From contig JAPPBX010000081.1 in the NCBI GenBank assembly GCA_026702755.1, forward strand, positions 1-64,000: a stretch of 64,000 nt of DNA. The letters run 5' to 3'. Both the position numbers and the translations under genes were made by a program. Shown piece after piece: positions 1 to 64,000 of the stretch (its first letter is position 1; the number at the start of each line of letters is the position of its first letter). Origin of the DNA: Candidatus Poribacteria bacterium (GTDB taxonomy: Bacteria; Poribacteria; WGA-4E; WGA-3G). The notes under the pieces are model-generated. The model did no database searches and had not been told where the DNA came from. It saw nothing but the letters and a program-made list of their open reading frames with translations.

Positions 1-162
1 AAAAAACTTGTCTTAACTTTGCTAAATTGTGGTCTAAATAAACGGTAGCACTTCAAGACATTACAAAAGAATCCTAACAATGCAGATGCGTACATCATTC
101 TTATTGAAACATCAACAGATGAGGTAACACTTGAAGAGGTAATTGGTGAAGTTCCGAAACAT

Positions 163-3012
163 TTGCGGGATATCCCACAAGTTGCATATGCAATCAGTAA
201 TATCGCCAAGCAACGCGGAAACCTTGAAGATGCAAGAAAGTGGCGCGAAATCATGGTAGCACAGGAACAGGAAAACGTTCCTGATTTTAAAGCTGCTCTG
301 GCAGCTATTCTAATTGAGCAAGCGTTGGCTGATCAGCTTACAATGGTTGCCAAGCAATTTGACAAGGCACAAAGGGCACAATTAAGACAAGCAATTGATC
401 TTCTCACAGAGGCATGGGGCTGCATTTCTAGAACCGAATTACGAGGCTTTCGGGTAGGTTGGATTATCAACAGAAGTATGGCACATTTTCATCTTGGGAA
501 AATAAAGGAGACAATAAAGGACCTTGACACAGCCTTAGAAATTGAACCATTAAATCCTGATTTGGTAAAAAAACGAGCTATATTAGCATTTCAGGCTGGA
601 GAAAGAGAAAGTGCCATTGAGTTTTTAGAGAAAATCCAATCTAATTCAGAAGTTCCCGAAATTCCAATTATACTCGCCAATTTCTTATTCGCTGGTAACC
701 GTTTTGAGGAAGCTATTGCAAAACTCAATGATTTTTTAAGCACAAATCCATCTTCGGAATTACAAGAAGAGGCGAATCGTTTACTCATTAGGATTTACAT
801 TTCTCATGGATGTTTTACGGAAGCACAGCAAATTTCCAGAACTATGCGCGAATTGTGTCCAACAAATATATTTTATCTTGTTGACGCTGCTCAGATTTCT
901 AGTGCAACTGGAAAACGCGAGGAAACTCTTTCTCAACTTAAAAAAGCATACGACTATGCCCAAGATAGCGAGGAATTCCTAGAAATCGTGGAGTTGGCTG
1001 ACCAACTATATATCCATGAGCAATTTAAAGAAGCTGCAACACTGTACGAAAAACTTGCGGACACGAACCAAAATTCTGAATTGACACAGTGGCTGCTTAA
1101 AAGTTACTACAACGCTGGTGAAATAGGTAAGGCACTTGAGATTTGCCGTAAACTGCGCGAGAAATACGGAGGACCACTTGAAAACGTATCCAAGATAGAG
1201 TACGAAATTTATGAAAAAATAGGAGATTTAAATAAAGCATTAGCCTTATGTGAAGCGTATCTAAGGACATTTCCAGATGATGCCGACATGCGAATACATC
1301 TCGCTTATGTGTATTACCGCTTAAACGATGTTAAAGAGTTCGAGAATTTGCTAGAAGAAACATTTGACTCGAAAAATCTTCCCCTGCAATCCTGCTTTAA
1401 CCTCGCCCATTTGTACCAGATTGGGTCTAAGCCCGAAAAGGCCTTGGAAATCATGTACGAGGCGCGAAGATCGCATTTCAATGATGCTGATGCCCATTTG
1501 AAATACTTCGGCTTATTTCTTCAAGTTGAAAAACAAATTGGTGAGTTATTGTACCCTACTCAAGTTCAACCCGGAACCGCAATATACCTTGATAATTCCG
1601 GTCAAAAAAACTGGTATATCATTGAGAAGCGTGAAAATGGAGACTACAGATCCGACGAGCTTGACCTTGAACACCCGCTAGCCCAACTTTCACTTGGTAA
1701 ATCTGTAAATGACAAATTATATCTTCAGCAAAATCCATTCGGCGCAGATATTAGACAAATTGCCGACATCAAAAGTAAGTACGTTTACGCATTTCAGGAC
1801 ACTTTACTTAGATTTTCCGAACGTTTTCCAGGTACTCCGGGACTATGGTCTATAAAACTACCCGATTCTAACGAAACAGATGACTCCACGGAATTTCGAC
1901 CACTGTTAGATTCTGTTGATCGGCAACACGAAGCCACTCTTCAGATTTCAAAAGTCTATAAGGAAAACAGACTTCCTATAGGTGCTTTCACAAACTTGGC
2001 AGGCGGTAATGTTTTAGACACTTGGGGTTTTCTAATGAGCAGTCCTGACTTGGGTATTAGGTGTTGTGCAGGGAATCTTGAAGAGAAAATACAAGCACTT
2101 GCTTTACTTGAGAATCCCCAACTCAAACTCGTTGTGGACCTCATTTCACTCATAACCCTACACTGTCTGGAAGCTGCCGATATTGTTGTTAGAGCATTTG
2201 GAAAACTCCGCATTGCTCAATCAACCATTGATGAACTGCAAGGCATTATCAATGAGAGAGAATGTATGTGGTCGGAACGAGAAGGTATGACAGTTGGGAA
2301 ACAAGGAGACCGATATGTAAAACAGATTATCAACCCCGAGGACGCTAAACACGGCATAGAATATCTAAAAGGCATTGTCAAATGGATTAAGGAAAATTGT
2401 GAAGTTGAGCCATGCACCCCGGCACTAGAAATGAACCAATTAGACAAGCGCGAACTCAATAATATGCTTCAACCGCATTTTATTGATACCCTTCTTATTG
2501 CAAATCAACCGGATTATTTGCTCCTTTCGGATGATGGACATCTTAGATTAAATGGAGTATGGACCCAAGTTGTATTAGAACATTGTGTTAATAAAGGTCT
2601 GCTTAGCAAGGCTGAATACGATAAGATGACGATAAAACTGGTTTGTTCGCATTACTATCACACGCAATTCAATTCAGACGTGCTAATCGAAGCAGCAGAA
2701 CAATCGGACTGGAAACCCGTTGAACCTTATAATAGTTTAGTCCAAGTCCTGGGAGGTCAAAGATCAAGTTTAGTTTCAGCATTAAATGTGACAGCCGATT
2801 TTCTCTGTGAACTGTGGGAACAACCGATTCTGCATCACCAAAGCGAATATTTGACTCAAGTCTTGTTGAAAGAACTTACCTCCAACCGGAGAACTCGGGA
2901 AGTGCTTATTCTACTTGCAGAGCAGATCGAAAAAAGGTTTACATTGTACTTGCCAGTTGAAGAACGTATTCTTGAGCAGATCGAGGTATACGCACAAAAA
3001 CATCCATTTTAG
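163..3012 (+). CDS. TPR - GreA/B-C-like - PIN domain protein
   Basis: Predicted RNA-targeting effector or regulator; the exact substrate is unknown. Residues about 1-440 are helical TPR-like repeats. Residues about 466-526 resemble the C-terminal domain of GreA/GreB (pattern ELDLEHPLAQLSLGKSVNDK). From about residue 650 a PIN-type nuclease fold begins (KLVVDLISLITLH, then IAQSTIDEL), ending near residue 787-800 with LLSDDGHLRLN; acidic residues sit where PIN domains bind metal. The first usable start is TTG at 163, but the same frame encodes TPR-like sequence (LQKNPNNADAY) back to a TAG at 46-48, so the true N-terminus is uncertain and the gene may be 5' truncated or frameshifted. TPR-GreAB-C-PIN proteins are known to me from published surveys of bacterial conflict systems; a conflict role here is inference. 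A DUF433/DUF5615 pair follows immediately. Confidence 0.75.
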   Translation: MRDIPQVAYAISNIAKQRGNLEDARKWREIMVAQEQENVPDFKAALAAILIEQALADQLTMVAKQFDKAQRAQLRQAIDLLTEAWGCISRTELRGFRVGWIINRSMAHFHLGKIKETIKDLDTALEIEPLNPDLVKKRAILAFQAGERESAIEFLEKIQSNSEVPEIPIILANFLFAGNRFEEAIAKLNDFLSTNPSSELQEEANRLLIRIYISHGCFTEAQQISRTMRELCPTNIFYLVDAAQISSATGKREETLSQLKKAYDYAQDSEEFLEIVELADQLYIHEQFKEAATLYEKLADTNQNSELTQWLLKSYYNAGEIGKALEICRKLREKYGGPLENVSKIEYEIYEKIGDLNKALALCEAYLRTFPDDADMRIHLAYVYYRLNDVKEFENLLEETFDSKNLPLQSCFNLAHLYQIGSKPEKALEIMYEARRSHFNDADAHLKYFGLFLQVEKQIGELLYPTQVQPGTAIYLDNSGQKNWYIIEKRENGDYRSDELDLEHPLAQLSLGKSVNDKLYLQQNPFGADIRQIADIKSKYVYAFQDTLLRFSERFPGTPGLWSIKLPDSNETDDSTEFRPLLDSVDRQHEATLQISKVYKENRLPIGAFTNLAGGNVLDTWGFLMSSPDLGIRCCAGNLEEKIQALALLENPQLKLVVDLISLITLHCLEAADIVVRAFGKLRIAQSTIDELQGIINERECMWSEREGMTVGKQGDRYVKQIINPEDAKHGIEYLKGIVKWIKENCEVEPCTPALEMNQLDKRELNNMLQPHFIDTLLIANQPDYLLLSDDGHLRLNGVWTQVVLEHCVNKGLLSKAEYDKMTIKLVCSHYYHTQFNSDVLIEAAEQSDWKPVEPYNSLVQVLGGQRSSLVSALNVTADFLCELWEQPILHHQSEYLTQVLLKELTSNRRTREVLILLAEQIEKRFTLYLPVEERILEQIEVYAQKHPF

Positions 3013-3064
3013 AAAACAAACTAAACAACCTGAACACTCTTTCAGTCTCATCTCCAATCGAAAT

Positions 3065-3469
3065 ATGGACATGCAAATTGAAGATTACTTCAACTTTTTA
3101 GCAGAAAACGACATTCGTATTAAGGGAACACGTATAGGTATTGAAACTGTTCTGGACGAGTATATTCATGACGGCAAAACAGCAGAGGCAATCGCTGATC
3201 GTTACCATACGGTTACACTGGAACAGGTCTACGCTACAATCCTATATTATCTGCAAAACCCAGAAAAAGTTGGTGCATATTTGGAAAATTATCTGGAATA
3301 CTGCCGGAAGGCACGAGAAGAATACGAGAAAAATTTGCCCTCCGTTGTTGTTCGTTTGCGTGCGCTTAAAGCAAAAAGGCAGGCTGTTCCTAATAATTCA
3401 CGCCCGAACATCCCGAAAGACGGTTCCGCAAGCACAATACCGTCTTTGCCCAAAAATGAACAGGAATAA
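3065..3469 (+). CDS. DUF433 antitoxin-like protein
   Basis: A 134-residue protein with the DUF433 winged-helix pattern: IRIKGTRIGIETVLDEYIHDGKTAEAIADRY, followed by VTLEQVYATILYYLQNPEKV (residues about 15-75), then a basic and proline-containing tail. DUF433 proteins usually act as DNA-binding antitoxins for PIN-like toxins. The ATG at 3065 is chosen because the conserved domain starts soon after it; the frame is open further upstream but overlaps the preceding gene. No strong ribosome binding site is visible, so translation may be coupled to the gene ending at 3012. The next gene starts 2 bases after the stop, which is typical of a toxin-antitoxin pair. Confidence 0.82.
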   Translation: MDMQIEDYFNFLAENDIRIKGTRIGIETVLDEYIHDGKTAEAIADRYHTVTLEQVYATILYYLQNPEKVGAYLENYLEYCRKAREEYEKNLPSVVVRLRALKAKRQAVPNNSRPNIPKDGSASTIPSLPKNEQE

Positions 3470-3471
3470 AG

Positions 3472-3867
3472 ATGCGTCGGTATTTGTTAGACGAACATAT
3501 CCCACCAATCTTCCGCACGCAATTGCTTTATCATGAACCATCATTAACAGGCTTGGCGATTGGCGATGAAGGCACCCCTGCAAAAAGCACTTCAGACCCT
3601 GAAATCCTAGAGTGGTGTGAGCAGAACGGATTCAACTTGATAACAAATAATCAGAAAAGTATGCCTCAGCATCTCTCTGACCATTTGGCAGCTGGCCGCC
3701 ATGTGCCGGGCATTTTCATAATTAATCTGAAAGCGTCAATCGGATTAATTATTGAACGTCTGATTCCCATTACTGGGGCATCCCATGAAGACGAATATAT
3801 TGGTGAAGACGAATATATAGGTGAAGACGAATATATTGGTCAAATCGTCTTTATCCGACTTAAGTGA
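3472..3867 (+). CDS. DUF5615 PIN-like toxin
   Basis: A 131-residue PIN-like protein of the DUF5615 (Mut7-C-like) type. The N-terminus MRRYLLDEHIPP carries the family acidic motif; EILEWCEQNGFNLITNN and a later GIFIINL segment match the core strands. It starts 2 bases after the DUF433 gene stop, giving the usual antitoxin-toxin order. Predicted role: RNA-cleaving toxin neutralised by the upstream product (family knowledge). The C-terminal region contains three perfect six-residue repeats (GEDEYI-like units) from a DNA tandem repeat at 3787-3840, which inserts an acidic stretch before the final IVFIRLK. This may alter or weaken activity. Confidence 0.82.
   Translation: MRRYLLDEHIPPIFRTQLLYHEPSLTGLAIGDEGTPAKSTSDPEILEWCEQNGFNLITNNQKSMPQHLSDHLAAGRHVPGIFIINLKASIGLIIERLIPITGASHEDEYIGEDEYIGEDEYIGQIVFIRLK
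3787..3840 (+). repeat. 18-bp tandem repeat, three copies, in frame
   Basis: Three near-identical 18-bp units (gaagacgaatatattggt, with one t-to-a change in the middle copy) lie inside the DUF5615 gene. Each unit encodes six residues (EDEYIG), so copy-number change keeps the frame. Confidence 0.95.
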
Positions 3868-3891
3868 GGAAAAGGACGGAAATCTCCCAAA

Positions 3892-4680
3892 TTAGTCCCG
3901 TTCAGTCATCGACTGCTTGAGTGTGCCCCACATTACCGCCAGTTTTCCAATGGGTTCAACCGCCAACGCCAGTGTATGCAATCGCCTCACGTCGGCATCA
4001 CTTAACGCTCCCTCAAAAATAGCAACTTCGTCAATAGCACCGGCGTACCAGATACCGCCCAAGTGCTGTGTGTAGGCGATTGTCGGCTTGTGGGCGGCAC
4101 CGTAAGCGATACTGATTGGATCAGGTGCCGGGGTCGTCTTTTTTAGTTCACCGTCCAAATAGATGCGGACGGACTTTTTGTTCTCAACAACTCCAACGAC
4201 ATGATGCCACTCGCCATCAGCTGGGAACGGTACGTAAGCGGAGGGCCAATGCTTTGCCGCGTTTGCCGTATCCGCGCGAATCCAGATGCCAACGTTATTG
4301 TTATCGAGCAGTTGAATGCCGTAGTTGTATTTGTCATAGATCGGATTTCGTGTGCCAAGGGTCGGTTTAATAATCGCCTCCATCGTCACAGACGGGAAGA
4401 AGAGGTCCTCCCTCATTCGTATCAAATCAACAGCACCGTCAAAATCGAGAGCTTCACTGCGAAACCCATCTATTTGGTTGGGTTTGCCCGTAATGGTTCC
4501 GGTGTTTTTCCCGAAAACATCTTTAATGTCTTTTCCTTGAACGGTGTCTTTGTCAAGGGTCCAAAGTGCCGCAAGCCCCATTTTGACTCTTGGATCCTCG
4601 GCTTTTGCGGACTGAATCACCGTGATAGAAATTACGAAACCGACTAAAAGCAGAACAGAGAGAGACAATTTCGTTTTCAT
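3892..4680 (-). CDS. Secreted LamG-like (concanavalin A fold) domain protein
   Basis: A 262-residue exported protein. Residues 1-28 form a signal peptide (MKTKLSLSVLLLVGFVISI, ending around SAKA). Residues about 35-235 match the LamG/jellyroll type: ALWTLDKDT, EALDFDGAVDLI, SVTMEAIIKP, GEWHHVVGVVENKKSVRIYLDG and GAIDEVAIFEGALSDADVRRL, the last being the usual final strand. Such domains bind carbohydrate or other surface ligands; the ligand cannot be read from the sequence. The gene lies 54 bases downstream of a PhyH-family gene on the same strand and is probably co-transcribed with it. It converges with the DUF5615 gene with only 24 bases between stops. Confidence 0.85.
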   Translation of the reverse strand: MKTKLSLSVLLLVGFVISITVIQSAKAEDPRVKMGLAALWTLDKDTVQGKDIKDVFGKNTGTITGKPNQIDGFRSEALDFDGAVDLIRMREDLFFPSVTMEAIIKPTLGTRNPIYDKYNYGIQLLDNNNVGIWIRADTANAAKHWPSAYVPFPADGEWHHVVGVVENKKSVRIYLDGELKKTTPAPDPISIAYGAAHKPTIAYTQHLGGIWYAGAIDEVAIFEGALSDADVRRLHTLALAVEPIGKLAVMWGTLKQSMTERD

Positions 4681-4734
4681 GGATCGTTCCTCCTTAGATT
4701 CTGAACCTTATCAATCACGCCTTCAAAAACAGTG

Positions 4735-5589
4735 TTAATCGGATTTGGAAACGGGTAGGACATCGCGTTCAACTTCGTGAACCTTGTCGGGAAAAGTCCT
4801 ACCGCGAACCCACATGACGGCGGAACCTCCCTTGGGTTTAGGCGTTGTCCATTCTGCTTGTGCACTGAGGTAGTGGGCAACGAAACTACGGCGGAACCGT
4901 AGGCTATGATTGTCCATGCTCTTATGCAGAAGGTGACTGTGAAACCAGATAACCGCACCGGGTGGCACCTCTACCGCAACACCGTCTTCATCGCGGACAC
5001 CACGTGCCAATTTGAACTCACGTTGTTGTGAACCCTCAAGATCGTCATGCTGAAAAATATCCCATTTATGGCTACCCGGGATAACGTAGAGGCAACCATT
5101 CTCCCGATCTGCGGGGTCAATGGCTGTCCACGTCCCGACAGTCGTTTCCGTCCTAAACCGGGTACGGAAATAGAATTTATCTTGATGCCACGGGAAACCG
5201 AGACCAATCTTGGGTGCTTTCCAGATAAACAACGTATTGATACCGAGAATGTCTGGACCGAGAATGTCAACGATTGGGTCGGTGAGACGCGGATCACGCA
5301 CACGGGCGAGGAATTCTGGGTCGTAGCAGCTCGGAAAATGAATTTTGTGTATGGCGTAGATACCTTGCTGCTCTGCTTTTCCATCTCTAACGAGGGCGTT
5401 CTGATCAATATGTTCAGGCGGAAATGGACGTTTCCGGTCAACAATGTCTTCCGCAACTTGCCGGAACGCATCGTTTTCTTCAGGCGTGAATACGTCCAAG
5501 CGGACCAGATAACCGTTCTCATTCCAATATGCCAATTCGTCTTCACTCAATCCAAAATGCCGATCCTGCGGTGTCGATTCTGTGTTCAT
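4735..5589 (-). CDS. Phytanoyl-CoA dioxygenase (PhyH) family protein
   Basis: Predicted non-haem Fe(II)/2-oxoglutarate oxygenase of 284 residues. The metal site is visible as H135-x-D137 (FPWHQDKFYF) and distal H222 (LLHKSMDNHS), with arginines at 232-234 positioned to bind 2-oxoglutarate; YVIPGSHKWD is a further family hallmark. The N-terminal YWNENGYLVRLDVF is also typical. The substrate is unknown; related proteins hydroxylate small molecules or lipids. It sits between a TonB-dependent receptor gene and a LamG gene on the same strand, so a role in processing an imported or surface-derived compound is possible. It is one of four such genes in the window. Confidence 0.9.
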   Translation of the reverse strand: MNTESTPQDRHFGLSEDELAYWNENGYLVRLDVFTPEENDAFRQVAEDIVDRKRPFPPEHIDQNALVRDGKAEQQGIYAIHKIHFPSCYDPEFLARVRDPRLTDPIVDILGPDILGINTLFIWKAPKIGLGFPWHQDKFYFRTRFRTETTVGTWTAIDPADRENGCLYVIPGSHKWDIFQHDDLEGSQQREFKLARGVRDEDGVAVEVPPGAVIWFHSHLLHKSMDNHSLRFRRSFVAHYLSAQAEWTTPKPKGGSAVMWVRGRTFPDKVHEVERDVLPVSKSD

Positions 5590-5736
5590 TGCGAGCTCCT
5601 GTTTCAGAGTATACGGAACGGATAAAAGAATTTCCGAACCGCCGCAAAAATCATAGCATGTTTTGGGAAAAAGTCAAGAGAAACCAGAACGGTTCAATTA
5701 CCGCGAGGTGGCCTTACAAGAAAGCGGATACGTGCG

Positions 5737-7884
5737 TTAAAATTTATATGTGGCTCCGAAGGTGAAATTAAACGGAAACCGCACGGGACTCTTATACGCC
5801 GAGGTCTCCAAGTCTATCGGAAATTCCTCGGAATCCGCTTTCTTGAATTCCTCAACAAGTTTATCAGGAAAACTGAAATTTATCTTATTTTGGCTGTTAT
5901 AAACATTCCAGACTTCAATGAATTCAGTTACAGGAATGCCCCATTGCGTTCTTTGCCGACTCAACCGAAGATCTAAGCGGTGATACGCTTGAAACGCAGT
6001 GGGCGCAATCGCGCCTGCGACATCAGAGAGGAGTGGATGCATACCGAGCGTGGCGGGATCTTGGATCATTAGGAGTGTGCTTAGAGGAACTGCGGAAGTA
6101 CCGCTTACATATTGCCACTTTGCGCCGATACTGACTTTGGGTCTCGGACTATAGTTGGCAACGAGACTGGCAATGTGTGTATTGTCAAAAAGAAAGGGTT
6201 TGTAGAGCGCGTCGGGGGTCTCACGCCGTTCTGCATGGGTATAGGCGTAAGAGAGCCATCCGAAAAATTTTTCGCTCATACGGTGCTGCAGGAAGATCTC
6301 TGCGCCATTTACAAAGCCAGTGCCTTGATTGCGATATACGGTTGTAATCGGTGTATCCGTGTCATCAAAAAGTGCATCAACATTGACAGATCGAGTGACT
6401 AATTTTTCCATGTCTTTGTAATAAAGCGCGAATTTGAGTTGTGTTTGTGGTGAGAGTTCATGCTCTAATTCGACGACATAGTGTTCGGTTATGCTCGATT
6501 TCAGGGCTCTGTTCCCCTCTGTTTTGAGGACTTGATACGCGAACGGGCTCTGTTCGTATCTACCATAAGCGATTCGGAGGGTAGAGGTCGTCGGGAGTGT
6601 TAAGCTAAGGCTGCCGCGTGGCTGAATTGAGAGTTCCTCCGTCAAATTGAGGTAATCAAACCGCACACCCAGTGCGACTGACAGAAAGGATAGTGGATCG
6701 TAACGTGCTTGTAGGTACCCTTCGGTGTGCTGAAAGTCGTAATTAAATTCGTCAAATTTCTCTTGCCAAACGAGTTTCTCGTCATCAGCACTGATGTTCT
6801 GTGGAAGGAGGGTGTGTGTCCTACTCTCGGCTGGACTGAAGGCGAAGAGAAGTCCTGGTTCAAGTTGAAGTTTCGGAGTGAGCTTGTAGGAGATGTCTTC
6901 GCGAAGGGTATACGTTGGCGTGTTAACTTGGACTGAGTAGATAAATTTTTCACTTGGCGATGCTTCACTTTGGCTTGGATTGCCACCGAAATTGATATTG
7001 AGAAAGTTATAAGAATGCGTAAGTGAAAGATGAGATGTGAGTGTATCGGTGAGATGCGAGCGGAGGTGGATGCCTTCTGCCTGAAACCCGTTCTTGAAAT
7101 AGGCGGAAGAACGTGATGTTTCCTCTGATTCGGTGTTAGAAAAGTCAAAATGATCCGTCGCACCTATACCGTTGACAGTGAGGTGATGTTTTTCGGTGAG
7201 TTGGTATGCAAATTTAAGTTCATAATCCGACCAAGTGGGAAATGTCCAATCAAAGAAAAGTCCGAGTATGAGATTATAGGTTGTGAAACGTCCAGCGACG
7301 GACGCGTAACCCTTGTCCCCGATTTTGGTTTCAAAGAACCCGTGCGGCGATACAAAGTTGAAGTCCAAAACACCGCCCCACTGTTTATTCAAACGTTCGC
7401 GCGTTCGGATGTCAATAACCGATTGCGAATCCAATCCGAATTCTGCACCGTAGCCAGCTGCATACACATAGATGTCTTCAATACTATCAGAGTGCGTCGT
7501 TGAGAAGAATCCACCAAAGTGGAATGGATAACTCAGCGGGGTTCTGTCAAGATAGATGCGTGTATCGCCCGGTGCGCTCCCACGGATATGGAGTGCGCGG
7601 AGAAAATCGTTGGGAACACCAATGCCCGGCAGGGTCATGATTGCTCTGAGCGCGTCACCTCCTGCACTAGGGATCTGGACGAGTTCGCTGCCACGCATCT
7701 CTTTACGACTGATCGTTGGCAGAAGGCGTTGCCCTTCCACAATCACAGTTTCAAGTTGGACACCCGTTCCAACGGACTGTTCGGTGCTTTCCGGTGTATC
7801 CTCTTGAGCAGGGTTCGTTTCGGCAAACACAGAGAACGGCATCATGATCCCAATAGATAGGACAAAGAATAAGCAAGATTTCAT
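5737..7884 (-). CDS. TonB-dependent outer membrane receptor
   Basis: A 715-residue outer membrane protein. A signal peptide occupies residues 1-21 (MKSCLFFVLSIGIMMPFSVFA). The plug domain follows at about 45-150 (ELVQIPSAGGDALRAIMTLPG, LHIRGSAPGDTRIYLDRTPL). The remainder has alternating beta strands of a barrel and ends in aromatic FNFTFGATYKF, the usual C-terminal outer-membrane signal. Predicted role: energised uptake of an unidentified ligand. The gene lies 140 bases downstream of the membrane-linked ECF sigma gene on the same strand, an arrangement consistent with sigma-controlled receptor expression. The ligand cannot be inferred. Confidence 0.9.
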   Translation of the reverse strand: MKSCLFFVLSIGIMMPFSVFAETNPAQEDTPESTEQSVGTGVQLETVIVEGQRLLPTISRKEMRGSELVQIPSAGGDALRAIMTLPGIGVPNDFLRALHIRGSAPGDTRIYLDRTPLSYPFHFGGFFSTTHSDSIEDIYVYAAGYGAEFGLDSQSVIDIRTRERLNKQWGGVLDFNFVSPHGFFETKIGDKGYASVAGRFTTYNLILGLFFDWTFPTWSDYELKFAYQLTEKHHLTVNGIGATDHFDFSNTESEETSRSSAYFKNGFQAEGIHLRSHLTDTLTSHLSLTHSYNFLNINFGGNPSQSEASPSEKFIYSVQVNTPTYTLREDISYKLTPKLQLEPGLLFAFSPAESRTHTLLPQNISADDEKLVWQEKFDEFNYDFQHTEGYLQARYDPLSFLSVALGVRFDYLNLTEELSIQPRGSLSLTLPTTSTLRIAYGRYEQSPFAYQVLKTEGNRALKSSITEHYVVELEHELSPQTQLKFALYYKDMEKLVTRSVNVDALFDDTDTPITTVYRNQGTGFVNGAEIFLQHRMSEKFFGWLSYAYTHAERRETPDALYKPFLFDNTHIASLVANYSPRPKVSIGAKWQYVSGTSAVPLSTLLMIQDPATLGMHPLLSDVAGAIAPTAFQAYHRLDLRLSRQRTQWGIPVTEFIEVWNVYNSQNKINFSFPDKLVEEFKKADSEEFPIDLETSAYKSPVRFPFNFTFGATYKF

Positions 7885-8024
7885 AGGTGAGTTTCAACTT
7901 CCTTTAGGATAGGTTGTGAACAGTGTAAACAGAATGAGATACTTGAAAATCGTTAATCTCAGCATGCTGAATAGCGCGCTTTGTCTATGCGGCCACACAA
8001 GCGTTTGCGGATAACGCCGAAACC

Positions 8025-9584
8025 TTACGGTTTCTGAAAAATCGCCGCGTCTAATAAGGTATCAATCTCTGTTTTTGTGAAGGTGTAATTGACTGTTAAT
8101 ACACCGTTCCCAATGAAGATTTCGTAGGAATTAGGCAACATTACACCCTCATAATCCGTGTAATTATCATAGAGAAGGACCGCAATAGCATTTTTGGCAT
8201 TCAGACCTGTATAGGTCGTTTTTGCTCCGACAAGTAGGTTGGAAGCCTTATCAATATAAAATACATCTTCCGAGTCAATGACGCGAATCACTGAGCATTC
8301 CTTACCCCAAAACAGCTCATCTTCAGCCAATTCAAGCGCGCTGCTACCCAGTTCTTCGTAGATTGCCTGCAATGGATATATATAGGTTGTGTTTTTCGCA
8401 CGCCCATATTCTGTTTCTGGGAGGGTTGTTGGACTGTTTCCCATAATGGATTTCCAACCTTCTGTACCATTCCAGATGGTGATCTCACGGAAAAGTTCAC
8501 CGAAGTCAAGTCTGGTATACGATTTTTTTCTAACGACAGTTGTTATTTCAATGCTACCTAATTCGTTCGCGGATTGCCCATTCCACTGCGTTAATTGTGC
8601 GTCGCCGGAACGTTGGACATTCCGAATTTCTGAGAGCCGCGCGAGACCGCCAATAGCATTAAAGTGTGATTCAAGTATATCGTTGAGTTTCATGCCTGTA
8701 CTACTCCTTTTATTAATGCCATCAGTATTTCCAAACTGATTTCGGACATCAGGCTTTGATGTGAGATCAAGAACAATGGGAACATCAATCAGCTCGACAG
8801 TCATCTCGGATGTAGCATCAAAACTGTAAGGCCGCTGGAAACGCGCCAAGTATTGGTTGCTGATGCTGAGCATCATCACAATCAGAATAACAGTTGAAGC
8901 CGCAATTGCCCACGGCACTACCGGTGGGTTCCCTCCGGTAGGAGGTAAGGGTTTGATCCGCGGAATTTCGCGCATGATGTTCTCGGTTAAATTAGGAGAC
9001 AGTTGGAAACTGCTCAGTGCCTCGCGAATCAGCGGTTCGTGCTTTTTTAAGCGTTGCAGCGCGCGGCGGACACGCATCCGAACTGTATCGGCGGACATCC
9101 CTAAAAACTCGCCTATCTCCTCATAAGTCATTTCGCCGAAGTAGTAGAGCGTGACGACAGTGCGATCGCTTTCCTTCAACTTCGCCAATAAGTTTTTGAC
9201 CAATTCGCGTTTGGTTTCCGCTGCACTTTCCGCTTGCTCTGTAACTACGTATCCGGAGTAAGAAGTTCTCTCTGCTATTGCCATATCTATTTCCTCCAAG
9301 GATTGCGTTTGGATCTGTTTCTTGCGAAGCCATGCGAGGCAGCAGCGGTTCGTAATAACGTAAAGCCAACCCGGAAACTGACTTGGATTTTTCAGCGTTG
9401 CCAATTTTCGATAGACCTGTAGGAACGTCTCCTGCGTAATATCCTCAGCGATATGGAAATCCCCTATTTTTCGCCATGCGAGCGCGTGAACCCGCTTCTG
9501 GTACTGTCTAACCAAACACGCAAAAGCAGCGTCATCGCCTTCAAGGATACGTTGAATTAGTTCAATATTGTCATTTCTCATCAA
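8025..9584 (-). CDS. ECF sigma factor fused to transmembrane and LolA-like domain
   Basis: A 519-residue fusion. Residues about 25-95 are sigma-70 region 2 (AFACLVRQYQKRVHALAWRK, DITQETFLQVYRKL, FPGWLYVITNRC). Residues about 130-190 are region 4 (LLAKLKESDRTVVTLYYFG, MTYEEIGEFLGMSADTVRMR). A hydrophobic helix follows at about 224-246 (VVPWAIAASTVILIVMMLSI). The C-terminal 220 residues look like the LolA/LppX-type lipoprotein-sorting fold (LESHFNAIGGLARLSEIRNV, TRLDFGELFREI). Standard ECF factors are about 180-200 residues, so this is a sigma factor tethered to the membrane with an outside sensor-like domain. Inference: it couples envelope state to transcription, perhaps of the receptor gene downstream. 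Confidence 0.88.
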   Translation of the reverse strand: MMRNDNIELIQRILEGDDAAFACLVRQYQKRVHALAWRKIGDFHIAEDITQETFLQVYRKLATLKNPSQFPGWLYVITNRCCLAWLRKKQIQTQSLEEIDMAIAERTSYSGYVVTEQAESAAETKRELVKNLLAKLKESDRTVVTLYYFGEMTYEEIGEFLGMSADTVRMRVRRALQRLKKHEPLIREALSSFQLSPNLTENIMREIPRIKPLPPTGGNPPVVPWAIAASTVILIVMMLSISNQYLARFQRPYSFDATSEMTVELIDVPIVLDLTSKPDVRNQFGNTDGINKRSSTGMKLNDILESHFNAIGGLARLSEIRNVQRSGDAQLTQWNGQSANELGSIEITTVVRKKSYTRLDFGELFREITIWNGTEGWKSIMGNSPTTLPETEYGRAKNTTYIYPLQAIYEELGSSALELAEDELFWGKECSVIRVIDSEDVFYIDKASNLLVGAKTTYTGLNAKNAIAVLLYDNYTDYEGVMLPNSYEIFIGNGVLTVNYTFTKTEIDTLLDAAIFQKP

Positions 9585-9703
9585 ACACCTCTAACGGAAA
9601 ATGCTTTATCTACCTTTATCTACTATATAGTGACGCGACTTGAGGGGAAAAGCGTACACAATTCCGCGAAAAAGTGGAAAACTTTACACACTTACCTCAA
9701 AGT

Positions 9704-9733
9704 TTGCGTAAATATTCTAAAGTATGCTAAAAT
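9704..9733 (+). promoter_or_regulatory. Sigma-70-type promoter for the 9777 gene
   Basis: TTGCGT at 9704-9709, 18-base spacer, TAAAAT at 9728-9733. Predicted start near 9740 gives a leader of about 37 bases. A GGAGG ribosome binding site lies just before the ATG at 9777. Confidence 0.55.
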
Positions 9734-9776
9734 AGCGTACTGGTTCAAAATCACTGTCTGACACGGAGGAACGACA

Positions 9777-10955
9777 ATGAGCACAAATGAATCACAAGCG
9801 AAGGAAACTTACCGCGCGACTGCATTCGCGGATTTCAAACCTGAACTTTCGGCTCCGGGTGCCACACCTGAAAGGTTGGCATACCTGAAAGAGCACGGCT
9901 TTGTCATCATCAACGATTTTGTTGATAACCCATGGATCCCGATTCTGCGAGAAGCAGGACGGCGTGTTACCGAGGCATGCGCCCCCGAACACACCTACGA
10001 CAAAATTGACTGTTCAAAGGGCTACGTACATCGTGCAGCGGAAGATGAACCGTGGGCAATCCGGGGACTCATCCATCCCGCTTTCGGCGAACCAAGTTTC
10101 TCCGAATTCCACGGCTCTTCAGATTTCTTGGATTTCATTACCTCATGGTGTCACGGGGTCCAACCTGAGGACCTGACATTTAGTGGGATGCTACTATGGG
10201 CGAACCCCCGACGGAACGAGAACGGTCCGAGTTGGCACCGAGATGTGACATGGTGGGGCGACGGAGCAGGCTACTTCTCACAAAAGGAAATCCGCGGAGA
10301 TACCCCTGAAGATTATTCCGAAGAGGTAGAGCGGATTCGTTGGAAAGAGATTCAAGAAAGCAACGAGAAGCGAATCACCGAACGGAACGGCGTAAGCATG
10401 TTTTTGGCACTTACAGACGACGAATGCCATGAACTCATTCCCGGTAGCCACCACCGGTGGCGTACACCGTTTGAGCACGACGTCCTACTCCCACAATCGA
10501 TGAAAGATCAAGGTGTTCCATATACACCGAGCTGGAATAGGAAAGACCCTTTACCCGGTCAGGTCGCCATTCGGCTCAAGCCAGGTGAGGCACTCATCCG
10601 AAATGGCAACAACATCCACACCGGACACACCGTGCCTGAACGTGAGCGCAACACACTGTCCATCGGTTGGTCGAAATGGTCGGGTGAATTCACCGGCGAG
10701 CCGTCAGTCGCGGACGCACGGAACGCGTGGCAACTCGATCCTGCTGTCCGAGAGGCTTTACCGCACACGTGGATGCAGACAGCGTGGGACCGCTGGGCAG
10801 AAACGCAGAAACTCGGTGAAACACTTGAAGACCGGTATGCTGGTTATGACATCCGGCAGATCAAATCCGGAAAAGTCGTTGGCTGGCGCACTGAATTGGA
10901 ACGTCAAGCCGCTGCAGCCGGTGACGCGTGGGAATCTTTCCAAACCGTTGGCTAA
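9777..10955 (+). CDS. Phytanoyl-CoA dioxygenase (PhyH) family protein
   Basis: A 392-residue predicted Fe(II)/2-oxoglutarate oxygenase, about 100 residues longer than the other copies in the window. The iron site is H154-x-D156 (SWHRDVTWW); the distal histidine is H281 or H284 (NNIHTGHTVPERERN), with arginine just after it. ELIPGSHHRW is the conserved PGSH motif. The N-terminal LKEHGFVIINDFVDNPW is the usual first strand region. The start is secure: an acggaggaacgaca ribosome binding site precedes ATG 9777, and a promoter lies at 9704-9733. Monocistronic by appearance, divergent from the ECF sigma gene. The substrate is unknown. Confidence 0.88.
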   Translation: MSTNESQAKETYRATAFADFKPELSAPGATPERLAYLKEHGFVIINDFVDNPWIPILREAGRRVTEACAPEHTYDKIDCSKGYVHRAAEDEPWAIRGLIHPAFGEPSFSEFHGSSDFLDFITSWCHGVQPEDLTFSGMLLWANPRRNENGPSWHRDVTWWGDGAGYFSQKEIRGDTPEDYSEEVERIRWKEIQESNEKRITERNGVSMFLALTDDECHELIPGSHHRWRTPFEHDVLLPQSMKDQGVPYTPSWNRKDPLPGQVAIRLKPGEALIRNGNNIHTGHTVPERERNTLSIGWSKWSGEFTGEPSVADARNAWQLDPAVREALPHTWMQTAWDRWAETQKLGETLEDRYAGYDIRQIKSGKVVGWRTELERQAAAAGDAWESFQTVG

Positions 10956-10958
10956 CCC

Positions 10959-11333
10959 CCAACTATAGCGAATTATCAAAATAGGTAGACTTCTACCTAT
11001 AGGTACTCCATTAGCGAACTTTCTAAATTCACCTGTCCCCTGTCCCCCTGATAAGGGGGATTTAGGGGGTTGGTGTTGATTGGTCACGTCCCGGTCGTGG
11101 GTGTTGTTCACACACTCCGTTTTTCTTTCTATCTCTTTCTTTCCCTTCTTACCACCCAAATCGCTAACTATAGTAATTTTTTGCGCTTTATCCTAAATTT
11201 ACACTTACTCATGGTAAAGGGACTTGCAGAGAATTCTCCGTTTTCTAAAGCCCATGCCGTAAACTCTTAAGTCAAGTTCACGTTAATATTAGCACTTGAG
11301 AAAGTAAAGCAAAATAAAACATACTATAGTTGG
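10959..11333. repeat. Non-coding stretch bounded by 10-bp inverted repeats
   Basis: The 486-base gap 10956-11441 holds no convincing gene. It is bracketed by CCAACTATAG (10959-10968) and its reverse complement CTATAGTTGG (11324-11333). A further TAACTATAG lies near 11170. Inside is a perfect GC-rich hairpin (11043-11060) followed by a T/C-rich tract. It resembles a small non-autonomous element but could be coincidental; no target duplication was identified. Confidence 0.4.
11043..11060. repeat. GC-rich hairpin TCCCCCT-GATA-AGGGGGA
   Basis: A perfect 7-bp stem with a GATA loop. It lies about 90 bases after the PhyH stop and is flanked by further C-run and G-run copies (cctgtcccc, tttagggggt). 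It could act as a transcription end, though no clear T-run follows directly. Confidence 0.5.
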
Positions 11334-11441
11334 TTTTCGTTGTCTGATGAAAAATATCAAATAGAAAGCCAGAAATTAGCAAGACTGATACACCTGCCGA
11401 AAATACGGTGGGAAGTAGTGCTGTAATGGGGGATTCTTAAA

Positions 11442-12635
11442 ATGAAAAACCTAAGCACAATCCTTTGTGGATTAATCCTGTTCGGGTTACTTGTTTTCAT
11501 ACTAAAAGTTAGCACGCCTGATGTACCAAAACGGATGGTGTTCATTCCAGTGGGCGATGGCATGGATGCATTTTACATGGATGTCTATGAAGTCACAAAC
11601 GCAGACTATAAAAAATTCATTGATGCCAATCCTCAGTGGGAAAAAGACAACGCTTTAGTCTCGGTTGTGGGGAATAAATACCTATCCCTTTGGGACGACA
11701 ATATGTATCCAAAGGATAAAGCAAATCATCCGGTAGTGAACGTCAGTTGGTTTGCAGCGAAGGCTTACGCGGAATGGGTTGGCAAAGACTTGCCGACAGA
11801 CGCACAGTGGGAAAGAGCGGCGCGCGGCACACCGGTAGGGAAGAAATACACCTCCGTTGCATCTATCACGTTCGGTTTTCCCGCAGCACGTGCCACCTTG
11901 ATAGAGAAGAAATATCCTTGGGGTGATGCTGAACCCCAGAGTAGAGCGAACTATAACCGTTACACACCTACGACAGACTTCAGCGATCCACCTACAAGAG
12001 AGGTCGGTAGTTATTTCCCAAACGAATACGGACTCTACGACATGGCGGGCAACGTTGCGGAATGGTGCTTAGACGGGTTAAATTTTGACAATATCCGTGG
12101 TAGGTATCATAGAGTCCGTGGGGGTTCTTGGTTTGACGGTGCCGAGGGTATCCGAATCACGAGGAAAAGTCAATATCCCGTAGATGGTGCTGTAGCGACG
12201 CTCGGCTTTCGTTGCGCGTTGTTAACAACGGAGACGAATCCAACAACAAAGGTGGCAGCTGAGATGGCTTCTTTTCTCTATGATGAGATGCTCAGCCAGT
12301 TTGATAACGTGCGCTATAGCGTGTCAAAAGGTTATGCTGCACGTACTGACCTTCATCTGAGGTTCGTTGAAATTGTGACCTCCAATACCGGATACCCTCG
12401 TACATTTGGAAAGGAACTCATCCGTATTTTCCGCGAGGTCAATGCTGAACAGATGGAACCGGACAGTTCTTCTGAGCGGTTTGCTATTAACCACGATCTG
12501 ATGCTTAGACTGTGGAGGCTCTATCTTGAGATTCATTTCGAGCACAGTGAGAAGAGTGCTTATGAGAAGTTGCGTCTGTTCAAGGAGAACCTTACGGAAA
12601 ATATGAACGACATTATTGTGCCAGATAGAAGTTAA
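11442..12635 (+). CDS. FGE/SUMF1-fold protein, probably non-catalytic
   Basis: A 397-residue protein with an N-terminal hydrophobic anchor (residues 5-24). The formylglycine-generating-enzyme fold spans about 28-270: MVFIPVGDGMDAFYMDVYEVTNADYKKFI, HPVVNVSWFAAKAYAEW, LPTDAQWERAARG, YPWGDAEPQSRANYN, GLYDMAGNVAEW, VRGGSWFDG and ATLGFRCAL. The paired cysteines that activate sulfatases in true FGE lie in the segment before GFRC; here that segment (GIRITRKSQYPVDG) has none. So it is probably a binding or structural homologue (PvdO/EgtB-like) rather than the sulfatase activator. The last 130 residues are helical and unrecognised. The start is ATG 11442, with no strong ribosome binding site seen. Confidence 0.8.
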   Translation: MKNLSTILCGLILFGLLVFILKVSTPDVPKRMVFIPVGDGMDAFYMDVYEVTNADYKKFIDANPQWEKDNALVSVVGNKYLSLWDDNMYPKDKANHPVVNVSWFAAKAYAEWVGKDLPTDAQWERAARGTPVGKKYTSVASITFGFPAARATLIEKKYPWGDAEPQSRANYNRYTPTTDFSDPPTREVGSYFPNEYGLYDMAGNVAEWCLDGLNFDNIRGRYHRVRGGSWFDGAEGIRITRKSQYPVDGAVATLGFRCALLTTETNPTTKVAAEMASFLYDEMLSQFDNVRYSVSKGYAARTDLHLRFVEIVTSNTGYPRTFGKELIRIFREVNAEQMEPDSSSERFAINHDLMLRLWRLYLEIHFEHSEKSAYEKLRLFKENLTENMNDIIVPDRS

Positions 12636-12652
12636 AAACGCACCATCCGAAT

Positions 12653-12683
12653 AGGCACGGGGTGAAGGCAACACCCTGTGCCT
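12653..12683 (+). terminator. Possible transcription terminator hairpin
   Basis: AGGCACGGGGTG (12653-12664) pairs with CACCCTGTGCCT (12672-12683) across a 7-base loop, with one G-T pair. It lies 18 bases after the FGE-like stop. No T-run follows, so it may be a Rho-type end or a repeat. Confidence 0.45.
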
Positions 12684-12901
12684 ACCCCCATCACCAGCCC
12701 CTTTTTCTCTTTCACCCACGAAACCTGAAAATATCTCCAAATTTTCGCTTGACTTTGCCTTCTGGATATGGCATCATAGACTTGGATATACGCTTTTGCT
12801 CACAACACAAATCAACCCGTGCATTATAATTAAACAACAGCCAACTGCATTGCCTAAAAAATTGGCAGGTGAGTCGCACGAGGTAGGGGAGGTGCATTGT
12901 A

Positions 12902-14356
12902 ATGACAGGATTTGAGGAATACAGCACTGATGGATTTTATGACGAGATGTTTGCTCCAGATGGGAGTGCCCGTCCCGCTGCCCAGATGTTGGTAGAGCGG
13001 ATTGAAGGTTTTCCTGAAGGCGAACTCACGCGTCGCCAAATTGCCGCTGAATATGCGTTACTCCGAATGGGCATCACGTTCAACGTCTACGCGGACGAGC
13101 AAGGTGTCGAAAAAATCTTTCCGTTCGATCTCATTCCACGAATTATTGATGCCAGTGAATGGGAATGGATAGAACGTGGACTCAAACAACGCATCCACGC
13201 GCTGAATCTATTCATTGACGACGTTTACCACGACCAAAAAATTCTTAAAGACGGTATCGTTCCAGCAGATGTCGTGCTTTCATCGGAAAGATACCTACAA
13301 CCCTGCATCGGTTTAGACCCGCCGCGCGGGATCTGGTGCCATATCACTGGTACAGACTTAGTTCGCGATAGCGATGGACAAGTTTATGTGTTGGAGGATA
13401 ATCTCGGTTGTCCATCTGGTGTCTCTTATGTCGTGGAAAATCGGCAGTTAATGAAGCGGACCTTTCCGCAACTCTTTGGGATGTCGCAAATTCAACCGGT
13501 CGAAGATTATCCGAGCCAACTGCTGAATACGCTCCGGTACCTCGTAACCGACAAAATCTTATCTCCTGAAGTTGCGGTACTAACACCTGGCGTTTATAAC
13601 TCCGCATACTTTGAACACTCCTTCCTCGCGCAACAGATGGGAGTTGAATTAGTTGAGGGACGCGATCTCGTCGTAATGGACGGGTTTGTGCACGCGCGAA
13701 CGACGAAGGGCTTTGAGCGTGTTGATGTCATCTACCGCCGCATTAACGACGATTTCCTTGACCCGAAAGCGTTTAAACCTGAATCAATGCTCGGCGTTCC
13801 AGGATTGATGGATGTTTACAAAGCCGGACGTGTCGCTTTGGTTAATGCCCCTGGCACTTGTGTCGCCGACGACAAAGTTGTCTGTGCTTTCGTCCCTGAG
13901 ATCATCAAGTATTATCTCGGCGAAGACATTATTGTCCCAAATGTTCCGACCTACATGTGTTGGAAAGATAGCGATCAGAAATATGTGCTGGAGCATCTCG
14001 ACGAACTCGTTGTAAAGGAAGCCAACCAGTCTGGCGGCTATGGAATGCTGATCGGCCCCCACGCAACCAAAGCAGAACACGAGGAGTTTGCCCGCCGAAT
14101 CAAAGATAATCCGCGCAATTATATTGCACAACCGACACTCTCGCTTTCACGGGTGCCGGTGCTTATTGACGACCATTTTGAGGGACGGCACGTTGATTTG
14201 CGTCCGTTTATCCTTTATGGTGAAGAGATTTACGTTCTCCCCGGTGGATTGACACGGGTCGCACTCAAAAAGGGTTCGCTTGTCGTCAACTCCTCACAAG
14301 GTGGCGGTAGCAAGGATACGTGGGTCTTATCGGGGCCGTCAGGAAAAGGCGCGTAG
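12902..14356 (+). CDS. Circularly permuted ATP-grasp protein (CP-ATPgrasp type 2)
   Basis: A 484-residue predicted amide-bond ligase. The family pattern runs throughout: TFNVYADEQGVEKIFPFDLIPRII, LNLFIDDVYHDQKILKDGIVP, DLVRDSDGQVYVLEDNLGCPSGVSYVVENR, VAVLTPGVYNSAYFEHSFLAQQMGVELVEGRDL, DVIYRRINDDFLDP, and the C-terminal VLPGGLTRVALKKGSLVVNSSQGGGSKDTWV. Members of this family occur with alpha-E and transglutaminase genes and are proposed (Iyer, Aravind and colleagues) to join amino acids into peptide tags. The ATG at 12902 follows a purine-rich aggggagg site. First gene of a five-gene block on the same strand; a second ATP-grasp unit is at 18927. Confidence 0.9.
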   Translation: MTGFEEYSTDGFYDEMFAPDGSARPAAQMLVERIEGFPEGELTRRQIAAEYALLRMGITFNVYADEQGVEKIFPFDLIPRIIDASEWEWIERGLKQRIHALNLFIDDVYHDQKILKDGIVPADVVLSSERYLQPCIGLDPPRGIWCHITGTDLVRDSDGQVYVLEDNLGCPSGVSYVVENRQLMKRTFPQLFGMSQIQPVEDYPSQLLNTLRYLVTDKILSPEVAVLTPGVYNSAYFEHSFLAQQMGVELVEGRDLVVMDGFVHARTTKGFERVDVIYRRINDDFLDPKAFKPESMLGVPGLMDVYKAGRVALVNAPGTCVADDKVVCAFVPEIIKYYLGEDIIVPNVPTYMCWKDSDQKYVLEHLDELVVKEANQSGGYGMLIGPHATKAEHEEFARRIKDNPRNYIAQPTLSLSRVPVLIDDHFEGRHVDLRPFILYGEEIYVLPGGLTRVALKKGSLVVNSSQGGGSKDTWVLSGPSGKGA

Positions 14357-14456
14357 AGGCGAGATTCCTTCACCTCTACATAAAAGCGCGAAAAGCCAAA
14401 CAACGTGCGGCTTGGATTCTCTAAAGGATCCGTGTTCATCAAAATCTATCTGACTG

Positions 14457-14477
14457 ACCGCAAGGAAAATTAAAAAT
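14457..14477 (+). promoter_or_regulatory. Shared leader/RBS motif ACCGCAAGGAAAATTAAAAA
   Basis: A 20-base motif directly before the alpha-E gene start. The same motif precedes the MazG-like gene (22761-22781) and aspS (35546-35566); a degenerate form precedes der. AAGGA supplies the ribosome binding site. Confidence 0.7.
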
Positions 14478-15476
14478 ATGCTGAGTCGCGTTGCTGAATC
14501 AATTTATTGGATGAGTCGCTACATTGAACGTGCCGAGAATGTCGCCCGTTTTGTCGATGTCAACCTGCGTTTGATCCTTGATGCACCCGTAGGTATGCAG
14601 GCACAGTGGGAGCCTCTTGTTGCGACCACAGGCGATGATGAAGTGTTCGCTGAACGTTACGGAGAGGCATCACGTGAAGCCGTCATTCGATTTTTAGCGT
14701 TTGACACTGAAAATCCAAATTCAATTGTCTCTTGCTTGCGGGCTGGTCGAGAAAACGCGCGGTCCATACGTGAAAATATCTCGTCAGAGATGTGGGAGCA
14801 GCTCAACGATGCTTACTTACTGGTCGCAAACACTTCCGAACAGTGGGCGATGGCAGAACCCCATGAATTCTTTACAGAGATCAAACTCGCATCACACCTC
14901 TTTATGGGACTCACAGATAATATCATGTCCCATAGCGAAGGATGGCACTTTTGTCAGTTGGGACGTTTAATTGAACGCGCGGACAAAACCTCGAGAATCG
15001 TCGATGTTAAATATTTTATTCTCCTTCCGTCTATCTGGGATGTGGACACACCTTTTGACGACATTCAATGGGGGGCACTGTTACACTCTGCCAGCGGTTT
15101 TGAAATGTACCGACGTACCTATGGACTCATCTCTCCGGACGATGTCGTCGCGTTTTTACTGTTAGATCGTGAATTTCCACGGTCGGTTCTCTACTGTCTC
15201 TCCAAGGCAGAGGAGTCCCTACACGCGATATCCGGCACCCCGTTGGAAACCTTCTCCAATCCAGCAGAGCAGCGTTTGGGGCAGCTCCGTTCCGAATTTG
15301 CGTATGCCCAAGTCAAACAGGTACTCACGTCGGGTTTGCATGAATTCCTTGATGCTTTCCAAACCAAGCTGAACTTAGTCGGTGAAGATATTTACAAAAC
15401 GTTTTTCGCTTTGCGACCCGTCAATGGAGAACCTGCTGCAGAACAGGAACAGTCTCAGTCATCAGTTATCAGTTAA
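14478..15476 (+). CDS. Alpha-E domain protein
   Basis: A 332-residue helical protein of the alpha-E (DUF403) family. The N-terminal MLSRVAESIYWMSRYIERAENVARFVDVNLRLIL is diagnostic; ENPNSIVSCLRAGRENARSIRENIS and LLLDREFPRSVLYCLSKAEESL are further conserved segments. Alpha-E proteins are genome neighbours of CP-ATP-grasp and transglutaminase proteins; their chemistry is not established. It starts after the shared leader motif, 121 bases downstream of the ATP-grasp gene. The C-terminus (QSQSSVIS) is encoded by a heptad repeat element that begins near 15450 and supplies the stop codon, so the native tail has probably been replaced. Confidence 0.9.
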   Translation: MLSRVAESIYWMSRYIERAENVARFVDVNLRLILDAPVGMQAQWEPLVATTGDDEVFAERYGEASREAVIRFLAFDTENPNSIVSCLRAGRENARSIRENISSEMWEQLNDAYLLVANTSEQWAMAEPHEFFTEIKLASHLFMGLTDNIMSHSEGWHFCQLGRLIERADKTSRIVDVKYFILLPSIWDVDTPFDDIQWGALLHSASGFEMYRRTYGLISPDDVVAFLLLDREFPRSVLYCLSKAEESLHAISGTPLETFSNPAEQRLGQLRSEFAYAQVKQVLTSGLHEFLDAFQTKLNLVGEDIYKTFFALRPVNGEPAAEQEQSQSSVIS

Positions 15477-15525
15477 GAGATGGATTGGAGAATCTAACTT
15501 GCCTCTTGACTGTAAACCGATAACC
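15450..15525. repeat. Heptad repeat element, copy 1
   Basis: ATCAGTT-like units run into AAGAG, then after about 35 bases the inverted arm CTCTTGACTG...AACCGATAACC follows. It overlaps the 3' end of the alpha-E gene and the gap before the transglutaminase gene. Confidence 0.75.
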
Positions 15526-15547
15526 ATCTAAATGAAGGGCGACAGAT

Positions 15548-18500
15548 ATGTCAATCCGTGTAGGAATTAACCACAAATCTCTCTATCGCTATGACCGGCT
15601 TGTCGGCTTATCGCCACATATTTTTCGGTTGAGACCTGCGGTCCACTGTCGCACACCGATTGAGGCGTATTCGCTCAAAATTGAACCCGAAGAACACTTC
15701 ATTAATTGGCAGCAAGACCCGTTCGGCAATTATCAAGCCCGTGTCGTTTTTCTACAACCCACACACGCCTTGTCGGTTGAGGTTGATCTCATTGCGGATA
15801 TGACCGTCATCAATCCCTTCGATTTTTTCCTTGAAGCGAGTGCTGAACACTATCCTTTTTCATACCAGGCGCAGCTCAAACAAGAACTTACACCGTTTCT
15901 TGAAGTCAAAGAAGACGGCCCCTTGTTGACAGCGTGGTTGGCAAATATTTCTCGGACGAAGAAGAAATTCAATGACTTCCTTGTTGACATCAACAGATCT
16001 TTGTCGGAACATATAAAATACACCATTCGGATGGAACCAGGGGTCCAATCCTGCGAAGAGACTTTAGAAAAGCAGATCGGTTCATGCCGGGACACAGGGT
16101 GGCTGCTTGTCCAGATTTTGCGACATCTCGGTTTGGCCGCCCGTTTTGTTTCTGGTTACCTTGTGCAGCTTGTCGCCGATCAGAAACCTGTGACAGGACC
16201 TGCTGGTCCTCCGCAAGACTTCACCGATTTGCACGCTTGGTGCGAGGTTTACGCACCCGGCGCAGGGTGGATAGGATTAGATCCGACATCCGGCTTACTC
16301 GCAGGAGAAGGACATATTCCATTGGCGTGTGTGCCAGATCCGGTGAGTGCCGCACCCGTCACCGGCTACACAGATCCATGCGAAACAGAATTTACCTATA
16401 GCAACACTGTCCAACGTATCTACGAAGACCCGCGCGTGACGAAACCCTACACGGAAACACAGTGGGCTGATATTAATGCTCTCGGCCAGCAGGTTGACGA
16501 GGATATAATTCAGAATGATATCCGATTGACAATGGGCGGTGAACCTACTTTCGTGTCAGTTGATGACACAGAGGGTGCAGAATGGGATACGGAAGCGGAT
16601 AGCCCCAGGAAAAGAGAATTGGGCGCGGGGCTTTTGCAGCGTTTACGCGATAGTTTCGGACCCGGCGGTGCACTCTATTACGGACAGGGAAAATGGTATC
16701 CGGGTGAACCTTTACCGAGATGGAAATTCGGGTGTTTTTGGCGCAAGGACGGGGTACCTGTATGGCGGAACGATAAACTTCTCGCCGAACCTCACAAGGA
16801 TTATGGCTTCGGTTCCCAAGACGCGGAGCGATTTATACATCGTCTCGCCGAATGCTTGAAACTCTCACCGGATAAGGTAGTTCCAGCTTATGAAGACGCG
16901 CTTTTTTTTCTCTGGACAGAGGATAGGCTGCCTGTCAATATTAATCCGCTTGAATTTGACTTCAAAGAGGCTTCTGAACGACACCGACTCGCGCAGCTTC
17001 TGCAAACAGAGGCACTCGGTGAACCGATTGGCTACACACTACCGCTCCGCTGGGATCTTGTAGACGATACTTGGGAAAGTTGCGCGTGGAATTTCAAGGG
17101 TGAACGCATGTCCTTAATTCCCGGTGATTCACCGATAGGATTTCGTCTACCGTTGGAATCTATACAATGGATACCTCCTGAAGAACGCGAAACAACTTAT
17201 GAACGTGACCCGCTTGAACCGCGCGAGGAGAATTTAGACGTATTAGAACAAACGAACTTACAAAGCACACCGACCACAGAAAACGGGGAAGAGCAGACAG
17301 TTTTTCACACGGCACTCTGCGTTGAACCGCGTGAGGGACGGTTGCACATCTTCATACCACCGCTAACGCATTTAGAACACTATTTGAAACTCCTTGAAGC
17401 GATTGAAGCAACAGCTGAAGCCTTGGGTATGCCGGTAATTCTTGAAGGATATGAGGTCCCACATGATTCGCGAATTGAATCTCTAAATGTGACACCCGAC
17501 CCAGGGGTCATTGAGGTGAACATTCATCCAGCGAAAAATTGGGATGAGGTGGTACATAACACCACAATGCTCTATGCACAAGCACGGTTAGCGGGACTTA
17601 GTGCTGAGAAATTCATGTTGGATGGTCGGCATACTGGAACCGGAGGCGGCAATCATATTGTGATTGGTGGAGCCACCCCGGTGGACAGTCCATTCCTGAG
17701 AAAGCCGCACTTACTGCGAAGCCTCATCACCTATTGGCAGCATCACCCCGCTTTGTCTTATCTCTTTTCTGGTACATTCATCGGACCAACAAGCCAAGCT
17801 CCTCGCGTGGATGAGGGGCGCGATGAACAACTCTATGAACTTGAGGTGGCTTTTGAGCAGATGCCTGATGAAATAGGTGATGCGGAAGATGTCCCGCCTT
17901 GGCTCGTAGACCGGCTGCTGAGACACCTCATGGTAGATCTTACCGGTAATACACATCGAGCGGAGTTCTGTATTGATAAACTTTATTCACCCGATGCAGC
18001 GAGTAGAAGACTCGGATTGCTTGAACTACGCGCTTTTGAGATGCCACCGCATGCCCAGATGAGTGTCGTGCAGATGCTATTGGTGCGCGCATTAATCGCC
18101 AAATTCTGGAAGACACCCTACAAAGGCAAACTCGTACGCTGGGGGACAGAATTACACGATCGTTTCATGCTTCACCACTATGTCCACGCTGATATACAGG
18201 AGGTCGTTACCGAACTCCAAGAAGCAGGCTATTCGTTTGAGATGGCGTGGCTTGAACCGTTTTTTGAATTCCGTTTCCCGAAGTTGGGTGCTATAAATAT
18301 ACAAGATATTGAACTGGAATTAAGGATGGCAATTGAACCGTGGCATGTACTCGGTGAGGAGGTAACCCGGATGGGAACCTCACGTTTTGTTGATTCGTCT
18401 GTTGAGCGGCTCCAAGTGAAGGTCAGCGGATTGACAGATTCCCGCTACATCGTCACGTGCAATGGACGACGCTTGATACTTCACAATACTGGCACATACG

Positions 18501-18883
18501 GAGAATATGTCGGTGGGGTGCGCTATCGTGCGTGGCAACCGCCATCAGCATTGCACCCTACAATTGGCATACACTCACCGCTCGTGTTTGACATCATCGA
18601 CACATGGAACGGGCGTGCAATTGGGGGCTGTACCTATCACGTTTCCCATCCGGGCGGTCGACACTACGACACCTTCCCAGTCAACGCCTACGAGGCGGAA
18701 GCCCGACGTGTAAGTCGGTTCGGGGCTGATGGGCATACACCAGGTATTATTCAACCGCGCCCATCAGCACCCGCAACTGGACGTTTTTTGGCTGAGGGGA
18801 ATCCACCTGGTCCGATAAATGTTCCGCCAGAAGAGATGAATGCTGAGTATCCCTATACTTTAGATCTCCGTAAGGGCTTTTAA
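15548..18883 (+). CDS. Transglutaminase / DUF2126 protein
   Basis: A 1111-residue protein. Residues about 5-100 are the bacterial transglutaminase N-terminal domain. The transglutaminase core follows with a complete triad: C180 ([11 protein letters not shown]), H229 (DLHAWCEVY) and D245 (GLDPTSG). From about 290 to the end is the long DUF2126 region ([59 protein letters not shown]). Such proteins accompany CP-ATP-grasp and alpha-E genes; the thiol-protease-like core is proposed to cleave or transfer the peptides they make. The ATG at 15548 lies in the leader after the heptad repeat, with agggcgacag just upstream. Full length, no disruption seen. Confidence 0.92.
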   Translation: [1111 protein letters not shown]

Positions 18884-18926
18884 TCTGGTGCCAAGGGTAA
18901 AAAAAATGGAGAACGCGTGATACAAG

Positions 18927-21671
18927 TTGAGTGAAAATAGAAAAATGCAACGTGCAGATGTAAAAGATTGGGCGGTAATTGGCGATAGTTATAACGCCAT
19001 CGAATCGTCCCGTGGACGTACAGGCAATGTTCCCGGTAAGCAGATCGATGAGATGCTGGGGGCGGATAGAAAAATCAATCCGCACTGGCATGCCTTCATG
19101 CAGGCACTTGACACCTTAGGACTCGCGGAGATGGAATCTCGCGACAAAGAGGTGCAACGTCTGCTTCGGGAGAATGGTGTCACCTACGTCTTACATGGGG
19201 AACAGCAGGGACATCGCCCGTGGGAATTAGATCCCATTCCACTAATTATCTCAAAAACAGATTGGGAAACGATCTCTGACGGACTTACACAACGAGCGGA
19301 GCTGCTAAACTTAATTTTGGCGGACCTCTATGGTGAGCGAACCTTAATCAAAGATGGGTTGATACCACCAGAAGTGGTTTATGCACATGCCGGATTTTTG
19401 CGAGCGTGTGTCGGGCTTGTTCCGTCTGGATTCCCTTTCCTGTTGAGTTATGCCGCCGATTTGGCGCGCGGACCGGACGGCGAAATGTGGATACTCGGTG
19501 ATCGGGCACAGGCACCATCAGGTGCAGGCTATGCACTCGAAAATCGCACCGCCCTCGCGCGCGCACTACCAAACCTCTTTGGTGAAGTCGGCGTTCATCG
19601 ACTCTCTTTTTTCTTTCGCGCACTACAAAACAGCGTAGTGGACCTACAACACCAACTCGAAACCGCTTCCCGTATTGCCCCACACCAAACAGACAATCCA
19701 CAGGTCGTTGTACTGACCCCTGGTCCTCTCAATGAAACTTACTTTGAACACGCGTATCTGGCAAACTACCTCGGTTACACCTTAGTCCAAGGGGACGACT
19801 TGACGGTGTGGGATGGGCGCGTTTGGTTGAAATCGCTTGATGGCTTGCGTCCTGTTGATATTATTCTGCGCCGAGTCGACGACATCTTCTGTGATCCGTT
19901 AGAACTCCGACAGGACTCAAGACTTGGGATCGCAGGTTTGCTGGAAGCGATTCGACAGGGAAACGTGGTCGTGATAAATCCACCGGGTAGCAGTGTTTTA
20001 GAAAATCCGGGCTTGATGCCGTTCCTGCCGAACATCGCAAAACGGTTGATAGGTGAAGATCTACGTCTCCCCTCTGTCGCAACATGGTGGTGTGGACAAC
20101 CGAAGGCGCGCGACTATGTGTTGGCAAACCTCAAAAAGTTAGTTGTCAAACCCATTCACCGTCAACCGGGCAGACGCCCCCTGTTTGGAACTGAACTCGA
20201 TAGCACCCAACTTGATGCACTTCGCGCTCGGATTAATGCCAAACCGCATCTCTATGTCGGGCAGGAGCATGTTCACTTCTCCACAACCCCCTCGCTGATT
20301 GAAGGGAAACTTGAACCCCGCCGCGCGATCCTCCGTAGTTTTTTGTTCGCAGAGAGAGATGGCTACACCGTGATGCCGGGTGGACTTACCCGTTGTGCAG
20401 GCGAGAAGGGTGAACTGACAATCTCAATCCAAGATGGTGGGGTTAGTAAAGACACCTGGATACTTGCCTCTGAACCTGAACCGCATGTCAGTTTATGGCA
20501 GCGACATATCACGGAGGTGATGGGGCCTGCTTCTACGAGTCCCGCTGGATTGTCGAGTCGTGCAGCTGAGAATCTGTTCTGGGTAGGTCGCTATGCAGAA
20601 CGCGCAGAGGGGCAAGCGCGGCTCCTGCGGATTATGTTGAATAAGGTCAAGATGGGTAGGATGGGCTTGGAGACTTCGCACTTAGCACAGGGACCGCCTG
20701 CTGCGCTCTTTACGGAGACTTTCGGTGACGATGAAAGGGAAGTATCAGAACTCGCGTATCTCCACAGCATGCTCCGCTCCCTGACCGGCTTAACTTCATC
20801 GCACCCGGGTTTCGTCAGAAAAGACGAACAGTCGTTAGGAGATGAGCTTCTTTCCATCATGCTGGACGTGGAAAACACCGGTAGCTTGGTGTCTACGCTT
20901 CAGGCACTTCTCACCGCAGCTTACGCAGTCAGAGACCGCTGGTCTACCGACACATGGCGTGTGATGAACGGCATTGAAGATCTATGTGCTGCCCTTGAAA
21001 AAAGCGTCTCCAAAGATGGAGAGGCAAGTCCAAAAATATTGACGGATCTCGTGCTGCAAGAGGCGGAATTAGCCTCACTCGATCAACTCATGATCTTTCT
21101 TTCAGCATTGAGTGGGCTTAATGCCGAAAACATGACGCAAACGATCGGTTGGATTAGTTTGGATATGGGGCGGCGTATTGAACGCGCACTGCTTCTCATC
21201 GTGCTTTGCCGTTCGAGTCTTGTCGCTGTTCAGGACGACTGGGTTGAATATATGTTACTTGAATCTGTCCTTGCTGCCGCCGAGAGCCTGATCACTTACC
21301 GCAGCCGCTATCGTACAGCACTCCACTTTCCAACTGCCTTGGAGTTGCTACTTCTTGACGAGAACAATCCGCGCTCGCTCCTATATCAGTTGAAACGGCT
21401 TGAGGAACAGATACGTATCCTCCCAAGAGAAAAACTCGGCTACCGGCTTAGCGAGGAGGAACAACTCATTCTGGAGGCTTTAACGCAGTTGCAGCTCTCT
21501 AATACAATCGACCTCGCTGAGCGTTCGGAACACACAACACAACGTAAGGGGTTAGAAAAACTCCTCGTCCGTCTTGCACAGATACTGATTGACATTTCCG
21601 ATGTCCTCACGCAGACCTATTTTAGCCACGTCCAAAGACCGCAGCAGTTGATTACAACCGATAACCTTTAG
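18927..21671 (+). CDS. CP-ATP-grasp / alpha-E fusion protein
   Basis: A 914-residue fusion of the two activities found separately upstream. Residues about 60-520 are a circularly permuted ATP-grasp domain (LILADLYGERTLIKDGLIPPEV, GEMWILGDRAQAPSGAGYALENR, QVVVLTPGPLNETYFEHAYLANYLG, DIILRRVDDIFCDPLELR, VMPGGLTRCAGEKG, GGVSKDTWIL). Residues about 530-910 are an alpha-E domain (RAAENLFWVGRYAERAEGQARLL, LLDENNPRSLLYQLKRLEEQI). The TTG at 18927 is the first start; ATG 18945 is an alternative and neither has a clear ribosome binding site. The fusion itself supports physical cooperation between ATP-grasp and alpha-E units. Confidence 0.9.
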   Translation: MSENRKMQRADVKDWAVIGDSYNAIESSRGRTGNVPGKQIDEMLGADRKINPHWHAFMQALDTLGLAEMESRDKEVQRLLRENGVTYVLHGEQQGHRPWELDPIPLIISKTDWETISDGLTQRAELLNLILADLYGERTLIKDGLIPPEVVYAHAGFLRACVGLVPSGFPFLLSYAADLARGPDGEMWILGDRAQAPSGAGYALENRTALARALPNLFGEVGVHRLSFFFRALQNSVVDLQHQLETASRIAPHQTDNPQVVVLTPGPLNETYFEHAYLANYLGYTLVQGDDLTVWDGRVWLKSLDGLRPVDIILRRVDDIFCDPLELRQDSRLGIAGLLEAIRQGNVVVINPPGSSVLENPGLMPFLPNIAKRLIGEDLRLPSVATWWCGQPKARDYVLANLKKLVVKPIHRQPGRRPLFGTELDSTQLDALRARINAKPHLYVGQEHVHFSTTPSLIEGKLEPRRAILRSFLFAERDGYTVMPGGLTRCAGEKGELTISIQDGGVSKDTWILASEPEPHVSLWQRHITEVMGPASTSPAGLSSRAAENLFWVGRYAERAEGQARLLRIMLNKVKMGRMGLETSHLAQGPPAALFTETFGDDEREVSELAYLHSMLRSLTGLTSSHPGFVRKDEQSLGDELLSIMLDVENTGSLVSTLQALLTAAYAVRDRWSTDTWRVMNGIEDLCAALEKSVSKDGEASPKILTDLVLQEAELASLDQLMIFLSALSGLNAENMTQTIGWISLDMGRRIERALLLIVLCRSSLVAVQDDWVEYMLLESVLAAAESLITYRSRYRTALHFPTALELLLLDENNPRSLLYQLKRLEEQIRILPREKLGYRLSEEEQLILEALTQLQLSNTIDLAERSEHTTQRKGLEKLLVRLAQILIDISDVLTQTYFSHVQRPQQLITTDNL

Positions 21672-21710
21672 TACCGAGGAGTGCCTCACAGCGTCTATAG
21701 GATTATTGCG

Positions 21711-22592
21711 ATGAACTACAAGATCGTCCATAAAACTGAATACAGCTATACCCATCCCGTGAACCTCTGCTATAACGAGGCGCGTTTGAGTCCCCGGAGT
21801 TTTGCGCATCAGGACTGTAGCGAGAGTCAATTCGTTGTTGCACCCGAACCCAGAGAGTGCCGAGAACGTCAGGATTTCTTCGGAAACACCGTTTACTATT
21901 TCACAATCCAGCAGCCTCATAATCAGCTCACGGTTACGGTTACGAGTCGTGTGAGCGTCAAAGATAGAGAGATGCAACTGAATTTCGCCGAGCACCTCAC
22001 TTGGGAGGAGGTGCGACAGCAGCTGCAAATGGATCAAAACCCAGGAATCCTGGAGATGCGGCAATATGTTCTTGACTCTCCAATGGTTCCGATGATGCCC
22101 GAACTTCATGCTTATGCTGAAAAGTCGTTTACTAAAGGAAAACCGCTGCTTGAAGCCGTTAACGATTTGACTACCCGTCTCTACACAGATTTTACCTACG
22201 ATCCGGGTTTCACGACAATCGTAACACCTTTGGCTGATGTCATAGAGTATCGTCGGGGTGTTTGTCAGGATTTTGCGCATCTCGGTATCGGGTGTCTACG
22301 TGCGCTCGGGCTTGCTGCGCGTTACGTCAGCGGCTATATTGAAACCACTCCACCACCGGATCAAGAACCGTTAGCGGGTGCCGATGCCTCCCATGCGTGG
22401 TTTTCTGTTTATCTGCCGCAGCTTGGCTGGGTAGATTTCGATCCAACAAATAATCAGATACCAGCAGATCAACACATCACAATCGCATGGGGGAGAGACT
22501 ATGCGGACGTAACGCCGCTGAAGGGTGTTGTCTTTGGGAGTGGCACACATGAATTATCTGTCTCGGTGGATTGTAAACGGGAAAATTTTTAA
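21711..22592 (+). CDS. Transglutaminase family protein (short form)
   Basis: A 293-residue transglutaminase-like thiol enzyme. Residues 1-80 form the beta-rich N-terminal domain (YKIVHKTEYSYTHPV, CYNEARLSPRSF). The catalytic core has C185 (RRGVCQDFAHLGIG), H228 (ASHAWFSVYLP) and D244 (DFDPTNN), a full triad. The ATG at 21711 is preferred because TAGGA lies 8 bases upstream; a GTG at 21681 in the same frame has GAGGA directly against it, which is too close. It starts 39 bases after the fusion gene and ends the ATP-grasp/alpha-E block. A heptad repeat element follows. Confidence 0.92.
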   Translation: MNYKIVHKTEYSYTHPVNLCYNEARLSPRSFAHQDCSESQFVVAPEPRECRERQDFFGNTVYYFTIQQPHNQLTVTVTSRVSVKDREMQLNFAEHLTWEEVRQQLQMDQNPGILEMRQYVLDSPMVPMMPELHAYAEKSFTKGKPLLEAVNDLTTRLYTDFTYDPGFTTIVTPLADVIEYRRGVCQDFAHLGIGCLRALGLAARYVSGYIETTPPPDQEPLAGADASHAWFSVYLPQLGWVDFDPTNNQIPADQHITIAWGRDYADVTPLKGVVFGSGTHELSVSVDCKRENF

Positions 22593-22603
22593 CCAGTCGC
22601 ATG

Positions 22604-22710
22604 CTGGTTATCAGTTTTCAGTTCGGTTTTTCTGCAAAAAACCTTTCAGTTTTCAGAAAGAGACTTTGGAATTATCCAAAACCTCTTGTAACTGAAAACT
22701 GAAAACTATT
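22604..22710. repeat. Heptad repeat element, copy 2
   Basis: Outer arms are TTATCAGTTTTCAGTT and AACTGAAAACTGAAAACTA. An inner dyad pairs AAGAGACTTTGGA with TCCAAAACCTCTT around ATTA. It fills the gap between the transglutaminase and MazG-like genes and could fold strongly in RNA. Confidence 0.8.
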
Positions 22711-22760
22711 AAAGCGGATCTACGGAGAAGAACGCGAAAATCATTAATCCCGCTAACCGA

Positions 22761-22781
22761 ACCGCAAGGAAAATTAAAAAA
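22761..22781 (+). promoter_or_regulatory. Shared leader/RBS motif before MazG-like gene
   Basis: Same 20-base motif (ACCGCAAGGAAAATTAAAAA) as at 14457 and, with one change, at 35546. One extra A precedes the ATG at 22782. Confidence 0.7.
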
Positions 22782-23066
22782 ATGACAATTGAAGCGTTTC
22801 AGAAGCAAATTGAAGATATCTATTACACGCGCGATGCTGAGCGCGGCGTGCCACTAACCTTTACATGGTTCGTTGAAGAGGTCGGCGAATTGGCAAAGGA
22901 GATCCGCAAACAGCCACAGGACATGGAACGACTGCGAGAGGAATTCGCCGATGTTTTTGCATGGCTCGCTACATTAGCAAGCCTGCTCGGTATTTCCTTA
23001 GAAGATGCCGCGCAAATCTACGCAGCGGGCTGCCCGAAATGCAAAGATACGCCCTGCGACTGTTAA
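22782..23066 (+). CDS. MazG-like nucleotide pyrophosphohydrolase
   Basis: A 94-residue small MazG-type protein. EEVGELAKEI (around residue 30) followed by LREEFADVFAWLATLA (around 50) gives the E-x-x-E...E-x-x-D metal-binding pattern of the all-alpha NTP pyrophosphatases. The tail CPKCKDTPCDC has four cysteines and may bind a metal. Predicted role: hydrolysis of a (d)NTP to NMP and pyrophosphate. It uses the shared leader motif, is downstream of the ATP-grasp block on the same strand, and converges with a uronate isomerase-like gene 14 bases away. Confidence 0.87.
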   Translation: MTIEAFQKQIEDIYYTRDAERGVPLTFTWFVEEVGELAKEIRKQPQDMERLREEFADVFAWLATLASLLGISLEDAAQIYAAGCPKCKDTPCDC

Positions 23067-23080
23067 CTCGCGTGGTGGAC

Positions 23081-24352
23081 TTAATTTCCATTCAAAAACC
23101 GATCGAAGTTACCGCCGAACAGGTTGTTGACATCCCGCTCAATCTCTGCCGAAGTCGGTCCCCACCCGACATCGAGAAGCGTTTGATATTTCTCTACCAA
23201 AACGTCCGCGATAATCTGACGCGAGTGTTTCCACTTATAGACAAGCTGATCCAAAATTCGTGCATCGGAATGCTGTGGGATAACACTCAAACCGAGCAGT
23301 TCAATCCGTTCCCGTGTAATCTCCTCAATGACGCTCGGATTATTCATAAACCACCAACATCCGAATATCATCAGATTCTTGAATTTCCGCCCAATCACAC
23401 ACAATTCATGCTGGTTCTCGCGCGACAGGAGTGTAACGAGAAACTTATTGTCAGGATTTTCACGGAGTAGCGTTTCCAGACTCGTCAAATCTGCTTTCCC
23501 ACTTCCGTCGCCTGCCATCTGAAGTTGTGGATTGACCGCACGTTTCACGCCAATCATCAGTGCGAACGGGACGTTAAATTCACGAGAAATCGGTAATATG
23601 CAGTTATCAAAGAGCCTTCCAAGGACACCATCCTCAGGGTATTGGAAATCCGGTGGGAGAGAGACCGCCATATACTTCGGATTCATCCGCTGAATCCAAG
23701 TTTCCAAAAATCGGCGCACCTCTTTGTAGGTCTTCTCTGTTGATAGATCAGGATCAACATCGTAGCCGAGACCGAGAAGGTGATCATAACCGACTTCTTG
23801 GTATGTGTTGATGAGGACATCCATCCGAAGAGCCGCTTCAAAGCGCGTGTCACCCGTGTCACCAGATTGCCAGACCGGTACTTCTGCCGAATCAAACGGG
23901 TCGTTCGTCATCACCACTTTAGAGACATTCGCGCGTTCAAAAACAGTGTCAATAAATGCCTCAACGGTGGTATCCGCAAAATAGTCGCGGTAGTCTTGTA
24001 GATTGCGAGACCCGACATCTAACCCCAATTCATTTAAAGCCGTCACAACCCCTCGGCACGCCTCACTCACCGGTGAGTTCTCAATAAAAAGCGTCTGCCA
24101 GATGAGATCTGCTTGTTCCGTCTTTGTCATCGCCCAAAATTGCTGATACGAGACATCGGATTTGCGAAAGACTTCAGCGATGAGGTAGTGATACGTCAGT
24201 AATTCATCTATACCCCATAGCAACAAGTCACCGAAAGGTGGACTAAAGAGGTGCGTGTGAATATCTGTGATGTTTTGCGTGTCAACAGCATCAAAAACAG
24301 CGGTTTTCAACTGTTCTGTGGTAGCAAGTGTCTGTGTATGATTCATATTCAT
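23081..24352 (-). CDS. Uronate isomerase-like amidohydrolase family protein
   Basis: A 423-residue TIM-barrel protein. The N-terminal ITDIHTHLFSP gives the H-x-H metal motif of the amidohydrolase superfamily, and SYQQFWAMTKTEQADLIWQTLF and the later FGCWWFMNNP are typical of the UxaC (glucuronate/galacturonate isomerase) branch. It is shorter than classical UxaC (about 470), so a different sugar-acid substrate is possible. The ATG at 24352 follows GGAGG with a 5-base spacer (read on the minus strand). A Gfo/Idh/MocA oxidoreductase lies just upstream on the same strand, consistent with carbohydrate catabolism. Confidence 0.75.
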   Translation of the reverse strand: MNMNHTQTLATTEQLKTAVFDAVDTQNITDIHTHLFSPPFGDLLLWGIDELLTYHYLIAEVFRKSDVSYQQFWAMTKTEQADLIWQTLFIENSPVSEACRGVVTALNELGLDVGSRNLQDYRDYFADTTVEAFIDTVFERANVSKVVMTNDPFDSAEVPVWQSGDTGDTRFEAALRMDVLINTYQEVGYDHLLGLGYDVDPDLSTEKTYKEVRRFLETWIQRMNPKYMAVSLPPDFQYPEDGVLGRLFDNCILPISREFNVPFALMIGVKRAVNPQLQMAGDGSGKADLTSLETLLRENPDNKFLVTLLSRENQHELCVIGRKFKNLMIFGCWWFMNNPSVIEEITRERIELLGLSVIPQHSDARILDQLVYKWKHSRQIIADVLVEKYQTLLDVGWGPTSAEIERDVNNLFGGNFDRFLNGN

Positions 24353-24455
24353 TTAATCCTCCAGATTCTGAAAAAAATAATTAGAAAAAACGGATGTTGA
24401 CACCTTCCAACTCCGTTTGAACGAACTCGCGGCAGTCCTTCATTGAAACGTTGGA

Positions 24456-25457
24456 TCATAAAACAGAGTCAAACAGCGGGTACGCCAAACCCCACTGTTC
24501 CCGAACTGTATCCATGGTTTTGATGATGGATAGAGACTCATCCAACGGCATCACACGGCTTTCAAGTTTTCCTCTCCGTATACAGTTGATGACTTCAATC
24601 ACTTGGTTTTCAAAGCCATTTTCGATGAAAGGCATCTCAATGTGTACGGGATCTTTTCCAGTCCGAATGAGCGTTGCAGAAGTCGCTTGCCAGAATTCGG
24701 GAATATGTATTGATCCTTCGGTTCCGATAATGCGTGCTTTCTTTGAGGTCTCGGTTCTGATAGCACAGAATAAATTGGCGATTTGCCCAGCGTCATAGCC
24801 TAACAGGATAGACGCTTGTTCGTCTACGTTGGTTGCTCCGATGTGTGCCAGACTGGTGATTTTAGACGGTGCACCGAATACCATATATGCAAGCGCGACC
24901 GTGTAAACGCCAACGTCCAAAAGCCCGCCGCCCCCTAACTTTGGATTGAACAGCCTACCTTCAAGGATTTCGGTACTCAGCGTTTTTCGAGATCCGTGAT
25001 CCGCTGTCAGCAAACGCGGTTCGCCTATAGCACCCTCAGCCAACCATTCTCGAACTTTAACGATTACGGGAAGAAAGCGGGTCCACATGGCTTCCATTAG
25101 AAATTGCTTGCGTTCTCGCGCACATGCTATCATTTCCTGAGCCTGTTCCGCATCTACAGTGAGAGGTTTCTCACATAAAACCGCTTTTCCCGCTTCCAGA
25201 CATAGCATCGCACACTCCTTGTGAAAAGGGTGCGGCGTTGCCACATAGATAACGTCTACTTCAGGATCGTTCACCAATTCGATGTAACTGCCGTGTCTAT
25301 GTGGAATATCAAACGTGTCTGCAAATGTGTTGGCTCTCTGGGAGTCGCGTGAACCGACAGCAATAATTTCGGCATCAGGAACCACTTTCAGTCCAGTGGC
25401 GAATTTATGTGCAATACCACCGGGCCCGAGTATACCCCATCTTATCTTTTTCGGCAT
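24456..25457 (-). CDS. Gfo/Idh/MocA family oxidoreductase
   Basis: A 333-residue NAD(P)-dependent dehydrogenase. The Rossmann motif is WGILGPGGIAHKFATGL (residues about 7-23); VIYVATPHPFHKE and AVLCEKPLT (the EKP catalytic signature) follow at about 68-100. The C-terminal alpha/beta domain has GGGGLLDVGVYTVALAYMVFG. Such enzymes oxidise sugars, inositols or related alcohols; the substrate is not readable. The ATG at 25457 follows AAAGGAA. It precedes the uronate isomerase-like gene by about 100 bases on the same strand and may share its transcript. Confidence 0.92.
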   Translation of the reverse strand: MPKKIRWGILGPGGIAHKFATGLKVVPDAEIIAVGSRDSQRANTFADTFDIPHRHGSYIELVNDPEVDVIYVATPHPFHKECAMLCLEAGKAVLCEKPLTVDAEQAQEMIACARERKQFLMEAMWTRFLPVIVKVREWLAEGAIGEPRLLTADHGSRKTLSTEILEGRLFNPKLGGGGLLDVGVYTVALAYMVFGAPSKITSLAHIGATNVDEQASILLGYDAGQIANLFCAIRTETSKKARIIGTEGSIHIPEFWQATSATLIRTGKDPVHIEMPFIENGFENQVIEVINCIRRGKLESRVMPLDESLSIIKTMDTVREQWGLAYPLFDSVL

Positions 25458-25502
25458 TCGGGTTTCCTTTTTCCGTGAGAAAATTCTGAGATTTAATAAG
25501 AG

Positions 25503-26336
25503 TCAGTAATTTTTAATAAACAACTCATCCCCTTTTGCAGCACTCGTTTTCCGATAATTGTTCATCCCATATTGCAATGTCCATTCCTGAATTTCGGCGA
25601 AGGCAAAAAGTTCCCTAATAACAGGTGAGTCGTCATAGGTAATTAACCATTTGTGTGGGCACTTCCTCATATTTTCGGCGAATTGCGCGTGATCAAATGT
25701 GGTATGGAGGGTGCCTCTCACGCCGTATAACTTTGACTCCGTCGCTTTCCAATAGGGTGGATCAAGAAATATAAACACATTGTCGCCGTCTTGGCAAAGT
25801 ACTTCGGTATAATCTCCGTTGGTGATTCTGGTTCCAGCAAGATAAGGCGATATGTTTTTGACACGTTCAATGGACGAATCTGTGAATCGCTTCTCGTAAG
25901 CGGATTGTGAATATCCACCGGAATCCACGATACCGGAGAAGGTAATTCGGTTGAGTACAAAGAAGCGCACTGCACGCTGAAATTCAGAAAGTGCGTTTCG
26001 GTTCTGGTTCAGTTCATCTTTCGCCTCTGTCAATTCCTCAAACAGCGCGCGCCCATCGATAGTGGTTGTGTGTGTTTCTCTCAGCATCGCAACTAAGTCT
26101 GGCGCATTATCTCTAACCTCTTTCCAGAAACAGTAGAGATCGTAGTTGAGATCGTTAATCCAATAGGATTTGATGCGATCTTGAAAGAGACTTCGGATAG
26201 CAAAAAAGACAGAACCACCGCCAACGAAAGGCTCGCGAAATTCTGATATATTCAACGGAACACGCGGCAGAATTTGTTTGAGTGCTCTTGATTTACCACC
26301 CGGATATCGCAATGGACTTTTCGGTGATTTAGCCAT
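25503..26336 (-). CDS. DNA adenine methylase (D12 class, Dam-like)
   Basis: A 277-residue N6-adenine DNA methyltransferase. LRYPGGKSRALKQIL starts the protein; the AdoMet motif REPFVGGGSVFFAI lies at 34-46 and the catalytic DPPY at 192-195 (FIFLDPPYWKATESK). WITYDDSP and the C-terminal YRKTSAAKGDELFIKNY are family features. No partner endonuclease is next to it, so it looks like an orphan methylase; the recognition site is unknown. It lies 45 bases upstream of the oxidoreductase gene on the same strand. Confidence 0.92.
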   Translation of the reverse strand: MAKSPKSPLRYPGGKSRALKQILPRVPLNISEFREPFVGGGSVFFAIRSLFQDRIKSYWINDLNYDLYCFWKEVRDNAPDLVAMLRETHTTTIDGRALFEELTEAKDELNQNRNALSEFQRAVRFFVLNRITFSGIVDSGGYSQSAYEKRFTDSSIERVKNISPYLAGTRITNGDYTEVLCQDGDNVFIFLDPPYWKATESKLYGVRGTLHTTFDHAQFAENMRKCPHKWLITYDDSPVIRELFAFAEIQEWTLQYGMNNYRKTSAAKGDELFIKNY

Positions 26337-26508
26337 GACGACCTGTTACGGTGTATATGTTGCATCTCTTATGAAACCTGTTAAATAGAGGGACGGCACC
26401 TGAGACCTCCACGCGGAATGATTATAGAATCACAAGGTTACAAACCTCAGCAGTAAACGGACCCACGCCTCGAAAGTCTGCTAGAATATTATAAGGATTA
26501 TCCAAAGT

Positions 26509-26928
26509 TTAGTCTTTAATTTTGTTGGTAATAAAATTAATGATCTCTTCGGGGGAGTGTTTGCCGAATCGGATGTAAACACCGCGGAAGTTTTCGAGGC
26601 GTGTTGGGTGGGCGAACGGACTGAGCAGCACCCCGTTCGCGTCGGTGTAGAAACTGCGAAATGTTTCCCAAGGTCGTTCCAACTTGTAGAAACAACAACT
26701 TGTAATGATAAGCTTATCCACTTCAAACTGGTGGTGAAACGGCAGAAAATATTTATAGAGCGACCCGATCAAAAAAATAGCCGACAGGACAGCGACATAA
26801 ATTAATTGGAAACCCAGATAGATGATAAGCAAAAGGAGTACGAGAAAAAGCCCCAACAGCACAGATTTGCGCCAATTCTCAACGAGTGGATGCACTGTCC
26901 ATGAAAGCGTTGTAGGCGCGTGCGACAT
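26509..26928 (-). CDS. Small membrane protein, PH-like tail (hypothetical)
   Basis: A 139-residue protein I do not assign to a named family. Two adjacent hydrophobic helices span residues about 23-60 (LLGLFLVLLLLIIYLGFQLIY, VAVLSAIFLIGSLY). The rest is soluble with alternating strands (HQFEVDKLIITSCCFYKLERPWETFRSFYTDANGVLLSPF, FRGVYIRFGKHSPEEIINFI), which resembles bacterial PH-domain membrane proteins. It is 42 bases downstream of secG and probably in the same operon. Confidence 0.65.
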   Translation of the reverse strand: MSHAPTTLSWTVHPLVENWRKSVLLGLFLVLLLLIIYLGFQLIYVAVLSAIFLIGSLYKYFLPFHHQFEVDKLIITSCCFYKLERPWETFRSFYTDANGVLLSPFAHPTRLENFRGVYIRFGKHSPEEIINFITNKIKD

Positions 26929-26970
26929 ATCGGAACTCTTTCTTATACGTGTTTGTGGACGCGAACGAGG

Positions 26971-27390
26971 CTATTCTGTGGTATCTGTGGCACCGCCATC
27001 AATCTCTGTCTTTGAGTCATCTTGGGTATCACTCCCACTGCCTTCATCTGTTGGGGTTTCGATAGTCTCTCCACCTGTAGTATCAGCAGGTTCGGTTGTG
27101 GCTTCCTGTGTCGTCTCCTGCTCAATCGGCGTGAGTTCACTGCCGGTATCTTCACCGTAGAAACGCATGAGGAACAGTGAAATAACCATAAACCCGATAG
27201 CGAGCCATGTCGTCAACTTACCCAGAAAGGTCGCTGCACCGCGTCCTCCGAGGACAGACTGCATTTCCGCACCACCGAACGCGCTCGATGAAAGCCCTTC
27301 GCCTTTGCTGTCCTGCAAAAGAATAATCAGTGTCAGAACAACACAGATTGGCACGAAGAGAAACACTATAAAACCCATGATAATTTCCAT
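26971..27390 (-). CDS. secG: Preprotein translocase subunit SecG
   Basis: Auxiliary subunit of the SecYEG channel. Two transmembrane helices (FIVFLFVPICVVLTLIILLQ and LTTWLAIGFMVISLFLMRFY) flank the conserved cytosolic loop DSKGEGLSSSAFGGAEMQSVLGGRGAATFLGKLT. The C-terminal 50 residues are an acidic, Thr/Glu-rich extension not needed for the family fold. A strong AGGAGG site precedes the ATG. Gene order gap-tpiA-secG is common in bacteria; here pgk is absent between gap and tpiA. A heptad repeat separates it from tpiA. Confidence 0.93.
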   Translation of the reverse strand: MEIIMGFIVFLFVPICVVLTLIILLQDSKGEGLSSSAFGGAEMQSVLGGRGAATFLGKLTTWLAIGFMVISLFLMRFYGEDTGSELTPIEQETTQEATTEPADTTGGETIETPTDEGSGSDTQDDSKTEIDGGATDTTE

Positions 27391-27412
27391 CTGATCATTT
27401 CCTCCTATGAAT

Positions 27413-27545
27413 GGTTATCAGTTATCGGTTGTCGGTTAAGAGGGTGTTTGGTAACAATTCCCCAACTTCGGGTACTCCAGAAGGAGGTAAATCGTTACAA
27501 ATTCCCTCTTTAACTGATAACTGACGACTGACAACTGAAAACTAT
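27413..27545. repeat. Heptad repeat element, copy 3
   Basis: Arm TTATCAGTTATCGGTTGTCGGTTAAGAGG faces arm CCTCTTTAACTGATAACTGACGACTG, with extra units to 27545. It lies between tpiA and secG and covers the last codons and stop of tpiA. Confidence 0.85.
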
Positions 27546-28280
27546 TTTCGCAAACGATTCCGCTTCAAGGCTTGCACCGCCGACAAGGGCACCGTCCACG
27601 TCAGGCTGCGCCATCAATTCTGCCGCATTTTCCGGTTTAACACTACCACCGTATTGAATACATATCTGTGACGCAACTTCTGCTGAGTAAGCGTCTACCA
27701 GTAGCCCTCGAATGAAATTATGCACTTCCTGTGCTTGGGCGGGTGTCGCCGTTTTCCCAGTGCCGATTGCCCAAACCGGTTCGTAAGCAATAACACAAGA
27801 CAACAGGTCGGCGGCAGATAAACCCGCAATACCTCCCGTGACGTGACTCTCAATCACTGCTTCTGTTTGATTGGCTTCTCGTTCTTCAAGCTGCTCGCCG
27901 ACACAGATAATCGGCTTTAAGTCGTGTGATAAGGTCGCTTTCGTCTTCTGATTGACGCTGTCATTTGTCTCGCCGAAGTATTGCCGCCGCTCCGAGTGTC
28001 CGATAATGACATAGTCACATCCGGCATCTTTTAGCAGTGGTGCTGAGACTTCGCCGGTAAATGCACCGCTGTCTTCTGAATAAACATCTTGGGCAGCAAG
28101 ACGAATGTTACTGTTGGCTATAGTGTCGCTAACCGCGGCAAGTGCGGTGAACGGGGGTGCTACGATAATTTCAACATCGGTGTCATCCGCAACTAACGCC
28201 TTTAAGGCTGTTGTGAGCGCGACCGCCTCTGAGATCGTTTTGTTCAGTTTCCAATTCCCTGCAATGATCGGTATTCTCAT
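27510..28280 (-). CDS. tpiA: Triosephosphate isomerase
   Basis: Interconverts dihydroxyacetone phosphate and glyceraldehyde 3-phosphate in glycolysis. The fold is complete: N9 and K11 (AGNWKLN), H95 (VIIGHSERR), E167 ([12 protein letters not shown]) and the phosphate-binding [12 protein letters not shown] and GALVGGASL. The ATG at 28280 gives the usual [13 protein letters not shown] start with GGAAGG just upstream; an ATG at 28292 overlaps the gap stop codon and would add four residues. The C-terminal residues (CQSSVIS) come from heptad repeat copy 3. Probably co-transcribed with gap and secG. Confidence 0.95.
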
Positions 28281-28291
28281 AGTCCCTTCCA

Positions 28292-29353
<1,062 letters not shown>

Positions 29354-29552
29354 CTAACAGCAAGCTTTAGAAACCTACAAACCACACAAAAAAAGAACAT
29401 ACCGGGCTATTCACAATACGGGCTTGCAAGTGATACTCCTTGATTTGCTATTATTCAAGTCTTACGATTTACATCTTCTTTAATTATACTCTAAACCGCA
29501 GTAAATTGCAAACGCGTTGTTAACGGATTTGACCGCTCTGAGGCAATTTGAC

Positions 29553-29581
29553 TTGACAATTTGAAACATTTCAGGTACTCT
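29553..29581 (+). promoter_or_regulatory. Possible promoter for the trmJ-like gene
   Basis: TTGACA at 29553-29558, 17-base spacer, weak TACTCT at 29576-29581. The predicted start falls at the ATG at 29588, suggesting a leaderless message. The rest of the gap 29297-29552 shows no gene. Confidence 0.4.
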
Positions 29582-29587
29582 ATTGAC

Positions 29588-30409
29588 ATGTCCACAGACA
29601 CCAATAAAAAATCGCATCAACCTACCGGGAATTTCCGTGCTATCCCTGTCACAGTGCCGGAGAATCTCGGTAACATTCGAGTTATCCTCTTTGAACCACG
29701 TGAACCCGGAAATATCGGCTCTGTCGCCAGAGTCGTGAAAGGAATGGGACTGTCGCAGCTCTATCTGGTAAATCCTGTTCCGTTCCAAGATGTCGATGCA
29801 GCGTGGTATATGGCACACGGTGCGAAGGATATTCTCGAAAATTGCCACGTCGTTCCTGAACTGAAAGACGCACTTGACGGCATCCAATATCTGGTGGGGA
29901 CGACACACCGTCGCCGCGATGTACGTCTACCGCAGCCTGTATCTGCCCGCGAAGCGGCGCACACGATCGCTACAATTTCGCAGGATAAATCGGTCGCACT
30001 GCTTTTTGGACGCGAAGACTTTGGCTTGTCCACCGATCAAATGAGTCTCTGCCAGTTGACCGCAAGCGTCCCGATGGCGACGAAAAATCCATCTCTGAAC
30101 TTAGCACAGGCAGTCCAAATCTTTGCCTATGAAGTCTTCGTCGCGAGTCTGGACGAGTATCCACCCTCCGAAATCGACTACGCCGAAGTGAACGCCTTGG
30201 AAGAGTTCTACGAGCGCGTGACTCGTCTATTGGATAAGGTAGGCGTGACTCCATATAACCAAGACTGGGAGACGTATTTAAAGTCATTGCGGCGTGTTTT
30301 CTCTCGTGCCCCGTTGGAGGCAAGAGACATTGCTACACTGGACATAATTTTCTCTACCACATATCGGCACATTGAACGTCTTGAGAAAAAATTAGCAGAG
30401 GAAAAATAG
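29588..30409 (+). CDS. trmJ: TrmJ-like tRNA/rRNA ribose methyltransferase (SPOUT)
   Basis: A 273-residue SpoU-type 2'-O-methyltransferase. IRVILFEPREPGNIGSVARVVKGMG is motif 1, ALLFGREDFGLSTDQ motif 2 and PSLNLAQAVQIFAYEV motif 3, which form the trefoil knot binding AdoMet. The length and C-terminal helical extension (LLDKVGVTPYN) fit the TrmJ group that methylates tRNA position 32. The ATG at 29588 is preferred; an in-frame TTG at 29561 would place translation inside the promoter-like sequence. Product name is family-level. Confidence 0.87.
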   Translation: MSTDTNKKSHQPTGNFRAIPVTVPENLGNIRVILFEPREPGNIGSVARVVKGMGLSQLYLVNPVPFQDVDAAWYMAHGAKDILENCHVVPELKDALDGIQYLVGTTHRRRDVRLPQPVSAREAAHTIATISQDKSVALLFGREDFGLSTDQMSLCQLTASVPMATKNPSLNLAQAVQIFAYEVFVASLDEYPPSEIDYAEVNALEEFYERVTRLLDKVGVTPYNQDWETYLKSLRRVFSRAPLEARDIATLDIIFSTTYRHIERLEKKLAEEK

Positions 30410-30465
30410 TTTTCGTAGCATCTGTTGTCCAAATAGATACGCCCAAAATCTTACGGTAAAAAGTC

Positions 30466-32061
30466 ATGAAAACGTTTGGCACTTATGGACCCGTGAATCC
30501 TGAAGAGAATTACGTCGTTTCACGCGCTGAGGAGCTCGCTGATTTCATCAATCGCGTCAAACTCGGACGATATATCGTTATCTTTGCGCCCCGGCAGACA
30601 GGCAAAACAACGTTCTTCCAATGGGCACTTGATGCACTCGCCGCCGACACTACAGAAACCTATTTCCCGATTGAACTCAACTTTGAAGTATACGAAGGCT
30701 ATTCTGCCCCCGGTTTTTACGCCTCACTCTATAAACGGATTTATGAGGAGATTAAATGTGTCTTCCAGAAGCGCGGCATCGCGCCTTCCGAAGCCTTAAG
30801 TCAATTCTTAGAGGACACAAAGTTAACAGACAACGTGGCGATGCTTGAATTCTTTCAAGAGTTCGCAACTTTTCTTGGAGATGAGAGGCTTGTCCTCATC
30901 ATTGACGAGTTTGATGGTATCCCTCGCGATGCTGTAAGTGGTTTCCTTCGTTCACTCCGCAATATCTATGTTCACAGTTCTATGAGTCAATGTCCCTACA
31001 GTGTTGGCATTGTAGGCGTTAAGAACATCGCGCAGCTCAATTTAGACCGCTCTATCTCGCCGTTCAATATCCAAGACGAGTTCACCTTACCTAACTTCAC
31101 GCTTGAACAGGTCAACGAACTCCTTGCACAGTATACGCATGAAGTCGGTCAAGCCTTCGCATCCGAGGTTGTTGAGAATATTCACAGACAGACTGCCGGA
31201 CAGCCGTTCCTCGTCAATCGGTTCGCGCAAATCCTTACCGAGGAGATGAACGTTCCGAAAACCGAGACGATTACAATGACGCACTTTTCAAAAGCACACG
31301 CAGAAATTCTTGAAGAGAATAACACCAACCTTACGCATCTGGTGACAAATATTCGTAGGAACCCACGCTTTAAAAACATCTTGATGGAAATCGTTTCTTA
31401 CGAGAGAGGAGTCCGTTTCAGCTTACGCCAAGAAATCATCAGCGAACTCGCCACTTACGGCGTAATCGCGAGAGGGGTTGACGACCGCTGTGAGATCATT
31501 AACCCGATTTATCACTACTGCATCCTGCAAACATTCAGACCTATAGTGAACGGGTTAGAAAAAGATTACTTCCCTGAAGATACCGATTTTCCCGACTATC
31601 TCACGCCCACGAGGCAGATTAATATGGAGTTGCTTCTTGATAACTTCCGAGATTTTATTGCTCGCGTGGGATTTCGGATACTCCAAGTCCCAGAAACACC
31701 GAAAGAATACGTCGGGCAAGACCTCCTCTATGCCTATCTTGACCAGTTCGTTAGTTTAATCCGCGGGATAATGTATCTTGAAGTTCAAACGGGGCGTGGC
31801 AGGATGGATCTCGTCATCTTCCACAACGCCAAAAAATACATCGTTGAGACGAAGATATGGGAAGGGTCCCGGTCCTATCAGTCTGGCAAAAAACAACTCG
31901 CAGCATATCTCAAACTGGAGGGGACTACTGAAGGATACTATGTTGTTTTCGACCATCGTGTAGAACCAGAACCCCGCGTAGAAACAGAGATAATAGACGG
32001 TTTGACAATCCGGAGTTACGTCATTCCTGTCGTGCAGGAAGTCCCTTCACAACAGACATAA
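30466..32061 (+). CDS. AAA-like ATPase with C-terminal PD-(D/E)XK nuclease domain
   Basis: A 531-residue protein. The N-terminal half is an AAA-like ATPase (AAA_35 type): VSRAEELADFINRV, Walker A FAPRQTGKTTFF (about residues 42-53), Walker B LVLIIDEFDGIP, then a winged-helix-like region (HRQTAGQPFLVNRFAQIL). The C-terminal 120 residues match the PD-(D/E)XK fold: YLEVQTGRGRMDLVIFHNAKKYIVETKIWEGS, with D and E-x-K in place. Such fusions are abundant in genomes rich in mobile or conflict genes; their target is unknown. No strong ribosome binding site is seen before ATG 30466. Confidence 0.85.
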   Translation: MKTFGTYGPVNPEENYVVSRAEELADFINRVKLGRYIVIFAPRQTGKTTFFQWALDALAADTTETYFPIELNFEVYEGYSAPGFYASLYKRIYEEIKCVFQKRGIAPSEALSQFLEDTKLTDNVAMLEFFQEFATFLGDERLVLIIDEFDGIPRDAVSGFLRSLRNIYVHSSMSQCPYSVGIVGVKNIAQLNLDRSISPFNIQDEFTLPNFTLEQVNELLAQYTHEVGQAFASEVVENIHRQTAGQPFLVNRFAQILTEEMNVPKTETITMTHFSKAHAEILEENNTNLTHLVTNIRRNPRFKNILMEIVSYERGVRFSLRQEIISELATYGVIARGVDDRCEIINPIYHYCILQTFRPIVNGLEKDYFPEDTDFPDYLTPTRQINMELLLDNFRDFIARVGFRILQVPETPKEYVGQDLLYAYLDQFVSLIRGIMYLEVQTGRGRMDLVIFHNAKKYIVETKIWEGSRSYQSGKKQLAAYLKLEGTTEGYYVVFDHRVEPEPRVETEIIDGLTIRSYVIPVVQEVPSQQT

Positions 32062-32077
32062 TGCTGAGGAAAAATCT

Positions 32078-32236
32078 GTGAAAGATAAAATACTTGAGGA
32101 AATTGAGTCACTCGCGGAAGCAGAGAGTGAATGCCCTCTTGAAGAAGTCAGAGGATTCTACTTGAAATTCTGTGGTCAACTAACGTATCATATATGTAAG
32201 AACTTGATTAGTCATATAACGACGAAATGTTTATAG
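32078..32236 (+). CDS. Small hypothetical protein (52 aa), GTG start
   Basis: Starts MKDKILEEIESLAEAESE, continues CPLEEVRGFYLKFCGQLTY and ends KCL. The start is GTG at 32078 with TGAGGA seven bases upstream. It is acidic and helical, with four cysteines, and sits between the AAA/nuclease gene and the large membrane protein on the same strand. I do not recognise it; it could be a remnant of a longer gene. Confidence 0.4.
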   Translation: MKDKILEEIESLAEAESECPLEEVRGFYLKFCGQLTYHICKNLISHITTKCL

Positions 32237-32248
32237 TATAGACAAGAA

Positions 32249-35200
32249 ATGCGATACATCAAACCCATTGTTTGGATCATCTTTATCCTCTCCGGTGCCA
32301 GCGGACTCATCTATGAAGTCATCTGGATGCGTCAGCTCACGCTCATTTTCGGAAGCACCGTCTTCGCAACGAGTACCGTCTTGACAGCATTTATGGCAGG
32401 ACTCGCACTCGGCAGCTACTACTTCGGTCGGAAGATCGACGAGAGCACACAGTCACCGCTACGGATTTACGCGCTTTTGGAAGCGGGTATCGGTGCGTTC
32501 TGCCTTGTTTGGCCCCTCATTTTAGCGGCATTGAGTGCCATCTACGTTCTGATTCATCGTAACATCACATCAGAATTCTATACCCTCTCGCTCATCCGGT
32601 TCGTGCTAACGTTCGGGGTCCTGCTAATTCCGTCCACACTGATGGGTGGGACTTTACCAGTGCTAACCCGCTTTTTTGTGAAAAGGTTGGAGCAGCTCGG
32701 CACCAATATTGGAATTCTGTATGCGTTGAACACATTCGGTGCTGTTATCGGAACTGTGGCAGCAGGATTTTTCCTAATTGAAGCGTTAGGTGTTCGATGG
32801 ACACTCGGTGTCGGTATCGCCATCAATTTCGCAGTAGCGGCGGTTGCATTAGCGTTATCACAGAAGGTACCAGAAACAGAAGATATTAGCAATCAGCAAT
32901 CAGCAGTCAGCAGTCAGCAAGAGAATCTCGTGGCAGACACAGAGATTTTGCAATCCACAAATACTGACAACCAACAACCGACAACCGACAACTCTAAATT
33001 GGTATTATGGGCAATAGGCATCTCCGGGTTCTGTGCGTTGGCTTATGAAGTGTTGTGGACCCGCATCATGGTCTTCTTCCTTGGAAGCACGACGTATGCG
33101 TTCGCAACGATGCTTGCTGCGTTCCTATTCGGCATCGCGTTGGGGAGTATGGTGTTTGCACGCTGGGTTGATCGGATTAAACAACCCGTAGCAGTTTTCG
33201 GTATTGTTCAACTCGGTATCGGACTTTTCGCGCTTATTCTAATGCCCGCGTTTGAGGAGTTGTACGGCATGAGTCGCGCGTTCCAGTCCACCTTCGGCGG
33301 AAGTAGGTTCTGGGCATTCTTCTCCTGTTTCCTTGTGATGTGCCTTCCAACGTTTTTGATGGGCACAAGTTTTCCACTTGTGACGAAAATCTATACCGGC
33401 AGCGCACGTCAACTGGGTAGGAGCATTGGGAATGTCTATGCAGTCAATACAGTCGGGAGCATTTTAGGGGCGTTTTTTGCAGGATTCATCCTGATCCCAC
33501 TTCTGGGCATCCGACCGAGCATCGTGCTGACAGTCGCCTTGAACACAGGCATCGGGTGTCTGCTTGTCTTGAGAGGCGAGTGGCGAGCTGAAACCGGGAA
33601 ATCGCTCTTACAAGGCGTAAGCATTGGGATGCCGATCCTCAATGCTGGATTGGCTGTTATCATGTTGCTCACCGTGAATCAACCGCTCTTTCTGAAAAGT
33701 GCTATTTTCAAAACGCAACGTCCCGGCGATACACTCGTTGATTACAATGAAGAGGTGGACGCGACCGTAACAACGTTGAAAGATGATGAAGGGGTCTATC
33801 GTCTCTATGTAGACACAAATCAGGCAGCGGATGCCTCACGTTGGGATTCACCGTCGCATCGCGTTATTGCGCATCTACCGTTGCTATTACATCCACGTCC
33901 GAAACGTGCACTCGTCGTCGGGTTCGGTATGGGACTTACTTCGTATTCCATAACACAACACGGTGTGCAAGTTGACGCAGTAGAACTGTCAAGCGGCGTA
34001 ATTTCCGCTGCGCAGAAGTATTTCACACACGTCAATGGAAATGTGTTTGAAAACCCTCAATTTAACTACAGACTCAACGATGGACGAAACCATATCCTGA
34101 TGACAAAAACCAAATACGATATGATCTCGACGGGGATCATCCATCCGCTCGTCAGTGCGGGGAGTTCCAACATTTACACCGCCGATTTCTACCGTTTGTG
34201 TCGTCGAATTTTGAGCGAAGATGGAATTATGTGTCAATGGGTGCCGTTACATCGCTTGCCAGAGGCACACTATAAGATGATTGTGCGTACCTTCATTGAG
34301 GTGTTCCCGCATACAACGCTCTGGTATAAGTACACCCCCGATTTTGTGATCCTTATCGGCACACGTGAACCGCTGCGGATTGACTACAAAAACTTCATCG
34401 AACGCTCACAGATAGCGAGTATTCGTGAAGGGCTTGCTGCCGATGATCTGGATGGGATGTCGCTGCTCGATTCATTCATGATGGGACCTGAAAATGTCCG
34501 TAAGTACGCAGGCATTGGATCCATTCACACAGACAACCGACCCCGATTGGAATTTTTCCGTGGGGCAGATTTGGTCGGTACAACAACACAGAACGTTAAA
34601 GGGATGGCGGAATATCGGGAACGGGTGCTGCCTTACCTCACAAACTACGGCGCGACACTCGCAGAGAAACGGGACGCACGAGAGAAGCTTGACACCTACT
34701 TCAGAGCCACACAGAGATTGATTCGTGGACAAATTGCTTATGCAAGCGCGCAGTATCAAAATGCCGCGGCACTCATGAACGAAGCGGTGGAACTCAATCC
34801 TGTTGACGAGACGATTCGCTATAACTTTGGGGTCGTCGCAGGTTTAATTCGCGAAGGTGAGCAGGAAGAACTCCAACAGATTGAACGGCAGGTACAGCAG
34901 ACGATGGCACAAAACCCTGATGACCTTCAGGGACACCTCCATTTGGCAACGTTGTATGAGATGCAGGGTGAACTTGGAAAGGCAGCAACGGAGTTAGAGG
35001 AATTACTCAGACGCGATCCGAAGAGATTTGAGGTTTATCTGCTCTTAGGTCCGCTGTATGAACGCCAGGAACGCTACAAGGACGCGCTTCGCACTTACGA
35101 ACGGCTTGAACGACAAGAGACGACTTTGCAATTGCCAGCACCCATTTTTGCGGCAATGGCGGGTCTCCATCTGCAATTGGAAAACATAACCGAAGCCGAA

Positions 35201-35422
35201 AAATATGGAAAGAAGGGCATCGCTGCAGATGTCAATTCGTGGCGGTCCTATTACGTTCTCGGAAACGTTTACGCCGCCATGAACCAGTTGGAGAAACAGA
35301 TAGAAGCCTACAACAACGCTTTGAAAGCGATTGATGAGGTCATCCGTGTCACCGCTGATTCGAGCGATCTATTGAGTGTTAGAGAACAGATCCAGAACGA
35401 ACTTGAACAACTTAGAAAATAA
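32249..35422 (+). CDS. Membrane-bound spermidine synthase-like protein with TPR tail
   Basis: A 1057-residue protein. Residues 1-210 and about 250-480 are MFS-like membrane segments, each opening with a similar motif (LSGASGLIYEVIWMRQL and ISGFCALAYEVLWTRIM), indicating internal duplication. Residues about 500-770 form a spermidine-synthase-like Rossmann domain (ALVVGFGMGLTSYSI, VDAVELSSGVISAA, LNDGRNHI). The usual catalytic acidic motif after strand 4 is replaced (YDMISTGIIHP), so aminopropyl transfer is doubtful. Residues about 830-1055 are TPR repeats. Residues about 214-248, a linker between the halves, are encoded by a heptad repeat element. Substrate unknown. Confidence 0.85.
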   Translation: MRYIKPIVWIIFILSGASGLIYEVIWMRQLTLIFGSTVFATSTVLTAFMAGLALGSYYFGRKIDESTQSPLRIYALLEAGIGAFCLVWPLILAALSAIYVLIHRNITSEFYTLSLIRFVLTFGVLLIPSTLMGGTLPVLTRFFVKRLEQLGTNIGILYALNTFGAVIGTVAAGFFLIEALGVRWTLGVGIAINFAVAAVALALSQKVPETEDISNQQSAVSSQQENLVADTEILQSTNTDNQQPTTDNSKLVLWAIGISGFCALAYEVLWTRIMVFFLGSTTYAFATMLAAFLFGIALGSMVFARWVDRIKQPVAVFGIVQLGIGLFALILMPAFEELYGMSRAFQSTFGGSRFWAFFSCFLVMCLPTFLMGTSFPLVTKIYTGSARQLGRSIGNVYAVNTVGSILGAFFAGFILIPLLGIRPSIVLTVALNTGIGCLLVLRGEWRAETGKSLLQGVSIGMPILNAGLAVIMLLTVNQPLFLKSAIFKTQRPGDTLVDYNEEVDATVTTLKDDEGVYRLYVDTNQAADASRWDSPSHRVIAHLPLLLHPRPKRALVVGFGMGLTSYSITQHGVQVDAVELSSGVISAAQKYFTHVNGNVFENPQFNYRLNDGRNHILMTKTKYDMISTGIIHPLVSAGSSNIYTADFYRLCRRILSEDGIMCQWVPLHRLPEAHYKMIVRTFIEVFPHTTLWYKYTPDFVILIGTREPLRIDYKNFIERSQIASIREGLAADDLDGMSLLDSFMMGPENVRKYAGIGSIHTDNRPRLEFFRGADLVGTTTQNVKGMAEYRERVLPYLTNYGATLAEKRDAREKLDTYFRATQRLIRGQIAYASAQYQNAAALMNEAVELNPVDETIRYNFGVVAGLIREGEQEELQQIERQVQQTMAQNPDDLQGHLHLATLYEMQGELGKAATELEELLRRDPKRFEVYLLLGPLYERQERYKDALRTYERLERQETTLQLPAPIFAAMAGLHLQLENITEAEKYGKKGIAADVNSWRSYYVLGNVYAAMNQLEKQIEAYNNALKAIDEVIRVTADSSDLLSVREQIQNELEQLRK
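32888..32992. repeat. Heptad repeat element, copy 4, inside a coding gene
   Basis: AATCAGC/AGTCAGC units, AAGAGAATCTC, then a GAGATTTTGC segment and ACCGACA units. It keeps the frame and encodes a Gln/Ser/Thr/Asn-rich linker including AVSSQQENLVA. Confidence 0.85.
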
Positions 35423-35477
35423 CATCTGATTTTTTGAATTTCTTTCGTAGCATGAGCAAGCCCGAAACGAAGTGGAA

Positions 35478-35503
35478 GGGTTTTTGCTTGGGTGTTTCTT
35501 CAA
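35478..35503. repeat. 26-bp sequence repeated inverted at 52215-52240
   Basis: The 26 bases upstream of aspS are the exact reverse complement of 52215-52240. No gene overlaps either copy; the function is unknown. Confidence 0.85.
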
Positions 35504-35545
35504 CGCTACGGAAATAAACGTCAACGCACTAACCCGTTTGACCAA

Positions 35546-35566
35546 ACCGCAAGGAAAATTAGAAAA
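35546..35566 (+). promoter_or_regulatory. Shared leader/RBS motif before aspS
   Basis: ACCGCAAGGAAAATTAGAAA, one change from the copies at 14457 and 22761, ending directly at the aspS ATG. It decides the start of aspS. Confidence 0.7.
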
Positions 35567-37594
35567 ATGTCTCAAGAAACCCAAGAAACTACATCGTCTT
35601 GTTTAAAACGAACCCATTATTGTGGTGACCTACGCTTAACCGATGCGGGAACAACCGCGCAACTCAACGGTTGGGTCAAACGTCGCCGCGATCACGGTGG
35701 GGTCATCTTCGTTGATTTACGCGACAGGACAGGCATCACACAAGTCGTTTTTGACCCGCAGATTGAGGAAAAAGCGCACGCCCTCGCCGATGCTGTTAGA
35801 AGTGAATTTGTGTTGAACGTCAGCGGCACCGTCCGTGAACGCGATCCGGGCGAATTGCTCTTCCACGCAGAGGCAGCGTATCAGGCAGAACTCGCCGATG
35901 GTTCCCTTTCCCCCGCGTTCCGAGCCTTGTTTTCGGATGTTGACGCTAAATACACCCTCTCCGAAGAAATTGAGGTCGCAACCCGAGTCGCTGGCGCGCG
36001 ATGGCTGCTCACCGATGTCGAAAATAATCGGACATATCATATTGAGAACAAGGAAAAAGTCCTCAGCATCTACCAAGGCACAGTCAATCCAGAACTTGAT
36101 ACGGGTGAGATCGAACTTGCTGTGGATTCTCTGCAGATTCTGAATACTGCCAAAACACCGCCGTTCCCGGTTGAAGACGATATTGACGTGGCGGAAGACA
36201 TTCGGATGCGCTATCGGTTCATTGATCTGCGTCGTCCCGAGATGCAAAAAACTTTGGCGATGCGGCATCAGGCAGCACTTGCAGCGCGTAACTACATGAA
36301 CGAGCAGGGTTTCCTTGAAATTGAGACACCCATTTTGATGAACAGCACGCCCGAAGGGGCACGTGATGTCCTCGTGCCGAGTCGTCATTATCCGGGTAGG
36401 TTCTATGCGCTCCCGCAATCACCGCAGCAGTTTAAGCAGATTCTCATGATGAGCGGCGTTGATCGGTATTTCCAGATCGCGCGGTGCTTCCGTGATGAGG
36501 ACACCCGTGCCGACAGACAGTTAGAGTTCACGCAGCTTGACATTGAGATGTCATTCGCAGGGATAGACGATGTACTTGAGGTGACCGAGGGGTTGATGAA
36601 ACGAATATTTGAAGAGGCGGGTGGCATTCCTGTCCAGACACCTTTCCTACGCCTACCCTATCATGAATCAATGGCACGTTTCGGAAACGACAAACCCGAT
36701 ACGCGGTTCGGCATGGAGCTTACCGACCTCTCAGATGTTATGGCGGATTGTGATTTCCAGGTGTTCACACGCACCTTGGAAAGCGGCGGAGAGGTTAAAG
36801 CCATCGCTGCACCGGGTGGAGCAGACTTTTCACGCAAAGACATCGACGATCTGACCGAGTTTGTCGCCACTTACCGAGCAAAAGGTTTGGCATGGGTCAA
36901 GGTCACCACAGATGGCTTCTCGTCCGGTATCGTTAAGTTCTTCACAACAGAGCAACTTGAAACAGCGCAAGAGAGAACGGGTGCGCAGCCGGGGGATATT
37001 ATGTTCTTTGTTGCTGACAGACCGAAAGTCGTTGCTGATGCACTTGGCAATCTCCGTCTCCATCTCGGACGAAAACTCAACCTTATTGACGAAACCCAAT
37101 ACAATTTCTTATGGATTGTCGATTATCCGCTGTTTGAATGGAACGAAGATGAAAATCGGTACGAACCTTTCCACCATCTGTTCACAGGCGCGACGGAAGA
37201 AACTTTACCGCTGTTAGAAACAGATCCGGGGAAGGTCCAGAGCCAACACTACGATCTCGTATGTAACGGGTATGAAATCTGTAGCGGAAGCGTCAGGATT
37301 CACCAATGGGATATCCAACAAAAGATCTTCAACATTCTGGACATCACCCCGGAAGAGGTCGAAAGTCGGTTTGGCTATTTCATAGAGGCGTTGGCGTATG
37401 GTACACCTCCGCATGCCGGCATCGCACCCGGACTTGACCGGATGGTGATGTTGATGCGAAACGAGGAAAACATCCGTGAAGTCATCGCATTCCCGAAATC
37501 GCAACAGGGGCTTTGCCCGCTCACGCATGCCCCGTCCGTTGTAACGGATGCCCAGTTAGAAGAACTCTCCATCCACGTTGATGTAGACGGCTAA
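35567..37594 (+). CDS. aspS: Aspartyl-tRNA synthetase with inserted segment
   Basis: A 675-residue class II aminoacyl-tRNA synthetase charging tRNA-Asp. The anticodon-binding OB fold (THYCGDLRLTDAGTTAQLNGWV, GGVIFVDLRDRTGITQVVF), motif 2 (FRDEDTRADRQLEFTQLDIEMSF) and motif 3 (GLDRMVMLMR) are intact, as is the bacterial insertion domain. Typical bacterial AspRS is about 590 residues. The excess is an insertion of about 75 residues at about 96-171, between VSGTVRERDPG and TVNPELDTGEIEL inside the OB fold. The ATG at 35567 follows the shared leader motif; an earlier in-frame start would add 25 atypical residues. Confidence 0.95.
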   Translation: MSQETQETTSSCLKRTHYCGDLRLTDAGTTAQLNGWVKRRRDHGGVIFVDLRDRTGITQVVFDPQIEEKAHALADAVRSEFVLNVSGTVRERDPGELLFHAEAAYQAELADGSLSPAFRALFSDVDAKYTLSEEIEVATRVAGARWLLTDVENNRTYHIENKEKVLSIYQGTVNPELDTGEIELAVDSLQILNTAKTPPFPVEDDIDVAEDIRMRYRFIDLRRPEMQKTLAMRHQAALAARNYMNEQGFLEIETPILMNSTPEGARDVLVPSRHYPGRFYALPQSPQQFKQILMMSGVDRYFQIARCFRDEDTRADRQLEFTQLDIEMSFAGIDDVLEVTEGLMKRIFEEAGGIPVQTPFLRLPYHESMARFGNDKPDTRFGMELTDLSDVMADCDFQVFTRTLESGGEVKAIAAPGGADFSRKDIDDLTEFVATYRAKGLAWVKVTTDGFSSGIVKFFTTEQLETAQERTGAQPGDIMFFVADRPKVVADALGNLRLHLGRKLNLIDETQYNFLWIVDYPLFEWNEDENRYEPFHHLFTGATEETLPLLETDPGKVQSQHYDLVCNGYEICSGSVRIHQWDIQQKIFNILDITPEEVESRFGYFIEALAYGTPPHAGIAPGLDRMVMLMRNEENIREVIAFPKSQQGLCPLTHAPSVVTDAQLEELSIHVDVDG

Positions 37595-37601
37595 GGTAGC
37601 A

Positions 37602-37732
37602 AGAGTCATCGGTTCGCCTTGCAGTGAGAGTTATCAGTTTCAGTCCGAGACGCTTTGTGGCAGCAACACAATTTGTACCCGCCACAAGAAGTTAACTCTC
37701 ACTGCGAGGCAAACCGATAACTGATGACTGAC
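37602..37732. repeat. Heptad repeat element, copy 5
   Basis: Contains a perfect 13-bp inverted pair, GCAGTGAGAGTTA (37621-37633) and TAACTCTCACTGC (37693-37705), plus flanking CATCGGTT and AACCGATAACTGATGACTG units. It fills the gap between aspS and the Uma2 gene and may also end aspS transcription. Confidence 0.85.
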
Positions 37733-37758
37733 AACGAAAAAATAAAGGAGATAGCACG

Positions 37759-38466
37759 ATGGAAAGAAAAATAGGCACTGCCCCGACACTCGTCTATCCC
37801 GAATCAGACGGAGAACCGATGGCAGAAACTCCGAAACATCAGCAGGTGATGATAGATTGCATGGATATCCTACGAAACCATTTTCATGGGATCCCAGATG
37901 TGTATATCGGTGGGAACATGCTACTGTATTATGAAGAGGGGAATCCTCGGAAGAGCGTCTCCCCGGACGTATTCATGGTTCATGGACTGTCGAAAAAAGA
38001 ACTCCGAACATACAAAACCTGGGAACAACCCGCCACCCTTGATTTTGTGTTAGAAGTTGCCAGTCCGAGTACGTATACGAGAGACTTCAACGAGAAGATG
38101 GAGATATATGCCAAGATTCTGCGTGTCAAAGAGTATTATATCTATGACCCCTATCATGAAATTGAGCCCTATTTCGTTGGGTTCCGGCTTGTGGGTGAAA
38201 CTTATGAGGAGATAGCATTCGTGAACGCACGACTCCCGTCTTCAGTGTTAGGTTTGGAGTTGGGCGAGCATGAGGGTATGCTGCGTTTATATGACCCTGT
38301 TAAGTCCGCGTGGTTACTTACTTCTCAAGAACGCGTAGCACAGGCGGAAACCCGTGTGCAACAAGAATCCCTGGCACGACAGGAGGCGGAATCTCGTGTG
38401 CAACACGCTGAAGCGGAACTCAAAAAACTGCGCGCAGCACTTGAACGTTTAGAAGCAACCAAATAG
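37759..38466 (+). CDS. Uma2 family endonuclease-like protein (DUF820)
   Basis: A 235-residue protein with a PD-(D/E)XK fold of the Uma2/DUF820 type: PKHQQVMIDCMDILRN, SVSPDVFMVHG, LDFVLEVASPSTYTRDFNEKMEIYAKILRVKEYYIYDP. The D...E-x-A spacing matches the nuclease site. Residues about 190-235 form a heptad coiled coil (QERVAQAETRVQQESLARQE and on). An ggagatagcacg site precedes ATG 37759. The next gene starts 8 bases after its stop, so the two may be co-transcribed, although their predicted locations (cytoplasm and surface) differ. The role of Uma2 proteins is not established. Confidence 0.87.
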   Translation: MERKIGTAPTLVYPESDGEPMAETPKHQQVMIDCMDILRNHFHGIPDVYIGGNMLLYYEEGNPRKSVSPDVFMVHGLSKKELRTYKTWEQPATLDFVLEVASPSTYTRDFNEKMEIYAKILRVKEYYIYDPYHEIEPYFVGFRLVGETYEEIAFVNARLPSSVLGLELGEHEGMLRLYDPVKSAWLLTSQERVAQAETRVQQESLARQEAESRVQHAEAELKKLRAALERLEATK

Positions 38467-38473
38467 GAAATTG

Positions 38474-41400
38474 ATGGTGAAAATTGGCAAATACCTCCCT
38501 ATAGTCATCCTAATATGTATCGGATTAGCGTTTGCAACAGCGGATGCCCAAGAAAACCTTGCCCAACAAGTGTCCGCTATTTTTCAGCAAAACTGCTTGA
38601 ATTGTCATGGACCCTCCGGTTCCTTTAAAGAAGCACTCTTGATTGAGCGAAACGCGCTTATTGATACTCAGGTCGTCATTATAGGAAACCCAGAAAACTC
38701 AGAGTTCTATAAACGACTCCTTGGACCGACTGAGAAGGGTCCACAAATGCCGCTCAACCTACCACCGCTCTCACCAGAAGCCGTTGAAACGATTGCCCGC
38801 TGGATTACCGCAGGCGCGCCAGATTGGGATGTGCAGCACGACATCAATTTCATAACCACGGATACAATACTCAATACCATCCGAAACCACCTAAAATCGT
38901 TGGATCCGTTTGACCGCCCCTCCGCACGGTATTTTACAATGACGCATCTCTATAATGCCGGTGAAAGCCCTGAAACACTCAGCGACTATCGGATCGCGCT
39001 CTCTAAACTCGTAAATAGTCTTTCGTGGAAGTTTGAGATCACAAACCCAACACCCATTGATAAAGCACAAACAATCTTCTATATTGACCTGCGCCGCTAC
39101 GAATGGAATACCACAACCGATGTCTGGACACAAATTGAGCAAGTATATCCGTACAACATTGCGTTTGATCCAGAAATACAAGCCGGTCTCCTTGAAAAAC
39201 TGACACACCTACAGACTGAAACGGACAGCACAGTACCATTTGTCCATGTCGATTGGTTTCTTGCGACCGCGTCGTTGCCACCGCTCTATCACGATATTTT
39301 AGGTCTTCCACAAACAGACCGTGTATTAGAGGCACAATTAGAGGTAAATGTTGCGAGTAATATCAGGAACGCCCCAGGGATAGATGTCTGGCGTGCGGGT
39401 TTCAACGATTCGGGTGTCTCCTCGAACAACCGCGTCGTGGAACGCCACACATCTCGGTATGGCGCGTATTGGAAAAGTTACGACTTTGCTGGAAGTGTAG
39501 GTTCACAGAATATCTTTACACATCCGCTTGATTTCACACACGATGGTGGCGAAATTATCTTCAATCTCCCCAACGGGTTGCAGGCGTACTTGCTGGTTGA
39601 CGTTAATGGTAACCGGCTGAACGACGCACCAATTGACATCGTTAGGAACCTTGCTGCAAGCAATCCGACAGTCCGGAACGGTCTCTCGTGTATTGGGTGC
39701 CATACGCAAGGCATGAAGAAGTTTGAAGATAGTGTGCGTGCGGCGATTGAACAGGATGACAACCCGCCGTATAACAAAGAACAGGCACTACGACTCTACG
39801 CTAAACAGTCAGTCCTTGATAATCTGGTTGCAAAAGATACACTAAGGTTTCAGCAGGCACTGGAAAAGATTGGCGGTCCGTTTGCGGATGACGCATCCAG
39901 ACAACACTTCTTCAAGCAACATGAAAGCGAACCGATCCAACGGTTTCATGAGTCGTTTCAAGCACCACTAAATGTCCGCCATGCTGCAGCCGCAGTCGGA
40001 TTAGAAACAGAAGCATTTCTTGCACAGGTCCGTGTGAAACAGAGCCTAAAAAACTTGGGATTACAAACACTCACCGATATGAACGGCACGGTAAAACGGG
40101 ATGCGTGGACATCGAATTTTCACGACCTGATCTCTGCGTTGAATACCCCTGATAGTGTCCTTCCGCCCATTGTGCAGCGTCCGGAGCGTATACCTGGGGC
40201 ATCTGTTCACATTCCTGACTCGCCCCTTCGCAAAGTAATTGAAGATGCCCTCAACAAGACCCCTGGATCCCCAATTACTGTGGCAGAGATGGCAACGTTG
40301 AGAGAACTTGAGGCAGGAAATCGGGACATCCGCGATCTCACAGGACTTGAGTTTGCAACAAACCTGGGCTTCCTAAATGTTGAGAGTAACTCAATATCGG
40401 ATATATCACCGCTGGCAGGATTAACTAATCTTACAGAATTAAAAATGGGAGGCAACCCGATATCAGATATATCACCGCTGGCCTCTTTGACAAAGTTGCG
40501 TCAGATATGGTTTAATGACACTGAAGTAGCCGACCTCTCACCCCTCGCGTCCTTACGCGATCTTGAAACAATAAATGCCGCGGCCACGCGTATATCAAGC
40601 CTCGCGCCTTTAGAAGGACTTACAAAACTGAGAATATTAGAAACCATACATTCCGATATCTCGGATCTCTCACCTCTTGCAGGATTAACCAACTTAACAA
40701 GACTCCTCTTATACGATTGCAAAGCAACCGATCTTTTACCTCTACGGGGCTTAACAAAACTGAGATGGCTCGGTTTTCCACATACCAATAATATTACTGA
40801 CTTCTCTCCCTTGTCGGGATTAACAGAGTTGAGGCATCTCGACCTATTCCATACTGAGATTTCAGATCTTTCCCCGTTAGCGAAACTGATTAACTTAGAA
40901 ACATTGATATTAGACTGGAATCGCATTGTAGATGTCTCGCCACTTGCTTCCTTGCATAACTTGAAGACTTTATACCTGCATGTCAACAACATAGAGGATT
41001 TCTCGCCCCTAGATGGTATACGGAAAAATATAGAAGTCTTCACATGGCACAGAAACCCTGGCTATCCAAAAGGCGGTCCAAAAATTGAAGGACCCTGGTT
41101 ATGGTTGATGTTACAAAGTCATTGGACGGAAGGAATGGATCAAATAGATCATTTGTCAAAAGCATCTAATGGAAAAATTACGGAACAGCAGATTGCTACT
41201 CTCGGTACGGCGGACGGAGAGAGGATTGGTGATAGCGTATGGTTAAAAAGCACCCTTGAGCCTTATCATTATGATGATCCCAATAGAAACTATAACAACC
41301 TTCGGAGATTGCTGTTACCTGAAGAAGAAGTTGTTGAATCTAAATCCCCTTGGTTTGAGGTTTATAGCACCATTACCTTGTATTCTCCACGGGCACAGCA

Positions 41401-42685
41401 CACGAGAATATTTATAGGTGCAGCGGACTCCCCTCGAAAAGTTTTACTCAATGGTGAGTTAGTCTACCACTACGAACACTATGTTGATAGAGATGCATGG
41501 AATACTGATTACCAGGATTTTTTCCCTATCACACTGCGAAAAGGGAAGAACGTGTTGTTAGTGCATCATAAGTACAACACACGGCGACCAATAGGCTACT
41601 TTTTTGGATTTGAACCTGGCACCGAATATAGCGTAGTCAATCCCCGTGTCGGGTACACCTTCTCTGAGCCAAAAATCCATGTCGGTGATACATTTACCCT
41701 CGACCTCAGCACAGAAAACATCTATGATTTAGCAGGCTGGCAATTTGATATTGCCTTTGATCCTACTGTGCTTGAAGTCGTTGAAGTCAACGAAGGCGAT
41801 TTCCTGAAAACAGGAGGCGAAACGACCTTTTTCCAAAAAGGAACAATTGATAACTCGACCGGCAAAATTACCAAACTCAGTTCAGCAAGACTCAGCGAAG
41901 ACGGGGTCAGCGGTACAGGAACGCTTCTGTCGGTGATGTTCACAGCAAAAACAGCTGGACAAACGCAGTTGAAACTCGAAAATTTTCAACTCGCTGCTAT
42001 CACCGGTGTATCTATCCCTGCGGGTCCACAAGAGGTTGTTATCACTGTAGAAGGACAACTCGCTACTGGAGATGTGAATCGAGATGGACAGGTAAATATC
42101 CTGGATATGGTGCTTGTCGCTCGACACTTCGGGAAAACTGTGCCCCCTGATTCGGATGTAGACCTGAATGGTGATGGTGTTGTCAATATCCAGGACCTTA
42201 TCATCGTGGCGCAACACTTAGGCGAAACTACCTCGGCTGCACCATCAATTTTTGCTGTAGATGATATAGAGGGAATAGATCCAGCCATGATACAGGTTTG
42301 GATAGAACAGGCACAAGTTGAAGATGATGGTTCTATTGCCTTCCGAAAAGGCATCGCCAACCTTGAGCAGCTTCTCACCCTGTTCATCCCAGAGACGACC
42401 GCCTTACTTAACAACTATCCAAACCCATTCAACCCAGAGACATGGATACCCTATCAACTGTCCGAACCGGCTGAGGTTACCTTGCGTATCTACGCTGTGA
42501 ATGGCAGTTTGATCCGAACATTAGCATTGGGACAAATGCCCGCTGGCATCTATCAAATCCGCCCCCGTGCCGCATATTGGGACGGCAAAAATGATCTCGG
42601 CGAATCTGTTGCGAGTGGTGTCTATTTCTACACGCTGACAGCCGGAAATTTTACTGCAACCAAAAAAATGTTGATAAGGAAATAG
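38474..42685 (+). CDS. Secreted cytochrome-c-like / LRR / cohesin / dockerin protein
   Basis: A 1403-residue surface protein. A signal peptide (residues 4-25, ending ATADA) is followed by a cytochrome-c-like domain with haem motif CLNCH (41-45). A second CIGCH lies at 406-410. Residues about 616-856 hold around ten leucine-rich repeats (LSPLAGLTNLTEL type). A beta-rich segment follows, then a cohesin-like domain at about 1056-1196 (VGDTFTLDLSTENIYDLAGWQFDIAFDP), paired dockerin calcium loops at about 1197-1252 (DVNRDGQVNILDMVLVARHF, DLNGDGVVNIQDLIIVAQHL) and a FlgD-like C-terminal tail (NYPNPFNPETWIPYQL to KKMLIRK). The ATG at 38474 has AGGA 5 bases upstream. Cohesin plus dockerin in one chain suggests self-assembly (inference). 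Confidence 0.9.
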   Translation: MVKIGKYLPIVILICIGLAFATADAQENLAQQVSAIFQQNCLNCHGPSGSFKEALLIERNALIDTQVVIIGNPENSEFYKRLLGPTEKGPQMPLNLPPLSPEAVETIARWITAGAPDWDVQHDINFITTDTILNTIRNHLKSLDPFDRPSARYFTMTHLYNAGESPETLSDYRIALSKLVNSLSWKFEITNPTPIDKAQTIFYIDLRRYEWNTTTDVWTQIEQVYPYNIAFDPEIQAGLLEKLTHLQTETDSTVPFVHVDWFLATASLPPLYHDILGLPQTDRVLEAQLEVNVASNIRNAPGIDVWRAGFNDSGVSSNNRVVERHTSRYGAYWKSYDFAGSVGSQNIFTHPLDFTHDGGEIIFNLPNGLQAYLLVDVNGNRLNDAPIDIVRNLAASNPTVRNGLSCIGCHTQGMKKFEDSVRAAIEQDDNPPYNKEQALRLYAKQSVLDNLVAKDTLRFQQALEKIGGPFADDASRQHFFKQHESEPIQRFHESFQAPLNVRHAAAAVGLETEAFLAQVRVKQSLKNLGLQTLTDMNGTVKRDAWTSNFHDLISALNTPDSVLPPIVQRPERIPGASVHIPDSPLRKVIEDALNKTPGSPITVAEMATLRELEAGNRDIRDLTGLEFATNLGFLNVESNSISDISPLAGLTNLTELKMGGNPISDISPLASLTKLRQIWFNDTEVADLSPLASLRDLETINAAATRISSLAPLEGLTKLRILETIHSDISDLSPLAGLTNLTRLLLYDCKATDLLPLRGLTKLRWLGFPHTNNITDFSPLSGLTELRHLDLFHTEISDLSPLAKLINLETLILDWNRIVDVSPLASLHNLKTLYLHVNNIEDFSPLDGIRKNIEVFTWHRNPGYPKGGPKIEGPWLWLMLQSHWTEGMDQIDHLSKASNGKITEQQIATLGTADGERIGDSVWLKSTLEPYHYDDPNRNYNNLRRLLLPEEEVVESKSPWFEVYSTITLYSPRAQHTRIFIGAADSPRKVLLNGELVYHYEHYVDRDAWNTDYQDFFPITLRKGKNVLLVHHKYNTRRPIGYFFGFEPGTEYSVVNPRVGYTFSEPKIHVGDTFTLDLSTENIYDLAGWQFDIAFDPTVLEVVEVNEGDFLKTGGETTFFQKGTIDNSTGKITKLSSARLSEDGVSGTGTLLSVMFTAKTAGQTQLKLENFQLAAITGVSIPAGPQEVVITVEGQLATGDVNRDGQVNILDMVLVARHFGKTVPPDSDVDLNGDGVVNIQDLIIVAQHLGETTSAAPSIFAVDDIEGIDPAMIQVWIEQAQVEDDGSIAFRKGIANLEQLLTLFIPETTALLNNYPNPFNPETWIPYQLSEPAEVTLRIYAVNGSLIRTLALGQMPAGIYQIRPRAAYWDGKNDLGESVASGVYFYTLTAGNFTATKKMLIRK

Positions 42686-42741
42686 TATCAAATGACCATA
42701 GGATAGCTGGAGTGCTGATTTTTATTAACTTCCTAACCCGC

Positions 42742-42779
42742 AAAACAGGGATGTGTGCTACGGTGCAGGTCCCTGTTTT
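42742..42779 (+). terminator. Rho-independent-type terminator
   Basis: AAAACAGGGA (42742-42751) pairs perfectly with TCCCTGTTTT (42770-42779) across an 18-base loop, with the T-run in the stem's 3' arm. It lies 57 bases after the cohesin/dockerin gene stop. Confidence 0.65.
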
Positions 42780-42813
42780 ATGTGTCGTGAAGGGATCCGT
42801 GCGGATTTTTACC

Positions 42814-42843
42814 TTGACACCGAGGGTTAAAGTGTGTTAGACT
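42814..42843 (+). promoter_or_regulatory. Promoter for the Rpn-type nuclease gene
   Basis: TTGACA at 42814-42819, 18-base spacer, TAGACT at 42838-42843. Predicted start near 42850, just after the terminator at 42742-42779. Confidence 0.5.
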
Positions 42844-42902
42844 CTCTGATATAAGTTGGATGCGTGTGCTGGAGCATGGGTGTCCCAAGAGGAGAAGGCA
42901 TA

Positions 42903-43949
42903 TTGATAGAACGCGATCTTCAGGAGTTGTCAAATGTATCGAGCCACCAATTCCCTGATAGGAGTGCGAAATGGTTCCTGCGTCAGCGGGAATACCTCGA
43001 GGCGTTACTGAGCCTGTTTGGTAAGGAGCTCGCCGATGCTCTTGACTTCGGGCGGATCGTGCAGGTGAATAGAAGTTTCATCTCCGATGACCTTCGGACG
43101 CAAGAATCGGATATGGTATTCCGGGTGCCGTTTCGGTCTCCGACGCAAACGGGTGGGGAAGTCATCGTCTATCTTCTCATAGAGCACCAATCCAGGGTGG
43201 ACCGGTCTATGAGTTTGCGGTTGCTGTCTTACATGGTTCAGGTATGGATGGAGGAGCGGCGACAGTGGACAGAGGCAAAGCAACCCCAGGCAGAGTGGCG
43301 GTTGACTCCCATCATCCCGATTGTCTTTTACACGGGGAGCAGAGAGTGGCGGGCTCCGCTCTCTCTGACTGCCCTCATGGACAGCCCAGAAATCCTCACA
43401 CGCTTCATCCCGACCTTCGACACCTTGCTCCTTGATGTCAAAGCCACAGACCCTGACGAACTGACACAGACAGGGCAACCTTTCGGATGGTTATTGACCG
43501 TCTTGCAACAAGAACACACTGAAGACCCGGACGTAATGCGACAAACACTCCTTGACGCTTTAGAGGGACTCAGGGACCTCCACACACACGACGCTGAAGC
43601 GTATCAGCGCGCAATTTTGTATATCTTCCTTCTTATCCTACACCGCAGATCCGAAGAAGAACAGAAAGACTTATTCCGTATCCTCACACAAGAGCATACA
43701 CAAAACATGGAGATTGTAGGCATGGCAGAATCTATCATTGAAATCAGCGAAAAACGCGGACTCCAACAAGGCATAGAGCAAGGAGAGATCCAAGGCAAAC
43801 AAGAGGCCCTGCTGAAGTTGCTGCAGCACCGGTTTCCGGGCGTTCCCGATACGGTGATCACGCGGGTGCGTGCCCTCCGTAACCTTGTTGAACTCGATGC
43901 GCTCTTTGAGAAAAGTCTGACAGCGAAAAGCCTTGAGGATATCCAGTAG
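42903..43949 (+). CDS. Rpn/PD-(D/E)XK transposase-like nuclease with DUF4351-type tail
   Basis: A 348-residue protein of the Rpn (recombination-promoting nuclease) type. Core: PDRSAKWFLRQREYLEALLSLF, LRTQESDMVFRVPF, GEVIVYLLIEHQSRVDRSMSLRLLSYMVQVW, then RLTPIIPIVFYTGSREW. The D and E-H-Q segments match the nuclease fold. The C-terminus GKQEALLKLLQHRFPGVPD and ELDALFEKSLTAKSLEDI resembles DUF4351. The start is most likely TTG 42903, because AGGAG lies 8 bases upstream; GTG 42864 and ATG 42876 in the same frame are alternatives. Family role: DNA cleavage that can promote recombination; these genes move often. Confidence 0.85.
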   Translation: MIERDLQELSNVSSHQFPDRSAKWFLRQREYLEALLSLFGKELADALDFGRIVQVNRSFISDDLRTQESDMVFRVPFRSPTQTGGEVIVYLLIEHQSRVDRSMSLRLLSYMVQVWMEERRQWTEAKQPQAEWRLTPIIPIVFYTGSREWRAPLSLTALMDSPEILTRFIPTFDTLLLDVKATDPDELTQTGQPFGWLLTVLQQEHTEDPDVMRQTLLDALEGLRDLHTHDAEAYQRAILYIFLLILHRRSEEEQKDLFRILTQEHTQNMEIVGMAESIIEISEKRGLQQGIEQGEIQGKQEALLKLLQHRFPGVPDTVITRVRALRNLVELDALFEKSLTAKSLEDIQ

Positions 43950-44116
43950 CCATCCCGTGCAGTTTGGTATGCCGCTAAATATCCCCGAATATAGGAGAGA
44001 GGCGTTGGTCGTTGACATCTTTCACGCCTTCCAAGAGCGATTACAAGCATAAGACGCTGATCCGCCTCGGTTTTGTCTTTTAGTGTGTATTTATTTTTCA
44101 AATTTACTATAAAGAT

Positions 44117-44140
44117 GCTGATGTGACGTTGCACATCAGC
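44117..44140 (+). promoter_or_regulatory. 5' leader hairpin before the SDF symporter
   Basis: Perfect 9-bp stem GCTGATGTG/CACATCAGC around ACGTTG, 12 bases before the agaaggaga ribosome binding site. It could be an attenuator, a stabilising leader or an operator. Confidence 0.5.
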
Positions 44141-44168
44141 ACTGCAACTGTAGAAGGAGATATAATTT

Positions 44169-45758
44169 ATGAACGAAAACGAAAAGAAACCAAAAGTAAG
44201 TCTCGGCCTACTTTACGGAATTATCATTGCCATTGTTGCTGGTGCACTTATTGGAGGTTATGCCCCAGATTATGCAATCCACACAACAATCCTCGGTGAG
44301 ATATTCTTAAACCTATTGAAGATGATAGTAGTACCGCTTGTTGTCTTGTCCATGATAGTCGGGATAACAAATTTAGGCGACATCCGTAACATCGGTTCCA
44401 TCGGCGGACGGACTGTGCTGTACTACATGGCAACAACCGCGCTCTCCGTTCTCGTTGGGATAATTCTCGTGAACATCATCTCACCGGGGAAGGGGTTATC
44501 ACAAGGCGAAGAGCGTGCCGATCTGAGTTACACACTCTCTGGTGCTGAGATGCTCACGCTTGAAATGAGTGGCGAATTCAATCGGACCTATAACAATAAA
44601 TATGTGATTACCCTCACGGACCAGGACATCCGTGGTGAAGTCGAATCCATTGACGGAACAACAGTCACAGTAAAATCGTGGCAACCCTTCAGGGATGCCC
44701 GTTACGTCACCACAGACGATGGGGAACGCTTGTTATTCTCTGACGGTCAGCTCGTCCGGATAGAACCCGAAAGTACCGGTGAAGGCATTGACATCAGCTT
44801 GCCGATCGCCACAAGAATGTCCGACAAAACCGAGCGGACGATGGGCAACACCATCAAAGAGGTGTTCCTCGGCAACGAGAAGACCGGTAAAGAGGGGATG
44901 ATCCCCTCAAACGTCTTCAAAGCGATGGTGCACACCGACATTCTGCCCTTAATCTTCTTCTCGCTCCTTATCGGTGCGGCTTTATCCATGCTTGGTGATG
45001 TTGGCAAACCCGTCATCTCCGTGATTTCTGGATTAAATGAGGCGGTGATGAAACTCGTCCATTGGATAATGTATGTCGCGCCTGTAGGTATTTTCGGCTT
45101 AATCGCAGGCAGGATCGGCGAGGCGAAGGGGTTCGCAGGTTTCTGGCCCGAACTTATCGCCGTCGGTAAGTATAGTGCGACAGTTGTGTTAGGACTTGGT
45201 GTACACGCTGTTATCATTTTACCGATACTCTTACTGTTCCTCGGACGTAGAAATCCGCTCAACTATTTCAAAGGTATGGCAACGGCTTTACTCAACGCCT
45301 TTTCGACAGCGAGTTCAAGTGCGACTTTACCCCTAACGATGGAAGGTGTTGAGAACCAGAACGGTGTCTCCAGACGGACCTCCAGTTTTGTACTTCCGTT
45401 GGGCGCAACCATCAATATGGATGGCACCGCACTCTATGAGGCAGTCGCTGTCATGTTCATCGCACAGGTCTATGCAATTTCCATGGATCCAGCACAACAA
45501 ATAGTTGTCGTGTTGACCGCGACTTTGGCAGCTATCGGCGCAGCAGGGATACCGGAAGCAGGGCTTGTTACAATGGTTATCGTGCTCAGAGCCGTCGATC
45601 TCCCGGTTGAGGGGATAACGCTGATTCTCTCCATTGATTGGTTACTCGACCGATTCCGTACCGCAGTTAACGTCTGGGGCGACAGCATCGGCGCAGGCGT
45701 AATTGAGACGTATGAATCCAGAGACAGCGATACAACCGAAGCCCCAGCTACCACATAG
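44169..45758 (+). CDS. Dicarboxylate/amino acid:cation symporter (SDF/DAACS family)
   Basis: A 529-residue inner membrane transporter. The signature serine-rich motif STASSSATLPLTMEG and the NMDGTALYEAVAVMFIAQ segment (ion and substrate site) are intact, and N-terminal helices LLKMIVVPLVVLSMIVGITNLG are typical. Predicted substrate: glutamate, aspartate or C4-dicarboxylates with Na+ or H+. Between TM3 and TM4 there is an unusually long soluble loop of about 110 residues (about 112-225, beta-rich: KYVITLTDQDIRGEVESIDG) not present in typical members (about 430 residues). A strong ribosome binding site (agaaggaga) precedes ATG 44169. Confidence 0.9.
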   Translation: MNENEKKPKVSLGLLYGIIIAIVAGALIGGYAPDYAIHTTILGEIFLNLLKMIVVPLVVLSMIVGITNLGDIRNIGSIGGRTVLYYMATTALSVLVGIILVNIISPGKGLSQGEERADLSYTLSGAEMLTLEMSGEFNRTYNNKYVITLTDQDIRGEVESIDGTTVTVKSWQPFRDARYVTTDDGERLLFSDGQLVRIEPESTGEGIDISLPIATRMSDKTERTMGNTIKEVFLGNEKTGKEGMIPSNVFKAMVHTDILPLIFFSLLIGAALSMLGDVGKPVISVISGLNEAVMKLVHWIMYVAPVGIFGLIAGRIGEAKGFAGFWPELIAVGKYSATVVLGLGVHAVIILPILLLFLGRRNPLNYFKGMATALLNAFSTASSSATLPLTMEGVENQNGVSRRTSSFVLPLGATINMDGTALYEAVAVMFIAQVYAISMDPAQQIVVVLTATLAAIGAAGIPEAGLVTMVIVLRAVDLPVEGITLILSIDWLLDRFRTAVNVWGDSIGAGVIETYESRDSDTTEAPATT

Positions 45759-45832
45759 CAACCTCTGATATGCTTAATCTGGAAGCATGGAAGCCTCAAC
45801 CTTCCATCCCTTCCGCTGAAAAATCGAAAACT

Positions 45833-45872
45833 GGAAGGATGGAAGGTTGGAAAAACCTCCTTCCATCCTTCC
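45833..45872. repeat. 14-bp perfect inverted repeat, GGAAGG family
   Basis: GGAAGGATGGAAGG (45833-45846) and its exact complement at 45859-45872, loop 12 bases. Similar GGAAGG/CCTTCC units lie just upstream (45781-45815) and at 63239-63325. It may end transcription of the symporter gene. Confidence 0.8.
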
Positions 45873-45902
45873 TTATACCGTCAATCTGTTTCTGTAAACA
45901 TA

Positions 45903-48122
45903 ATGAGCACACAAAACGAACCAAACCCACAGCAATCAGCACTCAGCGGCGCGTCAATTCTCGCGATCATCAGTGTTGGGCTCGCCGCGGGGTGGATAGC
46001 ATTCGCCTACTACAAAGGATCTTCCGCAGAGAGCAGCCGGATCCTGCTCTTACACCCGATAGTGCCGATACTGTTGATCGTATTGCTTATCCGTGTTTAC
46101 CGCTGGATCGACATCAGAAGCATCGTCATTCTGGAAATACTGATGATTGCTATGTGGATTTTTATACGTTTGTTAGGTGTGCTAACGCCTTTCATTTTAG
46201 GGTTCGGATTTGCTTATATCTTCAGGTTTCTCTGGAATTCTTTCCCCTTCAAAGCGCGCTATCAACGCGGAATCGCAACTGTACTGATTGTGATTGTCTG
46301 TGGCGGGCTGCTCTTCTACACTGGAAAACAGGTTAGCAAGCAAGCAAGCCAAATGGGGAGTGGATTGCTGAAGTTTTATTATGAAACTGCGCTGCCGCAT
46401 GCCATCGGTGAAACCTTTGAGGCAGTTGCTATCAGTACAGGGGAAATAACCTCGCCCCTACATGAGGACGAGATTACAGAAAGAAATGAACAAGCGACAG
46501 AAACGTTCTATCTGGGGACGAATCATGGGGTTTATGAAATTCAGCAGGACGTGGTAGACAAGCTTCCTCGTATCGGTATCACGAACGGTGCGCTCCTCGG
46601 TAAGTCAATTCAGACGCTTACGACAGGTGGAGATGTTATCTACGCCGGTACCCAAAGTGGGTTGTATAGGTATTATAAAGCACTTCCTGTTGCGGACAAT
46701 GAGACAATCAAGGGTGCCGCGAGCACTCAAGAGATCACACCGAAAATCTGGCACAAAGTAGAAGGCACCCCCTTTGATACTGTTTCTGTCCAAGCTACCA
46801 ACATTCCAATTTGGGATAACACCCAAATCTACATCGGAACCCAAAAAGGACTTTACAATAGTAAAGATTCAGGACAAACGTGGCGTGAAGTTGCCCCTGA
46901 AATTTATGCCGAAAGATCCATCGTCAGTATCATCTCTGTTGTGGATAGAAACGGTGATAGAATAACGTATGTCGCCAGTACGGATGGGGTTACCCCGCCC
47001 CTACAAAACGCAGAGCAAACGATTCCTCCACCTACAGTCACAGCAGTGCATTGGTATCTGGAAGACTCTGCTCTCGAATGGGAACCACTTCCCTCAATAA
47101 CAGAAGAAATTTATGCCCTTGCAGATGTAGATGGCACCTCACAGGTGTCCGATATTGAATTATACGCTGGTACCCCCAATGGCCTCTATGAATGGCATCG
47201 TCTCGGAAACGAATGGAGAAAGGCGGAAGGCGCAGAGGGGACGGCGACAATTTCGCTGTTAGCCTCGGCACCTTCCGGTGTATACGCCGGTAATGCGACT
47301 GTCGTCCGGCATCGCGCAACATCCACAGCCGGATGGAAACCCTTTGCGACATATAAAGAAGGCATCATCCACGCTTACGAGGACCAACCTATCGTTGAAC
47401 AGGTAAAATCATATTTGACGGAAAGAATACCAACAATTGCGCAAACTGGTAGCGAGGCTATCAGGGAAACGTTTCAATTCGCCGGTTCGGTCGCCTTTGG
47501 GTTCGGTGGATTTCTCGCCACAATGTTGTTCGCCTTCATCGTGTTTGTCTACGCGAGTCAGTCGTTTGATAACTATTTCCGCAGTTTCATCATGCTGGTG
47601 CCTGAACGCTATCGGGAAACTGTCAAGACCTATCTACGCGAAATTGATAAAAATCTTCAACAATTCTTAAAAGGGCAAGTCGCCGTGATTGCGATTGTGT
47701 CCGTGATTTCCTGCATCGCATACAGCATTATCGGGGTGCCGTTCGCTTTGGTTATCGGGTTGCTCGCGGGTATCTGTAATGCGATACCGACCTTTGGTCC
47801 CTTTATCGGTGGCGGTTTCGCCTTTATAGCGATGCTGATGGGACTCGCAGCTGGAGATTTCGGCTTAATTGACTTCCTTGTTCGTAGTGCTGTTGTGTTA
47901 GGTGCCATCCTCGGTATCCAGACGCTTGACAACTCGCTTATCTCTCCCAAAATCATGAGTTCTGCTGTTGATGTGGATCCATTACTGATTATGTTCGCCG
48001 TGATTGTCGGGGCAGCCGTACTCGGTTTTTGGGGGGTTTTGCTTGCAATTCCTATCATTGTTGTGATAAAATCGGTTATCGCTGTTTCCAACGACAGAGA
48101 GACAATTGGAAAACACCCGTAA
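45903..48122 (+). CDS. AI-2E/PerM-type permease with inserted beta-propeller
   Basis: A 739-residue membrane protein; typical AI-2E family members are about 350-400. N-terminal helices (residues about 19-140: LGVLTPFILGFGFAYIFRFLW) and C-terminal helices (about 525-730: FLKGQVAVIAIVSVISCIAYSIIGVPFALVIGLLAGICNAIPTFGPFIGG, LDNSLISPKIMSSAVDVDPLLIMFAVIVG) are standard. Between them, about 190-480 contains repeated blades (FYLGTNHGVYEI, IYAGTQSGLYRY, IYIGTQKGLYNSKDSGQTWREV, LYAGTPNGLYEW) of a sialidase-like propeller, probably outside the membrane. The first codons carry a heptad repeat fragment (NPQQSALSG). Transport substrate unknown. No clear ribosome binding site before ATG 45903. Confidence 0.87.
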   Translation: MSTQNEPNPQQSALSGASILAIISVGLAAGWIAFAYYKGSSAESSRILLLHPIVPILLIVLLIRVYRWIDIRSIVILEILMIAMWIFIRLLGVLTPFILGFGFAYIFRFLWNSFPFKARYQRGIATVLIVIVCGGLLFYTGKQVSKQASQMGSGLLKFYYETALPHAIGETFEAVAISTGEITSPLHEDEITERNEQATETFYLGTNHGVYEIQQDVVDKLPRIGITNGALLGKSIQTLTTGGDVIYAGTQSGLYRYYKALPVADNETIKGAASTQEITPKIWHKVEGTPFDTVSVQATNIPIWDNTQIYIGTQKGLYNSKDSGQTWREVAPEIYAERSIVSIISVVDRNGDRITYVASTDGVTPPLQNAEQTIPPPTVTAVHWYLEDSALEWEPLPSITEEIYALADVDGTSQVSDIELYAGTPNGLYEWHRLGNEWRKAEGAEGTATISLLASAPSGVYAGNATVVRHRATSTAGWKPFATYKEGIIHAYEDQPIVEQVKSYLTERIPTIAQTGSEAIRETFQFAGSVAFGFGGFLATMLFAFIVFVYASQSFDNYFRSFIMLVPERYRETVKTYLREIDKNLQQFLKGQVAVIAIVSVISCIAYSIIGVPFALVIGLLAGICNAIPTFGPFIGGGFAFIAMLMGLAAGDFGLIDFLVRSAVVLGAILGIQTLDNSLISPKIMSSAVDVDPLLIMFAVIVGAAVLGFWGVLLAIPIIVVIKSVIAVSNDRETIGKHP
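45933..45955. repeat. Heptad repeat fragment, copy 6, in coding sequence
   Basis: Two units (AATCAGC, ACTCAGC) near the start of the AI-2E gene, encoding QQSALS. Short, so less certain than the other copies. Confidence 0.5.
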
Positions 48123-48126
48123 GAGA

Positions 48127-48220
48127 AAAGGCAGTCGGCTGTCAGCAAAGAGGTTTCAAGAATAGCAGTCGGCACAGGCTGCAAAGCAACCCTTTCGGCA
48201 GTCAGGGCAGCAGAAAATCT
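48127..48220. repeat. Heptad repeat element, copy 7 (degenerate)
   Basis: CAGTCGGCTGTCAGCAAAGAGG, then further CAGTCGG and CGGCAGTCAGG units, in the gap before der. The rest of the gap to 48336 shows no gene; an AAGGAACATTAGAAAA leader precedes der. Confidence 0.65.
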
Positions 48221-48336
48221 GTAAACTGCTCTAAAGTGCCTAAAGTTGTTAAGAAACCCTCTTTCAACTTTACAGACTTCGCCACTTTCGTACACTTGCA
48301 AACTTTATTGCCTCTTCAAAAAGGAACATTAGAAAA

Positions 48337-49752
48337 ATGGAAACCGGACACCCCATTGTTGCGATTGTCGGCAGACCGAATGTCGGGAAATCATCGCTCT
48401 TCAATCGAATCGCTGGAAATAGCCAGCAGCCAGCAGCCGTCAGCGATCAACAAGAAAATCTCTTTGCTGAAAGCGGAAAACCGAAGGTTTCCAAAGGTTT
48501 CCGTTCCTCGCGTAGATTCGCCGTTGTCCATGATACTCCGGGCGTAACGCGCGATAGGAACTATGCAGATGTAGAATGGGCGGATCGTCCGTTTACTATT
48601 GTTGATACGGGTGGTTTGGACGTTGATCCGGATGATCGACTTATTGATAACGTTCAATTACAGGTAGATGCCGCTTTGACTGAAGCGAGCCTTGTGCTTT
48701 TCGTTGTTGACGCGCGAACCGGTATCATGCCACACGACCTAATCGTCGCTGACAAACTCAGAGCTGCTGACAAACCGATTTGTCTCGTCGTCAACAAAGT
48801 AGATAGCGAGCAATTTCGCAACGAAGCCGCCGAGTTTTATAGGCTTGGTCTGGAAGAACCGGTGTGGACCTCCTGTGTCCAAAACGATGGGATCCGAGAA
48901 CTGCTTGATTATATCGTGGAAACCCTACCAGAGACTGACGAAACAGTCCGCAACGCACCTGCAGCAATAAAAATTGCGATTGTCGGTAGACCGAATGTCG
49001 GAAAATCCTCCCTTATCAATAACCTCTTGGGTGAAGAACGGATGATTGTTGATGACCGACCCGGCACGACGCGTGATGCAGTGAATATACGCATCGTTCA
49101 CGATAACATCCCTTTTGAAGTTGTCGACACAGCAGGCATGCGACGTAAATCGGTTATCAACGATGAACTTGAATCTGTCACTGTGAAACGTGCAATCCAC
49201 AGTATTCGCCAAAGCGATGTCGCCGTACTCGTGCTGGATGTAACCCAAGATGTCGCACAGCAGGATAAGACGATCGCCAATTTCATTGAACGGCAGGGGA
49301 AAGCCTCGATTTTGGTCATGAATAAATGGGATCTCATCGTCGACAAGGATAACACGACACACCCAGAGTTTATGGATACAATAGATGCCCAACTCCCACG
49401 ACTCGGCTATGTCCCACGCGTTTTTGTTTCTGCGCTGACGGGGCAACGCGTTACCCAAATATTAGAAACTGCCCTTGAAGTTTACCGTGAGTATTGCACC
49501 CATATCCCGACACCAGCACTCAACGACCTGCTTCTGGAGTTACGGAACGCGCACCCGCCTCCGCGCGTTAAGGGAGCGCGACCCGCCCTCAAATACATCA
49601 CGCAAGTGGAGACAAAACCGCCGACTTTCCTAATCTTTGGACGAAACGTTCATCGCGTGCAGCAGCCGTATGAATCATATCTTATCAACAATATTCGGGA
49701 AGAATTTGGATTTCACGGCACACCGATACGGATCTTTTATCGTAGGTCATAA
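48337..49752 (+). CDS. der: Ribosome-associating GTPase Der (EngA) with inserted peptide
   Basis: A 471-residue double GTPase needed for 50S ribosome assembly. First G domain: GRPNVGKSS (12-20), DTPGVTRDRNY, VDTGGLD and NKVD. Second: VGRPNVGKSSLINNL, DRPGTTRDAVN, VDTAGMRRKS and NKWD. The KH-like C-terminal domain ends with HVHRVQQPYESYLINNIREEFGFHGTPI-type sequence. Between FNRIAGN and RFAVVHDTPGVTRD, where Der normally has about five residues, about 30 extra residues (28-58) are encoded by heptad repeat copy 8, next to switch I of GTPase 1. Degenerate shared leader motif lies upstream. Confidence 0.95.
   Translation: METGHPIVAIVGRPNVGKSSLFNRIAGNSQQPAAVSDQQENLFAESGKPKVSKGFRSSRRFAVVHDTPGVTRDRNYADVEWADRPFTIVDTGGLDVDPDDRLIDNVQLQVDAALTEASLVLFVVDARTGIMPHDLIVADKLRAADKPICLVVNKVDSEQFRNEAAEFYRLGLEEPVWTSCVQNDGIRELLDYIVETLPETDETVRNAPAAIKIAIVGRPNVGKSSLINNLLGEERMIVDDRPGTTRDAVNIRIVHDNIPFEVVDTAGMRRKSVINDELESVTVKRAIHSIRQSDVAVLVLDVTQDVAQQDKTIANFIERQGKASILVMNKWDLIVDKDNTTHPEFMDTIDAQLPRLGYVPRVFVSALTGQRVTQILETALEVYREYCTHIPTPALNDLLLELRNAHPPPRVKGARPALKYITQVETKPPTFLIFGRNVHRVQQPYESYLINNIREEFGFHGTPIRIFYRRS
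48418..48508. repeat. Heptad repeat element, copy 8, inside der
   Basis: AGCCAGC, AGCCAGC, CGTCAGC, GATCAAC units, then AAGAAAATCTC and an inverted GGTTTCC region. It is in frame and encodes AAVSDQQENLFA, close to the peptide from copy 4. Confidence 0.85.
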
Positions 49753-49771
49753 CCCCAAAAGGAGGAACGCT

Positions 49772-50749
49772 TTGTCACGATTTAAAGTTTTTATCACACG
49801 TCCTATCCCTGAAGAAATTCGTGCGAAGATTGAAGCGGAATGCGAAGTAGATATGTGGCATACGAGTGCTATTCTGCCACCTATTGCCGAAAGGATCCCC
49901 CCTCTTGATGGATTGCTAACTTATGGACATGAACTGGTCACTCCAGAAATGATCGCTACCGCACCCAATCTCAAAGCGATCTCTGTTATGGGAGTCGGTT
50001 ATGACCACGTCCACGTTGGAGCCTGTGAAGAACGGGGAATCGCGGTGGGACATACGCCCGGTGTCCTCAGTGATACCACCGCCGACATGACCATGGCACT
50101 CCTGCTCGCCGCTGCACGAAATATCGTTCCCGCCTACAACCATGTCCAAGTTTCTAAAGAGTGGAAGTACTACGACCCAAACATCCTATGGGGTACTGAT
50201 GTGCATCACGCGACATTGGGGATTGTCGGTATGGGACGAATTGGACATGCAGTTGCGAAACGCGCAAGAGCCTTTGATATGCGCGTCCTCTATTACAAAC
50301 GTGAACGTAGAGAGGACTGGGAACAGGAACTCGGTGTAGAGTATGTAACGCTTGAAAATCTTCTGGAAACCTCTGATTTTGTGACGCTCCACGTGCCGCT
50401 AACCGAGGAAACAACACACCTCATTGGCGAAGCGGAACTTGCTTTGATGAAAGAGACAGCCATCTTAGTCAACATCGCGAGAGGTCCCGTCGTTGACCAC
50501 TACGCTTTACACGATGCCCTCAAAGATGGACAAATTGCCGGTGCAGCTGTCGATGTAACCGAACCCGAACCTATTAATACCGACCACCCGCTCCTCGACT
50601 TAGACAATGTGATCATCGCACCACATCTCGGCAGTGCTACCGTTCAAACACGAATGAAAATGGCAACAATGGCGATGGAGAATTTGCTCGCTGGTTTGAA
50701 GGAAGAACAGTTACCTTATGCGGCCTTTCAGCCGAACCTTCCTCAGTAG
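49772..50749 (+). CDS. D-isomer specific 2-hydroxyacid dehydrogenase
   Basis: A 325-residue NAD(P)-dependent dehydrogenase similar to glyoxylate/hydroxypyruvate reductases. Rossmann motif LGIVGMGRIGHAVAKRARAF; catalytic R in VNIARGPVVD, E in AVDVTEPEPI and H in IIAPHLGSAT. Substrate-side motif AISVMGVGYDHV is present. The start is TTG 49772 because GGAGG lies 6 bases upstream and SRFKVFITRPIPEE matches the family N-terminus; upstream in-frame codons overlap der. It is 19 bases after der, so read-through is likely. Exact substrate not readable. Confidence 0.9.
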   Translation: MSRFKVFITRPIPEEIRAKIEAECEVDMWHTSAILPPIAERIPPLDGLLTYGHELVTPEMIATAPNLKAISVMGVGYDHVHVGACEERGIAVGHTPGVLSDTTADMTMALLLAAARNIVPAYNHVQVSKEWKYYDPNILWGTDVHHATLGIVGMGRIGHAVAKRARAFDMRVLYYKRERREDWEQELGVEYVTLENLLETSDFVTLHVPLTEETTHLIGEAELALMKETAILVNIARGPVVDHYALHDALKDGQIAGAAVDVTEPEPINTDHPLLDLDNVIIAPHLGSATVQTRMKMATMAMENLLAGLKEEQLPYAAFQPNLPQ

Positions 50750-50814
50750 GAGGGAACTCCGATTCCCGACGACATCACTTGCATATACTCAATTAACTGA
50801 TATAAGGAGGAAAA

Positions 50815-52140
50815 ATGCTAGAAAGATTATTCGGGTTAAAAGAAAACAACACTTCGCTGAGACGCGAACTGGTTGCGGGTTTCACGAATTTTATGACGAT
50901 TTCATACATAATCTTCGTGCAACCCTCCATGCTCTCACAAGCTGGAATGGATTACGGTGCCGTCATGGTCGCGACCTGTCTTTCCAGTGCACTCGCGACA
51001 TTCGGCATGGCATTTTTTACAAACTATCCTGTTGTATTGGCACCCGGTATGGGGCTTAACGCCTATTTAGTTTTTGACGTTTGCTTGGGTTCAGGCGTAC
51101 CGTGGCAGGAAGCATTGGGGATCGTTTTCATAGCAGGCTTGTTGTTCCTCATACTCTCATTTGTGGGAATCCGTGAAGCAATCATGAACGCCCTGCCATC
51201 ATCGCTCCAGAACGCAATTGCTATCGGAATCGGGCTGTTTATTGCCTTCATCGGACTACAAATGAGTGGGATCATTACGAGAGATCCCGCCACATTTATA
51301 ACCCGCGGTGATCTCGACTCCAGACCCGTACTCCTCTCACTCTTCGGTATTGCCGTAACATTGGGACTCATAGCACGCAGAGTGAAAGGCGCAATTCTGA
51401 TTGGTATTTTTGCTTCAGCGGTTGCGAACCTCATCTTCGGAATCGCATCGTTTGATGGGATTGCTGCGTCACCGCCATCTATCGCACCGACACTCTTTAA
51501 ACTAAAAATTCCCAACATTTTCGACAAGTTGGAATTAATTCCGGTCATCTTTGTGTTTTTTGCCATTGACATGTTCGATAGCATCGGCACGCTCACGGCT
51601 ATCGGTTATAGGGCGGAACTCCTTGAAGAGGGGAAACTCACGAAAGCCCGACCTGCACTTATAACGGATGCAGCAAGTACCGTCGGTGGTGCCTGTCTCG
51701 GCACTTCAACTGTGACATGCTACATCGAGAGCGCAACAGGTATCGCCGAAGGTGGACGTACCGGGCTCACCGCTGTCTTTACAGGGATTTGCATGTTGCT
51801 GTCCCTCTTTTTATATCCGCTCGTTAAGATTGTTGGCGGTGGATATGCAATCACTCAGACAGCCGTGCTTTATCCGATTATCGCTCCGGCACTCATCGTT
51901 GTCGGTGGGTTGATGCTCAGGAACGTCAGCCAGATTGATTGGGAGGACATCACAGAATCGATTCCCGCGTTCCTTACCATGTTGATGATGCCACTCTCCT
52001 TCAGCATTACAGACGGCATCGGCTTCGGATTGATTTCATTAGCGTTTCTGAAGTTAGTGACGGGTCGTAGAAAAGAAGTGCATCCTGTCATCTACTACTT
52101 CGCACTCTTCTTCATCGCCTGTTACATCGGTGATCTGTAA
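50815..52140 (+). CDS. NCS2-family purine permease (AzgA-like)
   Basis: A 441-residue inner membrane permease with about 12-14 helices. FGLKENNTSLRRELVAGFTNFMTISYIIFVQP opens the protein, LAPGMGLNAYLVF is the substrate-site motif, and FFAIDMFDSIGTLTAIGY and TVGGACLGTSTVTCYIESATGIAEGGRTGLT are family signatures of the guanine/hypoxanthine/adenine branch. A strong aaggaggaaaa site precedes ATG 50815. A probable terminator lies after the stop. Confidence 0.93.
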   Translation: MLERLFGLKENNTSLRRELVAGFTNFMTISYIIFVQPSMLSQAGMDYGAVMVATCLSSALATFGMAFFTNYPVVLAPGMGLNAYLVFDVCLGSGVPWQEALGIVFIAGLLFLILSFVGIREAIMNALPSSLQNAIAIGIGLFIAFIGLQMSGIITRDPATFITRGDLDSRPVLLSLFGIAVTLGLIARRVKGAILIGIFASAVANLIFGIASFDGIAASPPSIAPTLFKLKIPNIFDKLELIPVIFVFFAIDMFDSIGTLTAIGYRAELLEEGKLTKARPALITDAASTVGGACLGTSTVTCYIESATGIAEGGRTGLTAVFTGICMLLSLFLYPLVKIVGGGYAITQTAVLYPIIAPALIVVGGLMLRNVSQIDWEDITESIPAFLTMLMMPLSFSITDGIGFGLISLAFLKLVTGRRKEVHPVIYYFALFFIACYIGDL

Positions 52141-52155
52141 TCACCATCCTCCGCT

Positions 52156-52184
52156 GGCGGGGTGTTTCTTCTAACAACCCCGCC
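52156..52184 (+). terminator. Probable terminator after purine permease
   Basis: GGCGGGGT (52156-52163) pairs with ACCCCGCC (52177-52184), followed by TTAATT. A longer GGGTGTTTCTTC/GAAGAAACACCC pair (from 52161 and 52218) overlaps and could form an alternative structure. Confidence 0.6.
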
Positions 52185-52214
52185 TTAATTAGTAGGTGCG
52201 GTTTTGCGGCGTAC

Positions 52215-52240
52215 TTGAAGAAACACCCAAGCAAAAACCC
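52215..52240. repeat. 26-bp sequence, inverted copy of 35478-35503
   Basis: Exact reverse complement of the copy upstream of aspS, so both belong to one dispersed family. It also forms the distal arm of a local hairpin. Confidence 0.85.
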
Positions 52241-52390
52241 CAAATGCGACGTGCATTATTGCACCTTGCGTAAGCCCTATAATTTGTATAAACCTAATAC
52301 CATTTCTAACCGACTACTTTTCCATCAGCTTGTAGCATAAACTTCCAGTTTGTGCATAAGTCAGTAGCATAAACTTTACGGAGACTTCGG

Positions 52391-53146
52391 ATGAAAAAGC
52401 CTGAACTTGTCATTGGATACCTTATGAATGGCGGAGCCTTCATCCAATCTATTAAGGTTCCAACGTTACTGGATTGGATCAAACACTTAGAACCTGAGGA
52501 ACTTATTGCGTTTTTTCAGGATTTACTCGAATTGGTAATACAGATTCCGAGGGGGAAGGAAGATGTTGAGGCACTTGAGGAATTTCTCGCCTATTGGCGC
52601 GAGCTTGCATTAGAATCAGACAGTGCACTTGGCGAAACTCACACCGATCCGGAAGAAGCAGAAATCGCAGCGAAAGCCGCTGATATACTTTGGAAATCTC
52701 TCGCCGATTCCCTCAGCGCAGCCATGAGCACAGGCGAATTGGGAATCTTCAGAAATTATGATGATGAGGAACACGAATTGACATCACCGTGGATAGATAT
52801 TGTTGATGAGCAACCCGGACCGGCATTAACAACTCACGGCATTTACATGGACCCAGAGCCTGTTGATATAACAGAAGCACAACGGGATGCGTACTTAGCT
52901 CTATCTATTTTAGAAATCCCATTTTCTGTCCGAATCCACAACTGTCTCGAAAGCAGAAATATCAAAACCGTCCGTGATCTCGTAGGAAAAACGGAAAACG
53001 AGCTACTTCTGTACAAGGGTTTAGGACAAGGGTCAATGCGCGAAATTAAAGAAAAACTCGCTGTCAAGGGCCTTTGGCTGGAAATGGACCTGGATGACGA
53101 GGACTATGAAGAGGACGAGGACATCTACGAAGAAGATACGGAGTAA
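52391..53146 (+). CDS. Protein with C-terminal RNA polymerase alpha-CTD-like domain
   Basis: A 251-residue protein. Residues about 168-234 match the alpha subunit C-terminal domain: LSILEIPFSVRIHNCLESRNIKTVRDLVGKTENELLLYKGLGQGSMREIKEKL, including the helix-hairpin-helix DNA-binding pattern. The alpha N-terminal assembly domains are absent; instead a helical N-terminal region (LDWIKHLEPEELIAFFQDLLELV) of unknown function is present, and the tail is very acidic (DLDDEDYEEDEDIYEEDTE). It is not a normal rpoA. GGAG lies 7 bases before ATG 52391. Possible role: competing with or modulating polymerase contacts at promoters (inference). Confidence 0.82.
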   Translation: MKKPELVIGYLMNGGAFIQSIKVPTLLDWIKHLEPEELIAFFQDLLELVIQIPRGKEDVEALEEFLAYWRELALESDSALGETHTDPEEAEIAAKAADILWKSLADSLSAAMSTGELGIFRNYDDEEHELTSPWIDIVDEQPGPALTTHGIYMDPEPVDITEAQRDAYLALSILEIPFSVRIHNCLESRNIKTVRDLVGKTENELLLYKGLGQGSMREIKEKLAVKGLWLEMDLDDEDYEEDEDIYEEDTE

Positions 53147-53276
53147 GTCCTGTGAATATAACGAAAGGGTAAACGTGATAGCACCCATAAATCCGCGATA
53201 ATCCGCGACTCAGACGAGACACGCGCTAATACCAAGCCAATGGGTAGGGCACAATTGTCAATCATGAAAATCCTTT

Positions 53277-53301
53277 AATCCTGCAAATCCTGATTCAGAC
53301 A
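53277..53301. repeat. AATCCTG-type dispersed repeat, copy 1
   Basis: The 25 bases match 57141-57165 at 23 positions. Both copies lie between genes, at either side of the conflict-type gene cluster. Confidence 0.7.
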
Positions 53302-53492
53302 GTATAAACCTAACCCATCCTCCCGCCTATAAAATTTCAGAGTAAACTTCCGAGAAACCTTCTGCAAAAACCGCCTAAGTCCAGTCACAGTATGGGTTTA
53401 CAACCTTTTTTCTAAATCCATCACTTTTCAGACTTACTCTGAATACTCTGAAACGCGCGCCATTTCCTTTCCGAGATTTTTGTGTAATACGA

Positions 53493-53521
53493 TTGCACGC
53501 GTTCCCAACTTCTGTTAAAAT
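53493..53521 (+). promoter_or_regulatory. Promoter of the small-protein/AlbA_2 operon
   Basis: TTGCAC at 53493-53498, 17-base spacer, TAAAAT at 53516-53521; start near 53528. The layout is the same as the promoter at 58161-58189. Confidence 0.6.
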
Positions 53522-53539
53522 AATAGGTACACGAAAGGA

Positions 53540-53758
53540 GTGTCTAAACAGTCTATGAAAACCACACACTCAAAAAACACAACTACCAAAAAACAGAAGC
53601 AACGCCTCGCTTTTCCCGTCTATGATGAAGAGGACATCCTTAACTGGGATGCTGCCATCGTTACGCCACCACCGCGTCCATCCGGTACAATACGAGTTAG
53701 GTTAATATACAAAGGACGTAGTAAACCAATTCCCGTTGAAAATTTTTGGGAAGAGTAG
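53540..53758 (+). CDS. Small basic hypothetical protein
   Basis: A 72-residue protein from GTG 53540, or 67 residues from ATG 53555. GGAG lies right before the GTG and 14 bases before the ATG, so neither start is ideal. The N-terminus is Lys/Thr-rich and probably disordered; the C-terminus has VTPPPRPSGTIRVRLIYKGRSKPIPVENFWEE. It is not recognised. It shares a promoter and a 3-base gap with the AlbA_2 gene, suggesting a partner role, such as a small accessory or antitoxin-like component (inference). Confidence 0.6.
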   Translation: MSKQSMKTTHSKNTTTKKQKQRLAFPVYDEEDILNWDAAIVTPPPRPSGTIRVRLIYKGRSKPIPVENFWEE

Positions 53759-53761
53759 GCA

Positions 53762-55162
53762 TTGAACGCTATCAAAACTATTATGGAAACCGCTGATCTC
53801 AAACAACGCATTACACACGGAGAAAATACTACGACCGAATTCAAAGAGAACTTCGATCAGGAAGCGATTGAGACTACCGCTGCATTTGCGAATACCGACG
53901 GCGGCACGATTCTCATTGGTGTATCTGACAAACAGGAAATCAAAGGAATTACCATTGGGAAAGAGACGCTAAGAAACTGGTCAAACCAAATCCTTCAAGC
54001 GACTGAGCCGCGCGTAGTTATAGAAATTAAGTCAGTCGCGGTAGAAGGGAAATCGGTGCTGTTGATACATATCGCGAAATCCTCTATAAAACCTGTTGCT
54101 GTTAGGGGAAGATGCTATAAGCGGGTTGGGAATAGTAACCGTGTCATGTCCCCACAAGAAATTACCCAGATGCACCTCAACGCCACTGGACAAACTTGGG
54201 ATAGGCTCTTAGCCGCGAACGCCGGAAGTGATGATATAGACCCGAAAAAAGTGGAGTGGTACTTAACTCGGCGTGAAGAGGTCCGGAACGTTGCAAGCCC
54301 CCAAGATATGGGTGTGATAGAATTATTGAGAAACATTAAAGGAGGTAACGGAGAAGGAACACCAACTCATGCCGGTATTCTTTTCTTCGGTAATTACCCT
54401 CAAAGATTTCTCCAAAATTCTCAGCTCCGGATTGTTAGATTTAAAGGGACATCTGTCACCCATCCTGTCATTGATCGATTGGATTGCTCTGGGGCACTCT
54501 GGGAAATGGTCGATACCGCCGAGGAATTCATCAGAAAAAATATTAGACTCCTCAGTTTTCGGACCTCAAGGAGTTTCCAACGAGACGATAAGTTTGAGTA
54601 TCCGCTGAAGGCACTGCGAGAGGCGATTATCAATGCCTTAATTCACCGCAACTATCAAAAACACTCGGATGTCCGAGTCTTTATATTTGATACCCGCGTT
54701 GAGATCATTAATCCCGGTACTTTTCCAGAAGGTGTCAGTCCGGACGCGCCAGCCCATGAACCGGTAAATCCCACCTTAAGCCAATTCATGTACGATATTG
54801 GCTTCATTGAACGTTATGGCTCTGGCATCAAAATGATGAAGAGACTATCTAAGGAATGGGGAAACAAAGCACCGCGTTATGAGTTTCACCCATTAGAGAC
54901 CAAAATTATCTTTGATTCCCCGATTCAAGAGAGCACTTTTATAGAGATTGACGACATTTCAGAGCAATTGAACGAACGTCAAAAAAACGCTTTCTTCTAT
55001 GTACAAAGACACGGGCAAATTGCGACAAAGGAATATGTAGCGATCAACAGTGTCTCGCGTCAGACTGCCTATGCCGAACTATCGGATTTGACCAACAAAG
55101 GTTTACTCACTACGATAGGAAAGGGAAGAGCAACCAAGTACGTCCGAAAAGTAACTGATTAA
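53762..55162 (+). CDS. AlbA_2 (Schlafen-type) / HATPase_c_4 regulator-like protein
   Basis: A 466-residue protein. Residues about 15-130 form the AlbA_2 domain: EFKENFDQEAIETTAAFANTDGGTILIGVSDKQEIKG and KPVAVRGRCYKRVGNSNRVMS. Residues about 275-370 form a GHKL-type ATPase remnant: EYPLKALREAIINALIHRNY, VEIINPGTFPEG and FIERYGSGIKMM. The last 60 residues look like a winged helix (ATKEYVAINSVSRQTAYAELSDL). Such proteins are often annotated as transcriptional regulators or RecG-related and recur in mobile islands. Start TTG 53762 follows a gaagag-type site; ATG 53783 is an alternative. Confidence 0.87.
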   Translation: MNAIKTIMETADLKQRITHGENTTTEFKENFDQEAIETTAAFANTDGGTILIGVSDKQEIKGITIGKETLRNWSNQILQATEPRVVIEIKSVAVEGKSVLLIHIAKSSIKPVAVRGRCYKRVGNSNRVMSPQEITQMHLNATGQTWDRLLAANAGSDDIDPKKVEWYLTRREEVRNVASPQDMGVIELLRNIKGGNGEGTPTHAGILFFGNYPQRFLQNSQLRIVRFKGTSVTHPVIDRLDCSGALWEMVDTAEEFIRKNIRLLSFRTSRSFQRDDKFEYPLKALREAIINALIHRNYQKHSDVRVFIFDTRVEIINPGTFPEGVSPDAPAHEPVNPTLSQFMYDIGFIERYGSGIKMMKRLSKEWGNKAPRYEFHPLETKIIFDSPIQESTFIEIDDISEQLNERQKNAFFYVQRHGQIATKEYVAINSVSRQTAYAELSDLTNKGLLTTIGKGRATKYVRKVTD

Positions 55163-55220
55163 GTAGGCGATTAAGTAGGCGATTAAGTAGGCGATTAGGT
55201 GAACGATTAGGTAACTGATT
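55157..55220. repeat. 12-bp tandem repeat, about five copies
   Basis: Units GATTAAGTAGGC (three exact), then GATTAGGTGAAC and GATTAGGTAACT, and a partial copy. The array begins at the stop codon of the AlbA_2 gene and ends just before the ribosome binding site of the ATPase gene. Confidence 0.9.
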
Positions 55221-55240
55221 ATTATAAGGAGCAGGGCTAT

Positions 55241-56533
55241 ATGTTGGAAGAAAAGAACTATGGCATTACCAAGATAGCTGTAAAAGGCTTCAAGTCAATA
55301 GCGGAGGAATGTGAGATTGACATCCGCCCACTGACAATCCTTGCCGGTGCAAACAGTTCAGGGAAATCCAGCATCATGCAGCCGCTCCTGATGCTGAAAC
55401 AGACGCTGGAGGCACCCTACGATCCAGGACCGCTGTTGATTGATGGACCAAACGTTCAATTTACTGAGGCAGCACAATTTCTGTCCACATTACCCAACAA
55501 AAAAGGGAAAGACCGCTTTCAGGTTCGGATTGAGACTCATAAGTCTGATGTTTTTAACGCAGTGCGGACAACTTTCAAAAAGGGAAAGAATGGGATTGAA
55601 ATTATCGAAATGACTAAAGAAAATTCAGGACCTGATCGAACATTATCTTCCAAGTACCTTACATTGTATCCAGAGATGTTGCCTGAAGAAATCAAGTTAC
55701 TGGGTAATCAAGATCCGGCATTCAAGAAATTTGATATAGTGAAGCGTTCGCGCTGTTTTTTGTATTTGGGATCTCAATATAGTAGTGGTTTCTATGAAGT
55801 CACTTATGGTTTTGGAGCATATATTTTCAATACTATTCACCTCCCCGGATTACGCGGCAATCCAGAACGCATTTACAAACTTACCAGCACCGGTCCCCAG
55901 TATCCCGGCACATTTCAGCACTACGCTGCGAGCATCATTCACGAATGGCAAGAGACGAAAGACAAACGTCTGAAAAGGCTAACCGATGCCCTTCATACAC
56001 TTGGGTTGACAAGACAAGTTGGCACGAAAAAAATCGGTGATGTCGGTATTGAACTTCAAGTTGGTCGTCTCCTACACGACAGTACCAACGAGACGGATAT
56101 GGTCAACATCACCGATGTAGGACTTGGTGTGTCTCAAGTCTTGCCTGTTTTGGTGGCATTGATTGTAGCGGAACCTGGACAGTTGGTTTATCTCGAACAA
56201 CCAGAGCTACATCTCCACCCCCGCGCACAAGTTGCATTAGCACAAATGCTGGCAGACGCGGCGAAACGCGGTGTGCGCGTCGTTGCCGAGACGCACAGTT
56301 CACTGCTGCTTTTGGCAATTCAAACGCTTGTTGCCGAAGGGGACCTCCCATCGGAGTTAGTGAAGCTGCACTGGTTCACACGCCGAGAAGATGGCGTAAC
56401 TGAAGTTGCCAGTGCTGACTTAGACGAGGCGGGAGCTTATGGAGAGTGGCCAGAAGATTTTGATGATGTAGACCTCAAAGCACAAAGTCGTTATATAAAA
56501 GCAGCGCAGTCGCGTTTTGTTGAAGGGACATAG
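55241..56533 (+). CDS. DUF3696-type AAA ATPase
   Basis: A 430-residue ABC/SMC-like ATPase. VKGFKSIAEECEIDIRPLTILAGANSSGKSSIMQPLLMLKQ contains Walker A at 36-44; LGVSQVLPVLVAL is the signature helix, LVYLEQPELHLHPRAQ Walker B, and VVAETHSS the switch histidine. The C-terminal ASADLDEAGAYGEWPEDFDDVD is the DUF3696 tail. Related ATPases pair with nucleases or other effectors in OLD-like and other defence systems. The PIN-like gene begins 2 bases after its stop. An aaggag site 10 bases before ATG 55241 is present. No TOPRIM or HNH domain is seen. Confidence 0.88.
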   Translation: MLEEKNYGITKIAVKGFKSIAEECEIDIRPLTILAGANSSGKSSIMQPLLMLKQTLEAPYDPGPLLIDGPNVQFTEAAQFLSTLPNKKGKDRFQVRIETHKSDVFNAVRTTFKKGKNGIEIIEMTKENSGPDRTLSSKYLTLYPEMLPEEIKLLGNQDPAFKKFDIVKRSRCFLYLGSQYSSGFYEVTYGFGAYIFNTIHLPGLRGNPERIYKLTSTGPQYPGTFQHYAASIIHEWQETKDKRLKRLTDALHTLGLTRQVGTKKIGDVGIELQVGRLLHDSTNETDMVNITDVGLGVSQVLPVLVALIVAEPGQLVYLEQPELHLHPRAQVALAQMLADAAKRGVRVVAETHSSLLLLAIQTLVAEGDLPSELVKLHWFTRREDGVTEVASADLDEAGAYGEWPEDFDDVDLKAQSRYIKAAQSRFVEGT

Positions 56534-56534
56534 T

Positions 56535-57068
56535 ATGCGCTCAAGGAATTTGAAGCGACTCGTTGTGAACGCCTCGGTTGCCCGGGCTGCCGGTGGTAAA
56601 GGAGCAACCGCGTCCGTATCAATCAACTGCACCGAATTTCTTGAAACCTTTCGAGATGAATGTCCACATCACATTGTGATGACACCTGAGTTATCTGAGG
56701 AGTGGGACGCACATCAATCGAATTTTGCAGCCAGATGGTTGAAATCGATGATTGCCAGAAAGAGGTTTGATTACATCACGCCTCCCCAAGATACAGCACT
56801 GTCTAACAAAATCGACACAACAACCAAAGAAAGAGATATTGAAGCACTACGAAAAGATTTTCATCTCCTCCAAGCAGCCCTCGCAACCGATCAGACAATT
56901 ATTTCACTTGACGAAACCGTCCGTAGGCTTTTCAAACGCGCCTCTCAACAGGTCGGCGAAATCCGAAATATTATCTGGGTAAATCCAGATAGGACAACAG
57001 AAGAACAACCCATCACTTGGCTCCAAAACGGCGCACCACCTGAATCCCATCGTCAACTTTCCGCTTAA
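56535..57068 (+). CDS. PIN-like nuclease partner of the ATPase
   Basis: A 177-residue protein with a probable PIN-like fold: RLVVNASVARAAG at the first strand (asparagine where PIN proteins have the first aspartate), HHIVMTPELSEEW with the second acidic position, and EALRKDFHLLQAALATDQTIISLDETVRRLF with D-x-H and a later aspartate. ATG 56535 lies 1 base after the ATPase stop, with AAGGG 9 bases upstream, so the pair is translationally coupled. Predicted role: effector nuclease controlled by the ATPase. The changed first residue leaves activity uncertain. Confidence 0.68.
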   Translation: MRSRNLKRLVVNASVARAAGGKGATASVSINCTEFLETFRDECPHHIVMTPELSEEWDAHQSNFAARWLKSMIARKRFDYITPPQDTALSNKIDTTTKERDIEALRKDFHLLQAALATDQTIISLDETVRRLFKRASQQVGEIRNIIWVNPDRTTEEQPITWLQNGAPPESHRQLSA

Positions 57069-57140
57069 TCCCGTATCTTCAGTAATGATGTAAAGAATAA
57101 GTTGACAGTCACAGAAAATCTATAATCCTGTCCATCTTAA

Positions 57141-57165
57141 AATCCTGTAAATCCTGCTTCAGACA
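57141..57165. repeat. AATCCTG-type dispersed repeat, copy 2
   Basis: 23 of 25 bases identical to 53277-53301, same orientation. It ends at the 3' end of a minus-strand PhyH gene. Confidence 0.7.
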
Positions 57166-57166
57166 A

Positions 57167-58039
57167 TCACCCGCGCCAACCTACATCAATGCTCGTATAT
57201 CCGTGTGTGTATTGGTGCAAATGAGGCGGTAAATCCGCTAAGAATTGCCTACCCTCGTCCGGGATCTCCCACGGAATATCAATGGAATGGTCACGCCGCC
57301 GGAAACCGATAGCGCACGACAACCGAATTTCATCAATCTGGTTCGGGAATGCACCGTGATACGTCCGATGCGCAAACACAATCATATCCCCCGGATTCGT
57401 GAAGAGTGGCACTAACCCCGGAATATCGAATCCTATGTATGCCTTCTCCTCTCCACCTTCCTTATAGAAGGAACGTTTATCTGCTGTTAGGTTGAAACCT
57501 TCAGGGCCCTCCCAACCTTCCACATGAGAATCCTCAATCACGCACAGACCACCGTGCTCCGGGCGCGAGCCGGTCAAATAGAACCATTTGCCTGAGGGCC
57601 ACAGTCCTCGGTTCAGCACATCCCCCGAATTTTTCGGTGTATCTGTCGAAAACCCGCACCAATCGGTATGCCATGCGACGGGTTGTGAGCCTGGCATCCG
57701 AATAATAGCAGCAGATCGGTGGACAGTCATTTCGTCTGTACCAATCAGATGACGGTGAATCTTCATAAAGGGTTCGCATTCTAAGAGTTGCCACGCCCCC
57801 GCTCCGGATTCAACCCAAGCGTGTCGGGTACTACTTTGCCCATGTGCCAATTCTCTTTTCGGATCCGTGCCATCGAAAACCGCTTGTTTTAAACCGTCAA
57901 CTAACTCAGGAGGGAGGACATCTTTGACAATCGCGAAACCGTGCGCCTCCAAGCATTCGGACATCTGAGAAAGTTGATCCATCTCAAATTCGTAAGTATA
58001 ACCAAGTTCCGGTTTCTGAATCTCTAAATATTCTTCCAT
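57167..58039 (-). CDS. Phytanoyl-CoA dioxygenase (PhyH) family protein
   Basis: A 290-residue predicted Fe(II)/2-oxoglutarate oxygenase. Counted from the GTG start, the iron ligands are H127-x-D129 (VAWHTDWCGF) and distal H231 (AHRTYHGAFPNQ), followed by R242. GGLCVIEDSHVEGW replaces the usual PGSH motif. ATG 58039 is preferred over GTG 58048 because GAGG lies 8 bases upstream. It converges with the PIN-like gene and diverges from the binding-protein gene. Substrate unknown; sequence differs strongly from the other three copies, so they are not recent duplicates. Confidence 0.88.
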   Translation of the reverse strand: MEEYLEIQKPELGYTYEFEMDQLSQMSECLEAHGFAIVKDVLPPELVDGLKQAVFDGTDPKRELAHGQSSTRHAWVESGAGAWQLLECEPFMKIHRHLIGTDEMTVHRSAAIIRMPGSQPVAWHTDWCGFSTDTPKNSGDVLNRGLWPSGKWFYLTGSRPEHGGLCVIEDSHVEGWEGPEGFNLTADKRSFYKEGGEEKAYIGFDIPGLVPLFTNPGDMIVFAHRTYHGAFPNQIDEIRLSCAIGFRRRDHSIDIPWEIPDEGRQFLADLPPHLHQYTHGYTSIDVGWRG

Positions 58040-58160
58040 GCGTAACACCTCAGATATTTTGTTAGATTTAAGTGCGTGTTGTGAAAACTGAGTTTCAGCA
58101 TATTAGCAGACATTCATTGCTGCGTCAATCGCAATTTTTTCGACGCAATGCGCTATACAC

Positions 58161-58189
58161 TTGCACTAATTGCTAATTTTTGTTAAAAT
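58161..58189 (+). promoter_or_regulatory. Promoter upstream of the binding-lipoprotein gene
   Basis: TTGCAC at 58161-58166, 17-base spacer, TAAAAT at 58184-58189; start near 58196. This gives a leader of about 260 bases before ATG 58460, with no convincing gene inside. The remaining gap (58040-58160) holds nothing recognised. Confidence 0.6.
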
Positions 58190-58459
58190 AATCCTGCTAC
58201 TTCACAAGGTAGAGGTAGCATTTACATGCTAACAGCGACACTATTAAATATCCCATAGGAACTGGAAGTGACACAGTCAATCCAACACATCACACAGACA
58301 CCAATTACCCGAAAAGGTTAAAGGACTACCTAAAAACAGACACCCCAGAAACGATCTGGATACGCGGGAATACCAACTTGTTACCGGGACAAAATACCAG
58401 TTTAACGTGAGTGGACACACGGATCCGCGTATAAAAAATAGAAGCATCGGAGGATTTAT

Positions 58460-59671
58460 ATGATACGCAAGCGGAACCCAATAGCACTCAGATACCGTGT
58501 GGTTTCAGGGATTCTGGCATCATTTTTCTTGATGGCTGTTTTCTTTTCAGGCTGCCAACGAATTCAACAAATTGTTGCACCAACGGATTCAGAGGCACCA
58601 GACAACAAGGTTATTGTCAAAATAGGTTTTTTATATAGCCCACCCGACCCGGGGACGACTCGGAACGGAGCGGAACTGGCTGTCGCACTCGCGAACGAGG
58701 CTGGCGGAATTAATGGGCTACCGATAGAACTCCTCATTCGGGATGATAAAAGAGACCCAGCACTCAGCGTCCAATACGCAGAGGAACTAATTAATGCTGG
58801 TGTATCCGCAATCGTGGGACCGGACTACTCTGTTCTGGCAATGGACGTAGGGGAGGTTGTCCAAGAACACGGAATTCCCATGGTGACAACCTATCCGACG
58901 AACCCGAAGGTTCCTGAAAGCGGGAATTTTTCGTTTATGGGAGCGTTCACCGACCCATATCAAGCCGATGTGATGGCTGGTTTCGCTGTTCGGGAATTAG
59001 GCGCGAAAACAGCCGCAGTGCTTACAGAAATGGGTAATGCTTACTCGGAAGGGTTGACGGATGTTTTCATTGAAGAATTCACTGCTCAGGGTGGGACAAT
59101 TGAAGTTGATCTATTTTACGAGGCAGGTACCACAGATTTTACCGAGCAATTGATGGCAATTGCAGCAGTGGAACCGGCTATCGATGTTGTCTTTCTACCC
59201 GGCTTGGGCACCGAATTCTTGTTAGCTGTGAAACAGGCGAGGGCTACCGATATTAATATCCCCGCAATTTTCCTCGGGGGCGATGGCTGGGATAGACCCG
59301 ATCTCGTTGAAATTGCTGGGGTAGCAGCTGAAGGCAGTTTCTTTGCGAACCACTTTTCAGCCGGAGGTACCCCAGAACAGTTAGGAAAAGAGGCGAGCCA
59401 ATTTATTGCGGACTATACCTCACGGTTTGGCATTGCACCTGACGGGCCCGCATCGCTCGGATATGATGCAGCGAACATTATCATTGAAGCGATGAAACGT
59501 GCACCTAATCTGCCCCCCGCGGCAATTCGAGACCAAATTCAAGCGACTCAGAACTACAATGGAGCTACAGTTCTGTCGCATTTTGATGAAAATCGGCATG
59601 CAATTAAAAGTGCTGTCATCAACACCGTCAAAGATGGAAGGATACAACTTCACAAAGCGATCGCACCCTAA
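58460..59671 (+). CDS. Branched-chain-type substrate-binding lipoprotein
   Basis: A 403-residue ABC-type periplasmic binding protein (Peripla_BP_6/LivJ-like). The lipoprotein signal ends FFSGC with the lipidated cysteine at C32. KIGFLYSPPDPGTTRNGAELAVALANEAGGINGLPIELLIRDD, SAIVGPDYSVLAMDVGEVVQEHGIPMVTTYPTN and YDAANIIIEAMKRA are family segments. GGAGG precedes ATG 58460. No ABC permease or ATPase genes are next to it, so it works with components elsewhere or acts as a sensor. It is followed 21 bases later by a PhyH gene, suggesting the bound ligand may be a dioxygenase substrate (inference). Confidence 0.9.
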   Translation: MIRKRNPIALRYRVVSGILASFFLMAVFFSGCQRIQQIVAPTDSEAPDNKVIVKIGFLYSPPDPGTTRNGAELAVALANEAGGINGLPIELLIRDDKRDPALSVQYAEELINAGVSAIVGPDYSVLAMDVGEVVQEHGIPMVTTYPTNPKVPESGNFSFMGAFTDPYQADVMAGFAVRELGAKTAAVLTEMGNAYSEGLTDVFIEEFTAQGGTIEVDLFYEAGTTDFTEQLMAIAAVEPAIDVVFLPGLGTEFLLAVKQARATDINIPAIFLGGDGWDRPDLVEIAGVAAEGSFFANHFSAGGTPEQLGKEASQFIADYTSRFGIAPDGPASLGYDAANIIIEAMKRAPNLPPAAIRDQIQATQNYNGATVLSHFDENRHAIKSAVINTVKDGRIQLHKAIAP

Positions 59672-59692
59672 TTGTCATTTAGGAGGAAAATA

Positions 59693-60595
59693 ATGGCAGA
59701 AACTGTTTTTTTAGGAGACCATGAATTGACCTTTCCCGGCCCACATCTCGGTGTGCTTCGGGATTGTAACGCCGTGCTTGACTCAGCAGAAGGCTTGCAC
59801 CAGCAAATAGCAGAGGACGGGTATCTACTCGTTCGTGGCTTAATTGACAAGGAAAAAGTTATCGCAGGGCGTCGGGCTATCTTGGAATACGCCAATGGCA
59901 ACGGAAAAGACGAAGTTTTTAAATCTGGCACCGACATCATGGACGCACTCGCTGGTGAAGGGAGTCCCGGACGAACGATGGGCACGCCTGCCGTCACACA
60001 CCATCCAGATGTCCAATCTGTTTTGGAAGGCGACGAACTCTTCAAGTTCTTCCGCACTTTCTTTGGTGGCGATACCCGCACGTTTGATTACAAATGGCTA
60101 CGGTTCGTCCGCCCTGATGGCTGGTCGGGACCGCATTTCGATTTCGTCTATATGGGGAGAGGTTCAAAGCAGCTACACACCTGTTGGGTCCCGTTTGGCG
60201 ATGTACCTGCGACGATGGGAACACTGACGGTGCTTGTCGGGTCACATAACCTTCCAAGCTTTGCACCGATTCGGGATACCTACGGCAAAACGGATGTTGA
60301 CAGAGACGGTACCCCTGGACATTTCGGAAACGTTCCGATGGAGATTAGCGATAAATACGGCGGCGAATGGCAGACAGCCGATTTTGAGATGGGGGATGTC
60401 ATTATTTTCACAATGCACACGATGCACACCTCTACCAAGAATCTCTCCGATAGGTGGCGCGTCAGTTGTGACATCCGTTTCCAACCCGCAGCGCATCCAA
60501 TTGATGAGCGATGGGTCGGCAAGAACCCGATCTCTCACACAGGAAGCCAAAAGATTTCGTTTGAAGAAGCAAAGAAGGAGTGGGGATTGGAGTAA
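59693..60595 (+). CDS. Phytanoyl-CoA dioxygenase (PhyH) family protein
   Basis: A 300-residue predicted Fe(II)/2-oxoglutarate oxygenase. Iron ligands H148-x-D150 (GPHFDFVYMG) and distal H242 or H245 (FTMHTMHTSTKN), with R254 for 2-oxoglutarate. TVLVGSHNLPSF is the PGSH-like motif. ATG 59693 follows aggaggaaaa, a strong site. It lies 21 bases after the binding-lipoprotein gene and is almost certainly in the same operon. Converges with fic. Substrate unknown. Confidence 0.88.
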   Translation: MAETVFLGDHELTFPGPHLGVLRDCNAVLDSAEGLHQQIAEDGYLLVRGLIDKEKVIAGRRAILEYANGNGKDEVFKSGTDIMDALAGEGSPGRTMGTPAVTHHPDVQSVLEGDELFKFFRTFFGGDTRTFDYKWLRFVRPDGWSGPHFDFVYMGRGSKQLHTCWVPFGDVPATMGTLTVLVGSHNLPSFAPIRDTYGKTDVDRDGTPGHFGNVPMEISDKYGGEWQTADFEMGDVIIFTMHTMHTSTKNLSDRWRVSCDIRFQPAAHPIDERWVGKNPISHTGSQKISFEEAKKEWGLE

Positions 60596-60649
60596 TGTAA
60601 CCAGCACTCGCATGGTACGTCTTGTATATGAAGTACCGTCTGACACATT

Positions 60650-61762
60650 TTATCTTCTTAGAGATTCCTCAACGGTATCAATTGACAGCAAGTCGATAAG
60701 ATTCTTGTTAATATAGTAGTACTCTCGGCCAAACCGCAAACGCTCCAGCAATCCAAGTGCTGTTACTTCATTCAAATATTTTGTGGCTGTAAGGCGACTA
60801 CATCTCAATTCTTCCTCAACAATACTAATCTTGCAGTAAGGCCACTTGAAGAGCAAATCAACAAATCCTTCGCGCTCAACGGCTTTCGTTTTGTCCCGCG
60901 CCGTTGTAATGACGTTGTTGATAAGGCGATTAATTGCCTCTATTTTGTCTGCAGTGTCTCGCGAGGTCTGTTCCACTGCTTTCAAGATATAGAGAATCCA
61001 TTGTTGCCAATTTCCGTTTTCCGTGACTTCACGAAGATAGCGATAATACTCATCCCGATTTTGGATAAAGAAACGGCTGAGGTAAAGTATCGGTACATCA
61101 AGCAGTCCTTGATGTACTAAATAAAGGATGTTGAGTATGCGCCCTGTTCGACCATTGCCATCCATGAATGGGTGTATTGCCTCAAACTGGTAGTGCATTA
61201 TGGCCATTTTGACAAGCGGTTGGAATCCATCATCCCTATCGTTAATAAATCGCCCAAGATTAATTAACAGTCTGATAAGGTTTCCATATCCAGTTGGGGG
61301 TCTGTAAATGAGCTTTTGTGTCGCTCGGTTTTCAATCACTACTGCGCCGTTACGCACTTTCATTTCCTCGTCAAGAATACGCGAGCAGATCTGCTCAAAG
61401 AGTTGTATGTCCAGAGTTGAGCCTTCTCGGATGTGATTGACACCATCCCACAATGCCTCGCGGTAGCGTAGTACTTCTTTGGTGTTGGAGTCAACCTGAT
61501 TTCTGTCAGATGCCATTGCTCGGTACAGATCATCGTTCGTTGTAACGATGTTTTCGATTTCCGAGCTCCTACGTGCTTCCTGAAGGGGTAGTGTATTTAT
61601 CAGAACTTCTTCGCTTGGCAGTTGCTTCACCAAGGCATTTGCCCTCGCAAGCTCAGTCATTGCCGATATGCACGCTTTGAGAATGTCACGCGATTCAAGG
61701 TCTACAGCGGGCGGAAGTTCAGGAAGATCGTTCCATGGAAGATTTGGATTGAATTGAGGCAT
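60650..61762 (-). CDS. Fic family protein with winged-helix C-terminus
   Basis: A 370-residue predicted AMP transferase. The Fic motif HPFMDGNGRTGR (197-208) is complete, including the catalytic histidine. Near the N-terminus SSEIEN (66-71) matches the (S/T)xxxE(G/N) inhibitory helix, so this is the self-inhibited class. After the Fic core, the C-terminal 90 residues form a winged helix (FKWPYCKISIVEEELRCSRLTATKYLNEVTALGLLERLRFG). ATG 61762 is chosen over TTG 61783. Directly upstream is a palindromic operator array (61787-61972). Targets unknown; the winged helix may bind the array. Confidence 0.93.
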   Translation of the reverse strand: MPQFNPNLPWNDLPELPPAVDLESRDILKACISAMTELARANALVKQLPSEEVLINTLPLQEARRSSEIENIVTTNDDLYRAMASDRNQVDSNTKEVLRYREALWDGVNHIREGSTLDIQLFEQICSRILDEEMKVRNGAVVIENRATQKLIYRPPTGYGNLIRLLINLGRFINDRDDGFQPLVKMAIMHYQFEAIHPFMDGNGRTGRILNILYLVHQGLLDVPILYLSRFFIQNRDEYYRYLREVTENGNWQQWILYILKAVEQTSRDTADKIEAINRLINNVITTARDKTKAVEREGFVDLLFKWPYCKISIVEEELRCSRLTATKYLNEVTALGLLERLRFGREYYYINKNLIDLLSIDTVEESLRR

Positions 61763-61786
61763 TGTTGTCACAAGTCTTGGCAACCA

Positions 61787-61972
61787 GACATGTATACTTT
61801 TTGGCGATTTTTATACATATCAGCGTTGATATGTATAATTTGTATACATATCCATCCGGACATGTATACTTTTCGACGATTTTTTTATACATATCCATCT
61901 GGACATGTATACTTTTTGGCGATTTTTATACATATCGGCGTTGATATGTATAATTTGTATACATATCTATCC
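61787..61972. promoter_or_regulatory. Palindromic operator-like array upstream of fic
   Basis: Three consecutive related units, 61787-61858, 61859-61901 and 61902-61972; the first and third are nearly identical, the second is shorter. All begin GACATGTATAC and carry TATACATATC. In the first and third, GATATGTATA pairs exactly with TATACATATC across 5 bases (61828-61852 and 61943-61967), and the half sites also pair with a neighbour across 6 bases (61812-61837). AT-rich phased half sites fit binding by a dimeric regulator. Confidence 0.8.
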
Positions 61973-62001
61973 AATATTTGGTATTTGGCACGTCCTTACG
62001 A

Positions 62002-63177
62002 TTACCCGAACAGTGCTCGTCGGATCTGACGCACCGCCTGACGAATCCGATCCTCGTTCTCTACGAGCGCAATACGGATATAGCCTTCGCCGTTATGTCC
62101 GAATCCGGCACCGGGAGAAACACAGACCTCTGCTTCGTTCAGGAGTTTCATCGAAAAGTCCAGAGAATTCAGATGCCGCCACGCTTCCGGAATAGGTGCC
62201 CAAACAAACATAGAAGCCTGCGGTTTCGGGACCTTCCATCCAATCCGGTTTAGACTGTCAACAAGTACATCGCGGCGTTTCTGATAGACAGCAGCGTTTT
62301 CCATCACCATGTCTTCTGGCGTGCGCAGTGCCATGATTGCAGCAACCTGAATCGGTGCAAAAATCCCGTAATCGTAGTAGCCTTTAATCCGAGCGAGTGC
62401 CTCGATAATCTCCCGATTTCCAGCGGCAAATCCGCAGCGCCATCCCGCCATATTGTAGGATTTGGACAGCGAGATAAATTCAACACCTACATCCTTCGCG
62501 CCCTTTGCTTGTAAAAGACTCGGTGCTTTGTAGCCATCGAAAACGATGTCGGCGTAAGCCAAATCGTGGATAACAACGATCTCTTGGCGTTTCGCGAACG
62601 CAACGATCTCCTCAAAGAACCCAAGATCAACGACAGCCCCTGTGGGATTATGTGGGAAACTTAAGATTAACACTTTGGGTCTCGGCCAAATATCACGCGT
62701 GATTTCGGTCAGTGAGGGGATGAAATCGTTCTCTTCTGTCAAGGGTATGCTCACAACGCTTCCACCCGCAAGCACAATACTGTACATGTGGATTGGAAAG
62801 GTCGGATTCGGCACCATCGCCAAGTCTCCGTTATCAATCAAGGCTAAAGCGAGGTGTCCAAGTCCCTCTTTGGTGCCGATGACGGCGAGGGTTTCTTCAT
62901 TCGGATCGATGTCAACCCCGAACCGGCGTTCATAATGCCAACTGACTTCCCGCCGTAGGTTGTAGATGCCGCGCGAAGCAGAATAACGGTGATTCCGAAG
63001 TTCCTGTGCCGCTTCCGTTAGTTTATCAATAATCGGTTGTGGGGTCGCTTGATTCGGATTCCCCATTCCCAGATCAATAATATCTATCCCTTGCTGTCGG
63101 CGTTCATGTGTTATCTGTTTGAGCTTACCGAACATGTATGGCGGAAGCCGATTTAAGCGTTTTGAAAATATATTCAT
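62002..63177 (-). CDS. Class I/II aminotransferase (AlaC/LL-DAP aminotransferase-like)
   Basis: A 391-residue pyridoxal-phosphate enzyme. RLPPYMFGKLKQITHERRQQGIDIIDLGMGNPNQATP opens the protein; LSFPHNPTGAVVD contains the Asn and the PLP lysine lies in SLSKSYNMAGWRCGFAAGN. GYIRIALVENEDRI gives the substrate-binding arginine. The pattern fits the AlaC-type alanine or LL-diaminopimelate aminotransferase group; which of the two cannot be settled here. Ends 30 bases before the fic operator array. Confidence 0.9.
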   Translation of the reverse strand: MNIFSKRLNRLPPYMFGKLKQITHERRQQGIDIIDLGMGNPNQATPQPIIDKLTEAAQELRNHRYSASRGIYNLRREVSWHYERRFGVDIDPNEETLAVIGTKEGLGHLALALIDNGDLAMVPNPTFPIHMYSIVLAGGSVVSIPLTEENDFIPSLTEITRDIWPRPKVLILSFPHNPTGAVVDLGFFEEIVAFAKRQEIVVIHDLAYADIVFDGYKAPSLLQAKGAKDVGVEFISLSKSYNMAGWRCGFAAGNREIIEALARIKGYYDYGIFAPIQVAAIMALRTPEDMVMENAAVYQKRRDVLVDSLNRIGWKVPKPQASMFVWAPIPEAWRHLNSLDFSMKLLNEAEVCVSPGAGFGHNGEGYIRIALVENEDRIRQAVRQIRRALFG

Positions 63178-63211
63178 TTGTTCCGAAACCTTTATTTTTT
63201 TACATCTGTAC

Positions 63212-63352
63212 AGGACTTACACACAAAACAGATATTGAAGGATGGAAGGGTGGAAGGAGAGGGAAGATAGGGGGTTTCCGCACGTTTCCACCCATCCAAT
63301 CTTCCAGTCTTCCAATCCCGCAAGCAAAATAAGGGGATTTTGCGTAAGTCCT
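63212..63352. mobile_element. Possible MITE-like element
   Basis: Ends are imperfect inverted repeats, AGGACTTACACACAAAA (63212) and TTTTGCGTAAGTCCT (63338-63352). The inside has GGAAGG/CCTTCC-type arms (63239-63265 and 63290-63320) and no gene. GCGTAAGYCCTAT also occurs at about 52269. No flanking target duplication was confirmed. Confidence 0.45.
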
Positions 63353-63383
63353 ATCTGTATTAGCAAATTTACTTTCCTATGTT

Positions 63384-64000
63384 CTATCTACCGTGCTCCC
63401 AATATGCCCGTAACCGCTCCCCCCAATTTGATATGACGCGTTTCGGGCTTGGATGCACAATTTGCTGGCGATGGAGTTGAGCCTCTTGAGCGAGTAGTTT
63501 ATCTCGGCACGTGTTCACGACCTCGCTATAGGCTGCGTCTTCTGCAAGGTTTTTTGTCTCACCCGGGTCATCATGTCGATCAAATAGCTGCGAAAGCCCA
63601 AGTTGTTCGGCATCCGGTCCGGGTGGTGAGAAATCCTCCACCGCTTTCGGTCTGTATTCTGTAACGTATTTATACTCCTTAGTAACGATTGCCCGTCCCC
63701 AATAGTTACTCTCTATGTAAGCGCAATCCCGCCAAGGGACATCTTTCGCTTGAGCAAGTGGACGAACACTCACGCCTTGTATCCCTTCGGGTACGTCAAT
63801 ACCGGCGTAATCACAGACGGTCGGGAATAGGTCTACACCAGAGACGAAATGCCCTTCATCAAACCGATCTTTCTCTATAGAAATCCCATCCCCCAAACAC
63901 GCCACGATGAATGGCACTCTCACACTCTCCTCGTAGAGCGTGAACTTCTGGAACATCTGGTGACTTCCACACGCTTCGCCGTGGTCCGCGCTAAAAATGA
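63384..64000 (-). CDS. Sulfatase, C-terminal part (cut by window edge)
   Basis: The frame is open to the window end; its visible part starts IFSADHGEACGSHQM and continues FQKFTLYEESVRVPFIV, VSGVDLFPTVCDYAGIDVPEGIQGVSVRPL, a typical sulfatase C-terminal half. SADHGE and the following H are part of the metal/sulfate site. The N-terminal catalytic Cys/Ser motif is beyond the edge. An internal ATG at 63956 is not the real start. Sulfatases of this type hydrolyse sulfate esters on polysaccharides or other compounds. Downstream is a MITE-like element. Confidence 0.9.
   Translation of the reverse strand, partial: IFSADHGEACGSHQMFQKFTLYEESVRVPFIVACLGDGISIEKDRFDEGHFVSGVDLFPTVCDYAGIDVPEGIQGVSVRPLAQAKDVPWRDCAYIESNYWGRAIVTKEYKYVTEYRPKAVEDFSPPGPDAEQLGLSQLFDRHDDPGETKNLAEDAAYSEVVNTCRDKLLAQEAQLHRQQIVHPSPKRVISNWGERLRAYWEHGR

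Follow-up and report, generated by a model that had tools for sequence, protein, structure and literature searches.

Most bacteria and archaea have proteins of the AI-2E family (PF01594; TqsA/YdgG, PDB 7nb6; YtvI; CxpE), of which few have a known substrate. The family plan consists of three transmembrane helices (TMs), a soluble loop and a more conserved second block of TMs. In TqsA, for which the PDB entry 7nb6 holds five chains, about 45 residues (90–134) lie between TM3 and TM4. One described group, UPF0118, comprises Na+(Li+)/H+ antiporters with the signature E179(D)-R182(K)-K215-Q217-D251-R292-R293-E296-K298-S307 (PMC7221264). Beta-propellers of the BNR/Asp-box and Reg_prop-like types (GH74, YCF48, sortilin, BT4663/BT4673), on the other hand, stand alone or are joined to a kinase. 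A search of openly accessible literature found no paper on a fusion of an AI-2E protein with a propeller or on propellers of the Poribacteria, a sponge-associated, uncultured phylum of symbionts.

The locus described here belongs to Candidatus Poribacteria, to a MAG judging by its near-identical relatives, and lies in a window (the whole stretch of DNA that was analysed) of 64,000 nucleotides. The ORF at 45903–48122 (+) is one intact gene of 739 amino acids, which runs from ATG to TAA with no internal break. AI-2E_transport was matched by Pfam in two stretches of the protein (E = 1.4e-40, 139.9 bits against a cut-off of 34.3), which bears out the family given in the original prediction, and between these stretches no Pfam profile rose above its cut-off. 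Hydropathy and an HMM alignment to TqsA revealed the TM plan of the family. The first membrane block (aa 74–141, 46122–46325 (+), family TM1–TM3) aligns to TqsA 11–89, and the second (aa 495–728, 47385–48086 (+), TM4–TM8) aligns mostly to TqsA 135–328. Since the flanks align in this way, the inserted domain is placed in the soluble loop between family TM3 and TM4, in agreement with the predicted position between two membrane blocks. The protein differs from TqsA in that about 310 residues occupy this loop, and in that it has two extra N-terminal TM helices (aa 17–65, 45951–46097 (+)), which are also present in the Poribacteria orthologues that lack the propeller. A long helix (aa 119–167, 46257–46403 (+)), made up of TM3 and an extension and predicted by AlphaFold2 with low to medium confidence, leads into the insert.

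The protein shares with the UPF0118 antiporters the family fold, the Lys and Gln residues in motif B, and the Pro-Lys pair in motif D (K590, Q592, P682 and K683 here). However, the antiporter signature is incomplete: in a by-eye alignment to the printed motif consensus, D251, R292, R293 and E296 are replaced by N626, N677, S678 and S681, and membership of the Na+/H+ antiporter subgroup is therefore disfavoured.

Five TMs precede the insert by helix count. The basic loops are found at residues 112–122 and 549–592 and at the C-terminus, whereas the segment 142–529 is acidic (28 K/R versus 49 D/E). On the basis of helix parity and loop charges, both termini are predicted to be cytoplasmic and the insert to lie outside the inner membrane. 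The charge signal is weak in the propeller-less orthologues, the loops of which are nearly neutral. A PhoA terminus assay of a UPF0118 family member placed a terminus in the cytoplasm, in agreement with the predicted topology (PMC7221264).

The insert itself (aa 172–483, 46416–47351 (+)) had been predicted to be a beta-propeller, and structure prediction and structural comparison both support this. When aa 166–494 were modelled in isolation with AlphaFold2 (pTM 0.80, mean pLDDT 77), about six four-stranded blades were obtained, located approximately, according to the strand list, at aa 172–225, 236–285, 296–328, 338–394, 405–440 and 452–483, so that the predicted structure is a closed ring of such blades. 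The full protein was modelled with 16 homologues (mean pLDDT 60, pTM 0.50); here the insert was again confident and the membrane part poor. The membrane part was set aside because of this low confidence, and the geometry of propeller and permease in the full-length model is poorly determined and not established. In a Foldseek search of the insert against the PDB, nearly all of the 50 matches listed were beta-propeller proteins (E values down to 4e-8, probability 1.00). The highest TM-scores among these belonged to six-bladed designed, kelch and WD40 propellers, and the periplasmic sensor propellers BT4663/BT4673, GH74 enzymes and YCF48 were listed as well. Sequence profiles of the insert matched BNR and GH74 proteins and one Reg_prop-type sensor in the PDB. 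The curated Pfam propeller families, including Sortilin-Vps10, all stayed below threshold, the best reaching 12.7 bits against 33.

The blade motif that had been quoted, IYAGTQSGLYRY, is present at aa 246–257, and two more close copies, IYIGTQKGLYNS and LYAGTPNGLYEW, begin at aa 309 and 420. These three copies compare with a mean of 0.001 in 2000 shuffles of the same protein, for a pattern that was composed after the sequence had been seen. A motif scan for the BNR/Asp-box S/T-x-D-x-G-x-T-W found one canonical copy, SKDSGQTW (aa 320–327, 46860–46883 (+)), in blade 3; its S320, D322 and W327 are kept in at least 16 of 18 propeller-bearing sequences. The conserved residues of the propeller are chiefly structural (G-T-x-x-G-L-Y, W and the Asp-box), and no conserved pocket for a ligand is obvious. 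Between families that share 40–50% identity overall, the positions of blades, Asp-box and Trp are kept. The domain thus resembles BNR/Asp-box and Reg_prop-like propellers in its fold, blade motif, single canonical Asp-box and predicted extracytoplasmic site; it differs from them in being six-bladed, in falling below all Pfam cut-offs and in residing inside a transporter. Taken together, it is confirmed that the gene encodes an AI-2E family transporter that carries a complete six-bladed beta-propeller in the TM3–TM4 loop, and the earlier doubt as to whether the insert has a propeller fold at all does not stand.

The same fusion was looked for in 85 Poribacteria genomes, as the original prediction had proposed. 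A strong match was found in 72 of these, and the propeller form, in the same single ORF, in 62 (counted by hand from the survey). Six genomes (G037, G040, G042, G052, G053, G061) have an orthologue without the propeller, and four of the 72 carry different inserts of smaller size. Five single-contig assemblies (G005, G009, G021, G028, G082) have the propeller form, and the named records OX639992.1 and OY282374.1 hold the same continuous frame. When genome contigs were searched with one protein query, the matches listed were from Poribacteria only.

The gene order is the same wherever the flanks are long enough: a sodium:dicarboxylate (SDF) symporter upstream, identified by a profile match (44169–45758 (+)), the permease, and the gene of the GTPase Der/EngA downstream (48337–49752 (+)). 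The propeller is missing in the orthologues at L051, L054, L055 and L059; L051 and L054 share the order SDF symporter, permease, der, and der is also located 3' of L059. The propeller-less proteins align up to about residue 173 and again from about residue 492, with 15–32 residues in between. Six sister genomes have orthologues of this kind, which makes the propeller a clean insertion of a domain into an orthologous locus. Other neighbours of the locus are a 2-hydroxyacid dehydrogenase and a purine/uracil-type permease. The Pfam match of the SDF symporter is likewise in two stretches, the second starting at aa 243 of 529 (profile position 120), which suggests an insert of about 100 aa in an early loop and so another enlarged-loop transporter in this genome. 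Just upstream of the locus, 42864–43949 encodes a Transposase_31/YhgA-like protein with a weak DUF4351 C-terminus.

A tree was built from the permease columns only. In this tree, the propeller-less proteins of families f7, f8 and f10 fall outside, and that of f3, in which the permease is kept and the propeller is missing, lies close to propeller-bearing f4. The best tree requires two changes, with f3 nested near f4g4. However, a single propeller clade was not rejected by the AU test (p-AU 0.219), so two independent origins are not needed. A single gain, whether or not f3 lost the domain afterwards, would be enough to explain the distribution, and the best explanation appears to be that the propeller was acquired in an ancestor of several Poribacteria families and inherited across them. 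In seven pairwise comparisons, of which the distant pairs are near dS saturation, dN/dS was 0.07–0.11 for the permease and 0.14–0.24 for the propeller. Purifying selection acts on both parts, and the rate of evolution in the propeller is about double that in the permease.

Relatives of the propeller were also found in the window's own genome. After the gene itself, a profile of the insert matched mostly proteins of about 1000 aa (E 8e-6 to 1e-3) and one BNR-type protein of 324 aa. The long relatives that were inspected consist of an ECF sigma factor (Sigma70_r2, r4), one TM and a large BNR-type propeller region; loci of this architecture are C82:121556 (L081), C17:145245 (L083), C112:18775 (L085) and C82:107948 (L084). 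These proteins could possibly act as one-component transmembrane sigma sensors. Similar open frames of about 1000 aa gave weak matches in many genomes of the same genus. A profile–profile comparison of the insert with the propeller of a sigma protein (hhalign; probability 97.4, E 1e-11, 243 columns) supports homology of the two. Direct descent of the insert from the ECF-sigma propellers is not shown by this, as propeller repeats match one another easily. The sigma factor must be cytoplasmic and the propeller follows the TM, hence the propeller of the ECF proteins should be extracytoplasmic. In the proteins at L081, L083 and L085, the homologous region is thus likewise predicted outside the membrane, but it is larger and C-terminal to a single TM and a cytoplasmic sigma factor, whereas here it is nested in a permease. 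The lineage appears to use this type of propeller as the outside module of membrane-bound regulators.

The TM3–TM4 loop of the family is a recurrent insertion site, as different inserts occur there in other Poribacteria AI-2E proteins. Six of these (L057, L060, L062, L063, L064, L066) have inserts of 76–153 aa in the same loop. The original prediction had called a large sensor or binding domain at this position unusual for the family. With respect to size this holds against sister-family orthologues and E. coli TqsA, where only a short loop is present; the sensing or binding part of the claim is probable at most, as set out below.

A repeated in-frame coding element of about 62–74 aa was encountered in the course of the orthologue comparison; it sits in the loop of orthologues from f2 and f4g8 and in that of distantly related AI-2E paralogues. 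Its consensus (~62 aa) is about QSDLDNG.ISE.LRQ.FE.NGI.LSQN..VS.EE.GSRWLITD..NK.TYTVRKE.D.LN.Y, and no Pfam or NCBIfam model covers it. In a profile search of six Poribacteria genomes, 5–40 copies per genome were found in unrelated reading frames, with no internal stops; essential genes are among the hosts, which include AspRS, sigma-54, BamA, a C-terminal processing protease, SecA, NuoJ, a flagellar rod/hook protein and YibE/F. Further copies are at L050, L053, L056, L064 and L066 and at the loci L095–L114. In the window, the element lies at 35852–36073 (+) inside the AspRS ORF 35492–37594, and the AspRS matches of six other genomes skip residues 121–194, the flanking pieces directly adjoining in five. 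Palindromic elements of Rickettsia are also in-frame elements, and the present element may resemble them, by analogy only. It may be more surprising than the propeller fusion. A separate palindromic repeat family, GTAGGGGCGAG-N5-CTCGCCCCTAC, has 54 half-sites in the genome, several times in pairs with 5 bases between them. The permease gene contains two single half-sites in frame: CTCGCCCCTAC at 46451–46461 (+), in the linker before blade 1, and CCCGCCCCTAC at 46994–47004 (+), in a variable loop of blade 4. The exact 32-base palindrome pattern gave no match, and a 17-base version matched its own site alone.

As to function, the reading that we favour, at a probability of roughly 0.5, is that of an inner-membrane AI-2E transporter with an extracytoplasmic propeller that binds or senses a ligand and thereby influences transport. 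The short extracytoplasmic loop of a TqsA-like permease would have received a whole six-bladed propeller of the Asp-box type; the first strand of a closed propeller lies near the last, so the domain could fit without breaking the permease. If the protein is a pentamer as in TqsA, five propellers would form a crown on the periplasmic side. They may capture a host or cell-envelope saccharide, a peptide or a protein, and the capture could gate, load or position the transporter via the two long helices on either side of the insert. We prefer a role in sensing or binding since the closest relatives within this genome are for the most part extracytoplasmic portions of ECF-sigma proteins; together with the topology, these suggest that the propeller is probably a sensor or binder. 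A bolder version is doubtful: a pentameric secondary transporter crowned by five inserted extracytoplasmic propellers that act as its own ligand-gated receptors. Such a chain would unite sensor and permease, and would have evolved in sponge symbionts from the propeller stock that also feeds transmembrane ECF sigma factors.

The propeller could alternatively serve in docking or scaffolding to a periplasmic or outer-membrane partner, as in envelope machines, with no small ligand involved. This is possible, if rather unlikely. A structural or docking role would also fit the faster evolution of the propeller and a conservation that is chiefly structural with a variable surface, its loops tolerate large indels (L056, L050), and kelch and WD40, which are typical docking folds, are among the best Foldseek matches. 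However, no conserved gene of an envelope partner is present among the neighbours named above, and the closest sequence relatives have sensor-type architectures.

It is quite unlikely that the propeller is a tolerated and nearly neutral insertion, without a specific role, in a loop that accepts foreign coding material. The unrelated inserts in the loop of f5 and other relatives, the repeated ~62-aa element in the same place, the two in-frame half-sites and the retention of the permease in f3 would all be consistent with such tolerance. Yet the propeller is kept without stops in all 62 genomes at the dN/dS given above, and its blade, Asp-box and Trp positions persist across divergent families.

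The family name, and the fact that TqsA is the sole PDB relative in the profile search, would point to a protein that exports AI-2 and binds it, or a related signal, through the propeller. However, LuxS (PF02664) was found in none of the 85 Poribacteria genomes, whereas the controls (E. coli, B. subtilis and others) scored, so AI-2 export is very improbable and AI-2 is probably not the substrate; propellers are not known as AI-2 receptors. Finally, an assembly error that joined two genes, which the original prediction had named as a risk, is ruled out for practical purposes by the same unbroken frame at a conserved locus in dozens of independent assemblies, five of them single-contig.

Orthologues with and without the propeller at one locus provide a ready test of the role of the TM3–TM4 loop in the AI-2E fold, and the fusion shows how a whole closed domain can nest in a transporter and persist for long. 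Should its ligand prove to be a molecule of the host or the envelope, the propeller would give a way to approach the substrate in a phylum of uncultured symbionts.
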